A stretch of DNA of 43,656 nt from Vicinamibacteria bacterium (GTDB lineage: Bacteria; Acidobacteriota; Vicinamibacteria; Vicinamibacterales; UBA8438). The position numbers and the translations under genes are program-made. Below, in pieces: positions 1 through 43,656 of this stretch (positions are counted from its first letter, which is position 1; every line of letters starts with the position of its first letter). The stretch spans positions 1 through 43,656 of the forward strand of contig JAJEFC010000107.1 of assembly GCA_022820675.1 (NCBI GenBank), read 5' to 3'. Under the pieces are notes generated by a model, which did no database searches, was not told the DNA's origin, and saw only the letters and a list, made by a program, of their open reading frames with translations.

Positions 1-1006
1 GGTCGCGCCGGCGGGCGCCTTCCAGGATCACCGCCATCGAGTAGTTCCCCTCGTGGCAGGCGTACTCGAAGATGGGATCCGGGTTCCGCTGCATCGGCAC
101 CTCGTAGGTCCACGGCCGGGTCCACGTCGACGGGTCGTCGACGGTCACCACGTAGCGCAGCAGGTCGGGCCCCTCGCGGGTGAAGCGCTCCGTCAGCCGC
201 AGGTCGGCGCTCGCGCCGCCCCGCATGAAGCTCGTCTCGCGCAGGAAGTTCACCGTCTCGACCACCAGGGTGTCGCCGTCCCAGTAGCCGCGCGAGTCGC
301 CGGCCCACTGCCGCAGCCCGGTGTGGGGCCGGCCGTCGAGGGGCACGACGCGGGGGTTGTGGTTCATCTCGTTGTAGAGCACCACGGTGTCCGGCGTCTG
401 GAAGAGCTGGAAGTTGTTGTTGTAGCCCCCCGGGGTCATCGGCGGCCCCGAGTTGAACCCGGTGATGCACCGCACCTGCAGGCCGTTCGGACCCAGGTCG
501 TCGACCCATCCCCCCGGCGTCGGCTCGTGCGCGCCGGTGTTCGCCCGCGCCTCCGCCACCGCCGCCCGCGCCGCCTCGGCCTCCGGCGTGAGGGCGGGAA
601 TGCGGCCGTCCGGCGGGTCGACGACCAGCGACGTCCGCCGCGTCGCGATGACCGACGTCCCCCGGTCGAACCAGAAGTTGTTGTACGACCCCGGGGCCCC
701 GTCGACCCCGCGGTCCACGTTCCCGCTCGGGTCGACCTCGGTGCGCCGCGCCTCCCGGCTCGCGAGGTTCTCGTTGCGCGCCACCGCCGCCTGGCCGCGC
801 TCGGCCGCTTCTTCCTCGGTCAGGAACTCCTGGTCCGCGAGGTCCCTCGGCCGCTCCATCGGCGTGATGGTCCGGAAGTCCCACACCCCCTGAAGGTCCG
901 GCGCCCCCCACGCCGTCCGCGGCGCCTCCTGGGCGCCGGCCGGCCCCGCCGCCAGCACCCCGCCAACCAGAACCGCCAGCGCGCCCGCGAGATGGCCGCG
1001 TGTCAT
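1..1006 (-). CDS. Conserved secreted protein of unknown function, 3' end cut by window edge
   Basis: Reading the minus strand from ATG at 1006 gives an uninterrupted frame to the window edge, about 335 residues. It begins with a signal peptide (MTRGHLAGALAVLVGGVLA, Ala-Gly-Ala-Gln cleavage region near residue 26), followed by WGAPDLQGVWDFRTITPMER and, near the end, TWTRPWTYEVPMQRNPDP and FEYACHEGNYSM. I know these motifs from a family of unnamed secreted proteins common in Acidobacteriota and marine gammaproteobacteria; no reaction is known to me. A Shine-Dalgarno GGAGGG lies about 9 bases before the ATG. Only the last residues are expected to be missing. The apparent plus-strand frame over the same bases is a high-GC antisense shadow. 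The existence of the gene is secure; its function is open. Confidence 0.85.
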   Translation of the reverse strand, partial: MTRGHLAGALAVLVGGVLAAGPAGAQEAPRTAWGAPDLQGVWDFRTITPMERPRDLADQEFLTEEEAAERGQAAVARNENLASREARRTEVDPSGNVDRGVDGAPGSYNNFWFDRGTSVIATRRTSLVVDPPDGRIPALTPEAEAARAAVAEARANTGAHEPTPGGWVDDLGPNGLQVRCITGFNSGPPMTPGGYNNNFQLFQTPDTVVLYNEMNHNPRVVPLDGRPHTGLRQWAGDSRGYWDGDTLVVETVNFLRETSFMRGGASADLRLTERFTREGPDLLRYVVTVDDPSTWTRPWTYEVPMQRNPDPIFEYACHEGNYSMAVILEGARRRD

Positions 1007-1167
1007 GAGATGTCCCTCCCTGCCTCGGTCCTGCCCGTGTTCTCGGCGCCCGCCGCCCGGCGCTCTCGTCCAACGGAGCAATGCGCGAAACGCCGGCCGA
1101 GCCCCGCTCCGCAGCCCTCACATGATAGCGCGAACCCCATGCGATGACGGCCGCACGACTGGACGGG

Positions 1168-1193
1168 CTACACGATACACGTGTAACGTGTAG
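1168..1193. promoter_or_regulatory. 26-bp near-perfect palindrome, likely HigA operator
   Basis: Arms CTACACGATACAC and GTGTAACGTGTAG meet at 1180/1181 and pair at 12 of 13 positions. The site lies 13 bases before the first possible start of the HigB frame. HigA-type antitoxins bind palindromes at their own promoter, so an autoregulatory operator is the natural reading. This is inference from position and symmetry. Confidence 0.5.
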
Positions 1194-1236
1194 CTCGCCG
1201 GGCGCATGATTTCAGTCGTTCGCCGATGAGACCGCC

Positions 1237-1497
1237 GTGGACCTGTTCCGCGAACGCAACACGCGTCACGCGCGCCGCCTGCCGCGAGACCTGTGGCGGG
1301 TCGCGCAACGCAAGCTGAAGGCCCTCGACGTGGCGGCCCGGCTGGACGACCTGCGAATCCCCGCCGGAAACCGCCTGGAGCCGTTGAAGGGTACCCGGGC
1401 GGGTCGGCACAGCATACGGATCAACGACCAGTATCGCGTCACGTTCCGCTGGGAGAACGGCCATGCCTGCGAAGTCGGCATCGAGGACTATCATTAG
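1237..1497 (+). CDS. higB: HigB-type toxin (RelE/ParE superfamily), 5' end possibly frameshifted
   Basis: The 86-residue product carries HigB hallmarks: an Arg-rich N-terminal helix, RLEPLKGTRAGRHSIRINDQYRVTF, and the terminal EVGIEDYH. HigB toxins are ribosome-dependent mRNA interferases that are neutralised by HigA. The usual N-terminus (M-I-x-S-F-A-D-x-x-T) is visible just upstream but split. ATG ATT at 1206-1211 is followed by one extra T in the TTT run at 1210-1212; removing it would give MIQSFADETAVDLF in the present frame. As it stands, translation must start at GTG 1237, giving a product about 10 residues short, or the read carries an error. The frame overlaps higA by 35 bases, the common toxin-first order of higBA. 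Confidence 0.8.
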   Translation: MDLFRERNTRHARRLPRDLWRVAQRKLKALDVAARLDDLRIPAGNRLEPLKGTRAGRHSIRINDQYRVTFRWENGHACEVGIEDYH

Positions 1498-1765
1498 AGA
1501 GCCCGACTGGCCGGGACCCGCCATCCCGCCCGGCGAGATGTTGCTCGAGGAGTTCCTAAAGCCGCTGGGCCTTCGGCAGGCCGCCGCCGCCGAGCGCCTC
1601 GGAATCTCTGCGAATCGTCTCAACGAGGTCGTGCTCGGCAAGCGCCGGATCACCGCAGACACGGCCCTGCGCCTGTCCCGGCTGCTGAACACGTCCCCCC
1701 AGTTCTGGATGAGGCTGCAGGCGGACTGGGACCTTCACCAGGCGGTTCGACGAGCCGCATCCTGA
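1463..1765 (+). CDS. higA: HigA antitoxin, XRE-family HTH
   Basis: A 100-residue DNA-binding antitoxin. The family core PPGEMLLEEFLKPLGL is followed by the helix-turn-helix QAAAAERLGISANRLNEVV, then GKRRITADTALRLSRLL and SPQFWMRLQ. All are diagnostic of the HigA/VapI branch of XRE antitoxins, which bind HigB and repress the operon. ATG 1463 lies inside the 3' end of higB, so the two are translationally coupled; a later start near residue 20 would also keep the whole domain. The palindrome at 1168-1193 is the likely target. The sequence looks intact even though the partner's start appears damaged. Confidence 0.88.
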   Translation: MPAKSASRTIIREPDWPGPAIPPGEMLLEEFLKPLGLRQAAAAERLGISANRLNEVVLGKRRITADTALRLSRLLNTSPQFWMRLQADWDLHQAVRRAAS

Positions 1766-1766
1766 C

Positions 1767-1858
1767 CCTCGTCCCGCCGACCGGTCGCCGGAAGCCGCCC
1801 GGCCCGATCCCGGTTCTTCCCCACCTCGTCCCGCCGACCGGTCGCCGGAAGCCGCCCG
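1767..1858. repeat. 35-bp direct repeat, two copies 57 bp apart
   Basis: Bases 1767-1801 and 1824-1858 are identical over 35 bp (beginning CCTCGTCCCGCCGACCGG). The copies fill most of the spacer between higA and the end of the convergent PQQ dehydrogenase. Each contains the palindrome CGACCGGTCG. No gene is visible here. Confidence 0.9.
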
Positions 1859-1923
1859 CTCGAGCCCAGTCTGTCCCCGAACTGCCCTGCAACACCGAGG
1901 GCGGCCGCGCGCCAGGCGCATCG

Positions 1924-3561
1924 TCACTCGTCCAGGCCGAACGTGTAGACGGTGTTCCCCACCGACATCGTGACGTACTGCGCGCCGTCGACGGCGTAGG
2001 TCATCGGGTTGGCGTTGACGGGGCCGCCGAGGGGGATGTGCCACAGCTCCTCCCCGGTCTCGGCGTCGAGGGCGAAGAAGTAGCCGTCGACGGTGGCGCT
2101 GAAGACGAGGTCGCCGGCCGTGGTCAGCACGCCCGAGCGGGCGCGCGGCTGCATCTCGAACTCCCAGCGGATGTCGCCGGTGGCGGGCTCGATGGCGCGG
2201 ATGGCGCTGCGGTAGTTGTCCATCGGCTGCGGCGACTGCACGCCGCCCGCGGTGTAGCGCTCGCCCTCGACGTAGTCCTCGTCGCGCAGGAAGAACCGGC
2301 CCTCGCCGTCGAACGAGTTGACGTAGAGCAGGCCGGTGCGGGGGTTGAACGCGGGCGACCACCAGTTGGTGGCGCCGCCCGCGGTCGGGGCCACCACCGT
2401 CCCGTCGGCCGAGGGGAACATGCCGGGCACCCGGATGGGGCGGCCGGTCGAGTCGAGGCCCTCGGCCCACGTCTGCAGCGCGAACGGCTTGCCGAGGAGG
2501 AACTCGCCCGTCGCGCGGTCGAGGGTGTAGTAGAAGCCGTTGTGGTTGGCCCACAGCATCGCCTGGCGCGGCTCGCCGTCCATCTCGATGTCGGCGAGGA
2601 CGGGAATCTGGATGGCGTCCCAGTCGTGGACGTCGTGGGGGGTGAACTGGAAGTACCACGCCATCTCGCCGGTGTCGCCGTCGAGGGCGAGCACCGAGTC
2701 GGCGTAGAGGTTGTCGCCCAGCCGCATCTCGCTGCCGTAGTCGGGGCCGGGGTTGCCGGTGCCCCAGTAGACGAGGTTCAGCTCGGGGTCGTACGAGCCG
2801 GTGATCCAGGTCGGCGACCCGCCCGTCCGCCACGAGTCGCCCAGCCACGTCCGGTTGTCGGGATGGTCGGGCCCGGGAATGGTGTAGGTGCGCCACTCGC
2901 GCTCGCCGCTCTCGGCGTCGTAGGCGTCGAGGAAGCCGCGGATGCCGAACTCGCCGCCGGCGATGCCCGTCACCACCCGGTCCTTGACGATGAGGGGGGC
3001 CGCCGTCTTGCTGTAGCCGCCCCGGTAGTCGGCGACCTCGGCGTCCCACACGAGGTTGCCGCTGCGCGCGTCGATGGCCACGAGGTGGGCGTCGAGGGTG
3101 CTCATGTAGAGGGTGTCGCCGAGGATGGCGACGCCGCGGTTGTTGCGCCCGCAGCAGATGCGCAGGTCGTCGGGCAGCGGGTGCTCGTAGCGCCAGTACG
3201 GGCGCCCGGTGGTCGCGTCGACTGCGGTCAGGTTGCTGGGCGACTCGGTGATGAACATCACCCCGTCGACGACGAGCGGGGTCGTCTCGGTGCGGTCGAG
3301 CTGGCGGATGCTGTAGGCCCACTTCAGCTCGAGGTCGGCGACGTTCGAGCGGTCGACCTGGTCGAGCCGGCTGAAGCGCTTGCTGTCGAGGGTGCCGCTG
3401 TACATGAGCCAGTTGTGCGGCTCGTCGGCGGCCGCGAGCAGCCGCTCCCAGGTGACGGGCGCGAACTGCGGCACGCCGGCGCCGGCGTCCGGCTCCTGGG
3501 CGGTCGTGAACGGGGCGGCAGCGAACAGGACGGCGGCGACGAAGATGGCAACCCGCTTCAT
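1924..3561 (-). CDS. Secreted PQQ-dependent alcohol dehydrogenase, lanthanide-type active site
   Basis: A 545-residue quinoprotein with signal peptide MKRVAIFVAAVLFAAAPFTTAQ and an eight-bladed propeller. It should oxidise an alcohol or aldehyde in the periplasm, passing electrons to a cytochrome c. Visible active-site elements are the vicinal Cys136-Cys137 (ICCGRNNRG), Glu204 (GGEFGIRG), Asn270 (GTGNPGPD) and Asp313 (TPHDVHDWDA). Asp315, two residues after the catalytic Asp, is the extra ligand that separates lanthanide-dependent (XoxF-like) from calcium enzymes, which have Ala there. I chose ATG 3561 because AGAGGAG precedes it at good spacing and the signal peptide begins there; a longer upstream frame encodes no recognisable protein. 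No cytochrome domain is fused and no partner cytochrome gene lies beside it. The substrate is unknown. Confidence 0.9.
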   Translation of the reverse strand: MKRVAIFVAAVLFAAAPFTTAQEPDAGAGVPQFAPVTWERLLAAADEPHNWLMYSGTLDSKRFSRLDQVDRSNVADLELKWAYSIRQLDRTETTPLVVDGVMFITESPSNLTAVDATTGRPYWRYEHPLPDDLRICCGRNNRGVAILGDTLYMSTLDAHLVAIDARSGNLVWDAEVADYRGGYSKTAAPLIVKDRVVTGIAGGEFGIRGFLDAYDAESGEREWRTYTIPGPDHPDNRTWLGDSWRTGGSPTWITGSYDPELNLVYWGTGNPGPDYGSEMRLGDNLYADSVLALDGDTGEMAWYFQFTPHDVHDWDAIQIPVLADIEMDGEPRQAMLWANHNGFYYTLDRATGEFLLGKPFALQTWAEGLDSTGRPIRVPGMFPSADGTVVAPTAGGATNWWSPAFNPRTGLLYVNSFDGEGRFFLRDEDYVEGERYTAGGVQSPQPMDNYRSAIRAIEPATGDIRWEFEMQPRARSGVLTTAGDLVFSATVDGYFFALDAETGEELWHIPLGGPVNANPMTYAVDGAQYVTMSVGNTVYTFGLDE

Positions 3562-3788
3562 GGCTTCATGCTCCTCTGTATCCGGCCGGGCACTTCCGGA
3601 ATCCGTGGCTCTCGACGGACGGTGTCGCCGTCGCCCGCCCGCTCCGTGGTGTTCTCGCCGATCCGGCACGTCGTGGCTCCGTTGGCCACGCCCTCCGCAG
3701 ATTCTAGATCGGACGCAGACTCCGGCGGCCGCCTCGCCGATCCCGGGTGGAGAACGAGGGAAGACCCTTGACCGAATCGACACATGAC

Positions 3789-3805
3789 GTTACCATTTGC
3801 GTAAC
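3789..3805. promoter_or_regulatory. Inverted repeat before toxin gene
   Basis: GTTAC at 3789-3793 and GTAAC at 3801-3805 flank seven bases, 14 bases before the TTG start of the next toxin gene. The surrounding AT content is higher than in neighbouring DNA. A promoter or antitoxin operator is plausible. Confidence 0.35.
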
Positions 3806-3818
3806 AAAATGAGTCGCT

Positions 3819-4154
3819 TTGGGCATCTTCTTCAAGACCCGCAGGCTGGCGAGGGTCTTCAACTCGGAACGTGAGCTCAGGAAACGCTACGGCGACCGCA
3901 TGGCGAAGACGATCGCGATGCGGCTCGCGGTCCTGAAGCACGCCCGGACGTTGTCGATGGTGCCGACGAGCCCTCCGGAACGTCGGCACCGGCTTGCCGG
4001 CAAACGGAAGGAGCAGTACGCCCTGGACCTCGTCCACCCGCACCGGCTCGTCTTCGAGCCGCGCAGGAGCTCGGGCGCGCCGGACGACGCCGAAGGCGGT
4101 GAGGCCGGTGGCGTGACCGCGATCACCGTCATCGAGGTAACCGACTACCACTAG
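3819..4154 (+). CDS. RelE/HigB-like killer protein (toxin)
   Basis: The 111-residue product begins FFKTRRLARVFNSERELRKRYGDRMAKTIAMRLAVL, contains ERRHRLAGKRKEQYALDLVHPHRLVFEP, and ends AITVIEVTDYH. I recognise this as the plasmid-maintenance killer-protein branch of the RelE/ParE superfamily, predicted to cleave mRNA on the ribosome. The start is TTG 3819; the nearby ATG at 3809 is in another frame and no clear ribosome-binding site is visible. The next gene, 149 bases downstream, encodes an XRE plus ImmA/IrrE protein, the usual antitoxin partner of this toxin branch. Function is by family; no catalytic residue was assigned. Confidence 0.8.
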   Translation: MGIFFKTRRLARVFNSERELRKRYGDRMAKTIAMRLAVLKHARTLSMVPTSPPERRHRLAGKRKEQYALDLVHPHRLVFEPRRSSGAPDDAEGGEAGGVTAITVIEVTDYH

Positions 4155-4303
4155 GGAGGCTCCGCCTCAGACCGACGAGGCATGTAGGCCCGCGCAGTCG
4201 CCGATGCTGTGGTGCTCCCATGGCAGCGAACAAGACACGACTAAACTTGACTCAACTGTAAGGACCACGCCCGTTCAAGGAGTCTAGGGAGAGGAGGGGG
4301 GAC

Positions 4304-5389
4304 ATGCCGGCGGCCACCAACCGGTACGAGCCGGACTACGCGGTTCCGCCTGGCCACGTGCTGAAGGAGCGTCTGGACGCGCAGGGCATGACGCCCGCCG
4401 AGTTCGCGCGGCGGTGCGGCCGCTCGGCGAAGCTCATCAGCGAGATCGTCGCCGGCAAGGCGCCGATCGAGCCCCGGACCGCCCTTCAGTTCGAGAAGGT
4501 GCTCGGCGTGGACGCCGGGATCTGGCTCGGCATCGAGACGGACTACCGACTGCAACAGACGCGCGCGGCCGCGGCCGAAGAATCGGCCGCGGCCGGAGCG
4601 TGGTCGAGGTCCTTCCCGCTCCGTGAACTGGCGAGACGGGGCATCAAGCCGGCAACTGACGAGGACATGGCATCGGCGCTGCTGTCCTTCTTCGGCGTGG
4701 CGTCGGTAGACGCCTGGCACGTCAAGTACGGGGCGAAGAACGTCGCCTACCGCCACTCGCCCAGCTTCGAGAGTGACAGCTTCGCTCTGGCCGCCTGGCT
4801 TCGACTCGCAGAGATTGACGCCGCCGGTCAGCGGTGCGCCGACTACCGCCCATCGGCGTTCAGAGCGGCGCTTCGCGAGATGCGTCGACTGACCCGCACA
4901 CCGGTGCCGGAATCGCTCGAAGAGGCGCGACGGCTCTGCAACCGGGCGGGCGTGACCTTGTCGCTCGTCGAGCCGCTACCGCGAACCCGCTTGAGTGGTG
5001 CGGCCTGGTGGCCCTCCGCCCGCCACCCGGCCATCGCGCTGAGCGCACGGCACAAGACGGACGACCACTTGTGGTTCAGCCTGTTCCACGAGGCCGCCCA
5101 CATCCTGCTGCACGGCAAGAGGAACGTGTTCGTCGACGGAGCCGCGGGCAACGGCAACGACGAGGAAACTGAAGCGAACGACTGGGCGGCCGACTTCCTG
5201 TTGCCGCGCGCGGCCTGGCGCCGTTTCGTTGACGGCGGCTCGTACAACCGGGCAACGGTGCTGCGATTCGCCGAAGAACAGGAGATCGCGCCCGGGATCG
5301 TCGTCGGCGGCCTCCAGCACGCCGGGCACCTTCCGTGGAACCGTTTGAACAGGCTCAAGGTACGGCTGCAGTGGACGAAAGCCGCCTGA
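4304..5389 (+). CDS. Antitoxin with XRE HTH and ImmA/IrrE metallopeptidase domain
   Basis: A 361-residue two-domain protein. Residues about 15-75 form a HigA-like HTH (PPGHVLKERLDAQGMTPAEF, then SAKLISEIVAGKAPIEPRTAL). The C-terminal half is an ImmA/IrrE-type zinc peptidase with HEAAH in FSLFHEAAHILLHGK and the supporting EANDWAADFLLP segment. In this family the HTH represses the operon and the peptidase-like domain binds or senses the toxin. A strong AGGAGGGGGG lies just before the ATG. The 149-base spacer from the toxin contains the small palindrome TTGACTCAA, a possible operator. The HEXXH glutamate and both histidines are present, so proteolysis is possible. Confidence 0.85.
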   Translation: MPAATNRYEPDYAVPPGHVLKERLDAQGMTPAEFARRCGRSAKLISEIVAGKAPIEPRTALQFEKVLGVDAGIWLGIETDYRLQQTRAAAAEESAAAGAWSRSFPLRELARRGIKPATDEDMASALLSFFGVASVDAWHVKYGAKNVAYRHSPSFESDSFALAAWLRLAEIDAAGQRCADYRPSAFRAALREMRRLTRTPVPESLEEARRLCNRAGVTLSLVEPLPRTRLSGAAWWPSARHPAIALSARHKTDDHLWFSLFHEAAHILLHGKRNVFVDGAAGNGNDEETEANDWAADFLLPRAAWRRFVDGGSYNRATVLRFAEEQEIAPGIVVGGLQHAGHLPWNRLNRLKVRLQWTKAA

Positions 5390-5562
5390 TTCCCGGAGAC
5401 TCGGCGCCGAGCACGCTCGTACTCATGTCGCGATTCGGCGGAACAACGAGCTCACTCGCTCCCACTCGCGCACGACCACCCGTTGGACCGTTGGGTAGAC
5501 GGCGTTCATGCCGAGACGGCGAGGCTTGGCCGCCGCACGTGCGGGGGCACGATTGGGTCGTG

Positions 5563-6264
5563 TCACTCCGGTTCGCTCAGCGCGGCCACGAACGCGCGCA
5601 CGCGGCGGGCGTTGACGCCGAGGTCGCCGCCGCCGACGCGGGAGAGCGAGCGGACGTCGACGCGGCTGCCGGTCCCGCCGTCGGCGGTGACGCGGACGAC
5701 GACGTCGTCCTCGAAACCGAACCAGAACGTGCGGTCCGTCGCCTCGATGCGGAGGGCGTCGGCATCGTCGGCCAGAAGCTCCCAGCCCATCTCGTCGACC
5801 ACCGCGAGAGCCCGGTCGAAGGCGGCGGCGGGCGGCACCGGCAGCATCGCCGGGCCGAGGTCGGGATAGGCAGCCCGCTGCTGCTCGGCGACGGCCGGGT
5901 CGTAGTCGGTGCGGCCCGGCGCGTTCAGCGGGACCGCGGCGACGAACGCCGGCGGGTTCTCGGTGTCGGTGGTGATGTCGTGGATGGGCGGCGCGCCCCC
6001 GCCCGAGAGCAGCGCCGCCAGGGGAAAGGCGCCCACGACGACGATCGCGGCGAGGGCGGCGGCGGCCTCGCGGTCGCCAAGCCCCGTCCGCCGCACCATC
6101 CGCAGCACGAGGAGAAGCCCGCTGACGGCGGCCGCGAGGAAGCCGGCGGCCAGCAGCAGGAAGGCCAGCCCCAGCGGCGCGCCGATGCGGTAGCCGAGCG
6201 GCGCGAGGACGACGGCGACGCTGCCCGCCGCCGCGACCCGCGCCGCCCAGGACGTCACCCGCAT
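5563..6264 (-). CDS. DUF1499 domain membrane protein
   Basis: A 233-residue protein starting MRVTSWAARVAAAG. Two or three hydrophobic segments fill residues about 8-95. The DUF1499 signature PPIHDITTDTENPPAFV follows, then a soluble domain ending in ARRVRAFVAALSE. Function is unknown for this family; the domain probably lies outside the cytoplasmic membrane. ATG 6264 is preferred because the longer frame upstream reads into the neighbouring gene's 3' region and is not hydrophobic. The spacing of 70 bases to the upstream propeller gene on the same strand suggests one transcription unit running from 8214 down to 5563. Confidence 0.8.
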   Translation of the reverse strand: MRVTSWAARVAAAGSVAVVLAPLGYRIGAPLGLAFLLLAAGFLAAAVSGLLLVLRMVRRTGLGDREAAAALAAIVVVGAFPLAALLSGGGAPPIHDITTDTENPPAFVAAVPLNAPGRTDYDPAVAEQQRAAYPDLGPAMLPVPPAAAFDRALAVVDEMGWELLADDADALRIEATDRTFWFGFEDDVVVRVTADGGTGSRVDVRSLSRVGGGDLGVNARRVRAFVAALSEPE

Positions 6265-6334
6265 GGCGCCACCGCTGCGAACGCCCTCGGCACCGCCCGG
6301 CAGACAGGCCTCCGCGGTGTCCGGTGCATCACCC

Positions 6335-7438
6335 TCATGGCGCCGACATGCCCGTGTACGTGAGCTTCTGCGCACGGCGGCCGCGCTGGGCCTCGGCCGT
6401 GTAGAGGTTGCCGTCGCTGTCGGTGTCGAGATGGTGCAGGGCCTGGAACTCGCCCGGCGCCGGGCCGTTGGCGCCGAAGGTGTCGAGCACCTCGAGGGTG
6501 GCCCGATCGATGACGTGGATATGCGAGTTGCCCTGGTCGGCCGAGTACATGAACCGCTGCTCGGCGTCGGGCGAGAACGCGAGGCCCGCCACCGTCGAGG
6601 CGCTCTCGTCCCCCGGGTTGACGAAGCCCTGCGTGCGGTAGGTGCCGTCGAGGTCGAACACCTGCACCCGGCTGTTGCCCCGGTCGGCCACGTAGACCAG
6701 CCCGTCGGCCGAGACCTCGATGCCGTGCACGATGCCGAACTGCGACGGGCCCCCGCGGTCGTCGGGCTCGCCGGTCGACACGGACGTGTCGATCGGCTCG
6801 TTGGCGAACGCCCCCCACATGCGCTTGTACTCGCCGGTCTCGGCGTCGAACACCACGACGCGCCGGTTGCCGTAGCCGTCGGCCACGAACACCTCGCCCT
6901 CGTGCACGAACGACTCCGCCGGCCGCATCGGGCTCGCGGTGTCGGCGTTGCCGCCGCTCCGGGCGCGCCCGCCGATCTGCAGCAGCAGCTCGCCCTCCGG
7001 TGTGAACTTCAGCAGCATGTCGTCCGACTCGGGCGCGGCGCTGTTGCCGCCCACCCAGACGTTGCCGTCGGGGTCGACGTGGATGCCGTGCTCGTTGGCG
7101 GGCCAGTCGTAACCCTCGGCGTCGCCGCCCCAGGCGCGGACGAACGTCCCGTCCTTCTCGAACGCGATGACCGGCGGGGCCGGCGTGCCCTGGTCCTCGC
7201 CCACCGTGCGGGGCCGGTGCAGCACCCAGATGACGTCGTTCGAGTCGACCGTCACCGACGACACCTGGCCGGTCACCCAGTCGTTCGGCATGTTGGGCCA
7301 CGACGCGTCGACCTCGAACTTGGGCACGCCGTCCTGCGCCTCGGAGGCGACGACGGCCGGGCCGTGCCCCGAGCCGGACAGCCCGACGGCGACCACCAAC
7401 GCGACGACCGACCACCCGGCGATGATTCTGCTGCGCAT
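6335..7438 (-). CDS. Secreted NHL-repeat six-bladed beta-propeller protein
   Basis: A 367-residue protein with an N-terminal signal segment (residues 1-32) and repeated NHL-type motifs: NEHGIHVDPDGNVWVGGN, VADGYGNRRVVVFDAETGEYKRMWG, GIEVSADGLVYVADRGNSRVQVFD and SADQGNSHIHVID. Such propellers act as binding or scaffold modules, and some have peptidyl-alpha-hydroxyglycine lyase-like activity; nothing here fixes a reaction. GGAGGG stands 5 bases before the ATG. It lies 37 bases downstream of the 58-residue membrane gene and shares its strand. Export is clear, the role is not. Confidence 0.85.
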   Translation of the reverse strand: MRSRIIAGWSVVALVVAVGLSGSGHGPAVVASEAQDGVPKFEVDASWPNMPNDWVTGQVSSVTVDSNDVIWVLHRPRTVGEDQGTPAPPVIAFEKDGTFVRAWGGDAEGYDWPANEHGIHVDPDGNVWVGGNSAAPESDDMLLKFTPEGELLLQIGGRARSGGNADTASPMRPAESFVHEGEVFVADGYGNRRVVVFDAETGEYKRMWGAFANEPIDTSVSTGEPDDRGGPSQFGIVHGIEVSADGLVYVADRGNSRVQVFDLDGTYRTQGFVNPGDESASTVAGLAFSPDAEQRFMYSADQGNSHIHVIDRATLEVLDTFGANGPAPGEFQALHHLDTDSDGNLYTAEAQRGRRAQKLTYTGMSAP

Positions 7439-7475
7439 GTCTTCCCTCCATTACGAGCGGCGGCCGGACCCCCAA

Positions 7476-7652
7476 TCAGCGGGCCGCGCGGCCGACGTAG
7501 CCCTGGAACGTCCGTTCCACGAAGTCGTCCACGCCCGGCACGAACAGCACCGCGAGGACGGTCACCACGAGCGCCCCCGCGACACCCACGTAGAAGTACT
7601 TCATGGGCTCACCGGTGACGGCGGCCCGGAAATCGTCGCCTGCGGTTCCCAT
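7476..7652 (-). CDS. Small single-span membrane protein, 58 residues
   Basis: A short frame from ATG 7652 with a good ribosome-binding site (GGAGGGG, 8 bases before the ATG). The product is MGTAGDDFRAAVTGEP, a hydrophobic span KYFYVGVAGALVVTVLAVLF, and a tail PGVDDFVERTFQGYVGRAAR. The longer upstream frame overlaps the next gene and has no matching start signal. It sits 46 bases after the split-barrel gene and 37 bases before the propeller gene, so it is probably co-transcribed. I do not recognise a family. Confidence 0.65.
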   Translation of the reverse strand: MGTAGDDFRAAVTGEPMKYFYVGVAGALVVTVLAVLFVPGVDDFVERTFQGYVGRAAR

Positions 7653-7698
7653 TCTTTCAACCCCTCCACGAGTCCGTGCCGACTTGCGGGGCGGACAC

Positions 7699-8214
7699 CT
7701 ACCGCGGCGCCGCCTCGAACAGCCACGAGTCGCCGGCCTCCACCCCGGCCCGGGTGAGCTGGGACGGGTACTTCGCCCTGATCGCGCCGGTGATGCCGTC
7801 GAGGACATCGCCCGACTCGATGCGCACGAGCTGCCGCTCGTAGCGCGTGCCGTCGATGCGCAGCACCGCGCGCCCGTCACGCTCGGCCTGGATCGGCCAC
7901 TTCTTCCACATCCGGCCCACCATCGTGCCCATGTAGCCCGACCAGACGTAGAGCTTGCCGTCGTGCTCCTGCACCCAGATGAGCCGCGACCGTGGCGGGT
8001 CCATCAACTGCAGCTCGATGGTCGGGATGTCCGCGACGAAGCTCCAGTCCGGCTCGGGGCCGGCGTAGAGCTCGCCCGCCTCGAGGGGCCCGCCCGAGAA
8101 CAGCCGGTTCGGGCCGTCGGCGAAGCGTTGCTTGGCGGCGGCGGTGAGGACCGCGGTCACCGGGATGAGCAGCAGGCACACGACGACGACGAGGGCTCGG
8201 ATGGCTGCTTGCAT
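7699..8214 (-). CDS. Membrane-anchored split-beta-barrel-like protein
   Basis: The 171-residue product has an N-terminal transmembrane or signal segment (MQAAIRALVVVVCLLLIPVTAVL). The domain DIPTIELQLMDPPRSRLIWVQEHDGKLYVWSGYMGT...WPIQAERDGRAVLRIDGTRYERQLVRI follows. The pattern of a substrate-facing strand, a 'LYV.SG' strand and a 'W...D.RA.LRI.G..Y' strand resembles the flavin/F420-type split barrels that also include deazaflavin-dependent nitroreductases. Cofactor binding is not demonstrated by any residue I can assign. A second protein of the same general design lies at 15105-15524. First gene of the probable operon 8214-5563. Confidence 0.65.
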   Translation of the reverse strand: MQAAIRALVVVVCLLLIPVTAVLTAAAKQRFADGPNRLFSGGPLEAGELYAGPEPDWSFVADIPTIELQLMDPPRSRLIWVQEHDGKLYVWSGYMGTMVGRMWKKWPIQAERDGRAVLRIDGTRYERQLVRIESGDVLDGITGAIRAKYPSQLTRAGVEAGDSWLFEAAPR

Positions 8215-8308
8215 GGTGCGCCCAGTCTACCACCGGCCCGCGTCGAGCCGGGCGGGTGGCAGCGGGTGGCTCGAATCCAATCGCGCCGGCCCGCGTCGGG
8301 CCTGGCCG

Positions 8309-8347
8309 GTGGCTCGTCCCCATCGCTGGATTCCCGCGACGAGCCAC
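8309..8347. repeat. Perfect 10-bp inverted repeat in divergent spacer
   Basis: GTGGCTCGTC (8309-8318) and GACGAGCCAC (8338-8347) are separated by 19 bases. They lie in the 326-base spacer 8215-8540 between two divergently transcribed genes, so this is not an obvious terminator. A regulatory site or a folded spacer element is possible. I see no gene in this spacer. Confidence 0.6.
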
Positions 8348-8540
8348 GGGGGTGCCATCCCGCCAACGGGCTAACGCGCGACGCCGGATGCGGGGGAGTA
8401 CGGCCCTGAATCGGCTTCCGGCACAGCCGCTCGCGCGCATCCGGTCTCGTCGGCCTCACCCAGTCGCGGTTGGTCCCCGCGCCCTCTTGCCCGCGTCGAA
8501 ACCGCTGGCTCGCCCGACGGGATTCGGGTATAACCACAGC

Positions 8541-9014
8541 ATGCTGCCGCGGACTGTCGTCGTCACAACCTGCGCCCTCGCACTGGCCCTCGCCGCGCAC
8601 GCCGCGCACGCCCAGGTGGGCGGCAACCTGGCCGCCGGGCCGCCGCTCGACATTCACCTGGAGATCGCGTCGGGCCCGGACGGACCGCGGTTGTCCACCG
8701 GCGCGTTCGACCTGGTCACGGGCGAGTACTACCGGCTGAACGTCACCAGCGACGGCGCCGAGCCGTGGCGGCTCGAGGTCGACGACCTGCTGCGCAGCTC
8801 GCACCTGCGCATCGTCACCATCAACGGCATCGAGGTGCACCTGCAGGCGCAGACGTTCCGCGCCATCGAGTTCGACGTCGGCGGCACCGCCCAGTTCAGC
8901 TTCACGCCCATCCGGACCGGCGCGTTCGACTTCACCGTCGGCGACGTCCCCTCGGTCCGCCGTCGGCGCGCGGACGGCGGCCGCACCGTGGCGGGGACCT
9001 TCACCGTCAGATAG
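8541..9014 (+). CDS. Secreted cupredoxin-like protein
   Basis: A 157-residue protein with signal peptide MLPRTVVVTTCALALALAAHAAHAQ. The mature part contains GEYYRLNVTSDGAEPWRLEVDDLLRSSHLRIVTINGIEVHLQAQTFRAIEFDVGGTAQFSFTPIRTGAFDFTVG. This is the strand pattern of a cupredoxin-like beta sandwich. The copper-ligand set His-Cys-His-Met is absent from the usual C-terminal loop, so it is probably not an electron carrier. ATG 8541 is chosen because the signal peptide begins there, and TATAAC lies just upstream; the long frame before it is non-coding in character. It is single, divergent from the split-barrel operon and convergent with the serine hydrolase. Confidence 0.75.
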   Translation: MLPRTVVVTTCALALALAAHAAHAQVGGNLAAGPPLDIHLEIASGPDGPRLSTGAFDLVTGEYYRLNVTSDGAEPWRLEVDDLLRSSHLRIVTINGIEVHLQAQTFRAIEFDVGGTAQFSFTPIRTGAFDFTVGDVPSVRRRRADGGRTVAGTFTVR

Positions 9015-9157
9015 CCGCTCGCGCCGGCAGGCGGAAGCAGGAAGAGCGCCAGCGCCGCGCCGGCGGCGAAACGACGCTGGCCGAAGCAGCGTAGGCGGCG
9101 ACAGCGCGTCTGAGTCGACCGACCGGCCTGGCCCCTTCGCGACCAGTTCCGTGTGGC

Positions 9158-10687
9158 TCACATTCCCGCCGCGCGGATGCTGTAGTTCTCGTTGCGCCAC
9201 ATCAGCATCCGGCCGTCGGGCATCTCCTCGAAGACGAACGCCTCGCCCAGGTCGCCGTTGTCGCGCACACGCCGGAAGGTGCCGTCCTCGACATGGCGGA
9301 GCCGGGTCAGGGCGTTCAGCGGGTTATCGGTCGGCAGCGACAGCACGTGCAGGTCGCCTTCCCGCACGAGCACCGCGCTCTCTCCCCCGAGGGGCCGCTG
9401 GTAGGTGCCGGTGAAGCGCTCAAGGGTCTCCCGGGCCGTCGCCGCGCCGTCCTCGGCGCGCGCGGGGACCTCACCGTCGGCAGCCTTGCCGTCCGACTTC
9501 CCGGCCGCCTCGCGCAGGGCGGGCGCGACGATGTCGTAGGCGGTCTGCGCGAACCGGCGCGAGTTCACGCCCTGGCCGTTGGTCATGAACGCGGTGGCGA
9601 CCTCGTCCTGGGGGCGCAGCAACAGGTGGCTGCGGTAGCCCGGGCAGGAGCCGCCGTGACCCACGAAGGTGTCGCCGTCCGACTTCCACACCGAGAAGCC
9701 CAGCCCGTAGGTGGTCTCGCCGTCGGGCTCGAGCCAGTGCACCCGGTGCATCTCGCGCAGGTTGTTGCGGTCGAGCAGGGCATCATCGCCGTCGAGCACG
9801 CGGAACTGCCACGAGGCGAAGCGCGCGAGGTCCTCGACCGTCGAGATGAACCCGGCGGCGGGGCTGATGCCGCGCACCTGGTACTCGGGGACCAGCCTGC
9901 GCTCGCCGTCGCGCCCCCGCGCGGTGTAGCCGCTCGCCAGCCGGTTGCCCCGGAAGCGGTCCTCGTGGTCGGTGAAGGTGCTCGTCATCCCCAGCGGGTC
10001 GAGGATGTTTGCGCGGACGTAGTCGTCGTAGGTCTGCCCCGACGCCGCCGCCACGATCTCGCCGGCCAGGGTGAGCCCCAGGTTCGAGTACTGATAGTAG
10101 GTGCGCGGAGGATACAGCATCGACTGGGTGGACAGCCGGCTGACGATCTCCTCGTGGGTCGGGAAGGGATAGTCGGGGCCGGTCCAGTACGACGCCTTGG
10201 CCTCGCGCGGGAGCCCCGAGGTGTGGGTGAGCAGCCCCTCGACGGTGACCCGTCCCGCCTCGGGATCGTCGTCCCGGATCTCGTACCAGTCGAGGTGCTT
10301 CGCCACCGGGTCGTCGAGCCCGACCTTGCCCTGGTCGCGTAGCTGCAGCACGCCGACCGCGGTGAAGAGCTTGGAGATGGAGCAGATGGAGTACATCGTC
10401 GACGCCGTCGCGGGCTCCTCGGGCTCGACATGCGCGTACCCGTAGCCCTTCGCCCACACGAGCTCCTGGTCGCGCACCACCGAGAGGGAGGCGCCGGGGA
10501 TGCCCCCGTAGGCCTGGGCCGCGTCCATCCAGGTGTCGAGCAGATGCAGGGCATCGGCGACGCCGGGGTCGTCCGCGAGCGACTGCTGCGCGTGGAGCCC
10601 GGGCGCGGGAGCCAGGACGAGTGCAAGCGCGGCGGCGGCCGCGGCGATGCGGGACGCCGGCCGAAGCGGGTTGCGGGGTGTCTTCAT
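9158..10687 (-). CDS. Secreted beta-lactamase-family serine hydrolase
   Basis: A 509-residue protein with a signal peptide ending near LHAQ. It has the class C beta-lactamase / DD-peptidase-like catalytic set: Ser103-Ile-Ser-Lys106 (SICSISKLF), Tyr200-Ser-Asn202 and His344-Gly-Gly346. The C-terminal 120 residues form an added beta domain seen in many Beta-lactamase (PF00144) family hydrolases. Members act as esterases, peptidases or amidases outside the cell; the substrate cannot be told here. AGGAG stands 7 bases before ATG 10687. The 25 extra residues encoded upstream are Arg/Pro-rich and not signal-like. Monocistronic as far as visible. Confidence 0.88.
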   Translation of the reverse strand: MKTPRNPLRPASRIAAAAAALALVLAPAPGLHAQQSLADDPGVADALHLLDTWMDAAQAYGGIPGASLSVVRDQELVWAKGYGYAHVEPEEPATASTMYSICSISKLFTAVGVLQLRDQGKVGLDDPVAKHLDWYEIRDDDPEAGRVTVEGLLTHTSGLPREAKASYWTGPDYPFPTHEEIVSRLSTQSMLYPPRTYYQYSNLGLTLAGEIVAAASGQTYDDYVRANILDPLGMTSTFTDHEDRFRGNRLASGYTARGRDGERRLVPEYQVRGISPAAGFISTVEDLARFASWQFRVLDGDDALLDRNNLREMHRVHWLEPDGETTYGLGFSVWKSDGDTFVGHGGSCPGYRSHLLLRPQDEVATAFMTNGQGVNSRRFAQTAYDIVAPALREAAGKSDGKAADGEVPARAEDGAATARETLERFTGTYQRPLGGESAVLVREGDLHVLSLPTDNPLNALTRLRHVEDGTFRRVRDNGDLGEAFVFEEMPDGRMLMWRNENYSIRAAGM

Positions 10688-10852
10688 CAGGATACTCCTG
10701 GGCTGGCGTGGAGGCCCTCGGTCGCTCAGGCGAGCACGAGCTGGCGTCCGCGGACCGTGCAAGGTTGCAGTGTAGTGCGTGAGCGACGACGCAACAACCG
10801 AGGTCGCAAGCCGCGGGTGCTGTCGAGACCGCTAAGTCGGAATCACGTTCCG

Positions 10853-10884
10853 ATCCGTTCACCACACGGGCGAACGAAACGGAT
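10853..10884. promoter_or_regulatory. 7-bp inverted repeat before addiction module
   Basis: ATCCGTT (10853-10859) and AACGGAT (10878-10884) are separated by 18 bases and end 11 bases before the antitoxin start. Position suggests an operator for the antitoxin-toxin complex. Short, so weak evidence. Confidence 0.3.
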
Positions 10885-10895
10885 ATGCTGAGACG

Positions 10896-11126
10896 ATGTT
10901 GGCCAAGTCCGAGATCCAGCAAGAAGCAATGAATCTCCCGGCACACGAGCGCATCGAGCTCGTGGTCGAGCTCTGGGACAGTCTGGTCCCAGGGGAGATT
11001 CCCGTCCCCGACTGGCAGCGGGACCTGATTCGCGACCGACTGGCGGCGCTCGACGACATCCTGCCGGAGAAGCGTTCGTTGCCCTGGGAAGCGGTCCGCA
11101 AGCGCGTCTTCCCCGACAGGACGTGA
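10896..11126 (+). CDS. Addiction-module antitoxin, RelB-like (TIGR02574 type)
   Basis: The 76-residue product reads MLAKSEIQQEAMNLPAHERIELVVELWDSL, a polar middle, and a C-terminus with LPWEAVRKRVF. The LP..ER.EL...LW.SL signature is that of the 'putative addiction module component' family, small antitoxins that pair with ParE/RelE toxins. The TGA stop overlaps the GTG start of the next frame (GTGA), so the pair is coupled, antitoxin first. The operator candidate at 10853-10884 lies just upstream. Confidence 0.8.
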   Translation: MLAKSEIQQEAMNLPAHERIELVVELWDSLVPGEIPVPDWQRDLIRDRLAALDDILPEKRSLPWEAVRKRVFPDRT

Positions 11127-11419
11127 CCCTGCCAGTTCGGCTGACGTCTGCCGCGGTGCAGGATCTGGCGGTCGCCGAGCGGTGGTACCTCGACGAGGCC
11201 CCGCACGTACTCGCGTCGTTCGAGGAGGCAGTCGACACGGCCTTCGGCCGGATCTCGGAGCGACCCGAATCGTACCCGGCCGTGGAGCCGACCGTCCGCC
11301 GCGCTCTGGTGCGGAAGTTCCCGTTCTCGGTCTTCTACAGGGTCCTACCTGGATGGATCGAAGTCATCGCGGTCCTGCACCAATCCCGAAACCCGGGGAC
11401 GTGGCGACGGCGGGTCTGA
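11123..11419 (+). CDS. ParE/RelE-type toxin
   Basis: A 98-residue protein. VRLTSAAVQDLAVAERWYLDEAPHVLASFEEAVDTAFGRISERPESYP and RRALVRKFPFSVFYRVLPGWIEVIAVLHQSRNPGTWRRR match the ParE/RelE superfamily: an N-terminal helical pair, then strands with 'R...FP..V.Y' and a terminal 'HQ.R.P..W'. ParE-like members poison gyrase and RelE-like members cleave mRNA; the sequence alone does not decide. Start is GTG 11123. Its last 75 bases overlap the 3' end of the convergent serine hydrolase gene, a dense arrangement suggesting the module was inserted against an existing gene end. Confidence 0.82.
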   Translation: MTLPVRLTSAAVQDLAVAERWYLDEAPHVLASFEEAVDTAFGRISERPESYPAVEPTVRRALVRKFPFSVFYRVLPGWIEVIAVLHQSRNPGTWRRRV

Positions 11420-13138
11420 ACTGCCGAAGGCGATGTTCCAGGCGCGCGAGGTGCTCACGGTGAACCCGGAGACCGCGCCCGCGTCGTCGCGGCGGAAGGT
11501 GAAGTACCAGCCCCGGGCGTAGAAGCCGTGGGCGAACGTCGGCGCGAGCGGAATGCGGCCCAGCTTGCGGTTCCACAGGACGAGCCGGCCCGCATCCACC
11601 CGGAAGGTGTACCCCACGGCGAGGTCGTCGCTGTAGTACGACCCGGCGTAGGCCGCGAGCGCCTCCGCCGAGGGGCTGACGGGCACCGCACGGCGATAGA
11701 CGGGACGGGGCGGATCGCCGACGCGCAGTGTCGTCGGCTGTTCGCCGTCGCCGGGGGTGAACGTCACCTCGGTCGTCCCGCCGAGAAGGAACCGGCCCCC
11801 GCCCGCCGGGCGTAGCGACTGCTCGGCGCCGGCCCCCACCAGGACGAGATCGTCGCCGCGGGCGATGACCCTCAGCGGCACGTCGTTCCCCGCACGAAGG
11901 TAGTAGCCGGCCAGACTGACCGGATCGGCCGGCTCGACGCCGGTCTCGCCGCGTTCGGCCGCCGGCACGGAGGGGCGCCGCGGAGCAGACGGCGGACTCG
12001 CCTCCTGCACCGGGGCGGCCGCACCGGGCGACGGCGGCCGCAGGAACACGTCGGCGACGTCGCGCGCCAGGCGTCCCGGAGCGGCGCGGTCGGTGTTGCA
12101 GAGCACCGCGACCGCGAGGTCCTCGTCGGGAAAGCGGAGGAACTCGCTGCGGTAGCCGGCGTCGGTGCCGCCGTGGCCGATGGTAGGCCGGCCGCGGTGG
12201 GCCCCGTGCACCAGCCCGAACGCGTACGACAGGCGCGCGCCGTCGTCGAGCGCGCCGCGCGCCTGAAGCTGCCGGAGCACGTCGCGGCCGCCGACCTCCC
12301 CGCTGCTGAAGTTGCCGTTCCAGCGGGCGAGGTCCTCGACCGTCGTGAACAGGCTGCTGGCCCCGACGATGGCGAAGTCGGGGATGCTGAGCCGATAGCG
12401 TCCGAAGCCGTCGCGCGTGTAGGCGTACGCGCGGTCCCGGACCAGCATGGTGTGGTCGTCGCGAAACACGGTGCGCGTCATGCCGAGCGGACCGAACAGC
12501 CGCGCGCTCGTGAACGCGCGCAGCGTCTGCCCCGACACCCGTTCGACGACGACCGCCAGCAGCGTGTACCCCGAGTTGCTGTAGAGGTAGTCACTGCCGG
12601 GGGCGAAGTTGAGCGCGGTCTGGCGCGACAGCAGGTCGAGCACGTCCGACTGCCGGATGACGTCGCCGCCCCAGCGCCAGCCTGCCATTTGCAGCATGGC
12701 CCACTGGTCGCGGACGCCGCTCGTGTGGTGGGCGAGGTGCCGCAGCGTGATCGGCGAGCCGAAGTCGGGCAGCTCGGGGACGTGGCGCCGGATGTCGTCG
12801 TCCCAGGAGACCTCGCCGTCGGCCACCAGCAGCGCGACGGCCAGCGCGGTGAACTGCTTCGACACCGAGGCGACGTGGAACACCGTCGACGGCGTGATCG
12901 GGACGTCGTACTCGAGGTTGGCGGCGCCGTACCCCCTGGCGAACACCAGCTCGCCGCCCCGCATGACCGACACCGCGCAGCCCGGGGTGCGCGGTCCCGT
13001 CCACGACGCGAAGAGCGCGTCGACGCGCGGCCCCGGCCCGTCGCGTTGCGCGGTGCCCGACAACACCGCGGCGGCGAGACCGCCGGTCGCCGCCACCGCT
13101 CCGATGACGAACGCAAGCCGCCGGAGCAGCACCTTCAT
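11345..13138 (-). CDS. Second beta-lactamase-family serine hydrolase
   Basis: A 597-residue protein with a hydrophobic N-terminal segment (residues 5-28). Catalytic residues are visible: Ser91-Val-Ser-Lys94 (HVASVSKQF), Tyr186-Ser-Asn188 and His322-Gly-Gly324. After the catalytic domain comes a Pro/Ala-rich linker (about 365-400), then two beta-rich C-terminal units (AGYYLRAGNDVPLRV... and YAGSYYSDDLAVGYTFRVDAGRLVLWN). This layout is typical of secreted penicillin-binding-protein-like hydrolases. ATG 13138 removes an Arg-rich extension with no signal character. The 3' end runs 75 bases into the convergent toxin gene. It is a divergent relative of the hydrolase at 9158-10687, not a recent duplicate. 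Confidence 0.85.
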   Translation of the reverse strand: MKVLLRRLAFVIGAVAATGGLAAAVLSGTAQRDGPGPRVDALFASWTGPRTPGCAVSVMRGGELVFARGYGAANLEYDVPITPSTVFHVASVSKQFTALAVALLVADGEVSWDDDIRRHVPELPDFGSPITLRHLAHHTSGVRDQWAMLQMAGWRWGGDVIRQSDVLDLLSRQTALNFAPGSDYLYSNSGYTLLAVVVERVSGQTLRAFTSARLFGPLGMTRTVFRDDHTMLVRDRAYAYTRDGFGRYRLSIPDFAIVGASSLFTTVEDLARWNGNFSSGEVGGRDVLRQLQARGALDDGARLSYAFGLVHGAHRGRPTIGHGGTDAGYRSEFLRFPDEDLAVAVLCNTDRAAPGRLARDVADVFLRPPSPGAAAPVQEASPPSAPRRPSVPAAERGETGVEPADPVSLAGYYLRAGNDVPLRVIARGDDLVLVGAGAEQSLRPAGGGRFLLGGTTEVTFTPGDGEQPTTLRVGDPPRPVYRRAVPVSPSAEALAAYAGSYYSDDLAVGYTFRVDAGRLVLWNRKLGRIPLAPTFAHGFYARGWYFTFRRDDAGAVSGFTVSTSRAWNIAFGSSDPPSPRPRVSGLVQDRDDFDPSR

Positions 13139-13173
13139 CACGCGCAGGTTAGTCGACCCGCGCCGCCGCCGCA

Positions 13174-13279
13174 ACAGCCTGCCCGCCGCCGTCGACTGCG
13201 CTGGCGCCCCAGTTCGCCTCCGGCCTGGCTCCGGTCAGTCGATGCGTCGCGCGACAGCCTGCCCGCCGCCGTCGACTGC
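13174..13279. repeat. 26-bp direct repeat with 80-bp period
   Basis: Bases 13174-13199 and 13254-13279 are identical (beginning ACAGCCTGCCCGCCGCCG), in the 261-base spacer between the hydrolase start and the 3' end of the EEP-family gene. No coding frame of convincing character is present in the spacer. Confidence 0.85.
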
Positions 13280-13399
13280 ACCAACTCACGATGCGCACGC
13301 TCCACCTCGAATCCCCTGCCGCTTGTCGACCAGTGAGAAACCTCTCCAGCTCCTCGAAGCCCGGAGTCGTTGAAAGTGAGGCATACGTGACGCCCGACG

Positions 13400-14287
13400 C
13401 TACTCCACGTCGATCCGTATCCGGCAGTGGTCGCTCGGTCCGAATCCCGCGGCATCGTTCATGGCGTGCACGCGCACCCCCTCGTGGAACCCCCGGGAGG
13501 CGAACACGTAGTCGTACTGGTATCCGCTGATGATGTCCTCGTCGAGCATGCGGCGCCGCTGCTGGCCGGCAAGACAGGTGGGGACGTTCCTCGTGTCCTT
13601 CGGCATGCCATGCGGGAGGGGATCCGCCCGTCTGTCGGCATCCGGCCACTGGGGTCCCATGAGCTCCAGGCCCAGCGCCTGCATCCTGTCGAAGATGGTC
13701 CGTGCGCGGGCGGGATGCTCCATTCTGCTGTTGTCCGCCGGCCGGTAGATCGTGCCGAGGTCGCCCGCCGCCAGCAGGCGGTGCGACGAGGGATTCGTGT
13801 GGGTGATGAACGCCGAGATGTCGGAGACGATGCGGTGCGCGGAGCCGTCCGTGTAGGCGTAGACGGCGCGCCCGCCGCGCGGCCGGGCGCGCTCCGCCTG
13901 CGGATGCGGGTACAGCCAGCGTGCGTGCATCGAGAACACCAGGAACGACTCGAGGGCCGGTCTCCCGCCATGCAGCGGCGTGACGCGCGCGGCGGCCAGC
14001 GTGCGCGCATCGCTGACCGCGATCGCGTTCGCCGGCATGCCCTCACGCTCGGCGGCAACGGGTTCGAACAGGTCGACCCGGACCCGGTCCGACAGTCGAA
14101 CCACCGCGGGCCAGGTGCTCGACCGATTCCAGTTCCACGGCACCCGTTCACCGGTGGCGTCCGCGATGCGCCCGGCCGCCCCCCTGCCCACCTCCTGCAA
14201 CAGGGCGACGTCCACGTCGTCCATCTCGCTGAGCTCGGTGAACGCATCGGCACTGCGGTTGATGTTCCAGCACACCATCCTGACCAC
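13400..14287 (-). CDS. Endonuclease/exonuclease/phosphatase (EEP) superfamily protein
   Basis: A 295-residue protein with the EEP order of motifs: VCWNIN at the N-terminus, LLQEVG (Glu32), FSMHARW, AAGDLGT (Asp176), YDYVFAS and PSDHCRIRI (Asp286-His287). EEP enzymes cleave phosphodiester or phosphate bonds in nucleic acids, lipids or inositides. The conserved Asn of the usual GDxN is Gly178 here, which could lower or alter activity. GTG 14287 was chosen because AGGAGG lies 6 bases upstream; ATG 14278 is the alternative. No signal peptide is seen, so it is probably cytoplasmic. Confidence 0.75.
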   Translation of the reverse strand: MVRMVCWNINRSADAFTELSEMDDVDVALLQEVGRGAAGRIADATGERVPWNWNRSSTWPAVVRLSDRVRVDLFEPVAAEREGMPANAIAVSDARTLAAARVTPLHGGRPALESFLVFSMHARWLYPHPQAERARPRGGRAVYAYTDGSAHRIVSDISAFITHTNPSSHRLLAAGDLGTIYRPADNSRMEHPARARTIFDRMQALGLELMGPQWPDADRRADPLPHGMPKDTRNVPTCLAGQQRRRMLDEDIISGYQYDYVFASRGFHEGVRVHAMNDAAGFGPSDHCRIRIDVE

Positions 14288-14336
14288 GCCTGACCTCCTG
14301 GCGCCAGTGTACCCGCCGGCCGCCGGCGGGATCATG

Positions 14337-14374
14337 CCGTCGAGGCAGGCAGCATCTCCCTGCCCTCTCGACGG
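14337..14374 (-). terminator. Hairpin downstream of the GNAT operon
   Basis: CCGTCGAG (14337-14344) pairs with CTCGACGG (14367-14374), with further inner pairing GCAGG/CCTGC. A second stem, CCCGCCGG/CCGGCGGG at 14312-14330, follows in the direction of minus-strand transcription. There is no T-run. Position after the acetyltransferase gene and before the EEP gene fits a transcription end. Confidence 0.4.
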
Positions 14375-14463
14375 TCCGGGCCCGGGTGCGTGCCTACCAC
14401 GCCGCCGCCGTGGCCGGCGCGTGGGCGAGCGCGGCGCCGAGGACGGCGAGGCGATCGGTCGCG

Positions 14464-14670
14464 CTCATCCGTTGGCCCTTTCCCCGACCGCTGGTGGTGA
14501 GCCGGGCGGCGGCGCTTCGAGGACGTAGAACGCGGTACCGTCGTCGATCGTGCCCCGAGTCGGACGCCCTCATCCGTTCGCGCTTTCCCCGACCGCTGGT
14601 GATGAGCCGGGCGGCGGCGCTTCGAGGACGTAGAACGCGGTGCCGTCGTCGGTCGTGCGCGCGAGTCGGA
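14464..14670. repeat. Tandem duplication of the 3' end of the acetyltransferase gene
   Basis: Bases 14464-14564 repeat 14569-14670 at an offset of 105-106 bases with about ten differences and one indel. The upstream member is the real 3' end of the GNAT gene including its stop; the other copy is an untranslated relic directly after it, with its own in-register stop. Confidence 0.85.
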
Positions 14671-15103
14671 AGCCGAGACGCGCGAGCACCGCGCCGGACG
14701 CGGTGTTCGGCACGTCGATGGCAGCCCGGACCTCCTTCCAACCCAGTGTGTCGAAGGCGAATCGGCAGGCGGCGGCTGCCGCCTCGGTGGCGAGACCCCG
14801 CCCCCAGAAGGCGGGCAGCAGTCCATAGAGCAACTGCGGCTCGGGAGGCTCGAAGAATTCGCGGAAGCCGACGAAGCCGATGACCGACGGCTCGGAACGC
14901 GGCCGCAAGGCCCACAGCCCGCCCCCGCCGCTCGCGAACCGTTGCTCGCTCGCCCGGACCTCCGCCGCCACCCAGTCGGCGGACACCGACTCGCCGTCGA
15001 GCAGGTAGCGGCGCACGTCGGGGTCGCGGAAGACGTGCAGCAACGAGCTGGAATCGGGCATCCCGATCGGCGCCAGATCCAGACGTGCCGTGCTCCACCG
15101 CAT
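14570..15103 (-). CDS. GNAT-family N-acetyltransferase (RimJ/RimL-like)
   Basis: A 177-residue protein with RLDLAPIG, DPDVRRYLLDGES, PSVIGFVGFREF, LLYGLLPAFWGRGLATEAAAAACRFAFDTLGWKEVRAAIDVPNTASGAVLARLGF. The WGRGLATEA and N..S..VL..LGF elements are the acetyl-CoA binding core and C-terminal part of GNAT acetyltransferases of the RimJ/RimL type, which acetylate protein N-termini or small amines. ATG 15103 follows the stop of the upstream gene by one base (TGAGATG), indicating coupling; GTG 15124 would overlap. The last 100 bases are duplicated downstream. The substrate is unknown. Confidence 0.85.
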   Translation of the reverse strand: MRWSTARLDLAPIGMPDSSSLLHVFRDPDVRRYLLDGESVSADWVAAEVRASEQRFASGGGGLWALRPRSEPSVIGFVGFREFFEPPEPQLLYGLLPAFWGRGLATEAAAAACRFAFDTLGWKEVRAAIDVPNTASGAVLARLGFRLARTTDDGTAFYVLEAPPPGSSPAVGESANG

Positions 15104-15104
15104 C

Positions 15105-15524
15105 TCAAGGTTGCGCGTCGGCACCCGCCTCGTCCAGTCGTACGAAATGGCGAGGCGGAAAGCCCGTCAGGAGGAGGAACGCGAGCGGGCGTGGGTATTC
15201 GCTCGCGATGCGCGCATACTCCCCTCCCGTCACCGGAACGGCCCTGTAGTCTCGCGTCGCGCCGTTGCGCGTCACCTGCACCCGGGGATTCGCCAGGGCG
15301 CGGCGGTACCAGGCGCGGGGCCAGTGATTGACCGCCACGTAGAGCTGCCCGTCGCTGTGCAGCGACTGCAGCACCCGGTCGATGGCGGCGCCGTCCTCGT
15401 TCACCGTGGTCAACACCAGCGTGTCCCCCGCCTCGGGCTGCAAGTAGCCGATCAGCGACTCGAAGGCCACGACGATCAGCACGTAGCCGACCAGCACGAT
15501 GCCACCGATCTTGACGGCTCTCAC
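15105..15524 (-). CDS. Membrane-anchored deazaflavin-nitroreductase-like split-barrel protein
   Basis: The 139-residue protein has one N-terminal span (KIGGIVLVGYVLIVVAFESL). The domain TLVLTTVNEDGAAIDRVLQSLHSDGQLYVAVNHWPRAWYRRALANPRVQVTRNGATRDYRAVPVTGGEY follows. The 'LYVAVNHWPRAWYRRALANPRVQV' strand-helix-strand is the hallmark of the deazaflavin-dependent nitroreductase / DUF385 group of split barrels, some of which use F420 and others heme or flavin. GTG 15524 is preferred, with AAGGGAG 6 bases upstream; the 16 residues before it lack support. Coupled to the acetyltransferase downstream. A similar design occurs at 7699-8214. Confidence 0.7.
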   Translation of the reverse strand: MRAVKIGGIVLVGYVLIVVAFESLIGYLQPEAGDTLVLTTVNEDGAAIDRVLQSLHSDGQLYVAVNHWPRAWYRRALANPRVQVTRNGATRDYRAVPVTGGEYARIASEYPRPLAFLLLTGFPPRHFVRLDEAGADAQP

Positions 15525-15667
15525 GGCACACTCCCTTCGCGCGACTTGGGCCCGCGCGGCCGGGTCTCTCACCGCGGCTCGGCGACCGCTTTCGCGACAT
15601 CTCGACCGGTCTCGTTCGACTTCGTGTGGTCGGTCCGGCGGCTCCCATCATGCGAGGAACGGACCGC

Positions 15668-15790
15668 TCAGACGCCCGGCCCGCGTCCCGAGCCGGGCGA
15701 CAGGTGATCGAGGTCGAGCGGGTCGCTCTCGACGTACTCGCGACCGGTCAGATCATCGAGCGTCTGAACCACCCCGTCGATGAGCCTCAT
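15668..15790 (-). CDS. Possible 40-residue acidic peptide, third gene of the TIGR04255 operon
   Basis: ATG at 15790 overlaps the stop of the HTH gene (ATGA) and opens a frame of 40 codons: MRLIDGVVQTLDDLTGREYV, then ESDPLDLDHLSPGSGRGPGV. The N-terminal part looks like an amphipathic acidic helix; the tail is low complexity. Coupling by ATGA and codon bias similar to the neighbours argue that it is translated, but its short length makes chance possible. I recognise no family. Confidence 0.4.
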   Translation of the reverse strand: MRLIDGVVQTLDDLTGREYVESDPLDLDHLSPGSGRGPGV

Positions 15791-16521
15791 CCTGTCGATT
15801 CACGCCGCATGTTCCTCGTGGCGCCGGCGGCGCGACCGCTTCCGGCATCCCGATGGACCTGGTCGTTCATCGCGTCGATCAGGTTCTCGGGCGAGGGCGG
15901 TGTGCGCTCGACCCGGTCCTGCGCATCGAGCTCGCCCAGCTCGACGCGCCGACCCCGCTGTCGGCGACCGAGCCGCGCACTCGCCTCGTCGAACGCCCGC
16001 GACATCAAGAGGTCGAACGGTGCGTGCCCCTTGGACACCATGAGCAGCGCGGCGCGGTTGCTCCTGGCGTCTCCCTGGTCGGCTTGCCGCATGATGTCGA
16101 GCACCTTGAGGAGGTGCTGCTCGTTCGCGGCATTCATCGCTCTGCCGCTGGCCCAGAAATGCACGCTGCGCCGCGATACCCCGAAGAGCTGCCCGAGCTG
16201 CTCCCACGTCAATCCCGAAATGCGGCGCAACTCCGAAACCGCGCGGCTCGTGACATCCGACGCAGTCGCCGTGGTTCGGTCCGTCTCCGCAGGCTCAGTC
16301 CAGGAATCACGACCCGCTGTCCGTTGGCCGTCCCACGCGAACGGTTCCGGCCACACGCCCATCGAAGCAGTGGACGAAGTGCCGTCGGCCAGCGGTTGCC
16401 AGGCCGCGATGATGACCGCGATGGGTGTCAGCGACCCGCGAAGCCCGTATCCAGTGGATGCGTTCGTGTCCGCCCCGCGCCGCGGGGCGCGGGAGGCCCT
16501 GGACGAGTATTGCAGGTTCAC
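15787..16521 (-). CDS. HTH regulator-like protein paired with TIGR04255
   Basis: A 244-residue protein. Residues about 90-150 form a helix-turn-helix (AVSELRRISGLTWEQLGQLFGVSRRSVHFWASGRAMNAANEQHLLKVLDIM) close to the XRE/Cro type. The N-terminal 85 residues are low in recognisable structure and the C-terminus is Arg/Glu-rich. GTG 16521 overlaps the TGA of the upstream gene (GTGA), with GGAGGA five bases before it, so translation is coupled. It is a likely transcriptional repressor of its own operon; direct repeats at 17352-17382 are candidate targets. The role of the long N-terminal extension is unknown. Confidence 0.7.
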   Translation of the reverse strand: MNLQYSSRASRAPRRGADTNASTGYGLRGSLTPIAVIIAAWQPLADGTSSTASMGVWPEPFAWDGQRTAGRDSWTEPAETDRTTATASDVTSRAVSELRRISGLTWEQLGQLFGVSRRSVHFWASGRAMNAANEQHLLKVLDIMRQADQGDARSNRAALLMVSKGHAPFDLLMSRAFDEASARLGRRQRGRRVELGELDAQDRVERTPPSPENLIDAMNDQVHRDAGSGRAAGATRNMRRESTG

Positions 16522-17321
16522 GACACTCCTCCGTAGCGGCGATGGAATTCGTCGGTGACGACCCAGCGGAAGAAGCTGTAGATGCGTTCGGCGAGCGTCC
16601 TCGCGCGTGAACCGATCGACTCCACATCGAATGCGCTGGATTCCTGCCGGAAGGCATCGATGTCGAGAATCCAGCTCGGCTCTTCGACGGGATCGACCGC
16701 GGCCGGGTCAACCGTACTGCGCGCGGGCACGCGTCCCCACCGCGCCCTGAGTTGGCCGTTGCTCCCGGGCAGCCGGAACAGGGCCTGCGAAACCAGTTCG
16801 TGCGCGTCCCCGGCCAGGGGCGTCGCCAGGATTCCAGCGACCTCGGGCCGCACGAGCTGCGGCAAGGCACGGAGGTCCTCGCCGAGGATCCTGTCGATGT
16901 ACCGAACGCCGAGGCGATCGACGGTCCGCGGGTTGACGTGCTCGTGAAGCTCGGTCAGTACTCGGCGGAACCGGTCGAGGAAGTCGTCGCGGCTCGTGTA
17001 CCGCCACGTCTCGATCGCGAGGAAATCCGGCGCGAGCGTCACCCGCCAGGCCCCGCTCTCGTCACTGAACCGCCACGACACGTCGGACCTCGTGCTGAGC
17101 GGGCCCTCCGGTCCGAGCACAACGCTGCGGCTCTCCTCCGGCCTCAGCGTCGGATAGTCGTTGCGGATCGCCTCCTGGAAGGGGCCGATGAAGCTGCGGT
17201 TCTCCACAGACGCGATCAGCGGATAGCGCACCTGCGCGATGACGCGCACCAACGGTGCCGCGTCCAAGGGAATCTCGGCCGGCGGGGGCCCCTTCAAGGG
17301 AGTCTCGGTCGCGTGCGCCAA
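16518..17321 (-). CDS. TIGR04255 family protein
   Basis: A 267-residue protein opening PPAEIPLDAAPLVRVIAQVRYP, with WRFSDESGAWRVTLAPDFLAIETWRYTSRDDFLDRFRRVLTEL and RLGVRYIDRIL, ending AERIYSFFRWVVTDEFHRRYGG. These are features of TIGR04255, a sporadically distributed family with no known function, often next to an HTH gene as here. TTG 17321 is chosen because GGAGGA lies 9 bases upstream; TTG 17342 in the same frame is the alternative. First gene of a coupled operon running to 15668. Sporadic distribution and island location fit an accessory, perhaps toxin-antitoxin or defence, role, which is inference only. Confidence 0.75.
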   Translation of the reverse strand: MAHATETPLKGPPPAEIPLDAAPLVRVIAQVRYPLIASVENRSFIGPFQEAIRNDYPTLRPEESRSVVLGPEGPLSTRSDVSWRFSDESGAWRVTLAPDFLAIETWRYTSRDDFLDRFRRVLTELHEHVNPRTVDRLGVRYIDRILGEDLRALPQLVRPEVAGILATPLAGDAHELVSQALFRLPGSNGQLRARWGRVPARSTVDPAAVDPVEEPSWILDIDAFRQESSAFDVESIGSRARTLAERIYSFFRWVVTDEFHRRYGGVS

Positions 17322-17351
17322 GTCGATCTGTCCTCCGACCAAGGGTTGCTC

Positions 17352-17382
17352 AGAGCAGTGTACCGGATGTGAAGAGCAGTGT
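17352..17382. promoter_or_regulatory. Two direct repeats spaced 21 bp, operator candidate
   Basis: AGAGCAGTGT occurs at 17352-17361 and 17373-17382, a 21-base spacing equal to two helical turns, 31-61 bases upstream of the TIGR04255 start. That placement suits binding of the operon's own HTH protein to one DNA face. Confidence 0.5.
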
Positions 17383-17499
17383 GAAACAGAGCTCGACGGA
17401 CGGAAGATGATGCGCAGGCCGAGGGCCTGCGTATGGCGGTCCCGGGACGGCCCCGACCGAGCTGTTCGGGAAGCCCCGTAGTCGCCGCACGCTCACCGT

Positions 17500-17532
17500 T
17501 GACGATCACTTTCCGGCCGAAAGTGATCATCA
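17500..17532. repeat. Strong palindrome in a 459-base non-coding stretch
   Basis: GATCACTTTC (17504-17513) and GAAAGTGATC (17519-17528) pair perfectly around a CGGCC loop; adding flanking bases gives 14-bp arms with one mismatch. It lies in the spacer 17322-17780, which otherwise holds the operator repeats above and, at its right end, sequence homologous to the region upstream of hsdM. It may be a terminator or the end of a lost element. No T-run follows. Confidence 0.6.
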
Positions 17533-17709
17533 AGGGCCGTTGTGGTCAATACGTGAGCGTCAAGCACCTCCCTGCCGCTGGCGGCACCCACGGGCTTCCG
17601 GAGCCTGCCCGTCCGGCGACGGGCGTCGCCGACGGGAGTCCTCGGACCTCCGGTTGCCGTCGCTGCCGACGCACCGCAGCCGCCGGCCGCCAGAAGGGCG
17701 CAGGTGAGG

Positions 17710-17891
17710 CAGACCGCCGGTCGGTTGTACGCTAACGGGTGGCGAGACCGGATGGCGGTTCGTGCCACGGAAGTCACGACATGACGCAACGGCGGTCGGG
17801 GACGCGAGCCAACGGCTCGATGTCGTCCAGCCAAGGCGAGGGCGAGATTCGGAAGAACCCGATCGAGCCGGAGATCTTCACCGTCAGGTAG
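17710..17891 (+). pseudogene. 5' relic of an hsdM gene with internal deletion
   Basis: Bases from 17710 match the region upstream of intact hsdM (from 21088) including GGTTGTACGCTA and the segment before the start codon. ATG 17781 gives MTQRRSGTR, matching MARRRSGKR of HsdM. The frame then jumps directly to [20 protein letters not shown], matching HsdM residues 348-368, and stops at TAG 17889-17891 after 36 codons. The ribosome-binding site GGAGG of hsdM is GGAAG here. About 340 codons are missing. The relic frame is in register with the oxygenase gene that starts 24 bases later. Confidence 0.85.
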
Positions 17892-17915
17892 CTCCGATAC
17901 ACCCAGGTCAAGGAG

Positions 17916-20321
17916 ATGAGACCGACAGAGGCTCCTTCGGACACGGACGGGACGCTCGGCGAAGCCGCGGAGGCGCAGACCCGCGTGGCGGACGCCATCG
18001 AGAAGCTCCTGCGGTCGATCGACCGACCGGGCGACTTCTGCGTCCACGGCCGGTTGTTGGCGGCCATGCCGCGGCTGCGGGTGAAGGGGGCGGGCGCCTT
18101 GTCGTTCCCGGTGCCCGAAGCCCAGATTCGAGCGCTGATAGAGGCGGCGGAGCCTGCGCCCTACGGCAAGGGCACCGAGACGGTCGTCGACAGGTCCGTT
18201 CGCAACTGCTGGCAGATCGGGCCCGAGCGCGTGCGCCTGGCGGGCGCCGCGTGGCCGGAGACGCTCGCCGGCATCCTCGAGGCGGCGGCGGTCGGCCTCG
18301 GCTGCGCCCCCGACCGGGTCGACGCTCGACTCCACCGCCTGCTGATCTACGAACCGGGCGGCTTCTTCGCGCCCCACCGCGACACCGAGAAAGCCGACGG
18401 CATGATTGCCACCCTGTCCGTCTCGCTGCCCACGGCGGGCGCCGGCGGCGAGCTCGTCGTCCGCCACCGGGACAGCGAGCGCACCATCGACATGACCACC
18501 GGCGAACCGTCGGAGCTGACCTTCGCGGCCTTCTATGCCGACTGCACCCACGAAATCAGGCCGGTGACCGAAGGCCACCGCCTGGCGCTCGTGTTCAACC
18601 TGTGCCTGCGCCCCGGTGACGACGAGTCGCCCCGGGAAGCCCCGGACTACACGGCACAGGTCCGTGATCTTGCGGAGCGGCTGACCGAGTGGAGGGCCCG
18701 GGGCGGGACCGACAAGCTGGTCTGGCTGCTCGATCACCAGTACAGCGAGGCCGGGCTGTCGTTCGACGGGCTGAAGAACACCGACGCGGCGGTGGCGAGG
18801 GTTCTCACCCGGGCCGCGGAACGCGCGGAGTGCGATGTGCACGCGGCCGTGGTTCACATCGAGCAGTACGGCGGCGCGGACTACACCGGCCGCGGCTGGG
18901 ACTGGGGTGACGGCGAGGACGAAGAAGAGTGGGAGATGGGAGACGTGGTCGACAGCCGCGAATGGCTGGACGGCTGGGCGCGTCCCGACGGCCGGCGGCC
19001 GCCGTTGGGCGAGGTCGAGCTGCTTCCGGGGGAGCTGCTCCCGCGCGACGCCCTCGACGATGCGACGCCGGACGAGCAGCGCGTGCACGAAGCGTCGGGC
19101 AACGAGGGCGTGAGCGTCGAGCGCGCCTATCGCCGCGCCGCCCTCGTCCTGTGGCCCCGATCGAAGGCGCTGGAGATTGTGGCGCGGGGCGACATCGCGG
19201 GGGCCGTCGCCTGGGTCGCCGACGAGCTCGACCGGCTTCCGGACACGGGGGGCGGACGCGGCCGGGAGCTCCTGGGGCGGCTGATCGACAGTTGGCCCAC
19301 CCGCCCCTACGACGAGGACGCGCAGGCCCGGGCTCTGATGCTGCGCCTGCTGCACTCGACCGGAGACGAAAGTCGGGCCGCACGCTTCCTGATGAAGGTG
19401 GTTCTGAAGCGCTACGACGGCAGCGAGAACGAACCGTTGGCGCTCGTCGTGGACATGGTCGGACCGTCCGCCGCCCGCCAGTTCCTGACCGAGCTCGCGG
19501 CGGCCCATCTTCGGCGTCGGCCGACCGCCACGCTGGCGCTCGTCCGGTGCCTCGACGAGACGCGCGGCGAGTCATCGCCAGCGGACTGGAACCGTGCGCT
19601 GCAGGCTGCCGTTCGCGCAGTTCTGCGGACGTTGCCCGCGGCGCTGCCGCCAGAACCGCGGCGGCGTTCGTTCGAGCCGATGATGCAGGCGCCCGAACGG
19701 TTCGGGGCGGAGGCCGTCGACGACCTCTTCACCCTCGCCTGGCGCCGGGGGTCGACAGCCGAGGCCGCGGCGGCGGCCGAGGCCGTCGCCGGCCGGCCGG
19801 AGGTCGTCACGCCCGACCGGACGCTTCCCGCCGTCCTCGCCAGGCTCCGCGGCGAGGATGGGGCGGCCGGCACCGGCGCCTTCGCGCTGCTGTGGCGCCA
19901 CGCGGCGGACTTCCTCCTGGCGCGCAGCGCGACACCTCCGCAGGAGCCACGCGACTGGACCATCGACGCCGCCACGGGGTGCCGGTGCGAGCACTGCCGG
20001 AGACTTCGGGACTTCTGCAAGGATCCCGCCGCCCGGGTCGCGAGGTTCCCGTTGCGCAAGGACCTGCGCGCCCATCTGCACCAGACCATCGACCGCCGCG
20101 GGCTGGACATCGAGCACGTGACCGAGCGACGCGGCAGACCGTTCACCCTCGTGTGCACCAAGAACCGCGCGAGCCACCGGCGGCGGCTCGCCGAGTACGC
20201 GGAGGACATCTGTTGCATGAGGGACCTGATCCGCGCGGCGCCGAGCGGAGAGCAGGCTGCGCCCGGCGCACCCGAACTCGCCCGGCTGCACGAGGCGGTG
20301 GCCGCCTCCGGGCACGAATGA
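17916..20321 (+). CDS. Large 2-oxoglutarate/Fe(II)-dependent oxygenase
   Basis: An 801-residue protein. The N-terminal 235 residues are a prolyl-4-hydroxylase-like double-stranded beta helix. Iron ligands are His154 and Asp156 in APHRDTEK and His212 in CTHEIRPV; Arg222 is placed to bind 2-oxoglutarate. The next 450 residues contain an acidic patch (GDGEDEEEWEMGD) and a helical, Ala/Arg-rich region. The end carries Cys689, Cys691, Cys694 and Cys701 (CRCEHCRRLRDFC), a probable metal-binding site. The arrangement recalls large fungal and bacterial oxygenases of unknown substrate. ATG 17916 follows AAGGAG with no spacer, so the start is not certain; the nearest upstream in-frame stop is at 17889. 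It lies between two hsdM relics. Confidence 0.8.
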   Translation: MRPTEAPSDTDGTLGEAAEAQTRVADAIEKLLRSIDRPGDFCVHGRLLAAMPRLRVKGAGALSFPVPEAQIRALIEAAEPAPYGKGTETVVDRSVRNCWQIGPERVRLAGAAWPETLAGILEAAAVGLGCAPDRVDARLHRLLIYEPGGFFAPHRDTEKADGMIATLSVSLPTAGAGGELVVRHRDSERTIDMTTGEPSELTFAAFYADCTHEIRPVTEGHRLALVFNLCLRPGDDESPREAPDYTAQVRDLAERLTEWRARGGTDKLVWLLDHQYSEAGLSFDGLKNTDAAVARVLTRAAERAECDVHAAVVHIEQYGGADYTGRGWDWGDGEDEEEWEMGDVVDSREWLDGWARPDGRRPPLGEVELLPGELLPRDALDDATPDEQRVHEASGNEGVSVERAYRRAALVLWPRSKALEIVARGDIAGAVAWVADELDRLPDTGGGRGRELLGRLIDSWPTRPYDEDAQARALMLRLLHSTGDESRAARFLMKVVLKRYDGSENEPLALVVDMVGPSAARQFLTELAAAHLRRRPTATLALVRCLDETRGESSPADWNRALQAAVRAVLRTLPAALPPEPRRRSFEPMMQAPERFGAEAVDDLFTLAWRRGSTAEAAAAAEAVAGRPEVVTPDRTLPAVLARLRGEDGAAGTGAFALLWRHAADFLLARSATPPQEPRDWTIDAATGCRCEHCRRLRDFCKDPAARVARFPLRKDLRAHLHQTIDRRGLDIEHVTERRGRPFTLVCTKNRASHRRRLAEYAEDICCMRDLIRAAPSGEQAAPGAPELARLHEAVAASGHE

Positions 20322-20352
20322 GGGGCTCTCTGGCCGCCGGCGACGACGGCCG

Positions 20353-20412
20353 CGGCTGGATGCGGCCATCGCCGAAAGGCTGAAGGTGCTGACGTTCGGA
20401 AGCGACGACTGA
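20353..20412 (+). pseudogene. 3' relic of an hsdM gene
   Basis: These 60 bases encode [19 protein letters not shown] then TGA, aligning with the last 19 residues of intact HsdM ([19 protein letters not shown]), including the following GACCGCGAG that continues past both stops. The relic begins about 30 bases after the oxygenase stop, so the oxygenase gene lies exactly between the start and the end of a former hsdM. It has no start codon of its own. Confidence 0.85.
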
Positions 20413-20460
20413 CCGCGAGGGCCACTGCGCGAAAACGCACACGCACCGGCCGTTTCCGAA

Positions 20461-20772
20461 ATGCACACACCGTGCGATGATCACGACTTGAGCAGCTTTG
20501 ACTGGAACACGTCCAAGAACCGGCAGCTCATCGACGAACGAGGACTCTCGTTCGAGAGGGCCGTTTCTGCCATCGAACACGGAGGCCTCCTGGACGTGGT
20601 GGAGCATCCGAATCGCCGCCGATACCCGGGACAACGGATATACGTGGTGGAGATCGAGGGCTACGTTCATCTCGTCCCCTTCGTGACCGAAGCGGACGGC
20701 ACGCGCTTTCTGAAGACGATCATACCGAGCCGACGCGCGACGCGCGACTATCGCAGGAGACATCGGACGTGA
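20461..20772 (+). CDS. brnT: BrnT-family toxin
   Basis: A 103-residue protein with SSFDWNTSKNRQLIDERGLSFERAVSAIEHGGLLDVVEHPNRRRYPGQRIYVVEIEGYVHLVPFVTE...FLKTIIPSRRATRDYRR. This is the BrnT fold: FDW..KN, a central strand ending in R.YVVEI and the terminal T.IIPSR.AT. BrnT is a RelE-like ribonuclease inhibited by BrnA. ATG 20461 has no clear ribosome-binding site; TTG 20488 would place FDW nearer the start, as is usual. The stop overlaps the start of brnA (GTGA). Confidence 0.87.
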   Translation: MHTPCDDHDLSSFDWNTSKNRQLIDERGLSFERAVSAIEHGGLLDVVEHPNRRRYPGQRIYVVEIEGYVHLVPFVTEADGTRFLKTIIPSRRATRDYRRRHRT

Positions 20773-21056
20773 GCGAGAAGCTGAGCCCCGAGGAGCGAGA
20801 GATCCTCGACCATTTCGAGCGCCAAGCGCTACACTCCGTCGCCGATGTCGAGCACGAGCTCGAAACGGCGCGTCAGGCCGCCCGGAACACGTTCCACAAA
20901 ACCCGGCGTGTCAATCTCCGTGTGACGGAACGCGATTTCGAACTCGCCCACACGCTCGCCAGGGAAGAGGGCATTCCCTGCCAGACGCTGCTATCCAGCG
21001 TCATTCACAAGTACCTGGCCGGCCGACTGGTCGAAAGGCCTGAGCGGGAGCGGTGA
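20769..21056 (+). CDS. brnA: BrnA-like antitoxin
   Basis: A 95-residue protein beginning [42 protein letters not shown] and ending in a ribbon-helix-helix-like part (RRVNLRVTERDFELAHTLAREEGIPCQTLLSSVIHKYLAGRL). It should bind BrnT and repress the operon. GTG 20769 overlaps the brnT stop. Its first half is repeated almost exactly at the start of the chimeric gene at 22742, after hsdM. This copy is complete. Confidence 0.85.
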   Translation: MSEKLSPEEREILDHFERQALHSVADVEHELETARQAARNTFHKTRRVNLRVTERDFELAHTLAREEGIPCQTLLSSVIHKYLAGRLVERPERER

Positions 21057-21082
21057 CCAGACGGCAACGACGCCGACTATTT

Positions 21083-21101
21083 GGCCGGCAGACCGCCGGC
21101 C
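21083..21101. terminator. Hairpin between brnA and hsdM
   Basis: GGCCGGC (21083-21089) and GCCGGCC (21095-21101) enclose AGACC. It lies 26 bases after brnA and 70 bases before hsdM. There is no T-run, so termination is only possible. The relic copy at 17710 retains part of it. Confidence 0.35.
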
Positions 21102-21170
21102 GGTTGTACGCTATCGGGTGCGGAACCGGATAGCCGCTCCTGTCCGGGTTCGTGCGACGGAGGTCACGAC

Positions 21171-22745
21171 ATGGCGCGACGGCGGTCGGGGAAGCGGGCA
21201 GGTGAGGCGGCGGTGGCCCCGAACGGGGCCACGGTCGGCCATGAAGCCGAGCTGTGGGCGATGGCCGACGCCCTGCGGGGCTCGATGGACGCCGCCGAGT
21301 ACAAGCACGTCGTGCTCGGCCTGATCTTCCTGAAGTACATCTCCGACGCCTTCGAGGAGCGCCATGCCACGGTGCTGGCCGAGCTCGGGGAAGACGCGGC
21401 CGAGGACCGCGACGAGTACACCGCCGAGAACATCTTCTGGGTGCCGCCGGAGGCGCGCTGGACGCACCTGAAGGCCCAGGCGAGACAGTCGACCGTCGGC
21501 CTGACCGTCGATCAGGCGATGGCGGCGATCGAGCGCGACAACCCCGCGCTCGAGGACGTGCTGCCGCGCGACTACGCCCGGCCCGCGCTGGACAAGCGCC
21601 GGCTCGGGCAGTTGATCGACCTCGTCAGCAACATCCAGGTGGGCGACGAGGACGCCCGCTCGCGCGACGTGCTCGGCCGCGTCTACGAGTACTTCCTCTC
21701 GCAGTTCGCGAGCGCCGAGGGCAAGAAGGGCGGCGAGTTCTACACCCCGCGCTGCGTCGTCAAGGTGCTCGTCGAGATGCTCGAGCCGTACCGCGGCCGG
21801 GTCTACGACCCCTGCTGCGGCTCGTCGGGCATGTTCGTGCAGTCGGTGGCCTTCATCCGCGCCCACGCCAGCGGCAACGGGAACGGCGGGAAGGCCCGGG
21901 CCGACATCAGCATCTACGGCCAGGAGTCGAACTACACGACGTGGCGGCTGGCGAAGATGAACCTCGCCATCCGCGGCATCGAGGGGCAGATCGGCCACGG
22001 CGACAGTTTCCACGACGACCGTCACCCAGACCTGAAGGCCGACTTCATCCTCGCCAACCCCCCGTTCAACGTGTCGGACTGGGGCGGCGAGCGGCTGGCC
22101 GACGACAAGCGCTGGCGCTACGGCGTGCCGCCCAAGGGCAACGCCAACTTCGCCTGGGTGCAGCACATGGTGCACCACCTCGCGCCGGCCGGCGTCGCCG
22201 GCTTCGTGCTCGCCAACGGGTCGATGTCGTCGAGCCAGTCGGGCGAGGGCGAGATTCGGAAGAACCTGATCGAGGCCGACCTCGTGGACAGCATGGTCGC
22301 CCTGCCGGGCCAGCTCTTCTACTCGACCCAGATTCCCGCCTGCCTCTGGTTCGTGGCCCGCCGCCGCCCGCGCCGCGGCGAGGTGCTGTTCATCGACGCC
22401 CGCAAGCTCGGACGGATGGTCGACCGCACCCATCGCGAGCTGACCGACGACGACATCGCCCGCATCGCCGGCGCCTACCACGCGTGGCGCGACGGTGCGG
22501 ATGTCTACGAAGACCTCGCCGGCTTCTGCAAGAGCGCCCCGCTCGACGAGGTGCGCCGGCACGGGCACGTCCTGACGCCGGGGCGCTACGTGGGCGCGGA
22601 GCCGCAGCCGGACGACGGGGAGCCGTTCGAGGCCAAGATGCGGCGGCTCGTGGCCGAGCTGCAGCTGCAGCAGGCCGAGGGGGCGCGGCTCGACGCCGCC
22701 ATCGCCGAGAACCTGAAGGCGCTGGGGTTCGGAGCTGACGAATGA
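21171..22745 (+). CDS. hsdM: Type I restriction-modification system DNA methyltransferase subunit
   Basis: A 524-residue HsdM. Residues 25-180 form the N-terminal helical HsdM_N domain ([38 protein letters not shown]). SAM-binding motif I is DPCCGSSGM at 213-221, and the N6-adenine catalytic motif NPPF is at 296-299. The C-terminus contacts HsdS. With two HsdM and one HsdS it methylates adenines in a bipartite target. ATG 21171 has GGAGG seven bases upstream. The stop overlaps the ATG of the next frame (ATGA). The length is normal and all key motifs are present. Relics of a second copy lie at 17710 and 20353. Confidence 0.95.
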
Positions 22746-22963
22746 CCGCGAGCGCCGTGAGCCAGAAGTTGAGCCCCGAGGAGCGAGAGATCCTCGAGCA
22801 GTTCGAGCGGCGAGCGTTACACCCCGTCGCCGATATCGAGTACGAGCTCGAAATGGCGCGTCAGGCCGCCCGCAACACGTTCCGCCGTCGCCCGCATCCC
22901 CGCGACGACCTCGCGCCCGGCACCTGGCGCAGCATCGTGAAGAAGGCCGGCTTGGACGAGTGA
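22742..22963 (+). CDS. Chimeric BrnA(N)-HicA(C) gene
   Basis: The 73-residue frame joins two families. Residues about 6-52 ([41 protein letters not shown]) copy the N-terminal half of BrnA at 20769 with few changes. The last 26 residues ([26 protein letters not shown]) are the C-terminal end of a HicA toxin, whose family ends H.G.DL.PGTLRSI..QAGL. HicA's first half, including its double-stranded-RNA-binding-like core and catalytic histidine, is missing, so it cannot act as a normal toxin. ATG 22742 overlaps the hsdM stop; GTG 22757 matches the BrnA start. hicB follows after 18 bases. It is probably a recombination product that may or may not be expressed. Confidence 0.7.
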
Positions 22964-22981
22964 GGAAGCACGGAGCAAGCC

Positions 22982-23200
22982 ATGGAGTACTCCGTCGTCA
23001 TCGAACAGACACCACGGAACTTCTCGGCCTTCGCGCCGGACCTGCCCGGCTGTGTCGCAATGGGCGCCACCCGGGACGAGGTGATCGCCGAGATGCGTGC
23101 GGCCATCGTCTTCCACATCGAGAGCCTGCGCGAACACCGCGAACCCGTGCCGGCGCCGCGCTGCACCACCGCCGTCGTGGCCGTGTCTGCCGCAGATTGA
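22982..23200 (+). CDS. hicB: HicB-family antitoxin
   Basis: A 72-residue protein: MEYSVVIEQTPRNFSAFAPDLPGCVAMGATRDEVIAEMRAAIVFHIESLREHREPVPAP. This is the partial-RNase-H-like HicB fold without a separate DNA-binding domain. HicB binds and neutralises HicA. Here the toxin gene just upstream keeps only its last 26 codons, so this antitoxin appears orphaned. GGAG lies six bases before the ATG. It sits inside the hsd operon between hsdM and hsdS. Confidence 0.85.
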   Translation: MEYSVVIEQTPRNFSAFAPDLPGCVAMGATRDEVIAEMRAAIVFHIESLREHREPVPAPRCTTAVVAVSAAD

Positions 23201-23248
23201 CACGGCCATCTGGAGGCGCCGTGGCTTGCCACCCTGCGAGGAGGGCCG

Positions 23249-23494
23249 ATGACCGTCAGCCAACTGATCGAGGTGCTCCAGACCCACCCCGGTGACCTGC
23301 GGGTGGTCGTCAACGGCTACGAGGATGGTTTCGAGGACCTCTCGGCCAAGCAGATCTCCTTCGTGCGCATCGCGCTGAACACCGGCGTCGAGGACTGCGA
23401 GGGACAACACGGATACGATTGGGAACCTGCTGCCCGCGGCAGAGAGCCGGCGACCATCGTTGACGCGCTGGTCCTCAACCGGGTGTCTCACTGA
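23249..23494 (+). CDS. Small conserved hypothetical protein, 81 residues
   Basis: The frame begins with a strong GAGGAGG four bases before ATG 23249. MTVSQLIEVLQTHPGDLRVVVNGYEDGFEDLSAKQISFVRIALN...DALVLNR follows the pattern 'V.ELI..L...P.DL.VVVNGYE.G..D' of a conserved small protein found in many mobile regions. Function is unknown. The good ribosome-binding site and conserved core make it a real gene. It is co-oriented with hsdM and hsdS. Confidence 0.75.
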   Translation: MTVSQLIEVLQTHPGDLRVVVNGYEDGFEDLSAKQISFVRIALNTGVEDCEGQHGYDWEPAARGREPATIVDALVLNRVSH

Positions 23495-23522
23495 CCGCTG
23501 CCCGGAGAACGCGCATCACGTC

Positions 23523-23964
23523 ATGAGACTCGACCTGACACCGCTCGATGATGCGATTGCCCAGTTGCAGGAGGCACTGGCCTACCACGCCTCTGACCTT
23601 GCGTCGCGCGATCCCGCTCTCAAGCTGCACCTTCGGGCAGCCGCAATCCAGGCCCTTCGAGTTCACCTACGAGCCGTCCCTCAAGATGGCGAAGCGCCAT
23701 CTCGAACAGGTCTCCCCGAATCCCGCCGAGTTCGACGAGATGAGCTTCAAGGCCATCATGCGCGAGGCCTTCCGCCGCGGGTTGGTACAGTCGGACGTGT
23801 CCATCTGGGACCAGTACCGGACGCTTCGCGGCACGACCAGTCACACCTACAACGCAGGCAAGGCGCAGATGGTCTTCGAGAGCCTGACGGATTTCCTCCG
23901 GGAGGCCAGATTCCTCCGGGACCAGCTTCAGCAGAGGAACGACTCCCTTGACGACCCCGATTGA
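23523..23964 (+). pseudogene. HI0074-type nucleotidyltransferase substrate-binding protein, frameshifted
   Basis: Two frames together make one family member. From ATG 23523 the frame reads MRLDLTPLDDAIAQLQEALAYHASDLASRDPALKLHLRAAAIQA. The continuation FEFTYEPSLKMAKRHLEQVSPNPAEFDEMSFKAIMREAFRRGLV...YRTLRGTTSHTYNAGKAQMVFESLTDFLREARFL is one frame later and ends at 23964. One extra C in the CCC run at 23653-23655 explains the break; without it the protein would be about 146 residues. HI0074-like proteins pair with small nucleotidyltransferases (HI0073-like); here that partner is the N-terminal domain of the overlapping next gene. It is either a real inactivation or a homopolymer sequencing error. 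Confidence 0.8.
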
Positions 23965-25660
23965 CATCCGCGCCGACCACCTGGACACCGTCCACGACGT
24001 GCTAGCTCGACATCTGCCGGGCGGCGTGCGGGTCTGGGTCTTCGGGAGCCGCGCCACGTGGGCGACGAAGGACTCGTCCGACCTGGACCTCGCTCTCGAG
24101 GGTGACGGCGAAATCCCGGCACGCAGCCTGTCCGCACTCGAAGCCGCGTTCGAGGACTCGGACCTGCCGTACGCGGTGGATGTCGTGGACACCAGGCGGA
24201 TCGGTGAACGTTTCCGAGAGATAGTGGCGGAGCAACGGGTAGCGTTGCCAGAGAAAGACCGCTCACGCGCCACCGACGGGAGCAGCGGAGACCCTTTTGG
24301 TGCTCTGCCACGTGGATGGGAGCGGTCAACACTAGGGGCTGCCTGCGAGCGCGGTGGCGGCAACATCCAGACCGGACCGTTCGGCAGCCAACTCCACGCT
24401 TCCGACTACCGACCCGTCGGTACACCGTCCATCATGCCTCAGAACCTCGGTGACAATCGCGTCATCGCGGACGGAATCGCACGCGTTGGAGACAGTGACG
24501 CCAATCGCTTGCGGCGCTACTTGGTCCGCGAGGGCGATATCGTCTACAGCCGCCGCGGTGATGTCGAGAAGCGAGCGCTCATCGGACCCCATGAGGACGG
24601 GTGGCTGTGCGGGACCGGTTGCCTTCGCGTACGCCTAGGCGAGAACGGCGCGGACCCCAGATACGCCTCGTACTATCTGGGGCACCCCGCCGTTCGCGAA
24701 TGGATCGTCCGCCATGCTCATGGCGCGACCATGCCGAATCTGAACACGGCGATACTGTCTGCCTGCCCATTCGTCGCACCGCCGATTCCCGAGCAGCGTG
24801 CCATCGCGTACGTCCTCGGGACGCTGGACGACAAGATCGAGCTGAACCGTCGGATGAACGCGACGCTGGAAGCGATGGTCCGGGCGCTGTTCCGGTCCTG
24901 GTTCGTCGATTTCGACCCAGTGCGGGCCAAGATGGATGGCCGCGACACCGGGCTGCCGAAGGACATCGCCGACCTGTTCCCAGACCGGCTGGTGGTTTCG
25001 GAGCTGGGGGAGATTCCAGAGGGCTGGGAATCAACACGGTTGGACAACGTCGCGACCATCACGAAGGGACGATCGTACAGACGCCGCGAACTGGTTGCGT
25101 CGGACACCGCGCTCGTGACACTGAAGTCCTTCGCTCGCGGTGGTGGATATCGTACTGAGGGTCTGAAGTCTTTCGGCGGCGCGTACAAGAGTGAGCAGGT
25201 AGTCCAGCCCGGCGAGGTGATTGTGGCGTGCACGGACGTGACGCAGGCAGCGGAGGTGGTGGGGCGGTCCGCCGTCGTCGGCGAGACATCATCATTTCGA
25301 ACGCTGGTGGCTTCGTTGGACGTCTTGATCGTGCGACCGAAGAACGCCGCACCTGGACGCGCGTTCGTCCACTACGTCACCGGAACCGAGAATTTCGTAA
25401 CGCACGCCCTCGCGCGCACTACGGGAACGACGGTCTTGCATCTCTCCAAAGATGCGGTCGCGTCCTTCCCGTTCGCCCTGCCGCCAAGGCGGTTGACGGA
25501 ACGTTTTGGACATCTCGCAGATTCACTGCGCGCCCGAATCCAGGCCAATGCATCCGCAGTTGAGCTGCTCGCAGATGTACGGAATACGCTGCTTCCGAAG
25601 CTGGTTTCCGGCGAGTTGCGAGTTCGCGACGTCGAGAAGCTCATCGGAGCAATCGCATGA
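23948..25660 (+). CDS. hsdS: HsdS specificity subunit with N-terminal nucleotidyltransferase domain
   Basis: A 570-residue fusion. Residues 1-105 form an MNT/HI0073-like nucleotidyltransferase: WVFGSRATWATKDSSDLDLAL gives Gly33-Ser34 and the metal pair Asp45/Asp47, with a third Asp at 78 or 81. From about 118 it is a standard HsdS: LPRGWERSTLG opens target-recognition domain 1 (118-275), then PEQRAIAYVLGTLDDKIELNRRMN (280-325) is the conserved spacer helix, EIPEGWESTRLDNV opens domain 2 (about 355-520), and a second helix ends the protein. HsdS sets the DNA target of the methylase and nuclease. TTG 23948 lies inside the end of the HI0074-like frame, the usual overlap of that pair. No stop or frameshift separates the two domains. 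Confidence 0.88.
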   Translation: MTTPIDIRADHLDTVHDVLARHLPGGVRVWVFGSRATWATKDSSDLDLALEGDGEIPARSLSALEAAFEDSDLPYAVDVVDTRRIGERFREIVAEQRVALPEKDRSRATDGSSGDPFGALPRGWERSTLGAACERGGGNIQTGPFGSQLHASDYRPVGTPSIMPQNLGDNRVIADGIARVGDSDANRLRRYLVREGDIVYSRRGDVEKRALIGPHEDGWLCGTGCLRVRLGENGADPRYASYYLGHPAVREWIVRHAHGATMPNLNTAILSACPFVAPPIPEQRAIAYVLGTLDDKIELNRRMNATLEAMVRALFRSWFVDFDPVRAKMDGRDTGLPKDIADLFPDRLVVSELGEIPEGWESTRLDNVATITKGRSYRRRELVASDTALVTLKSFARGGGYRTEGLKSFGGAYKSEQVVQPGEVIVACTDVTQAAEVVGRSAVVGETSSFRTLVASLDVLIVRPKNAAPGRAFVHYVTGTENFVTHALARTTGTTVLHLSKDAVASFPFALPPRRLTERFGHLADSLRARIQANASAVELLADVRNTLLPKLVSGELRVRDVEKLIGAIA

Positions 25661-25743
25661 CATTCCGGCGGTTCCGGAAGGCGACGTGTTCGACATGGCG
25701 ACGCTCCAGACCTCATGGAACGATCGCGCAGCGGAGACATCTG

Positions 25744-26871
25744 ATGCGAGTCAGCATTCGCGACCGGGGTTCGCTGTCGGCGGTTTCGCCGGCGGCGCTG
25801 TCGGCGTACGCCCGCGCGGCGGGTTGGCGTCGGTACGAGCCGTATGGCGAGCACTCGGACGTCTACGCCGGTGAGTCGCGCCCGGAGATCATCGTTCCGC
25901 GCACGCAGTGCCTGGGCGACTACGCGAGCGTCGTGGCGACGCTGATCGACACGTTCGCCGGTGTCAGCGGGCAGGACGAGTTGAGCGTCTATCGCTCTTT
26001 GGCGACGGCGGACCGGGACGTGGTCCGCGTTCGCGCCGCGGAGAGCGACGACGGCAGCGTGACCTTGAACGACGGCGTCGACCTCATCGGCGGCGCCCGC
26101 GATCTCCTGCTGTCGGTGGCGTGCTCACTTCGCGAGCCGCAACCGGTCTACCGAGCCGGGGCGAACCGGGAGGCGGCGGATCTGCTGAGGCAGATGCGGC
26201 TTGGGCAGACGGACCAGGGCAGCTTCGTGGTGACGCTGCTGACGCCGGTCGTGCCGCCACCGATGCCGGCGTTGTTCCCGGACCCGGATGATTGGTACGC
26301 GCCCATCGAACGCCGGATGACGCGGCGGCTGGTCGAGGCCGTCACCGCGGCGCGGCAAGCGACGGAACGGGCGTCCGCCGGTGATGACGGCGCGTTCGAG
26401 GAGACGGTCGCCAGCGGCGTGAGCGCCAATTTGTGCGAGGCTCTGGTTCGGATCATCGAACCGTTCCGGACGCTGGACGTGGACGTCTCGTGGGCGCGGA
26501 CTCGGCCGGTTGCGGCAACCGGAACCGTCACCCGTTTCGGCCGGGCGGATGCGGCGCTGCTGCGCGAAGCGGCGCGTTTGCTCCGTGACCGTGCGCCGCG
26601 GCTGGACGTGCGACTCCACGGCTTCATTCGACGCCTGAAGCGCGGAGAGGCGGGCGACGACGGAACCATCAGCCTGCAGGCCAAGATCGACGGCCAACGG
26701 CAGTCGGTCGTGGCCGTGCTGGAGCAGGCGGACTACGAGCGGGCGGTTCAGGCCCACAGGGATCGCGCACTAGTCGTGCTGGCGGGCGATCTCGAGCGCA
26801 CGGGCCAGCGGTGGAGGTTGCTGAATCCACACGTTGAAGGCGTCCTTCGCGACGAGCGTGACGATGGCTGA
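25744..26871 (+). CDS. Unrecognised 375-residue protein inside the hsd operon
   Basis: From ATG 25744 (GGAG seven bases before it) the product reads MRVSIRDRGSLSAVSPAALSAYARAAGW, GEHSDVYAG, a central YRAGANREAADLLRQMRLGQTDQGSFVVTLLTPVVPP, and a C-terminal part with RADAALLREAARLLRDRAPRLDVRLHGFIRRLKRGEAGDDGTISLQAKIDGQRQSVVAVLEQADYERAVQAHRDRALVVLAGDL. The last segment looks like mixed alpha/beta with an OB- or ubiquitin-like strand set, but I cannot name a family. An in-frame ATG at 25657 overlapping the hsdS stop is possible; the 29 residues between are Arg/His-rich and less protein-like. The stop overlaps the next start by eight bases. Soluble, no signal peptide. Confidence 0.8.
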   Translation: MRVSIRDRGSLSAVSPAALSAYARAAGWRRYEPYGEHSDVYAGESRPEIIVPRTQCLGDYASVVATLIDTFAGVSGQDELSVYRSLATADRDVVRVRAAESDDGSVTLNDGVDLIGGARDLLLSVACSLREPQPVYRAGANREAADLLRQMRLGQTDQGSFVVTLLTPVVPPPMPALFPDPDDWYAPIERRMTRRLVEAVTAARQATERASAGDDGAFEETVASGVSANLCEALVRIIEPFRTLDVDVSWARTRPVAATGTVTRFGRADAALLREAARLLRDRAPRLDVRLHGFIRRLKRGEAGDDGTISLQAKIDGQRQSVVAVLEQADYERAVQAHRDRALVVLAGDLERTGQRWRLLNPHVEGVLRDERDDG

Positions 26872-27313
26872 TTCGGGTCTCACCCAGGCGGAAGCGGACG
26901 CGCTCATCGCGTTGGAGAAGCGCCGGGTTGGCGAGGAGGAGTGGCACTATCCCGACTTGGGCGGAGCAATCACGATTCCGCTGGTGTCGACGGACCGGCG
27001 TGAGCCGTTCCTTCTGGATCTGCGACGGTCACGGATCGATCTCGCCAAGAACACGTACCAGAACCGCGGGCGGCAGACAGTAGTCCTTGTGCGACTGGAC
27101 TTGGGCGCCAGGCCGCATCGCAACCCGGATGGGGAGGAGGTCGGTTCGCCACATCTTCACCTCTACCGCGAGGGCTTCGGCGACAAGTGGGCGTACGGTC
27201 CGCCGACGGATCGGTTCGTCGATTTGGAGGATCCCTGGCGGACCCTTCAGGATTTCATGCAGTTCTGCCGTGTCGTCGAGGCGCCGATCATCCAACGGGG
27301 GTTGTTCACATGA
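26864..27313 (+). CDS. DUF6978-like protein
   Basis: A 149-residue protein: [21 protein letters not shown], then [84 protein letters not shown], ending [20 protein letters not shown] recognise the 'F.LDI.R..I.L.K.T.Q.R.R....L.RLD' and 'PHLH.Y.EG.GDKWA' blocks from a family recorded as DUF6978, usually encoded beside DUF1828/DUF1829 proteins, as here. Function is unknown. ATG 26864 overlaps the previous stop by eight bases, and its own stop overlaps the next ATG, so all three are coupled. Confidence 0.75.
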
Positions 27314-28073
27314 TGGGGGAAGTGCAGGCGTTGCTGGATCAGTACCGGACCTGGCTGCGTGACAAGACGACCCTGCGCCAGGTCGATGAGTGGATCGAAA
27401 TCACCACACCGTACCTGGATCGCCACAACGACTGCCTTCAGATCTACGCCAGGCGCGCCGACGGGGGGTTCGTGCTGACGGACGACGGCTACATCATCGA
27501 GGACCTGGAACAGTCCGGCTGCAGAATCGACGGCGGCCGGCGGCGGGCCTTGCTCGACACGACGCTCAACGGCTTCGGCGTGCAGATCAACAAGACCGCC
27601 CTCGAGGTGCGGGCGTCGAGCGACAACTTCGCGCTGCGAAAGCACAATCTGATCCAGGCAATGCTCGCCGTGAACGATCTCTTTTACCTGGCGTCGTCGG
27701 GCGATCGCCAGCCCGTGTTCCACGAGGACGTGGTGGCCTGGCTGGATTTCGCGGAGATCCGATACACGCCCAACGCGAAGTTCACCGGCAAGAGCGGCTA
27801 TGACCACCGGTTCGACTTCGTGATACCGAAGTCGAGAGACCAGCCGGAGCGCGTGCTGCGCGCCATCAATCGCCCAGGTCGTGACACCGCGCAGTCGGTG
27901 GCGTTCTCCTGGATCGACACCCGGGAGGTGCGTGCTCCCGACTCCCGCGCCTATGCGATTCTGAATGACTCAGAACGGCCGGTCTCGGCGAGTGTGCTGG
28001 GCGCCATGCGCAGCTATGACGTGCGACCCATCCCGTGGTCGGACCGAGAGGGAGCGCGTGAGGAGTTGGCGGC

Positions 28074-28077
<4 letters not shown>
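27310..28077 (+). CDS. DUF1828 and DUF1829 domain protein
   Basis: A 255-residue protein. Residues about 28-120 match DUF1828: [45 protein letters not shown]...[13 protein letters not shown]. Residues about 155-240 match DUF1829: ARYTPN-like [38 protein letters not shown]...[11 protein letters not shown]. Neither domain has a known function; the fold pair is found in accessory regions of many bacteria. ATG 27310 overlaps the DUF6978 stop (ATGA) and the gene's own stop overlaps the hsdR GTG (GTGA). The chain places it firmly inside the restriction operon. Confidence 0.85.
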
Positions 28078-31259
<3,182 letters not shown>

Positions 31260-31341
31260 CTCGGAGCCGCTGCACGCTGGTGACGCCGATGTACGGTGGC
31301 GGCTTGAAGCGGTTGGCCGTCGCGTTGCATCGGGCGGGCGG

Positions 31342-31394
31342 CTTGATCGGGCGACCGATCAGGAATATGTTCCTGATTGGTCGAGCCAATCAGG
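31342..31394 (+). promoter_or_regulatory. Leader with three mutually overlapping hairpins
   Basis: H1: CTTGATCGG (31342-31350) with CCGATCAGG (31355-31363) around a GCGA tetraloop, one G-U pair. H2: ATCAGGAA (31358-31365) with TTCCTGAT (31370-31377) around TATG. H3: CCTGATTGG (31372-31380) with CCAATCAGG (31386-31394) around TCGAG. H2 shares bases with both neighbours, so H1+H3 and H2 exclude each other. The 3' arm of H3 runs into AGGAG (31392-31396), the only Shine-Dalgarno-like sequence before ATG 31408. The position suggests attenuation or an operator array for the ATPase gene. Confidence 0.55.
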
Positions 31395-31407
31395 AGCCAG
31401 CTCCCGC

Positions 31408-32561
31408 ATGAGCTTCGCCAGAACCCTCACCATGGACTTGCCGGCGGGCCAGTCCGCCTTTCTGTGGGGCGCCCGGCAGACCGGGAAGTCGACCTTCCTC
31501 CGCGAGCGGTTTCCGGCCGGCGTGCACATCGACCTGCTGGACTTCGACACCCGGCTCGCCCTGAGCGCGCGCCCGTCCCGGCTCGGCGAGCAACTGGACG
31601 CGGCCGCCCCGGAGGTCCTCGCGCACCCGGTCGTCATCGACGAAATCCAGAAGGCGCCGGGGCTCCTCGACGAGGTGCACCGGCTGATCGAGTCCCGCCG
31701 CCTGTCCTTTGTGCTGTGCGGGTCGAGCGCCCGGAAGCTCAAGCGCGCCGGCGTCAACCTGCTCGGCGGGCGCGCCTGGCGCTTCGAGATGTTCCCGCTC
31801 ACCTGGCGGGAAATACCCGACTTCGACCTGCTGCGCGCCCTGAACCGCGGCCTGCTGCCGGGCGTCTACACCCGGCCGCAGTACCGGCGGTCGCTGGCGG
31901 CCTACGTGCGGGACTATCTGACGCAAGAGGTCTTCAACGAGGCGCTCACCCGCAACGCCGCCGCCTTCACCCGGTTCTTCGAGGCGTTGCGCTTCTGTCA
32001 CGGCGAGTTGCTGAACTACGCGGCCATCGCCCGCGACTGCGGCGTCGACGCCAAGACCGTGCGCACGTACTTCGAGATACTGCAGGACACGCTGGTCGGC
32101 TATCTGATCCGCCCCTTCCACCACCGCCCCGGCCGCCAGAGCATCTCCGCCGCGCCGAGGTTCTATCTGTTCGACGTGGGCGTGGCCGGCCACGTCTGCC
32201 GCAGGGTCCTCACGGACGCCGCGGCACGGAGTTCGGCCGGGCGTTCGAGCACTTCCTCCTGCTCGAGATCATCGCCGCCCGCGGCTACCGGGAGCAGTCG
32301 TGGCCCGTCGAGTTCTGGCGGACCAAGAGCGGGCTGGAGGTGGACTTCGTGCTGAACGAGGGCGAGGTCGCGGTCGAGGCGAAGGCCCGCGTGCGCGGCG
32401 GCGACCTGCGCCCGATGACCGCCTTCGTGGAGGAGTTCGCCCCGCGCCGGGCGATCGTCGTCACCGCCGAGAACGACCGCCGACGCGTCGGCGGCATCGA
32501 CGTCATGCCCTACACCGAGTTTCTGGAACTGCTGCACGGCGGGACGCTGCTCGAATGCTGA
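31408..32561 (+). pseudogene. DUF4143-type AAA ATPase, frameshifted near the C-terminal domain
   Basis: From ATG 31408 the frame reads SFARTLTMDLPAGQSAFLWGARQTGKSTFL (Walker A at 21-28), then VVIDEIQKAPGLLDEVHRLI (Walker B near 75-80) and LCGSSARKLKRAGVNLLGGRAW. It continues through AAYVRDYLTQEVF...[32 protein letters not shown] to [20 protein letters not shown]. The expected continuation, [55 protein letters not shown], is in another frame ending at 32561. A single-base loss near 32210-32225 accounts for it. The C-terminal part is the PD-(D/E)xK-like domain of these ATPases. Intact length would be about 384 residues. The family is common in accessory DNA; its role is unknown. A sequencing error is not excluded. 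Confidence 0.85.
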
Positions 32562-32598
32562 AGCTGGTCGGCCCGGGCCACCGCCCATCACCCGGCGT

Positions 32599-32700
32599 CC
32601 GGAGGAACCTCGCCGTCGAGCTGCTGCAGAGACTGCTGAAGGGCGAATTGGCGACCCGGAGGCGGAAGAACGTCGTGCGGGCGCGCCCGTTCGCCGAGAT
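32599..32700 (+). pseudogene. 102-bp relic of hsdR
   Basis: These bases repeat 30752-30853 of hsdR at a constant offset of 1847 with about ten differences, encoding [34 protein letters not shown]. It starts 38 bases after the ATPase frame and has no start or continuation. It is a fragment of a second hsdR-like gene or a short duplication. Confidence 0.88.
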
Positions 32701-32808
32701 TCAGAGCCCGCCAGTCGAGGTGCTCGTCGGGCGGGAATCGGCCGGCGTGGTGCTGAGCCGGCACCATCACTGGTCGTCCGACAACCGCCCGCTGCAGGAA
32801 CGAGAAAG

Positions 32809-32902
32809 TGGCGGTGATGCAGGGATTCGAACCCTGGGAAGAGGTTTATGCCCCTTCAACGGTTTAGCAAACCGCCGCCTTCAGCCTCTCGGCCACCTCA
32901 CC
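32809..32902 (-). tRNA. tRNA-Ser (GCT)
   Basis: The minus strand from 32902 starts GGTGAGGTGGCCGAGAGGC and carries the anticodon arm GCGGT-TTGCTAA-ACCGT (anticodon GCT at 32866-32868), a long variable arm typical of class II serine tRNAs, and the T arm CAGGG-TTCGAAT-CCCTG (32820-32836). Discriminator G and an encoded CCA (32809-32811) close it. The acceptor stem has one G-A mismatch at pair 6-67. It sits between the hsdR relic and the protease genes, a common place for island boundaries, but no integrase is present. Confidence 0.93.
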
Positions 32903-33189
32903 GCATCGTCGGTGTGCGAGGCCGCGGGCGCGAGCCCCGTATCGGCCATCATACCCGCGTCCCGCCGTCCCGTGCAACCCGTCGCGCCCGCATCTCCTCG
33001 AAGATTCGGCCCGGCTGGCCGCGGGGGGAGCTCCAAGGGGAGATCCCGGGGGGATCCCGGCCTGCCGACACCGCGCCCTGCGCGCGGTACCTCGGTCAGA
33101 CTGCACAAAGCGGTGGCCGCCGGCCGGCGTGAATGAGGGTCCGCGTTACCGCCACCAACTCTCCAGGGATCGCTCTCCAAGAGCCAGCG

Positions 33190-33387
33190 CTAGCCGTTCC
33201 GGCTGTGAAGTCGGGTCCGGCTCGACCCCAACGGGGGCTCGAGCTCGAAGCGCGGCTTCGTGTCGACACCGAGCTTCTTGAGTTCCCGTTCCAGCCGCTC
33301 ATGCGCAGCGATGGTGGCCTCGTTCACTTTCACATTCCGCTCAACCACTTTTTCTCTCAGAGGCGACCGGCGAACTCTCGTCACCAT
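33190..33387 (-). CDS. Small basic protein coupled to the SDH-type protease
   Basis: A 65-residue frame starting one base after the protease stop (TGA-C-ATG). MVTRVRRSPLREKVVERNVKVNEATIAAHERLERELKKLGVDTKPRF predicts a helix rich in Lys/Arg/Glu, then an unstructured tail. No family is recognised. Tight spacing suggests it is translated with the protease. The following spacer to the tRNA gene (32903-33189) holds only a GC-rich stretch with a repeated GATCCCGG and no gene. Confidence 0.55.
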   Translation of the reverse strand: MVTRVRRSPLREKVVERNVKVNEATIAAHERLERELKKLGVDTKPRFELEPPLGSSRTRLHSRNG

Positions 33388-33388
33388 G

Positions 33389-34243
33389 TCAGAAATACTC
33401 CCTGGTGTGGACGAAGGAAAACAGTTGTTCTCGTTGCATGTAGTCCTTCAACAGCTCGAAGTAGTCCCTGACGCACTTGTGGAACTCGGTCTCTCGAATA
33501 TCGTCAATCTTCAGGCCGACTTCTCCCTGCAATGTTCGCATGTCGATGGCACGGCCATGAGAGTGCCATCGCCCGGTTTCGTTCAGCAGCGCCGCGATCT
33601 GCTCGGCACGGCCAATCCTCATCTCCGGTGTGACCTCGATCCCGCGCGTCTCCGTCTTCGTCCAATGCTTGAACTTGTACTGAGACAGCCACTTGATGAG
33701 CAGTTCAATCGACAACTCGCGCGCTTGTTCGAACTGGTAGAGCTCACCAAGGTCCAACTTGCTCAGGAGCGCGTACTCGGCTGTCGTGAGTTGTCCCTCT
33801 TGCGCCTTCATGTTCAGGCGTTCGAATTGCTGCAGGTACGACAGGGCCGGCACCAGTTTTCCGTCCTTCTCGATCTGTGGGTCGATCGGCCCGAGACAGG
33901 ACAGGTGGTCCATCAGAATCCGGTCCGCGCTCAAGGCCAGAATGGTCCCGGCTGACATGGCCTGGTCAGGCACGATCACCGTGACGTGGGCGTAGATCGC
34001 GCGCAGGACGGTGACCATTCGCTCTACGACTTCGACGACACCACCCGGAGTGTCCAGGATAACGACGACCGGCCCTTGGCGTTCGGGCAGTGCATCGATG
34101 GCATCACGAAGGCGAAGCTCAAGCCCGGGCAGAATAGGGCTCACTATCGTGACCACGTCCGCCCCGAGCTCCTTGCCGATGAGCGTCAGTCGCCGATTCA
34201 GGTCTTCCCTGATGTGGCGGTCAAGGGGTCTCAGGGAGCTCAC
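33389..34243 (-). CDS. ClpP-like serine protease, SDH (serine dehydrogenase proteinase) family
   Basis: A 284-residue protein close to the usual length of the SDH/PF01972 group. VVVILDTPGGVVEVVERMV (64-68 DTPGG) and VPDQAMSAGTILALSADRILMDHLSCLGPIDPQI show the crotonase/ClpP fold, with Ser97 in MSAGT as the likely nucleophile. No signal peptide, so cytoplasmic. Relatives are membrane-associated or soluble oligomeric peptidases related to signal peptide peptidase S49. GTG 34243 has GGAGG six bases upstream. The coding sequence is visibly lower in GC than its neighbours, with many A/T-ending codons, which suggests recent acquisition. It forms a pair with the small gene at 33190. Confidence 0.82.
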   Translation of the reverse strand: MSSLRPLDRHIREDLNRRLTLIGKELGADVVTIVSPILPGLELRLRDAIDALPERQGPVVVILDTPGGVVEVVERMVTVLRAIYAHVTVIVPDQAMSAGTILALSADRILMDHLSCLGPIDPQIEKDGKLVPALSYLQQFERLNMKAQEGQLTTAEYALLSKLDLGELYQFEQARELSIELLIKWLSQYKFKHWTKTETRGIEVTPEMRIGRAEQIAALLNETGRWHSHGRAIDMRTLQGEVGLKIDDIRETEFHKCVRDYFELLKDYMQREQLFSFVHTREYF

Positions 34244-34298
34244 GGTCCGCCTCCGGTTGCGGTCATCGAACGTCGACCTTCGATGCGGCCCGGGATCG

Positions 34299-35627
34299 TC
34301 ACTCGATCACCCACAGGCCCGCCTGCGGCCCGGACAGGTACTCGGGCGGCGCCCCCGCCGTGATCAGCGTGTCCTCCTCCCGCATGATCGAGACCGCCTG
34401 CCCGCCCCACTCGGGCACGGCGGCGGTGATCGCGAACTCCAGCGAGACCCAGTCACCGTCCTTGAGCGTGATCCGCGGGTGGTCGCCGTAGCGCTCCGGC
34501 CAGTCGAAGATGGCCCACATGCCGGCGTCGTGGACCCAGTAGCCCTGGACGTGCGAGTAGACGAGCAGGTCGATGCCGGCCTCGGCGGCGCGGCGCTCGG
34601 CCGCCTGCTTGATGGCGATGCCGGTGCGGCCGACGCGCATCTCTTCGAGGATCAGCTCGGCCGCGCGGGACGAGGCCTCGAACGCCCGCACGAGGCCCTC
34701 GGGCGGCGCCGTCTCGCCCTCGCGGAGCACGTAGGCCATCTTCTGCTGGTCGGCGACGATGCCCGAGGTGCGGACCCCGAAGTCGACGTGCAGGAGGTCG
34801 CCACGCTCGATGGTGGGGTCGTCCGCGTCGTCGAGGGTGACGCCGCCGGGGCGCTGCAGGTCGAGCGAGCCGGGGAAGTTGAACTCGAACCCGAGGCGCT
34901 TCCACTCGGCCGTGATCCAGTACCGCACGTCCATCAGGGTGGTGCGGCCGGGAGTGATGACGTCGCCCGAGAACGCGCGGCGCAGGATGTCGAACGTGGC
35001 GGTGCTGGCCTCGCGCTGCACCTCGTGCTCGGCCTCGGTGTGGGTCGAGGCGTAGTCGACGACGAGGGGCTCGGACGACACGAGGCGGCCGGCGCGGTCG
35101 GGGCCGAGGGTCTCGAGCAGGTAGTCCTTGAGCTCGGCCGTCAGGCCGTCGGCCATGCTGATGGTGCGCGACTGGTTGACGGCGATGCGCCGGGGGGCCC
35201 GCGCGTCGAGGTACTCGCGCAGGTGGGGCATCAGCCCCTCCTCGCCGTAGAGGGTCCGCGTGTCGTAGAAGCGGCGGAGGTGGCCGCTCAGGTGGGTGCC
35301 GATGGCGGCGGTCTCGAGGCCGGCGTCGGCACCCGCGTCGAAGAACAGGTAGGCGTTGCGGTGGCCGTACCAGCCGGTGATGCCGTAGCCGCCGAAGAGC
35401 TCGAGGACGGGGTCGGGGGCATTCTCGCGGCTGAGAATGATCCAGAGGTCGATCTCGTGGCGGCGCATGATGGGCAGCAGGTGCCGCCGCATCTTGTCGG
35501 CCTTGATCGTCCACTCGCGCTCGGTGCGGGCGCGTATCAGCTCGGGCGTGGGCTGCGCGGCGGCGGGCGCCCCCGTCGCGAGGACGAGGACGCCGGCGAG
35601 CATCGACCGCAGGAAGCCGGAGAGCAT
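34299..35627 (-). CDS. Secreted M24-family (Xaa-Pro-type) metallopeptidase
   Basis: A 442-residue protein with signal peptide MLSGFLRSMLAGVLVLATGAPAAAQ. Residues about 200-430 carry the pita-bread fold metal set: Asp282 (HVDFG), Asp293 (SGIVAD), His359 (YSHVQG), Glu397 (VSLEF) and Glu418 (MREEDTLIT). The N-terminal half matches the creatinase-like domain of prolidase homologues. It should cleave Xaa-Pro bonds or act as an amidohydrolase in the periplasm. The usual GHGIG around His is SHVQGYWVHD, a known variant in secreted members. ATG 35627 begins the signal peptide. The 260 bases upstream (35628-35887) hold no convincing gene, only GC-rich imperfect repeats. Confidence 0.87.
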   Translation of the reverse strand: MLSGFLRSMLAGVLVLATGAPAAAQPTPELIRARTEREWTIKADKMRRHLLPIMRRHEIDLWIILSRENAPDPVLELFGGYGITGWYGHRNAYLFFDAGADAGLETAAIGTHLSGHLRRFYDTRTLYGEEGLMPHLREYLDARAPRRIAVNQSRTISMADGLTAELKDYLLETLGPDRAGRLVSSEPLVVDYASTHTEAEHEVQREASTATFDILRRAFSGDVITPGRTTLMDVRYWITAEWKRLGFEFNFPGSLDLQRPGGVTLDDADDPTIERGDLLHVDFGVRTSGIVADQQKMAYVLREGETAPPEGLVRAFEASSRAAELILEEMRVGRTGIAIKQAAERRAAEAGIDLLVYSHVQGYWVHDAGMWAIFDWPERYGDHPRITLKDGDWVSLEFAITAAVPEWGGQAVSIMREEDTLITAGAPPEYLSGPQAGLWVIE

Positions 35628-35887
35628 CGCCTCGCGGCTCCGCTGCCGGCGGGCAGGACGAGGGTGCGCCGGCAGCGCGCCCCGTCCGTCCAGATCCCCG
35701 AGGTCCTGGATGCCGCTCGACCGACCCTCCAGGCGTCCGCGCCGTTCCGCCGCGCCGACGCCCGTCTGCGAGAGCGTCATCCTGCCGCCCCCTGACGTAC
35801 GCCCCGGGCCACCCGTGGCGGACGATGCGGCCGTTCGCCGGACCTCGCTGAGCGCCATCCTCCCGGCCCTGCCGTGTACGCCCTGCA

Positions 35888-37009
35888 TCACCCCTCGTAG
35901 GTGATGCGGTAGATGGCCCCCGCCCGGTCGTCGGTCACCAGCAGCGAGCCGTCGGGCAGGACCTCGACGTCGACGGGGCGGCCCCACGAGCTGTTGTCGG
36001 GGTTCAGCCAGCCCTCGGCGAAGACCGAGTAGTCGGTGACCTCGTCGCCGTCGAGGGTCGCCAGGGTGATGCGGTAGCCGGTGTGCCCGGCCTCGTCGGT
36101 GCGGTTCCACGAGCCGTGCTCGGCGATGAAGATCTTCCCCTGGTACTCGGCCGGGAACATCGAGCCGGTGTAGAACCGCATGCCGAGCGACGCCACGTGG
36201 GGCCCGAGGACCCGGGCCGGCGGCGTGAACTCGTCGCAGCTCCGCCGGTCGCCGAACTCGGGGTCGGCGATGTCGCCCTCGTGGCAGAAGGGATAGCCGA
36301 AGTGCATGTCGATTCGGGGGGCGTGGTGCAGCGTGTCGCCGGGGCTCTCGTCGCCCAGCCAGTCGCGGCCGTTGTTGGTGAACCACAGCTCGCCGGTGTC
36401 GGGATGCCAGTCGAAGCCGACGGTGTTCCGCACGCCGTGGGCGAAGACCTCCTGCTCGCTGCCGTCCGCGTTCATGCGGGTGATGGTGGCGTAGCGGATG
36501 TCCTGGTCGGTGTTGTCGCAGATGTTGCACGGCGCGCCCACCGGGATGTAGAGCTTGCCGTCGGGCCCGAAGCGGATGAACTTCCAGCCGTGCGCCCGGT
36601 CGGTCGGGAACTCGTCGTCGACGACCACGGGCTCGGGCGGGTCGTCGAGCCGCGACTCGATGCCGTCGTAGCGGAGAACGCGGTTCACCTCGGCGACGTA
36701 GAGCGAGCCGTCGCGGAAGGCGACGCCGTTGGGCATGTTCAGGCCGGTGTCGAGGACGTGCACCTCGTCGGCGCGGTGATCCCGGTCGGCGTCGACGACG
36801 GCGTAGACGTCGCCGCGCGAGCGGGTGCTGACGAAGAGGGTGCCGCCCGGCGAGCGGGCCATCGACCGGGCGTTGGGCACGTCGGCCGCATAGACCTCGA
36901 TGGAGAACCCCTCGGGCAGGGTGAGCCGATCGAGGTGGACGTCCTGGGCGGAAGCGGCGCCGGCCGTGATGGTCAGGCCGAGTGCGAGTCCGCAGATGAA
37001 TCGGTGCAC
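35888..37009 (-). CDS. Secreted PQQ-dependent sugar dehydrogenase (sorbosone/glucose dehydrogenase-like)
   Basis: A 373-residue protein with signal peptide MHRFICGLALGLTITAGAASAQ. The soluble-GDH-like propeller reads LPEGFSIEVYAADVPNARSMARSPGGTLFVSTR, NMPNGVAFRDGSLYVAEVNRVLRYD, HGWKFIRFGPDGKLYIPVGAPCNICD, HGVRNTVGFDWHPDTGELWFTNNGRDWLGD, and IFIAEHGSWNRTDEAGHTGYRI. These are PQQ/calcium sugar dehydrogenase (COG2133, L-sorbosone dehydrogenase) motifs. It oxidises a sugar or aldehyde in the periplasm. GTG 37009 is chosen since GGAGG lies five bases upstream; TTG 37021 would add four residues. Bounded upstream by the strong hairpin at 37056-37098. Confidence 0.87.
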   Translation of the reverse strand: MHRFICGLALGLTITAGAASAQDVHLDRLTLPEGFSIEVYAADVPNARSMARSPGGTLFVSTRSRGDVYAVVDADRDHRADEVHVLDTGLNMPNGVAFRDGSLYVAEVNRVLRYDGIESRLDDPPEPVVVDDEFPTDRAHGWKFIRFGPDGKLYIPVGAPCNICDNTDQDIRYATITRMNADGSEQEVFAHGVRNTVGFDWHPDTGELWFTNNGRDWLGDESPGDTLHHAPRIDMHFGYPFCHEGDIADPEFGDRRSCDEFTPPARVLGPHVASLGMRFYTGSMFPAEYQGKIFIAEHGSWNRTDEAGHTGYRITLATLDGDEVTDYSVFAEGWLNPDNSSWGRPVDVEVLPDGSLLVTDDRAGAIYRITYEG

Positions 37010-37055
37010 GTGAACCTCCAAACAGACTGGAACGGGACGATCAGCATACAGGAAA

Positions 37056-37098
37056 CGGCCGGGAGTCTGCGCGGTAGCAGAGCGCAGACTCCCGGCCG
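37056..37098 (-). terminator. 17-bp perfect stem after the VWFA gene
   Basis: CGGCCGGGAGTCTGCGC (37056-37072) and GCGCAGACTCCCGGCCG (37082-37098) enclose nine bases, 38 bases after the stop of the VWFA-TPR gene on the minus strand. There is no T-run, but length and placement support a terminator that separates it from the sugar dehydrogenase. Confidence 0.7.
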
Positions 37099-37135
37099 GT
37101 CGAGGGCGGCGCAGACGCAGGCGACGAGTGGCGGG

Positions 37136-38332
37136 CTACGGCAGCGAAGCCAGTATCGCGGCCGCCTGCTGACCCTCGGCCGAGTTGCCGTCCGCGTCGA
37201 CGGCCTGCTGCAGCCACTCCTTGGCCCCCTCGATGTCGCCCAGGTTGAGCGAGACGAGCCCCAGCCTGAACAGCGGCAGGACCCAGCGCCGGTCGCGCTC
37301 GTGGGCCCGCTGGAACCACTCGGCCGCCGCCGCGCTGTTGCCGGCCGCGAACTCCGCCTCGCCCTGGTTGAACAGCTCCTCGCGGCTGTTCCCCACCTCG
37401 GACGCGTCGGCGACGGCCGGCGCGGCGGCGCGGGGCCGGCCGCTGGCCGAGATGCTCAGCCCCACGCCCGACCGTCCGACGGCGGCCGAGGCGCTGGCGT
37501 CGGGGTCGGCGCCCCCCGGCACCTCGTAGGAGACCGCGTACTGGTAACGCGTCTCCTCGTACTGCCGCCTGATCTCGGCCGCCATCTCCTGGAGCTTGTC
37601 GCCGATGATCTGGCTGGGGCCGGCGACCGTGTCGTGCCAGCCGCCGGTCACCTGCGCCGCGTTGTTCGCGACCGCGGTCTGGTAGCCGCCCCCGGACGCC
37701 CGCGTCGGGAGCATCATGATCAGCGAGTTGACGATCGCCCCGCGCTCGAACACGCGCCGCATGACGGACTGGTAGCGGCCGTCCGTGGGCGGGTTCTGCG
37801 CCGGCCCGTCCGTCGCGACCATCGCGAGGATCGGCCACCGCAGGTCGTCGTCCCAGCGGTCCACGGTCTCTTCCAGACCGGCGAAGAACCCCGCCGCGCG
37901 ATCTTCCTCCACGAAGAACTCGCCGAGCGTCTCGATCACCTCGTCCCGGCCGTCGGTGTAGTCGACGACGGTGCGCGGGCGGCCCGACAGCAGGATCAGC
38001 CCGACCTCGCTGTCCTCGGGCAGGGCCCTCACGAACTCGGGCAGGTAGTCGCGGAGGTACCGGAAGAACGGCCCCGCGCCGTCCGCGTCGTCGACGATCA
38101 GGGCCACCCGCAACGGCTGGTCGACGAGCTCCGCGCGAACCTCGTCGACACGCCGGCCGCCGTGCTCGACCCTGAAGTCGCCCGAGCCGAGGTCGGTGAC
38201 CGGGTCGCCGGCGCCGTCGGTCACCTTGATGAACCGTTCGACCTCCTGCGCGTGGACGACCCCGGATCCGGCCGCGGCCAGAAGCACGGCCAGGACGACG
38301 CCACAGAGACGACCGAATCGATGGTTTCTCAC
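37136..38332 (-). CDS. VWFA-related acidobacterial-type secreted protein with TPR tail
   Basis: A 398-residue protein with a signal segment ending near VVHAQ. It resembles the acidobacterial VWFA-related family: VTDLGSGDFRVEHGGRRVDEV, then PLRVALIVDDADGAG, where the canonical DxSxS metal site is replaced by DDAD at 81-84, then ILAMVATDGPAQNPP. The C-terminal 75 residues form tetratricopeptide repeats (LFNQGEAEFAAGNSAAAAEWFQRAHERD... and LFRLGLVSLNLGDIEGAKEWLQQA). It probably acts in protein-protein contacts in the periplasm. GTG 38332 is preceded by GGAGAGG; the longer upstream frame lacks a signal. Terminator at 37056-37098. Confidence 0.82.
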   Translation of the reverse strand: MRNHRFGRLCGVVLAVLLAAAGSGVVHAQEVERFIKVTDGAGDPVTDLGSGDFRVEHGGRRVDEVRAELVDQPLRVALIVDDADGAGPFFRYLRDYLPEFVRALPEDSEVGLILLSGRPRTVVDYTDGRDEVIETLGEFFVEEDRAAGFFAGLEETVDRWDDDLRWPILAMVATDGPAQNPPTDGRYQSVMRRVFERGAIVNSLIMMLPTRASGGGYQTAVANNAAQVTGGWHDTVAGPSQIIGDKLQEMAAEIRRQYEETRYQYAVSYEVPGGADPDASASAAVGRSGVGLSISASGRPRAAAPAVADASEVGNSREELFNQGEAEFAAGNSAAAAEWFQRAHERDRRWVLPLFRLGLVSLNLGDIEGAKEWLQQAVDADGNSAEGQQAAAILASLP

Positions 38333-38459
38333 GAGACCTCTCCTGCTGTCTGGTCGACGGGACACATCGAAGGAAGGAACCGGATCGGCTGCTGCGTTTC
38401 CTTCGCTACCGTCTACGAACGCCTGCGACACCGGGTTCCGACGGCGGCGCCCGCCGTGG

Positions 38460-38996
38460 TCACGGCCCCGGCAGCGGCTCCACCGCCACCTGGTGGACCT
38501 GGGAAAAGGGGGTGCCGTTGTCGTCCACGAAGTCCAGGCTCACCGCGATGAGGGCCTCCCGCCCGCCGTTGGGCAGGGTATACCACACGTCGAACGCGCG
38601 CGACGTCTCTTCGTTCGCCTCTATCCGGTCTTCGCCCGACCGCGCCTCGAACCGATAGGTCTCGCGGTCGACGCCGCCGCCGGGGCCTTCCACCGGCACG
38701 CTCTGCAACTGCTGCAGCACGACGCTGTCGGACGTCAGCATGACGCCGATCTCGTTGTCGGAATGGGCCCGCAGGATGAGATCGAACGAGGTGCGGTACG
38801 CGTATTCCCGCACCTCGCCGTCCGCCACGAAGCTCACGCCGCTCGACGCGACGGCGTAGAGCGGCTCGGGCGCCAGGGAGATCACGACCGGATCGTGCCG
38901 CGGCGCCACGTCCGTCGGCGCGAGCGGAGTCTCCTGGCACGAGGCCAGCGAAACGCCGGCCGCCAGCAGGACGATGGGCCGGAATCTCTGCAGCAT
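38460..38996 (-). CDS. Putative lipoprotein of unknown function
   Basis: A 178-residue protein with a lipoprotein signal: MLQRFRPIVLLAAGVSLASC with lipobox LASC and Cys20. The mature part is beta-rich (APEPLYAVASSGVSFVADGEVREYAYRTSFDLILRAHSDNEIGVMLTSDSVVLQQLQSVP and a C-terminal VHQVAVEPLPG). No domain recognised. A GGGAAG touches the ATG, so the ribosome-binding site is poor. It lies between the TonB receptor and the VWFA protein on the same strand, so a link with receptor function is possible. The long upstream extension of the frame is antisense-like and rejected. Confidence 0.7.
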   Translation of the reverse strand: MLQRFRPIVLLAAGVSLASCQETPLAPTDVAPRHDPVVISLAPEPLYAVASSGVSFVADGEVREYAYRTSFDLILRAHSDNEIGVMLTSDSVVLQQLQSVPVEGPGGGVDRETYRFEARSGEDRIEANEETSRAFDVWYTLPNGGREALIAVSLDFVDDNGTPFSQVHQVAVEPLPGP

Positions 38997-39005
38997 CTTC
39001 CCTAG

Positions 39006-39168
39006 CCCGCCAATCGTCGCCTCCGGCTCCGCTTGGCGCCCAACCAATCCTCCAGCAGTCCGCACCGTTTCACGGCGCAGACTCCTGCCCCGCCAATCGT
39101 CGCCTCCGGCTCCGCTTGGCGCCCAACCAACCTTCCAGCAGTCCGCACCGTTCCACGGCGTGACTCCT
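39006..39168. repeat. 81-bp tandem direct repeat, two copies
   Basis: Copy 1 at 39006-39086 and copy 2 at 39089-39168 share nearly all bases (offset 83, then 82 after a one-base deletion). They fill the spacer between the TonB receptor's stop and the lipoprotein start. Copy 2 overlaps the last bases of the receptor gene. Confidence 0.9.
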
Positions 39169-41539
39169 AGAACCCCACCTGCACGCCCGCCCGGACGAAC
39201 CGGCCGAGCGCGGGGAACCCGGCCCAGTCCTCGTACCGTTCGTCGGTCAGGTTCTCGCCGACGACCGACACGCTGATCCGGTCGCCGAGGCGCACCTGGG
39301 CGTACGCGTCCCAGCGCCGGTAGGCGGCGAGCGTGTCGAGACCGAACACCTCGCTGAAGAAGTCGGCGTCGGTTTGCCGCTCCCCGACCCAGGTCATCGT
39401 GCCGCCGGCCGAAACGGGGCCGACGTCGACGGCCGCGGTGAACACGGCCTTGTCCCTCGGCACGCCCGGCAGCCAGTCTCCGGCCGCGATGCGCCCGGTG
39501 CCGCGGGTGACGAGGCTGTCGGTGAAGGTGTAGGCCGCGACGAGCTCGAGCCCCGACACCGGCGTCGCGGTGAACGACGCCTCCACCCCCTGGGCCCGGC
39601 CCGACGGCAGGTTGACGTAGCTCGTCCGCGCCTGATCGAAGGTCGCCGTCGCCACCAGGGGGTCGCGGAGCCCGGCCCGCACGTCCTCGACGAGCTGCCT
39701 CCGCGCCGACAGCCTCAGCCGGCGGTACTCGGGCAGCGAGTCGAGGGCGGGAATGTCCACGCCGCCCCACACGACGAGGTCCTCATAGGTGTTCCGGAAC
39801 CCCGTGAGGTCGACCTCGGCCCGCCCTCCCCACAGCGCGGCGGTCAGGCCGCCGTCGAACGCCCGGCTCCGGGCAATCTGCAGCTCGGGATTCCCGCGGA
39901 ACCACAAGGTGTCCCTGAACCGCTGCGCCAGCGTCGGCGCCGCCGCCCCCGTGCCGGCGCTGCCGTGCACGAAGACGCCGGGCCCGAGGTCGTAGCGGGC
40001 CGACGCGCGCGGCACCACCGAGATCGGGTAGGGCCCGTAGCGCTCGAAGCGCCCCCCGGCGGTGACCGTGAGGTTGTCGAAGACCTGCATGCGGTCCTCG
40101 CCGTACGCGACCAGGTTGAGCCGCTGCTGGTCGAACCCCGCGGGGCCCCTCACGGCATCGTCCATGGCGTCGTCCACGGGGTCCGCCGTGGGGTCGACCA
40201 GGGGATCCTCCATGGGAGCGGCGAGCGGGTCGCCGAACCGGCCGGCCTGCACCTCCGCCCCGCCCCCGATGACCAGCGTGTGGAACTCGTCGGCCCGGAA
40301 CGACCACTCGTACGCGAGCTCGGCGGTCTGCAGGTCGTCCCGCAGTCCGTCCGCGAGCGCGAAGTCGGGCAGCTCGAGCTGCATGCCGACGCGGTCGACC
40401 GGAAACAGGCTGACGGCGCGGGAGTCCAGCGGGTTCAGGTTGTGCCGCTCGGTCCGCGACACGACGAGGCGTCCCTCGTGCAGACTGTTGCCCCGGCGCA
40501 GCCCCAGCGTCACCCCCGACATCAGCCGGGTGCGCTCTTCCGAGGCATCCATGTCCGCGCGCAGGAGCGACGTGGGTCCCGACCGCCCGACCGCGGCCAT
40601 CTCGCCGCGGAACGTGAAGTCCACCGACAGGCTCTCGCGCGCGAGGCCGAGGGTGCCGGCCACCCCGGTCCGCCTGAACGCGCTGTTCGGCTGCTCGTTG
40701 GCGGTCTCGAGGCGCTGGCCCGCGATGCTCCAGTCGTAGTCGCCCCGGCTGCCGGTGGTGGCCGCCTCGAACTGCCGCCAGCCCAGGTCCCCGGTCTCGA
40801 CGCCCACCGACACGCCCCTCGCCCGAGGGTCGCCGGCGATCTTCGTCCGCCGCTGGACGCCGCCCCCGAGCCCCCCGTGCAGGGTCGACGCCGTGCCGCG
40901 GACCGCCTCGAACCGCGCCCACTCCAGGTGCGTCGACGCATCGAGCTCCGCCCCGAATCCGGGGAGCGGCAAGCCGTCGGTCAGGAGAAAGCGATCGCCG
41001 ACGGGCGCGCCGCGCAACCGCACCGCGGTCGGCTGGCCCACGCCCCCCGCCCGGCTCGCGCTCACGCCGGGCACCCGCCGCAGGAAGGTCGCGAGCGAGC
41101 GGTCGCGGGCCTCGAACGCGTCGAGGTTCTCCACCGCCGTGGTGAGCCCGGGGCCCGCCCCGAGCAGGCGGTCCCCCCCCCGCAGCCGGACCTGGACGTC
41201 GGCGGCGCTGCGCAGCGTGAAGTCGCGGCGAATCGTGATGTCGGCGACCACCGTGACCGGGAACGAGGGTTCCACCGCCTGCTCCGGATCGTCGATGGTG
41301 GGGTCGTAGAGCCCGGGCTCCAGCCCCTCGAGCCGGTAGTCGCCGTCGTCGTCGGTCACCGCCGTCACCACCGTGTCCGTCAGGGTGAAGGTCAGCCGCA
41401 GGCCCTCGACCGGTATGCCGGCGGGGGTCGTCACGGTCCCCGTCAGCGTCCCCAGGCCCTGGGCGGACGCGGAGGCGGCGACGGCCCAGCCGATGAGGGC
41501 GAATCGGGTGACGCGGGCGAGGACGCGTGATTGAGTCAT
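39167..41539 (-). CDS. TonB-dependent outer-membrane receptor with carboxypeptidase-regulatory domain
   Basis: A 790-residue protein with signal peptide ending ASASAQ. Residues about 28-110 are a CarboxypepD-regulatory-like fold (GTLTGTVTTPAGIPVEGLRLTF...DDDGDYRLEGLEPGLYDPTI). The plug follows (VENLDAFEARDRSLATFLRRVPGVSASRAGGVGQPTAVRLRGAPVGDRFLLTDGLPLPGFG), then a 22-strand-type barrel ending FVRAGVQVGF. It imports an unknown ligand with TonB energy. A loop near residue 450 contains an Asp-Pro-rich stretch (DPLAAPMEDPLVDPTADPVD). ATG 41539 begins the signal peptide. The lipoprotein gene follows after the 81-bp repeats. Confidence 0.88.
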   Translation of the reverse strand: MTQSRVLARVTRFALIGWAVAASASAQGLGTLTGTVTTPAGIPVEGLRLTFTLTDTVVTAVTDDDGDYRLEGLEPGLYDPTIDDPEQAVEPSFPVTVVADITIRRDFTLRSAADVQVRLRGGDRLLGAGPGLTTAVENLDAFEARDRSLATFLRRVPGVSASRAGGVGQPTAVRLRGAPVGDRFLLTDGLPLPGFGAELDASTHLEWARFEAVRGTASTLHGGLGGGVQRRTKIAGDPRARGVSVGVETGDLGWRQFEAATTGSRGDYDWSIAGQRLETANEQPNSAFRRTGVAGTLGLARESLSVDFTFRGEMAAVGRSGPTSLLRADMDASEERTRLMSGVTLGLRRGNSLHEGRLVVSRTERHNLNPLDSRAVSLFPVDRVGMQLELPDFALADGLRDDLQTAELAYEWSFRADEFHTLVIGGGAEVQAGRFGDPLAAPMEDPLVDPTADPVDDAMDDAVRGPAGFDQQRLNLVAYGEDRMQVFDNLTVTAGGRFERYGPYPISVVPRASARYDLGPGVFVHGSAGTGAAAPTLAQRFRDTLWFRGNPELQIARSRAFDGGLTAALWGGRAEVDLTGFRNTYEDLVVWGGVDIPALDSLPEYRRLRLSARRQLVEDVRAGLRDPLVATATFDQARTSYVNLPSGRAQGVEASFTATPVSGLELVAAYTFTDSLVTRGTGRIAAGDWLPGVPRDKAVFTAAVDVGPVSAGGTMTWVGERQTDADFFSEVFGLDTLAAYRRWDAYAQVRLGDRISVSVVGENLTDERYEDWAGFPALGRFVRAGVQVGF

Positions 41540-41735
41540 CGTCGGCGGAGCTCACTAAACAGCATACATGGCATCGGTCATCAAGACGCCATTCGGCCCG
41601 CTCCGGCCGGCCCCGTTCCTCGTCAGGCCGCGCGGCGGCCGCGAACGGCGACCGCCGCCGGGCGCTTGCCGGACGGCAGGGGGACACGCGCGCGGGTTGC
41701 AGGTCAGGGGGCGCAACGGTGCTCGGGAGAGGCGT

Positions 41736-41772
41736 CCCGGCGCCGCGGAGGAACCGCCTCCGCGGCGCCGGG
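41736..41772 (-). terminator. 16-bp perfect GC stem after the DUF5916 gene
   Basis: CCCGGCGCCGCGGAGG (41736-41751) and CCTCCGCGGCGCCGGG (41757-41772) enclose AACCG, starting eight bases after the stop of the DUF5916 gene on the minus strand. There is no T-run. Very stable and well placed for termination. Confidence 0.7.
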
Positions 41773-41779
41773 TGCGTGA

Positions 41780-43656
41780 TCAGTAGCGGAACAGGTACGA
41801 GATCTTGGTGAAGAACGCGCGGTTGGTCCGCATGAGGTCCGTCGTGTAGAACACGGGATTGCCCAGGTACGCGTACTGGCTGTTGGCGCTGTCGAATATC
41901 AGGTCGCCCTGCTGGTACCGGTCGTCGTAGCCGATGAAGAACACCGTCCCGGAGTTGATGCGGTACGTGAAGAGCACGTTCGCCCCCATGGTGCGCTGGA
42001 ACGTGTTGTACTCCAGGATGTTCCGCAGCAGGAGTCGGTCCGTGAACTGGAACGTGGTCAGCGCCCGGTAGATCTTGACGTCGAAGATCTCGGTGTCGGA
42101 GAACGGATCGATCAGGTTGCTGGTGTTGATGTTGATCTGCGACTGCAGCCGGCTGAACGGCCGGATGGACATGAAGACGCCGCCGCGGCCGCCGGTCCCC
42201 AGGAACGAGTTGGCGGGGTTGGCGAGGTCGTAGCGCACCTGGTCGCCGTAGCTGAAGAACCCGCCGACCGTGAACTCCCGGAGCGTGCTGACGTTGCCCC
42301 CGAGCGAGTAGTACTCCTTGTCGAAGTTGATGCCGCCGAACCGCTCCATGTCGCGGCTGTAGCCGGCGTTCACCCGGATGTTCTTGGCGAACGAGAAGTT
42401 CACGCCGGCGTTGGCCATCTCATCCTCGAGGACGTTCTCGAAGTTCCAGTTCCGGGTGTAGTTGAACGACGGCCCCCAGTTGATGAGCCAGCTCTCGGGC
42501 CACCAGCGGTAGCCGACGTTGCCGACGCCGGCCTTGATGTCGCGCCGGCGGACGAAGCCGACGGCGGTGTCGAACTCCGGGTCGATGGTGTAGCCGGCCA
42601 AGAAGTAGGTCAGGTTGCGGCCGTCGCTGCGGAGGCCGACGTCGAACATGTTCCCGGCCGTGTCGTCGAACGCCTCCCCGCAGCCCGCCGCGTCCCACGT
42701 CCCGCAGTCGCGGTTCTGCGACGTGATCGCCCGGAACCCGATGGACGTCGCGTCGTTCAGCCGGAAGTTGCCGTCGAGCCCGCCCAGCCGGCTGTACCCG
42801 CCGAGGAACTCGCGGTCGGTGACGATGGCCCCGATGTGCGACTCGGCGTAGAGGTCGTAGCGCACCCGCCCGATGACGACGTCGGCGGTCTTCCCGTACC
42901 GGAAGTCGCTGTCCCGGTAGGCGTCGCCGAGGTTGCCCGGCGCCTCGTCGTTGGCGACGAGCACGCCCATCGTCGTGTTGCCGACCTTGCCGGTGAGCTT
43001 GCCGCCGTAGCGGGGGTCGACGATCGTGCGGGTGTGCACGAAGTTCACCGGCCCCGGCATGTTGAAGATCTCCTGCCCCTCGAGGAAGAACGGGCGCATC
43101 TCGGGGTAGAACAGCGGGAACCGCTGGTTCACCTCGATCTGCGGCCGGTCGGACTCGATCTGCGAGAAGTCGGGGTTGTAGGTGACGTCGAGGGTCAGGT
43201 TGGACGTCACGCCGTACTTGAGGTTGACGCCGCCCTCCGGCTGCGCCGCCTCGGTGAGTCCGCCCGAGCTGCGGTCGAGGCTGTCGACCCGGATGGCGGT
43301 GGCGGTGGGCAGGATCTCGAGGTTGCGGCTGGTGGAAAGGTCGCTGAGGCCGTCGAGCACGCCCATCTGGGGCAGCAGGCCCGACACGTCGCGCGACATC
43401 GGCGACCAGACGACGGTCTCGTCCTTGCCGCGGATGCGTCGGGCAATCTGGAACCCCCAGCGATGGGTGGGGTTGCTCGGGTACCGCAGGCTCTTGAACG
43501 GGATGGCCATCTCGGCCGTCCAGCCGTCGTCCACCACGGTGCCGCCCGTCTCGTACAGGGCGTCCCAGGACCGGTCGCCCCAGCGCACGCCGGTGAAGCC
43601 GCCGCGGCCGAAACCGCCCCCGCCCCCGCCCCGACCGCCGCCACCGCCGGGGCCGC
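41780..43656 (-). CDS. DUF5916 outer-membrane-type protein, 5' end beyond window
   Basis: About 625 C-terminal residues are present. The part next to the edge is a Gly-rich run followed by FTGVRWGDRSWDALYETGGTVVDDGWTAEMAIPFKSLRYPSNPTHRWGFQIARRIRGKDETVVWSPMSRDVSG, the end of a CBM9-like domain. The DUF5916 region follows: LTLDVTYNPDFSQIESDRPQIEVNQRFPLFYPEMRPFFLEGQEIFNMPG, then many amphipathic beta strands ending ISYLFRY, as in an outer-membrane barrel. The family is abundant in Acidobacteriota and Bacteroidota; its function is unknown, and carbohydrate binding is inferred from the N-terminal domain. The GTG at 43588 is internal, since the frame continues upstream to the edge. Confidence 0.9.
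   Translation of the reverse strand, partial: GPGGGGGRGGGGGGFGRGGFTGVRWGDRSWDALYETGGTVVDDGWTAEMAIPFKSLRYPSNPTHRWGFQIARRIRGKDETVVWSPMSRDVSGLLPQMGVLDGLSDLSTSRNLEILPTATAIRVDSLDRSSGGLTEAAQPEGGVNLKYGVTSNLTLDVTYNPDFSQIESDRPQIEVNQRFPLFYPEMRPFFLEGQEIFNMPGPVNFVHTRTIVDPRYGGKLTGKVGNTTMGVLVANDEAPGNLGDAYRDSDFRYGKTADVVIGRVRYDLYAESHIGAIVTDREFLGGYSRLGGLDGNFRLNDATSIGFRAITSQNRDCGTWDAAGCGEAFDDTAGNMFDVGLRSDGRNLTYFLAGYTIDPEFDTAVGFVRRRDIKAGVGNVGYRWWPESWLINWGPSFNYTRNWNFENVLEDEMANAGVNFSFAKNIRVNAGYSRDMERFGGINFDKEYYSLGGNVSTLREFTVGGFFSYGDQVRYDLANPANSFLGTGGRGGVFMSIRPFSRLQSQININTSNLIDPFSDTEIFDVKIYRALTTFQFTDRLLLRNILEYNTFQRTMGANVLFTYRINSGTVFFIGYDDRYQQGDLIFDSANSQYAYLGNPVFYTTDLMRTNRAFFTKISYLFRY

What the first reader, a model, noticed from the sequence alone, without database searches (positions are those of the whole stretch)
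23948..25660. Nucleotidyltransferase domain fused to the N-terminus of HsdS
One open frame carries an MNT/HI0073-like nucleotidyltransferase (GSRA, then SDLDLA with Asp45/Asp47) and a complete two-domain HsdS. The gene just upstream is the HI0074-type substrate-binding partner of such enzymes and overlaps the TTG start by 17 bases, as in ordinary HI0074/HI0073 pairs. Some MNT enzymes act as antitoxins that nucleotidylate a partner. A covalent link to the specificity subunit suggests that restriction could be tied to nucleotidyl transfer, for example as a safety lock or a control on HsdS. The domains and overlap are seen; the coupling model is inference.
Basis: partly seen in the sequence, partly recalled or inferred. 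Interest (0 to 1): 0.82.

Follow-up and report, generated by a model that had tools for sequence, protein, structure and literature searches.

The report
Toxin-neutralising enzyme fused to restriction subunit
In many bacteria the part of a type I restriction enzyme that chooses the DNA site carries, on the same protein chain, the enzyme that normally disarms a neighbouring RNA-cutting toxin, which suggests that cells punish the loss or sabotage of their restriction system by releasing the toxin.

Summary
ORF 23948-25660 is an open 570-aa MNT::HsdS fusion: a complete HI0073-like nucleotidyltransferase (GSX10DXD), a disordered linker, and a full two-TRD HsdS, lying between hsdM and hsdR.

The fusion is not unique. 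Over 50 N-terminal fusions from about a dozen bacterial phyla carry the same operon, hsdM - HEPN - MNT::hsdS - hsdR. One is on the finished Zymomonas mobilis plasmid pZMOB01. A mirror form (HsdS::MNT, then HEPN) and an MNT::HsdM fusion also exist, so the fusion arose at least three times. In 41 loci MNT divergence tracks HEPN (r 0.66) but not HsdS or HsdM (about -0.1 to -0.2), although MNT and HsdS are one chain. This marks MNT as the antitoxin of a class I type VII HepT/MntA-like pair rather than a regulator of HsdS.

Best reading: a HEPN RNase toxin whose AMPylating antitoxin is welded to the restriction complex, an addiction or guard device like PrrC-EcoprrI. Toxicity, AMPylation and guarding are inferred. 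No paper found describes it; 'Cmr1-MntA' (PDB 9z7q) is the nearest precedent. New variant of a known kind.

The parts
23948..24253 (+). MNT (HI0073/MntA-like) nucleotidyltransferase domain, residues 1-102 of the fusion; GSX10DXD at residues 33-47, third Asp D78
   Evidence: Pfam PF18765/PF01909; invariant G33 S34 R35 S44 D45 D47 in 33 fusions; model matches HI0073 1no5 (TMt 0.86-0.87) and the Legionella MNT antitoxin 8xeo (rmsd 1.5-1.7)
24254..24301 (+). flexible linker, residues 103-118
   Evidence: pLDDT below 50 at residues 104-113 in the AlphaFold2 model
24302..25660 (+). complete HsdS: two target-recognition domains and two long spacer helices (residues 280-320 and 514-554)
   Evidence: Methylase_S; PADLOC Specificity_I 124-566; model matches HsdS 1yf2, 5ybb, 7vs4
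23523..23654 (+). 5' part (44 codons) of the HI0074-type HEPN gene, in frame 23523
   Evidence: HEPN profile positions 2-45 match, E 4e-9
23653..23655 (+). CCC with one extra C: +1 frameshift that splits the HEPN gene in this genome
   Evidence: relatives L095, L096, L017 read GCGTTCGAG here; window reads GCCCTTCGAG
23656..23964 (+). 3' part of the HEPN gene with RX4HXY motif (RGTTSHTY); its end overlaps the TTG start of the fusion by 17 bases
   Evidence: PF08780 2.1e-21, TIGR01987 HI0074 68.4 bits vs cut-off 55.8, motif
21081..22745 (+). hsdM (type I N6-adenine methyltransferase; the ORF opens at TTG 21081, the real start is probably the ATG at 21171)
   Evidence: N6_Mtase 4.5e-105, HsdM_N 5.7e-28
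28074..31259 (+). hsdR
   Evidence: HSDR_N, SWI2_SNF2, T1RH-like_C; TIGR00348 568 bits
25657..26871 (+). accessory ORF between hsdS and hsdR, PADLOC candidate PDC-M02B
   Evidence: PDLC04298 1.9e-119
26834..28077 (+). accessory genes DUF6978 (26834-27313) and DUF1828/DUF1829 (27187-28077), PADLOC candidates PDC-M24A/B
   Evidence: Pfam, PADLOC

Best explanation
The locus is a type I restriction-modification operon with a built-in class I HEPN/MNT (type VII, HepT/MntA-like) toxin-antitoxin module whose antitoxin is part of HsdS. Shown here: a HEPN gene of the HI0074 family with an RX4HXY motif lies directly upstream of, and usually overlaps, an MNT domain with an intact GSX10DXD site that is the N-terminus of HsdS. 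The module sits between hsdM and hsdR, evolves as a HEPN+MNT unit, and has been attached to restriction subunits repeatedly, at either end of HsdS and also on HsdM. Inferred from characterised HepT/MntA pairs: HEPN is an RNase, and the MNT domain transfers AMP to the Tyr of RX4HXY and silences it. Inferred from position and from the PrrC-EcoprrI precedent: because the antitoxin exists only as part of HsdS, and so of the M2S/R2M2S complex, loss of the restriction genes or attack on the complex by a phage anti-restriction factor would leave new HEPN unmodified. The result would be growth arrest or abortive infection. In this particular genome the toxin frame is broken, so the device may be disarmed here.
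For: Fusions with the same gene order in many phyla and on a finished cultured plasmid. HEPN directly upstream in 52 of 55 N-terminal fusions, 44 of them with full R-H-Y. MNT motif intact in 33/33 aligned fusions. All long-frame hits checked in about 1,046 genomes of three phyla are HsdS or HsdM fusions, apart from one unrelated read-through frame. Mirror fusions HsdS::MNT followed by HEPN and MNT::HsdM. MNT-HEPN distance correlation 0.66, MNT-HsdS core -0.20, MNT-HsdM -0.11, HsdS core-HsdM 0.72. One MNT with a dead Asp has a decayed HEPN. Folds of HEPN and MNT match solved AMPylated-HEPN and MNT structures. AMPylation chemistry: PMC7641770, PMC11586414. A type I R-M enzyme silencing a HEPN-type nuclease: PMC2610378, PMC3874165.
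Against: The HEPN gene is frameshifted in the window. A clade of fusions (L043, L071, L119, L120) has lost the RX4HXY motif in HEPN while keeping MNT, and two fusions have no detectable HEPN (L038, L172). No toxicity, AMPylation or complex formation was tested. NCBIfam's MntA model is matched by all 33 domains but below its cut-off for the window (39.5 vs 60). Nothing here separates simple addiction from sensing of phage anti-restriction.
Confidence: 0.62

Rival explanations
1. Neutral or selfish cassette: HEPN-MNT toxin-antitoxin pairs insert often into hsdMSR operons, and MNT fuses to the next gene by chance stop-codon loss without any functional coupling.
For: Unfused pairs sit just before hsdS in Acetobacter plasmids, the stop being 1-12 bases from the hsdS start. 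HEPN-MNT evolves independently of HsdS. Toxin-antitoxin pairs are mobile (PMC2701414).
Against: Fused MNT in the samples is fused only to HsdS or HsdM. Fusion occurs at both ends of HsdS and on HsdM. Unfused neighbours of hsdS are rare next to fused ones. The fused form persists across phyla with MNT dN/dS of about 0.16-0.29 against the three nearest relatives.
Confidence: 0.2
2. One reading: MNT nucleotidylates HsdS, HsdM or HsdR and so works as a switch or safety lock on restriction, with HEPN only a substrate-binding subunit.
For: Covalent link; active-site residues intact; HI0074 was first described as a substrate-binding domain (title of PDB 1jog).
Against: MNT does not co-vary with HsdS or HsdM but does with HEPN. 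HEPN keeps the RX4HXY catalytic and acceptor motif in 44 loci. The one MNT with a lost Asp coincides with HEPN decay.
Confidence: 0.08
3. Effector tethering: HEPN is held on the restriction complex by the MNT domain and is released or de-modified when the complex engages foreign DNA, so restriction is the sensor and HEPN a downstream effector.
For: Same genes and physical link; Cmr1-MntA in a type III CRISPR complex shows MntA joined to another DNA/RNA-sensing defence complex; PrrC is sequestered inside a type I enzyme complex (PMC3874165).
Against: No data here on conformational coupling; the linker in the model is flexible.
Confidence: 0.1

Closest known systems
Type VII toxin-antitoxin HepT/MntA (class I HEPN/MNT; S. 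oneidensis SO_3166/SO_3165, L. pneumophila HEPN-MNT, HI0074/HI0073)
   Same: GSX10DXD MNT next to an RX4HXY HEPN; Pfam pair PF08780 with PF01909/PF18765; folds match 1no5, 8xeo, 1jog, 8xdj
   Different: The antitoxin is not a small free protein but the N-terminal (rarely C-terminal) domain of a restriction subunit, inside an hsdMSR operon
PrrC-EcoprrI (anticodon nuclease held silent by a type I restriction enzyme; phage T4 Stp releases it)
   Same: A toxic nuclease of the HEPN superfamily encoded within, and kept silent by, a type I R-M system (PMC2610378, PMC3874165)
   Different: PrrC has an ABC-ATPase part and no MNT antitoxin; here silencing would be by a covalently attached adenylyltransferase
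Cmr1-MntA of type III-B CRISPR (PDB 9z7q, 9z7v, 9z7x)
   Same: MntA-type domain fused to a core subunit of a defence complex; a homologous gene with a HEPN neighbour was found in L128
   Different: CRISPR effector subunit instead of HsdS; C-terminal fusion; no paper on it found in the library
PADLOC profile PDLC03138 (Specificity_I, 485 positions)
   Same: All 33 MNT domains match it, the window's at profile positions 2-102: this architecture was silently included in a type I S-subunit family
   Different: Described only as a type I specificity subunit, with no mention of MNT or toxin-antitoxin

Membership tests
Class I HEPN/MNT (type VII) toxin-antitoxin | MNT protein with GSX10DXD | tested here: met
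   GSRATWATKDSSDLD in the window; 33/33 fusions
Class I HEPN/MNT (type VII) toxin-antitoxin | Adjacent HEPN with RX4HXY | tested here: met
   RGTTSHTY in the 3' part of the window gene; R-H-Y in 44 fused loci
Class I HEPN/MNT (type VII) toxin-antitoxin | Intact HEPN reading frame | tested here: not met
   Frameshift at 23653-23655 in the window; intact in relatives L095, L096, L017
Class I HEPN/MNT (type VII) toxin-antitoxin | NCBIfam MntA_antitoxin NF047752 at its curated cut-off | tested here: not met
   39.5 bits vs 60 for the window domain, although all 33 members match the model
Class I HEPN/MNT (type VII) toxin-antitoxin | HEPN is toxic and is AMPylated and neutralised by MNT | not testable with these tools
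   needs expression assays
HI0074 family nucleotidyltransferase substrate-binding subunit | TIGR01987 above cut-off | tested here: met
   68.4 bits for the 3' part alone vs 55.8; 29 of 31 partners match the model at E 0.001 or better
Type I restriction-modification system | HsdM, HsdS with two TRDs, and HsdR in one operon | tested here: met
PrrC/EcoprrI-type guarded nuclease | ABC-ATPase fused to the nuclease | tested here: not met
   HEPN partner is a single-domain HI0074-type protein
PrrC/EcoprrI-type guarded nuclease | Toxin silenced by the R-M complex and freed by an anti-restriction factor | not testable with these tools
   works-like claim only

The most novel reading that the evidence does not exclude
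A widespread, previously undescribed class of guarded restriction systems: the adenylyltransferase antitoxin of a HEPN RNase is covalently part of HsdS (or HsdM), so that assembly or survival of the restriction complex is what keeps the toxin AMPylated, and phage anti-restriction proteins or loss of the genes trigger RNA-based abortive infection. Together with Cmr1-MntA it would be one case of a general rule, namely MntA antitoxins welded to subunits of defence complexes.
Probability: 0.45. Interest if true: 0.88.

Novelty: new variant of a known kind. Interest (0 to 1): 0.74.

Why it matters
PrrC-EcoprrI has long been the main example of a toxic nuclease guarded by a type I restriction enzyme. 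If this reading is right, many bacteria carry a second, unrelated solution in which the antidote is physically part of the restriction enzyme. It would explain why the module recurs at HsdS and HsdM, give HepT/MntA pairs a concrete job, and make the question of what triggers a type VII toxin testable with anti-restriction proteins. A finished system in cultured Zymomonas mobilis makes the test practical.

Tried and rejected
Frameshift or assembly artefact joining two genes: rejected, because the fusion recurs in more than 50 loci and in complete records. Chance ORF: rejected, since both domains have strong profile hits and conserved sites. Simple read-through frames: L123, L126, L127, L129 and L130 gave long frames with MNT at one end but no HsdS, and were not counted. 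Fusions in phages or viral contigs: none found. MNT as a modifier of HsdS: disfavoured by the co-variation test. A single origin of all fusions: not favoured, since the MNT tree needs about 24 changes for N-terminal fusion, at least 10 of them forced by starred branches; but the 103-column tree is weak and cannot tell gain from loss or transfer. Literature searches for an MNT-HsdS fusion found nothing relevant; subscription papers and preprints were not searchable. Only single-chain structure prediction was available, so the HEPN-fusion complex was not modelled.

Full report
Observation. The frame 23948-25660 is open from TTG to stop, 570 aa. It carries a nucleotidyltransferase at residues 18-105 (Pfam Polbeta and NTP_transf_2) and an HsdS at residues 124-566. 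AlphaFold2 on 33 fused relatives gives mean pLDDT 88.7, a compact N-domain, a disordered linker (104-113) and a full HsdS with two recognition domains and two long helices. Foldseek matches the HsdS part to solved HsdS chains, and the N-domain to HI0073 (1no5) and to the Legionella MNT antitoxin (8xeo). hsdM lies upstream and hsdR downstream.

The partner gene. The gene upstream belongs to the HI0074 family (PF08780, TIGR01987) and carries RGTTSHTY, an RX4HXY motif. In the window it is split by one extra C at 23653-23655; the relatives are in frame. The HEPN profile positions 2-45 and 45-141 match in two different frames. The 3' part still has low dN/dS against the three nearest relatives (0.20-0.32), so the break is recent or a sequencing error.

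Relatives. A scan of 84,980 species genomes returned 80 best loci. About 33 carry the MNT domain on the HsdS frame, in Acidobacteriota, Chloroflexota, Gemmatimonadota, Pseudomonadota, Nitrospirota, Bacteroidota, Rhodothermota, Verrucomicrobiota, Poribacteria and others. Nearly all have an HI0074-type gene directly upstream; in the combined set the distance from the last HEPN codon to the MNT domain is -19 to +3 bases. hsdM usually lies upstream and hsdR downstream where the contig reaches. G33, S34, R35, S44, D45 and D47 are invariant in 33 MNT domains, and D78 is at least 90% conserved. In the combined set of 55 N-terminal fusions, 52 have HEPN upstream, 44 with R, H and Y all kept.

How common. 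Profile searches with the MNT alignment over three phylum samples gave 33, 32 and roughly 88 MNT matches at E 1e-15 or better (396 Acidobacteriota genomes; 301 in the phylum of Chloroflexota locus L021; 349 in the phylum of Pseudomonadota locus L026). Fused frames occur in 7, 7 and 11 of these genomes, a few of which were the seeds. Every fused frame whose neighbourhood was read is an HsdS fusion, except one MNT::HsdM; one further long frame (L123) was an unrelated read-through. Only the best candidates per genome were scored, so these are lower bounds, although a full rescoring of 61 Pseudomonadota genomes changed little.

Other architectures. (a) In three genomes of one Acidobacteriota family the order is mirrored: HsdS::MNT with MNT at the C-terminus, then HEPN with RNATVHEY, then hsdR (L125, L199, L179); a fourth copy (L178) is disrupted. 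(b) L164 has HEPN - MNT::HsdM followed by HEPN - MNT::HsdS. (c) Unfused stages exist: Acetobacter plasmids carry hsdM - HEPN - MNT - hsdS - hsdR as separate genes with touching ends, and L042, L049 and L174 carry a separate HEPN-MNT pair beside hsdM as well as the fused one. The two ends of HsdS are structurally equivalent, as circular permutation shows (PMC3874165), so N- and C-terminal fusions probably place MNT at a similar spot on the complex (inference). N-terminal HsdS, C-terminal HsdS and HsdM fusions must be separate events; the MNT tree suggests more among the N-terminal ones but is weakly resolved.

What MNT serves. Over 41 fused loci the distance matrices of MNT and HEPN correlate (Spearman 0.66, Mantel p 0.001), as do the HsdS core and HsdM (0.72), but MNT against the HsdS core (-0.20) or HsdM (-0.11) does not, although MNT and HsdS are one polypeptide. 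HEPN+MNT therefore behaves as one module exchanged as a unit on restriction operons. In L168 the first catalytic Asp is Ala and the HEPN gene has decayed. This points to HEPN, not HsdS, as the client of MNT.

Chemistry by homology. In class I HEPN/MNT pairs, defined as PF01934 or PF08780 with PF01909, MntA uses GSX10DXD to AMPylate the Tyr of RX4HXY and silences the HepT RNase (PMC7641770; Legionella: PMC11586414). The window pair and its relatives carry both motifs. HEPN and MNT folds match those structures. Toxicity and AMPylation were not tested here.

Mechanism. The most economical model is a guarded or addictive restriction system: HEPN is kept harmless by an antitoxin that exists only as part of HsdS. 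Loss of the restriction genes or phage attack on the complex would free HEPN. PrrC, an anticodon nuclease silenced by the type I enzyme EcoprrI and released by T4 Stp, is the working precedent (PMC2610378, PMC3874165). Shown: architecture, conservation, co-variation, recurrence. Inferred: RNase toxicity, AMPylation, guarding, trigger.

Novelty. No paper in the held library describes MNT fused to HsdS. The HEPN survey (PMC3710099) reports HEPN fusions to nucleases and helicases and HEPN genes in R-M operons; a text search of it for HsdS or specificity subunit finds no mention. PADLOC's PDLC03138 silently contains the architecture, and the Zymomonas protein is annotated simply as restriction endonuclease subunit S. 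PDB entries 9z7q, 9z7v and 9z7x, named Cmr1-MntA, show the same idea in a type III CRISPR complex. I therefore call it a new variant of a known kind.

Test system. Zymomonas mobilis ATCC 10988 plasmid pZMOB01 carries hsdM (30878-32470), HEPN (3-392), MNT::HsdS (389-1972; GSRARWTAKDYSDLD) and hsdR (1969-5154) in a complete sequence of a harmless, culturable organism.

Noticed in passing
L128:2960-4607: An Acidobacteriota genome carries Cmr1 (RAMP) fused at its C-terminus to an MNT domain, followed by a PF08780 HEPN gene; it matches PDB 9z7q 'Cmr1-MntA' at 371 bits.
   Followed up: partly
L164:3193-6879: One operon has HEPN - MNT::HsdM followed by HEPN - MNT::HsdS; this HsdS has lost its first recognition domain.
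   Followed up: partly
window 26834-28077; also L049, L051, L080: DUF6978 and DUF1828/DUF1829 genes (PADLOC PDC-M24A/B) recur next to hsdS in these operons; single members also lie near hsdM in L043, L071 and L079.
   Followed up: no
window 20461-21056 and 22742-23200: A BrnT/BrnA-like pair (by eye) precedes hsdM, and a second copy of the BrnA-like N-terminus ([10 protein letters not shown]..FERxALHxVAD) follows hsdM, running into a different tail next to a HicB-like gene: looks like a recombined chimera of toxin-antitoxin genes.
   Followed up: no
L137:4513-8017 (Acetobacter pasteurianus pAPA01-020): hsdS is interrupted by an IS5 transposase and hsdR is short, yet HEPN and MNT upstream are intact: the toxin-antitoxin pair outlives the restriction system when it is not fused.
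   Followed up: partly
L043, L071, L119, L120: A clade of fusions in which HEPN lost the R, H and Y of RX4HXY while MNT kept GSX10DXD; the partner may have become a pure binding subunit.
   Followed up: partly
L171:3034-3857 and L025:375-1899: Two or three HEPN genes in a row stand upstream of a single MNT::HsdS.
   Followed up: no

What the first reader, a model, noticed from the sequence alone, without database searches (positions are those of the whole stretch)
31342..31407. Three overlapping alternative hairpins covering the ribosome-binding site
H1 with a GCGA tetraloop, H2 and H3 share arms, so H2 excludes both H1 and H3. H3 pairs into the AGGAG before ATG 31408. This is the architecture of a translational attenuator or of a protein-regulated leader. 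It could alternatively be a set of operators, since CCTGAT/ATCAGG recurs four times.
Basis: seen in the sequence. Interest (0 to 1): 0.6.

Follow-up and report, generated by a model that had tools for sequence, protein, structure and literature searches.

The report
Self-binding promoter array of mobile ATPase
The stacked hairpins are really a row of four DNA binding sites laid over the promoter of a very widespread but unstudied candidate anti-phage gene, and the gene's own protein very probably binds them to control its own production.

Summary
In 79 relatives of the downstream AAA_14-DUF4143 ATPase, from many phyla, the same ~60 bp aligns without an indel: four alternating 15-bp half-sites (A1>, <B1, A2>, <B2; consensus AACTAWTYNGGAGTA; repeat period 31 bp). 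A sigma70-type promoter sits on them at fixed register, with the -10 on the first dyad and the ribosome-binding site and start codon in the second palindrome. The 5' half-site is therefore predicted to be untranscribed. Half-sites differ between genes but co-vary within each gene. Half-site position 7 tracks residue 215, the first residue of the protein's winged-HTH recognition helix: Ser goes with T (38/38), Ala with C or A (32/34). This is the top of 5,760 residue-position pairs, with at least 12 changes on the tree. The window fits (Ala215; C in all four half-sites). Best reading: each gene carries a private operator array read by its own protein, for autoregulation, probably repression. 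The protein combines a STAND-like ATPase, a winged helix and a PD-(D/E)XK nuclease, and matches PADLOC PDC-S01, reported as the fourth commonest defence (candidate) in prokaryotes. No binding experiment or mapped transcription start exists.

The parts
31343..31348 (+). -35 box TTGATC
   Evidence: In 61 non-redundant relatives the TTGACA match peaks exactly here (3.28/6 vs about 1.4 elsewhere); 17-bp spacer to the -10.
31353..31367 (+). half-site A1 (GACCGATCAGGAATA)
   Evidence: Indel-free alignment of 79 leaders; co-varies with the other half-sites; its position 7 follows residue 215 although predicted untranscribed.
31366..31371 (+). -10 box TATGTT on the dyad of operator 1
   Evidence: TATAAT match peaks at this register (4.16/6).
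31368..31382 (-). half-site B1 (TGTTCCTGATTGGTC, inverted)
31377..31380 (+). predicted transcription start (about 7 nt after the -10)
   Evidence: Inference from conserved promoter register; not mapped.
31384..31398 (+). half-site A2 (AGCCAATCAGGAGCC), contains the Shine-Dalgarno AGGAG 31392-31396
31399..31413 (-). half-site B2 (AGCTCCCGCATGAGC, inverted, weakest copy), overlaps the start codon
   Evidence: TCC core conserved in relatives; position 7 is C as in the other three.
31408..32561 (+). AAA_14-DUF4143 ATPase / winged helix / PD-(D/E)XK gene, frame-shifted here by a 1-bp length difference near 32220
   Evidence: Pfam AAA_14 and DUF4143 split over two frames; the sister-genome copy L121 is intact, 384 aa; PADLOC PDC-S01 E 2e-44.
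32017..32088 (+). codons 204-227: helix-turn-helix that is proposed to read the half-sites; residue 215 (Ala) = first residue of the recognition helix
   Evidence: AlphaFold helices 204-211 and 215-227; protein-DNA covariation; fold like CodY/ArsR/MarR DNA-binding domains.
31336..32568 (+). unit of homology shared with the sister genome at a differently arranged site: promoter-operator + ORF
   Evidence: blastn L121 vs window 97.6% from 31336 to 32568, flanks not collinear.

Best explanation
The element is a promoter-embedded operator array for autoregulation. Four alternating half-sites form two tandem 30-bp palindromes with a 31-bp repeat (three helical turns). They cover the -10 box, the transcription start, the ribosome-binding site and the start codon. 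The encoded AAA_14-DUF4143 protein (STAND-like ATPase, winged helix, PD-(D/E)XK nuclease domain; PDC-S01) binds these half-sites with its own winged helix, probably as dimers or higher oligomers, blocks RNA polymerase and keeps its own level low. Each copy carries a private version of the array matched to its recognition helix, so copies (about 38 in this genome) should not cross-regulate, and promoter-operator plus ORF can be inherited horizontally as a self-contained unit. Shown by computation: architecture, conservation, covariation, protein-DNA covariation, predicted folds, unit boundaries. Inferred: that the covariation means direct binding, the transcription start, repression rather than activation, oligomeric state, and the biological purpose (safe dosage of a candidate defence nuclease).
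For: Indel-free ~60-bp array in 79 leaders from many phyla. Promoter at fixed register. All six half-site comparisons co-vary beyond permutation (z 3.9 to 9.5), mostly at positions 7 and 8. Residue 215 x position 7 is the best of 5,760 residue-position pairs (z 11.3), and four of the top five pairs involve residues 205-215 of the HTH. At least 12 and 13 changes on a tree built without the HTH columns; 5.8 of 6 independent supported pairs go the same way, none opposite. The rule holds in each of the four half-sites separately and in the window. Winged helix modelled in a model of mean pLDDT 91, and the isolated domain resembles CodY, ArsR and MarR DNA-binding domains. In the three chromosomes where the array was detected, it lies once, at the gene's own promoter; the window's palindrome occurs once in its genome. 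Paralogues in the same genome have their own different palindromes at the same place (17 of 35 at or above the control 95th percentile, p 1.7e-6).
Against: No binding, footprint or expression data. The transcription start is predicted, not mapped. Only 6 independent pairs lie on strongly supported branches (p 0.03). Half-site B2 is weak. H2 and H3 lean slightly to G.T over A.C mismatches (91 vs 68), so a minor RNA role of the A2:B2 hairpin over the ribosome-binding site is not excluded. The window's own gene copy is frame-shifted, so this particular array may no longer be served by its own protein.
Confidence: 0.85

Rival explanations
1. RNA-level control: alternative hairpins in the leader switch access to the ribosome-binding site (attenuator or protein-bound leader).
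For: Mutually exclusive strong hairpins; H3 and the A2:B2 stem touch the Shine-Dalgarno.
Against: Predicted start lies inside B1, so H1 and the H2 5' arm are absent from the RNA; H1 not conserved; no indels in loops; no clear G.U asymmetry; predicted transcripts fold weakly (mean z -0.68); A1, predicted untranscribed, obeys the same residue-215 rule; no Rfam family reaches its cut-off.
Confidence: 0.07
2. The array is the end of a mobile element or a recombination site bound by the encoded ATPase-nuclease, with promoter control secondary.
For: Homology between close relatives in different genomes starts at the operator or -35 and often ends exactly at the stop codon; neighbouring integrases or transposases on some plasmids.
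Against: No matching half-site at the 3' end or elsewhere in the loci (9 hits vs 13 for the reversed control); a core promoter is conserved at fixed register in the array, which an element end would not need.
Confidence: 0.15
3. The array is bound by another host regulator, for example one controlling many defence genes.
For: Host regulators that control defence islands are known (RptR, PMC12255303, abstract seen).
Against: Array sequence varies with the gene's own recognition helix, not with the host; conserved across phyla; found only at the own gene.
Confidence: 0.04

Closest known systems
PADLOC phage-defence candidate PDC-S01 (AAA_14-DUF4143, COG1373)
   Same: The encoded protein matches several PDC-S01 profiles (best E 2e-44): ATPase fused to PD-(D/E)XK.
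   Different: The papers found (PMC12988326, PMC13356809) report its abundance and evolution; no operator, DNA target or regulation was found in them.
Controller (C) proteins of restriction-modification systems and their C-boxes (from general knowledge)
   Same: Tandem palindromes over the gene's own promoter, sequence private to each system, autoregulation of a DNA-acting system.
   Different: C proteins are small separate regulators; here the DNA reader is a domain of the ATPase-nuclease itself, with a winged helix.
STAND ATPases (archaeal SSO1545/PABY2304, NLRs, CED-4, Avs5)
   Same: The model aligns over the ATPase and winged-helix domains: 2qen Z 14.7, rmsd 3.3, 241 aligned; 2fna Z 14.4, rmsd 3.2, 242 aligned.
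   Different: Carries a C-terminal PD-(D/E)XK domain and no obvious repeat sensor; its winged helix appears to read specific DNA.
CodY / ArsR / MarR winged-helix repressors
   Same: The isolated domain resembles the CodY DNA-binding domain (2b0l Z 9.5, rmsd 2.8, 91 aligned) and ArsR/MarR repressors.
   Different: About 10-18% identity; attached to an ATPase-nuclease.

Membership tests
AAA_14-DUF4143 / PADLOC PDC-S01 | profile match over the protein | tested here: met
   Pfam AAA_14 2.8e-19 and DUF4143 3.5e-15 above cut-off in the window; PDC-S01 2.4e-44 for the intact sister copy.
AAA_14-DUF4143 / PADLOC PDC-S01 | intact Walker A/B and PD-(D/E)XK residues | tested here: met
   G26 K27, D78 E79, D313 and E324 invariant and K326 at least 90% in 61 relatives; the window copy is frame-shifted before the nuclease part.
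AAA_14-DUF4143 / PADLOC PDC-S01 | anti-phage activity | not testable with these tools
   Unvalidated in the literature found (PMC12988326).
Autoregulatory operator array | inverted half-sites overlapping the core promoter of the regulator's own gene | tested here: met
Autoregulatory operator array | site sequence co-varies with the DNA-reading residues of the protein | tested here: met
Autoregulatory operator array | protein binds the sites and changes promoter activity | not testable with these tools
   Needs gel shift and reporter assays.
RNA attenuator / regulated mRNA leader | alternative hairpins lie within the transcript | tested here: inconclusive
   Promoter register puts H1 and half of H2 upstream of the start, but no start has been mapped.
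RNA attenuator / regulated mRNA leader | compensatory changes with G-U tolerance on the sense strand | tested here: inconclusive
   Covariation is strong, but G.T vs A.C mismatches are near equal.
STAND ATPase | ATPase-helical-winged-helix fold | tested here: met
   (Z 13-15 to 2qen, 2fna, RPP1)
STAND ATPase | ligand-gated oligomerisation through a sensor domain | not tested
   No assay or complex prediction made.
Restriction-modification controller (C) protein system | small separate HTH regulator gene within an R-M operon | tested here: not met

The most novel reading that the evidence does not exclude
A STAND-type ATPase-nuclease stands guard on its own promoter: its winged helix holds the protein on the array in a resting state, and an invader that disturbs binding, transcription or nucleotide state releases both expression and nuclease activity. 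Operator and gene travel as one self-insulating defence cassette that evolves new private specificities through a few recognition-helix residues.
Probability: 0.2. Interest if true: 0.88.

Novelty: new variant of a known kind. Interest (0 to 1): 0.74.

Why it matters
PDC-S01 was reported as the fourth commonest defence across prokaryotes (29,494 bacterial and 9,986 archaeal instances, PMC12988326), with no mechanism found in the literature held here; a full-text search of 5.39 million open papers finds DUF4143 in one paper. This analysis gives the family a predicted DNA target, a predicted reading residue and a one-residue recognition rule that can be tested in simple binding assays. It also suggests how dozens of copies could coexist in one genome without cross-regulation and how a single gene can carry its own control into a new host.

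Tried and rejected
RNA attenuator (see rivals). A REP-type dispersed repeat: rejected, the palindrome occurs once in the genome. Rfam families: two sub-threshold hits only. Operator elsewhere in genomes: a strict consensus pattern found nothing in 297 genomes of the phylum or in viral contigs, which is uninformative because private sequences differ; with 3 mismatches in 12 genomes only the own-gene sites and unrelated chance palindromes appeared. Solved homologue by sequence: none. NCBIfam: no model. Matching half-sites at the 3' end of the unit: none. Paper searches for AAA_14 and for autorepressing STAND ATPases gave nothing on this family.

Full report
OBSERVATION. The three hairpins exist where stated and the region folds far better than shuffles (z -5.4 for 31335-31415; z -4.2 for 31260-31420). 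Two details needed correction: CCTGAT/ATCAGG occurs three times, not four, and a fourth pairing, GGAGC-CA-GCTCC at 31393-31404, was missed.

GENE. ATG 31408 opens an AAA_14-DUF4143 protein. The window copy is frame-shifted near 32220 by a 1-bp length difference; the copy of a sister genome (L121, same genus) is intact with 384 residues. Either a pseudogene or an assembly error is possible. The genome holds about 38 such genes.

ARCHITECTURE ACROSS RELATIVES. Relatives at 53-79% identity were fetched from many phyla. Their leaders align over about 60 bp with no gap: A1 (positions 0-14), inverted B1 (15-29), one spacer base, A2 (31-45), inverted B2 (46-60). Four of the fetched leaders that did not carry the array clearly (L051, L084, L087, L119) were left out of the statistics. 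Dyads lie at 14.5, 30 and 45.5, so the repeat period is 31 bp. Adjacent pairings A1:B1, B1:A2 and A2:B2 give alternative hairpins. H1 pairs the -35 region with A1, is broken in the nearest orthologue and is not seen in other relatives.

PROMOTER. Among 61 non-redundant leaders the -35 match peaks 10 bp before the array and the -10 match at positions 13-18, with a 17-bp spacer. In the window these are TTGATC 31343-31348 and TATGTT 31366-31371, giving a start near 31377-31380 (inference). A1 is then not transcribed. Some Bacteroidota relatives (for example L079, L112) carry a TAnnTTTG-like element over A1 instead (by eye).

RNA OR DNA. Predicted transcripts fold with mean z -0.68; the whole array, were it transcribed, would give -3.85. 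Mismatches show no clear G.U bias. The invariant geometry also argues for DNA.

COVARIATION. All six comparisons between half-sites exceed permutation (z 3.9-9.5), concentrated at positions 7 and 8, just 5' of the GGA core. Permutation does not remove relatedness, so the next tests matter more.

PROTEIN-DNA RULE. Mutual information between each protein column and each half-site position (75 genes, effective number 46) puts residue 215 x position 7 first (z 11.3): Ser with T in 38/38, Ala with C or A in 32/34. Residues 205 and 214 follow with positions 7 and 10. AlphaFold (mean pLDDT 91) places 204-211 and 215-227 as the two helices of a helix-turn-helix, with 215 at the start of the recognition helix. 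On a tree built without these columns, residue 215 changes at least 12 times and position 7 at least 13 times; on supported branches 5.8 of 6 independent pairs go the same way and none the other. The rule holds in each half-site alone, A1 included, and the window has Ala215 with C in all four. One pair at 81% protein identity (L072/L076) shows Ala/Ser together with AATGGA/TTCGGA.

FOLD. The whole model aligns with STAND-type ATPases (2qen Z 14.7, 2fna Z 14.4, plant NLRs, CED-4, Avs5). The isolated winged helix resembles CodY (Z 9.5) and ArsR/MarR repressors. D313, E324 and K326 of the PD-(D/E)XK motif are conserved. PADLOC names the family PDC-S01.

SPECIFICITY AND GENERALITY. In the three chromosomes where the array was detected it lies once, at the own gene; other weak matches lie in unrelated places. 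In the window's genome, 17 of 35 DUF4143 paralogues have palindromes at or above the 95th percentile of 2,636 control windows, just before their start codons, each different in sequence. Another subfamily shares CCTTGCAA-N18-TTGCAAGG-ATG in this genome and on Bosea and Acidithiobacillus plasmids.

UNIT. Between close relatives in different genomes, DNA homology begins at the operator or -35 and often ends exactly at the stop codon (L074/L075 vs L094/L100: -1 and 0; L073/L080: -10 and +1). For the window the unit is 31336-32568. How it moves is unknown.

LITERATURE. DUF4143 occurs in one open paper, where a Thermus gene of this type is among those induced by plasmid DNA (PMC4406477). PDC-S01 is described as the fourth commonest defence and unvalidated (PMC12988326). 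No report of an operator or DNA target was found.

VERDICT. The step not shown is binding itself.

Noticed in passing
32599-32700 (copy of 30752-30853): A 102-bp, 93% identical remnant of the upstream hsdR gene lies just behind the ATPase gene. In the sister genome (L150) a larger truncated second hsdR begins exactly at the end of the ATPase unit, so the unit sits between an intact and a decayed hsdR.
   Followed up: partly
G000 whole genome; G000:C165: About 38 DUF4143 ATPase genes in one genome, four of them within 13 kb of contig C165.
   Followed up: no
L004, L007, L014, L159, L160: Another subfamily of these ATPases has its own conserved palindrome CCTTGCAA-N18-TTGCAAGG ending directly at the ATG, with a -10-like CATAAT inside: possibly leaderless transcripts.
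   Followed up: partly
L008: One paralogue has a 97-bp imperfect palindrome over its start (score 22 vs shuffle maximum 10).
   Followed up: no
L105: A member with half-sites of a different outer sequence (GATTTAAACGGAGTA) in at least three tandem copies before the gene.
   Followed up: no
32809-32902 (- strand): tRNA-Ser (GCT) gene 250 bp behind the ATPase gene, a possible insertion hot spot.
   Followed up: no
27187-28077: DUF1828/DUF1829 gene directly upstream of and overlapping hsdR.
   Followed up: no
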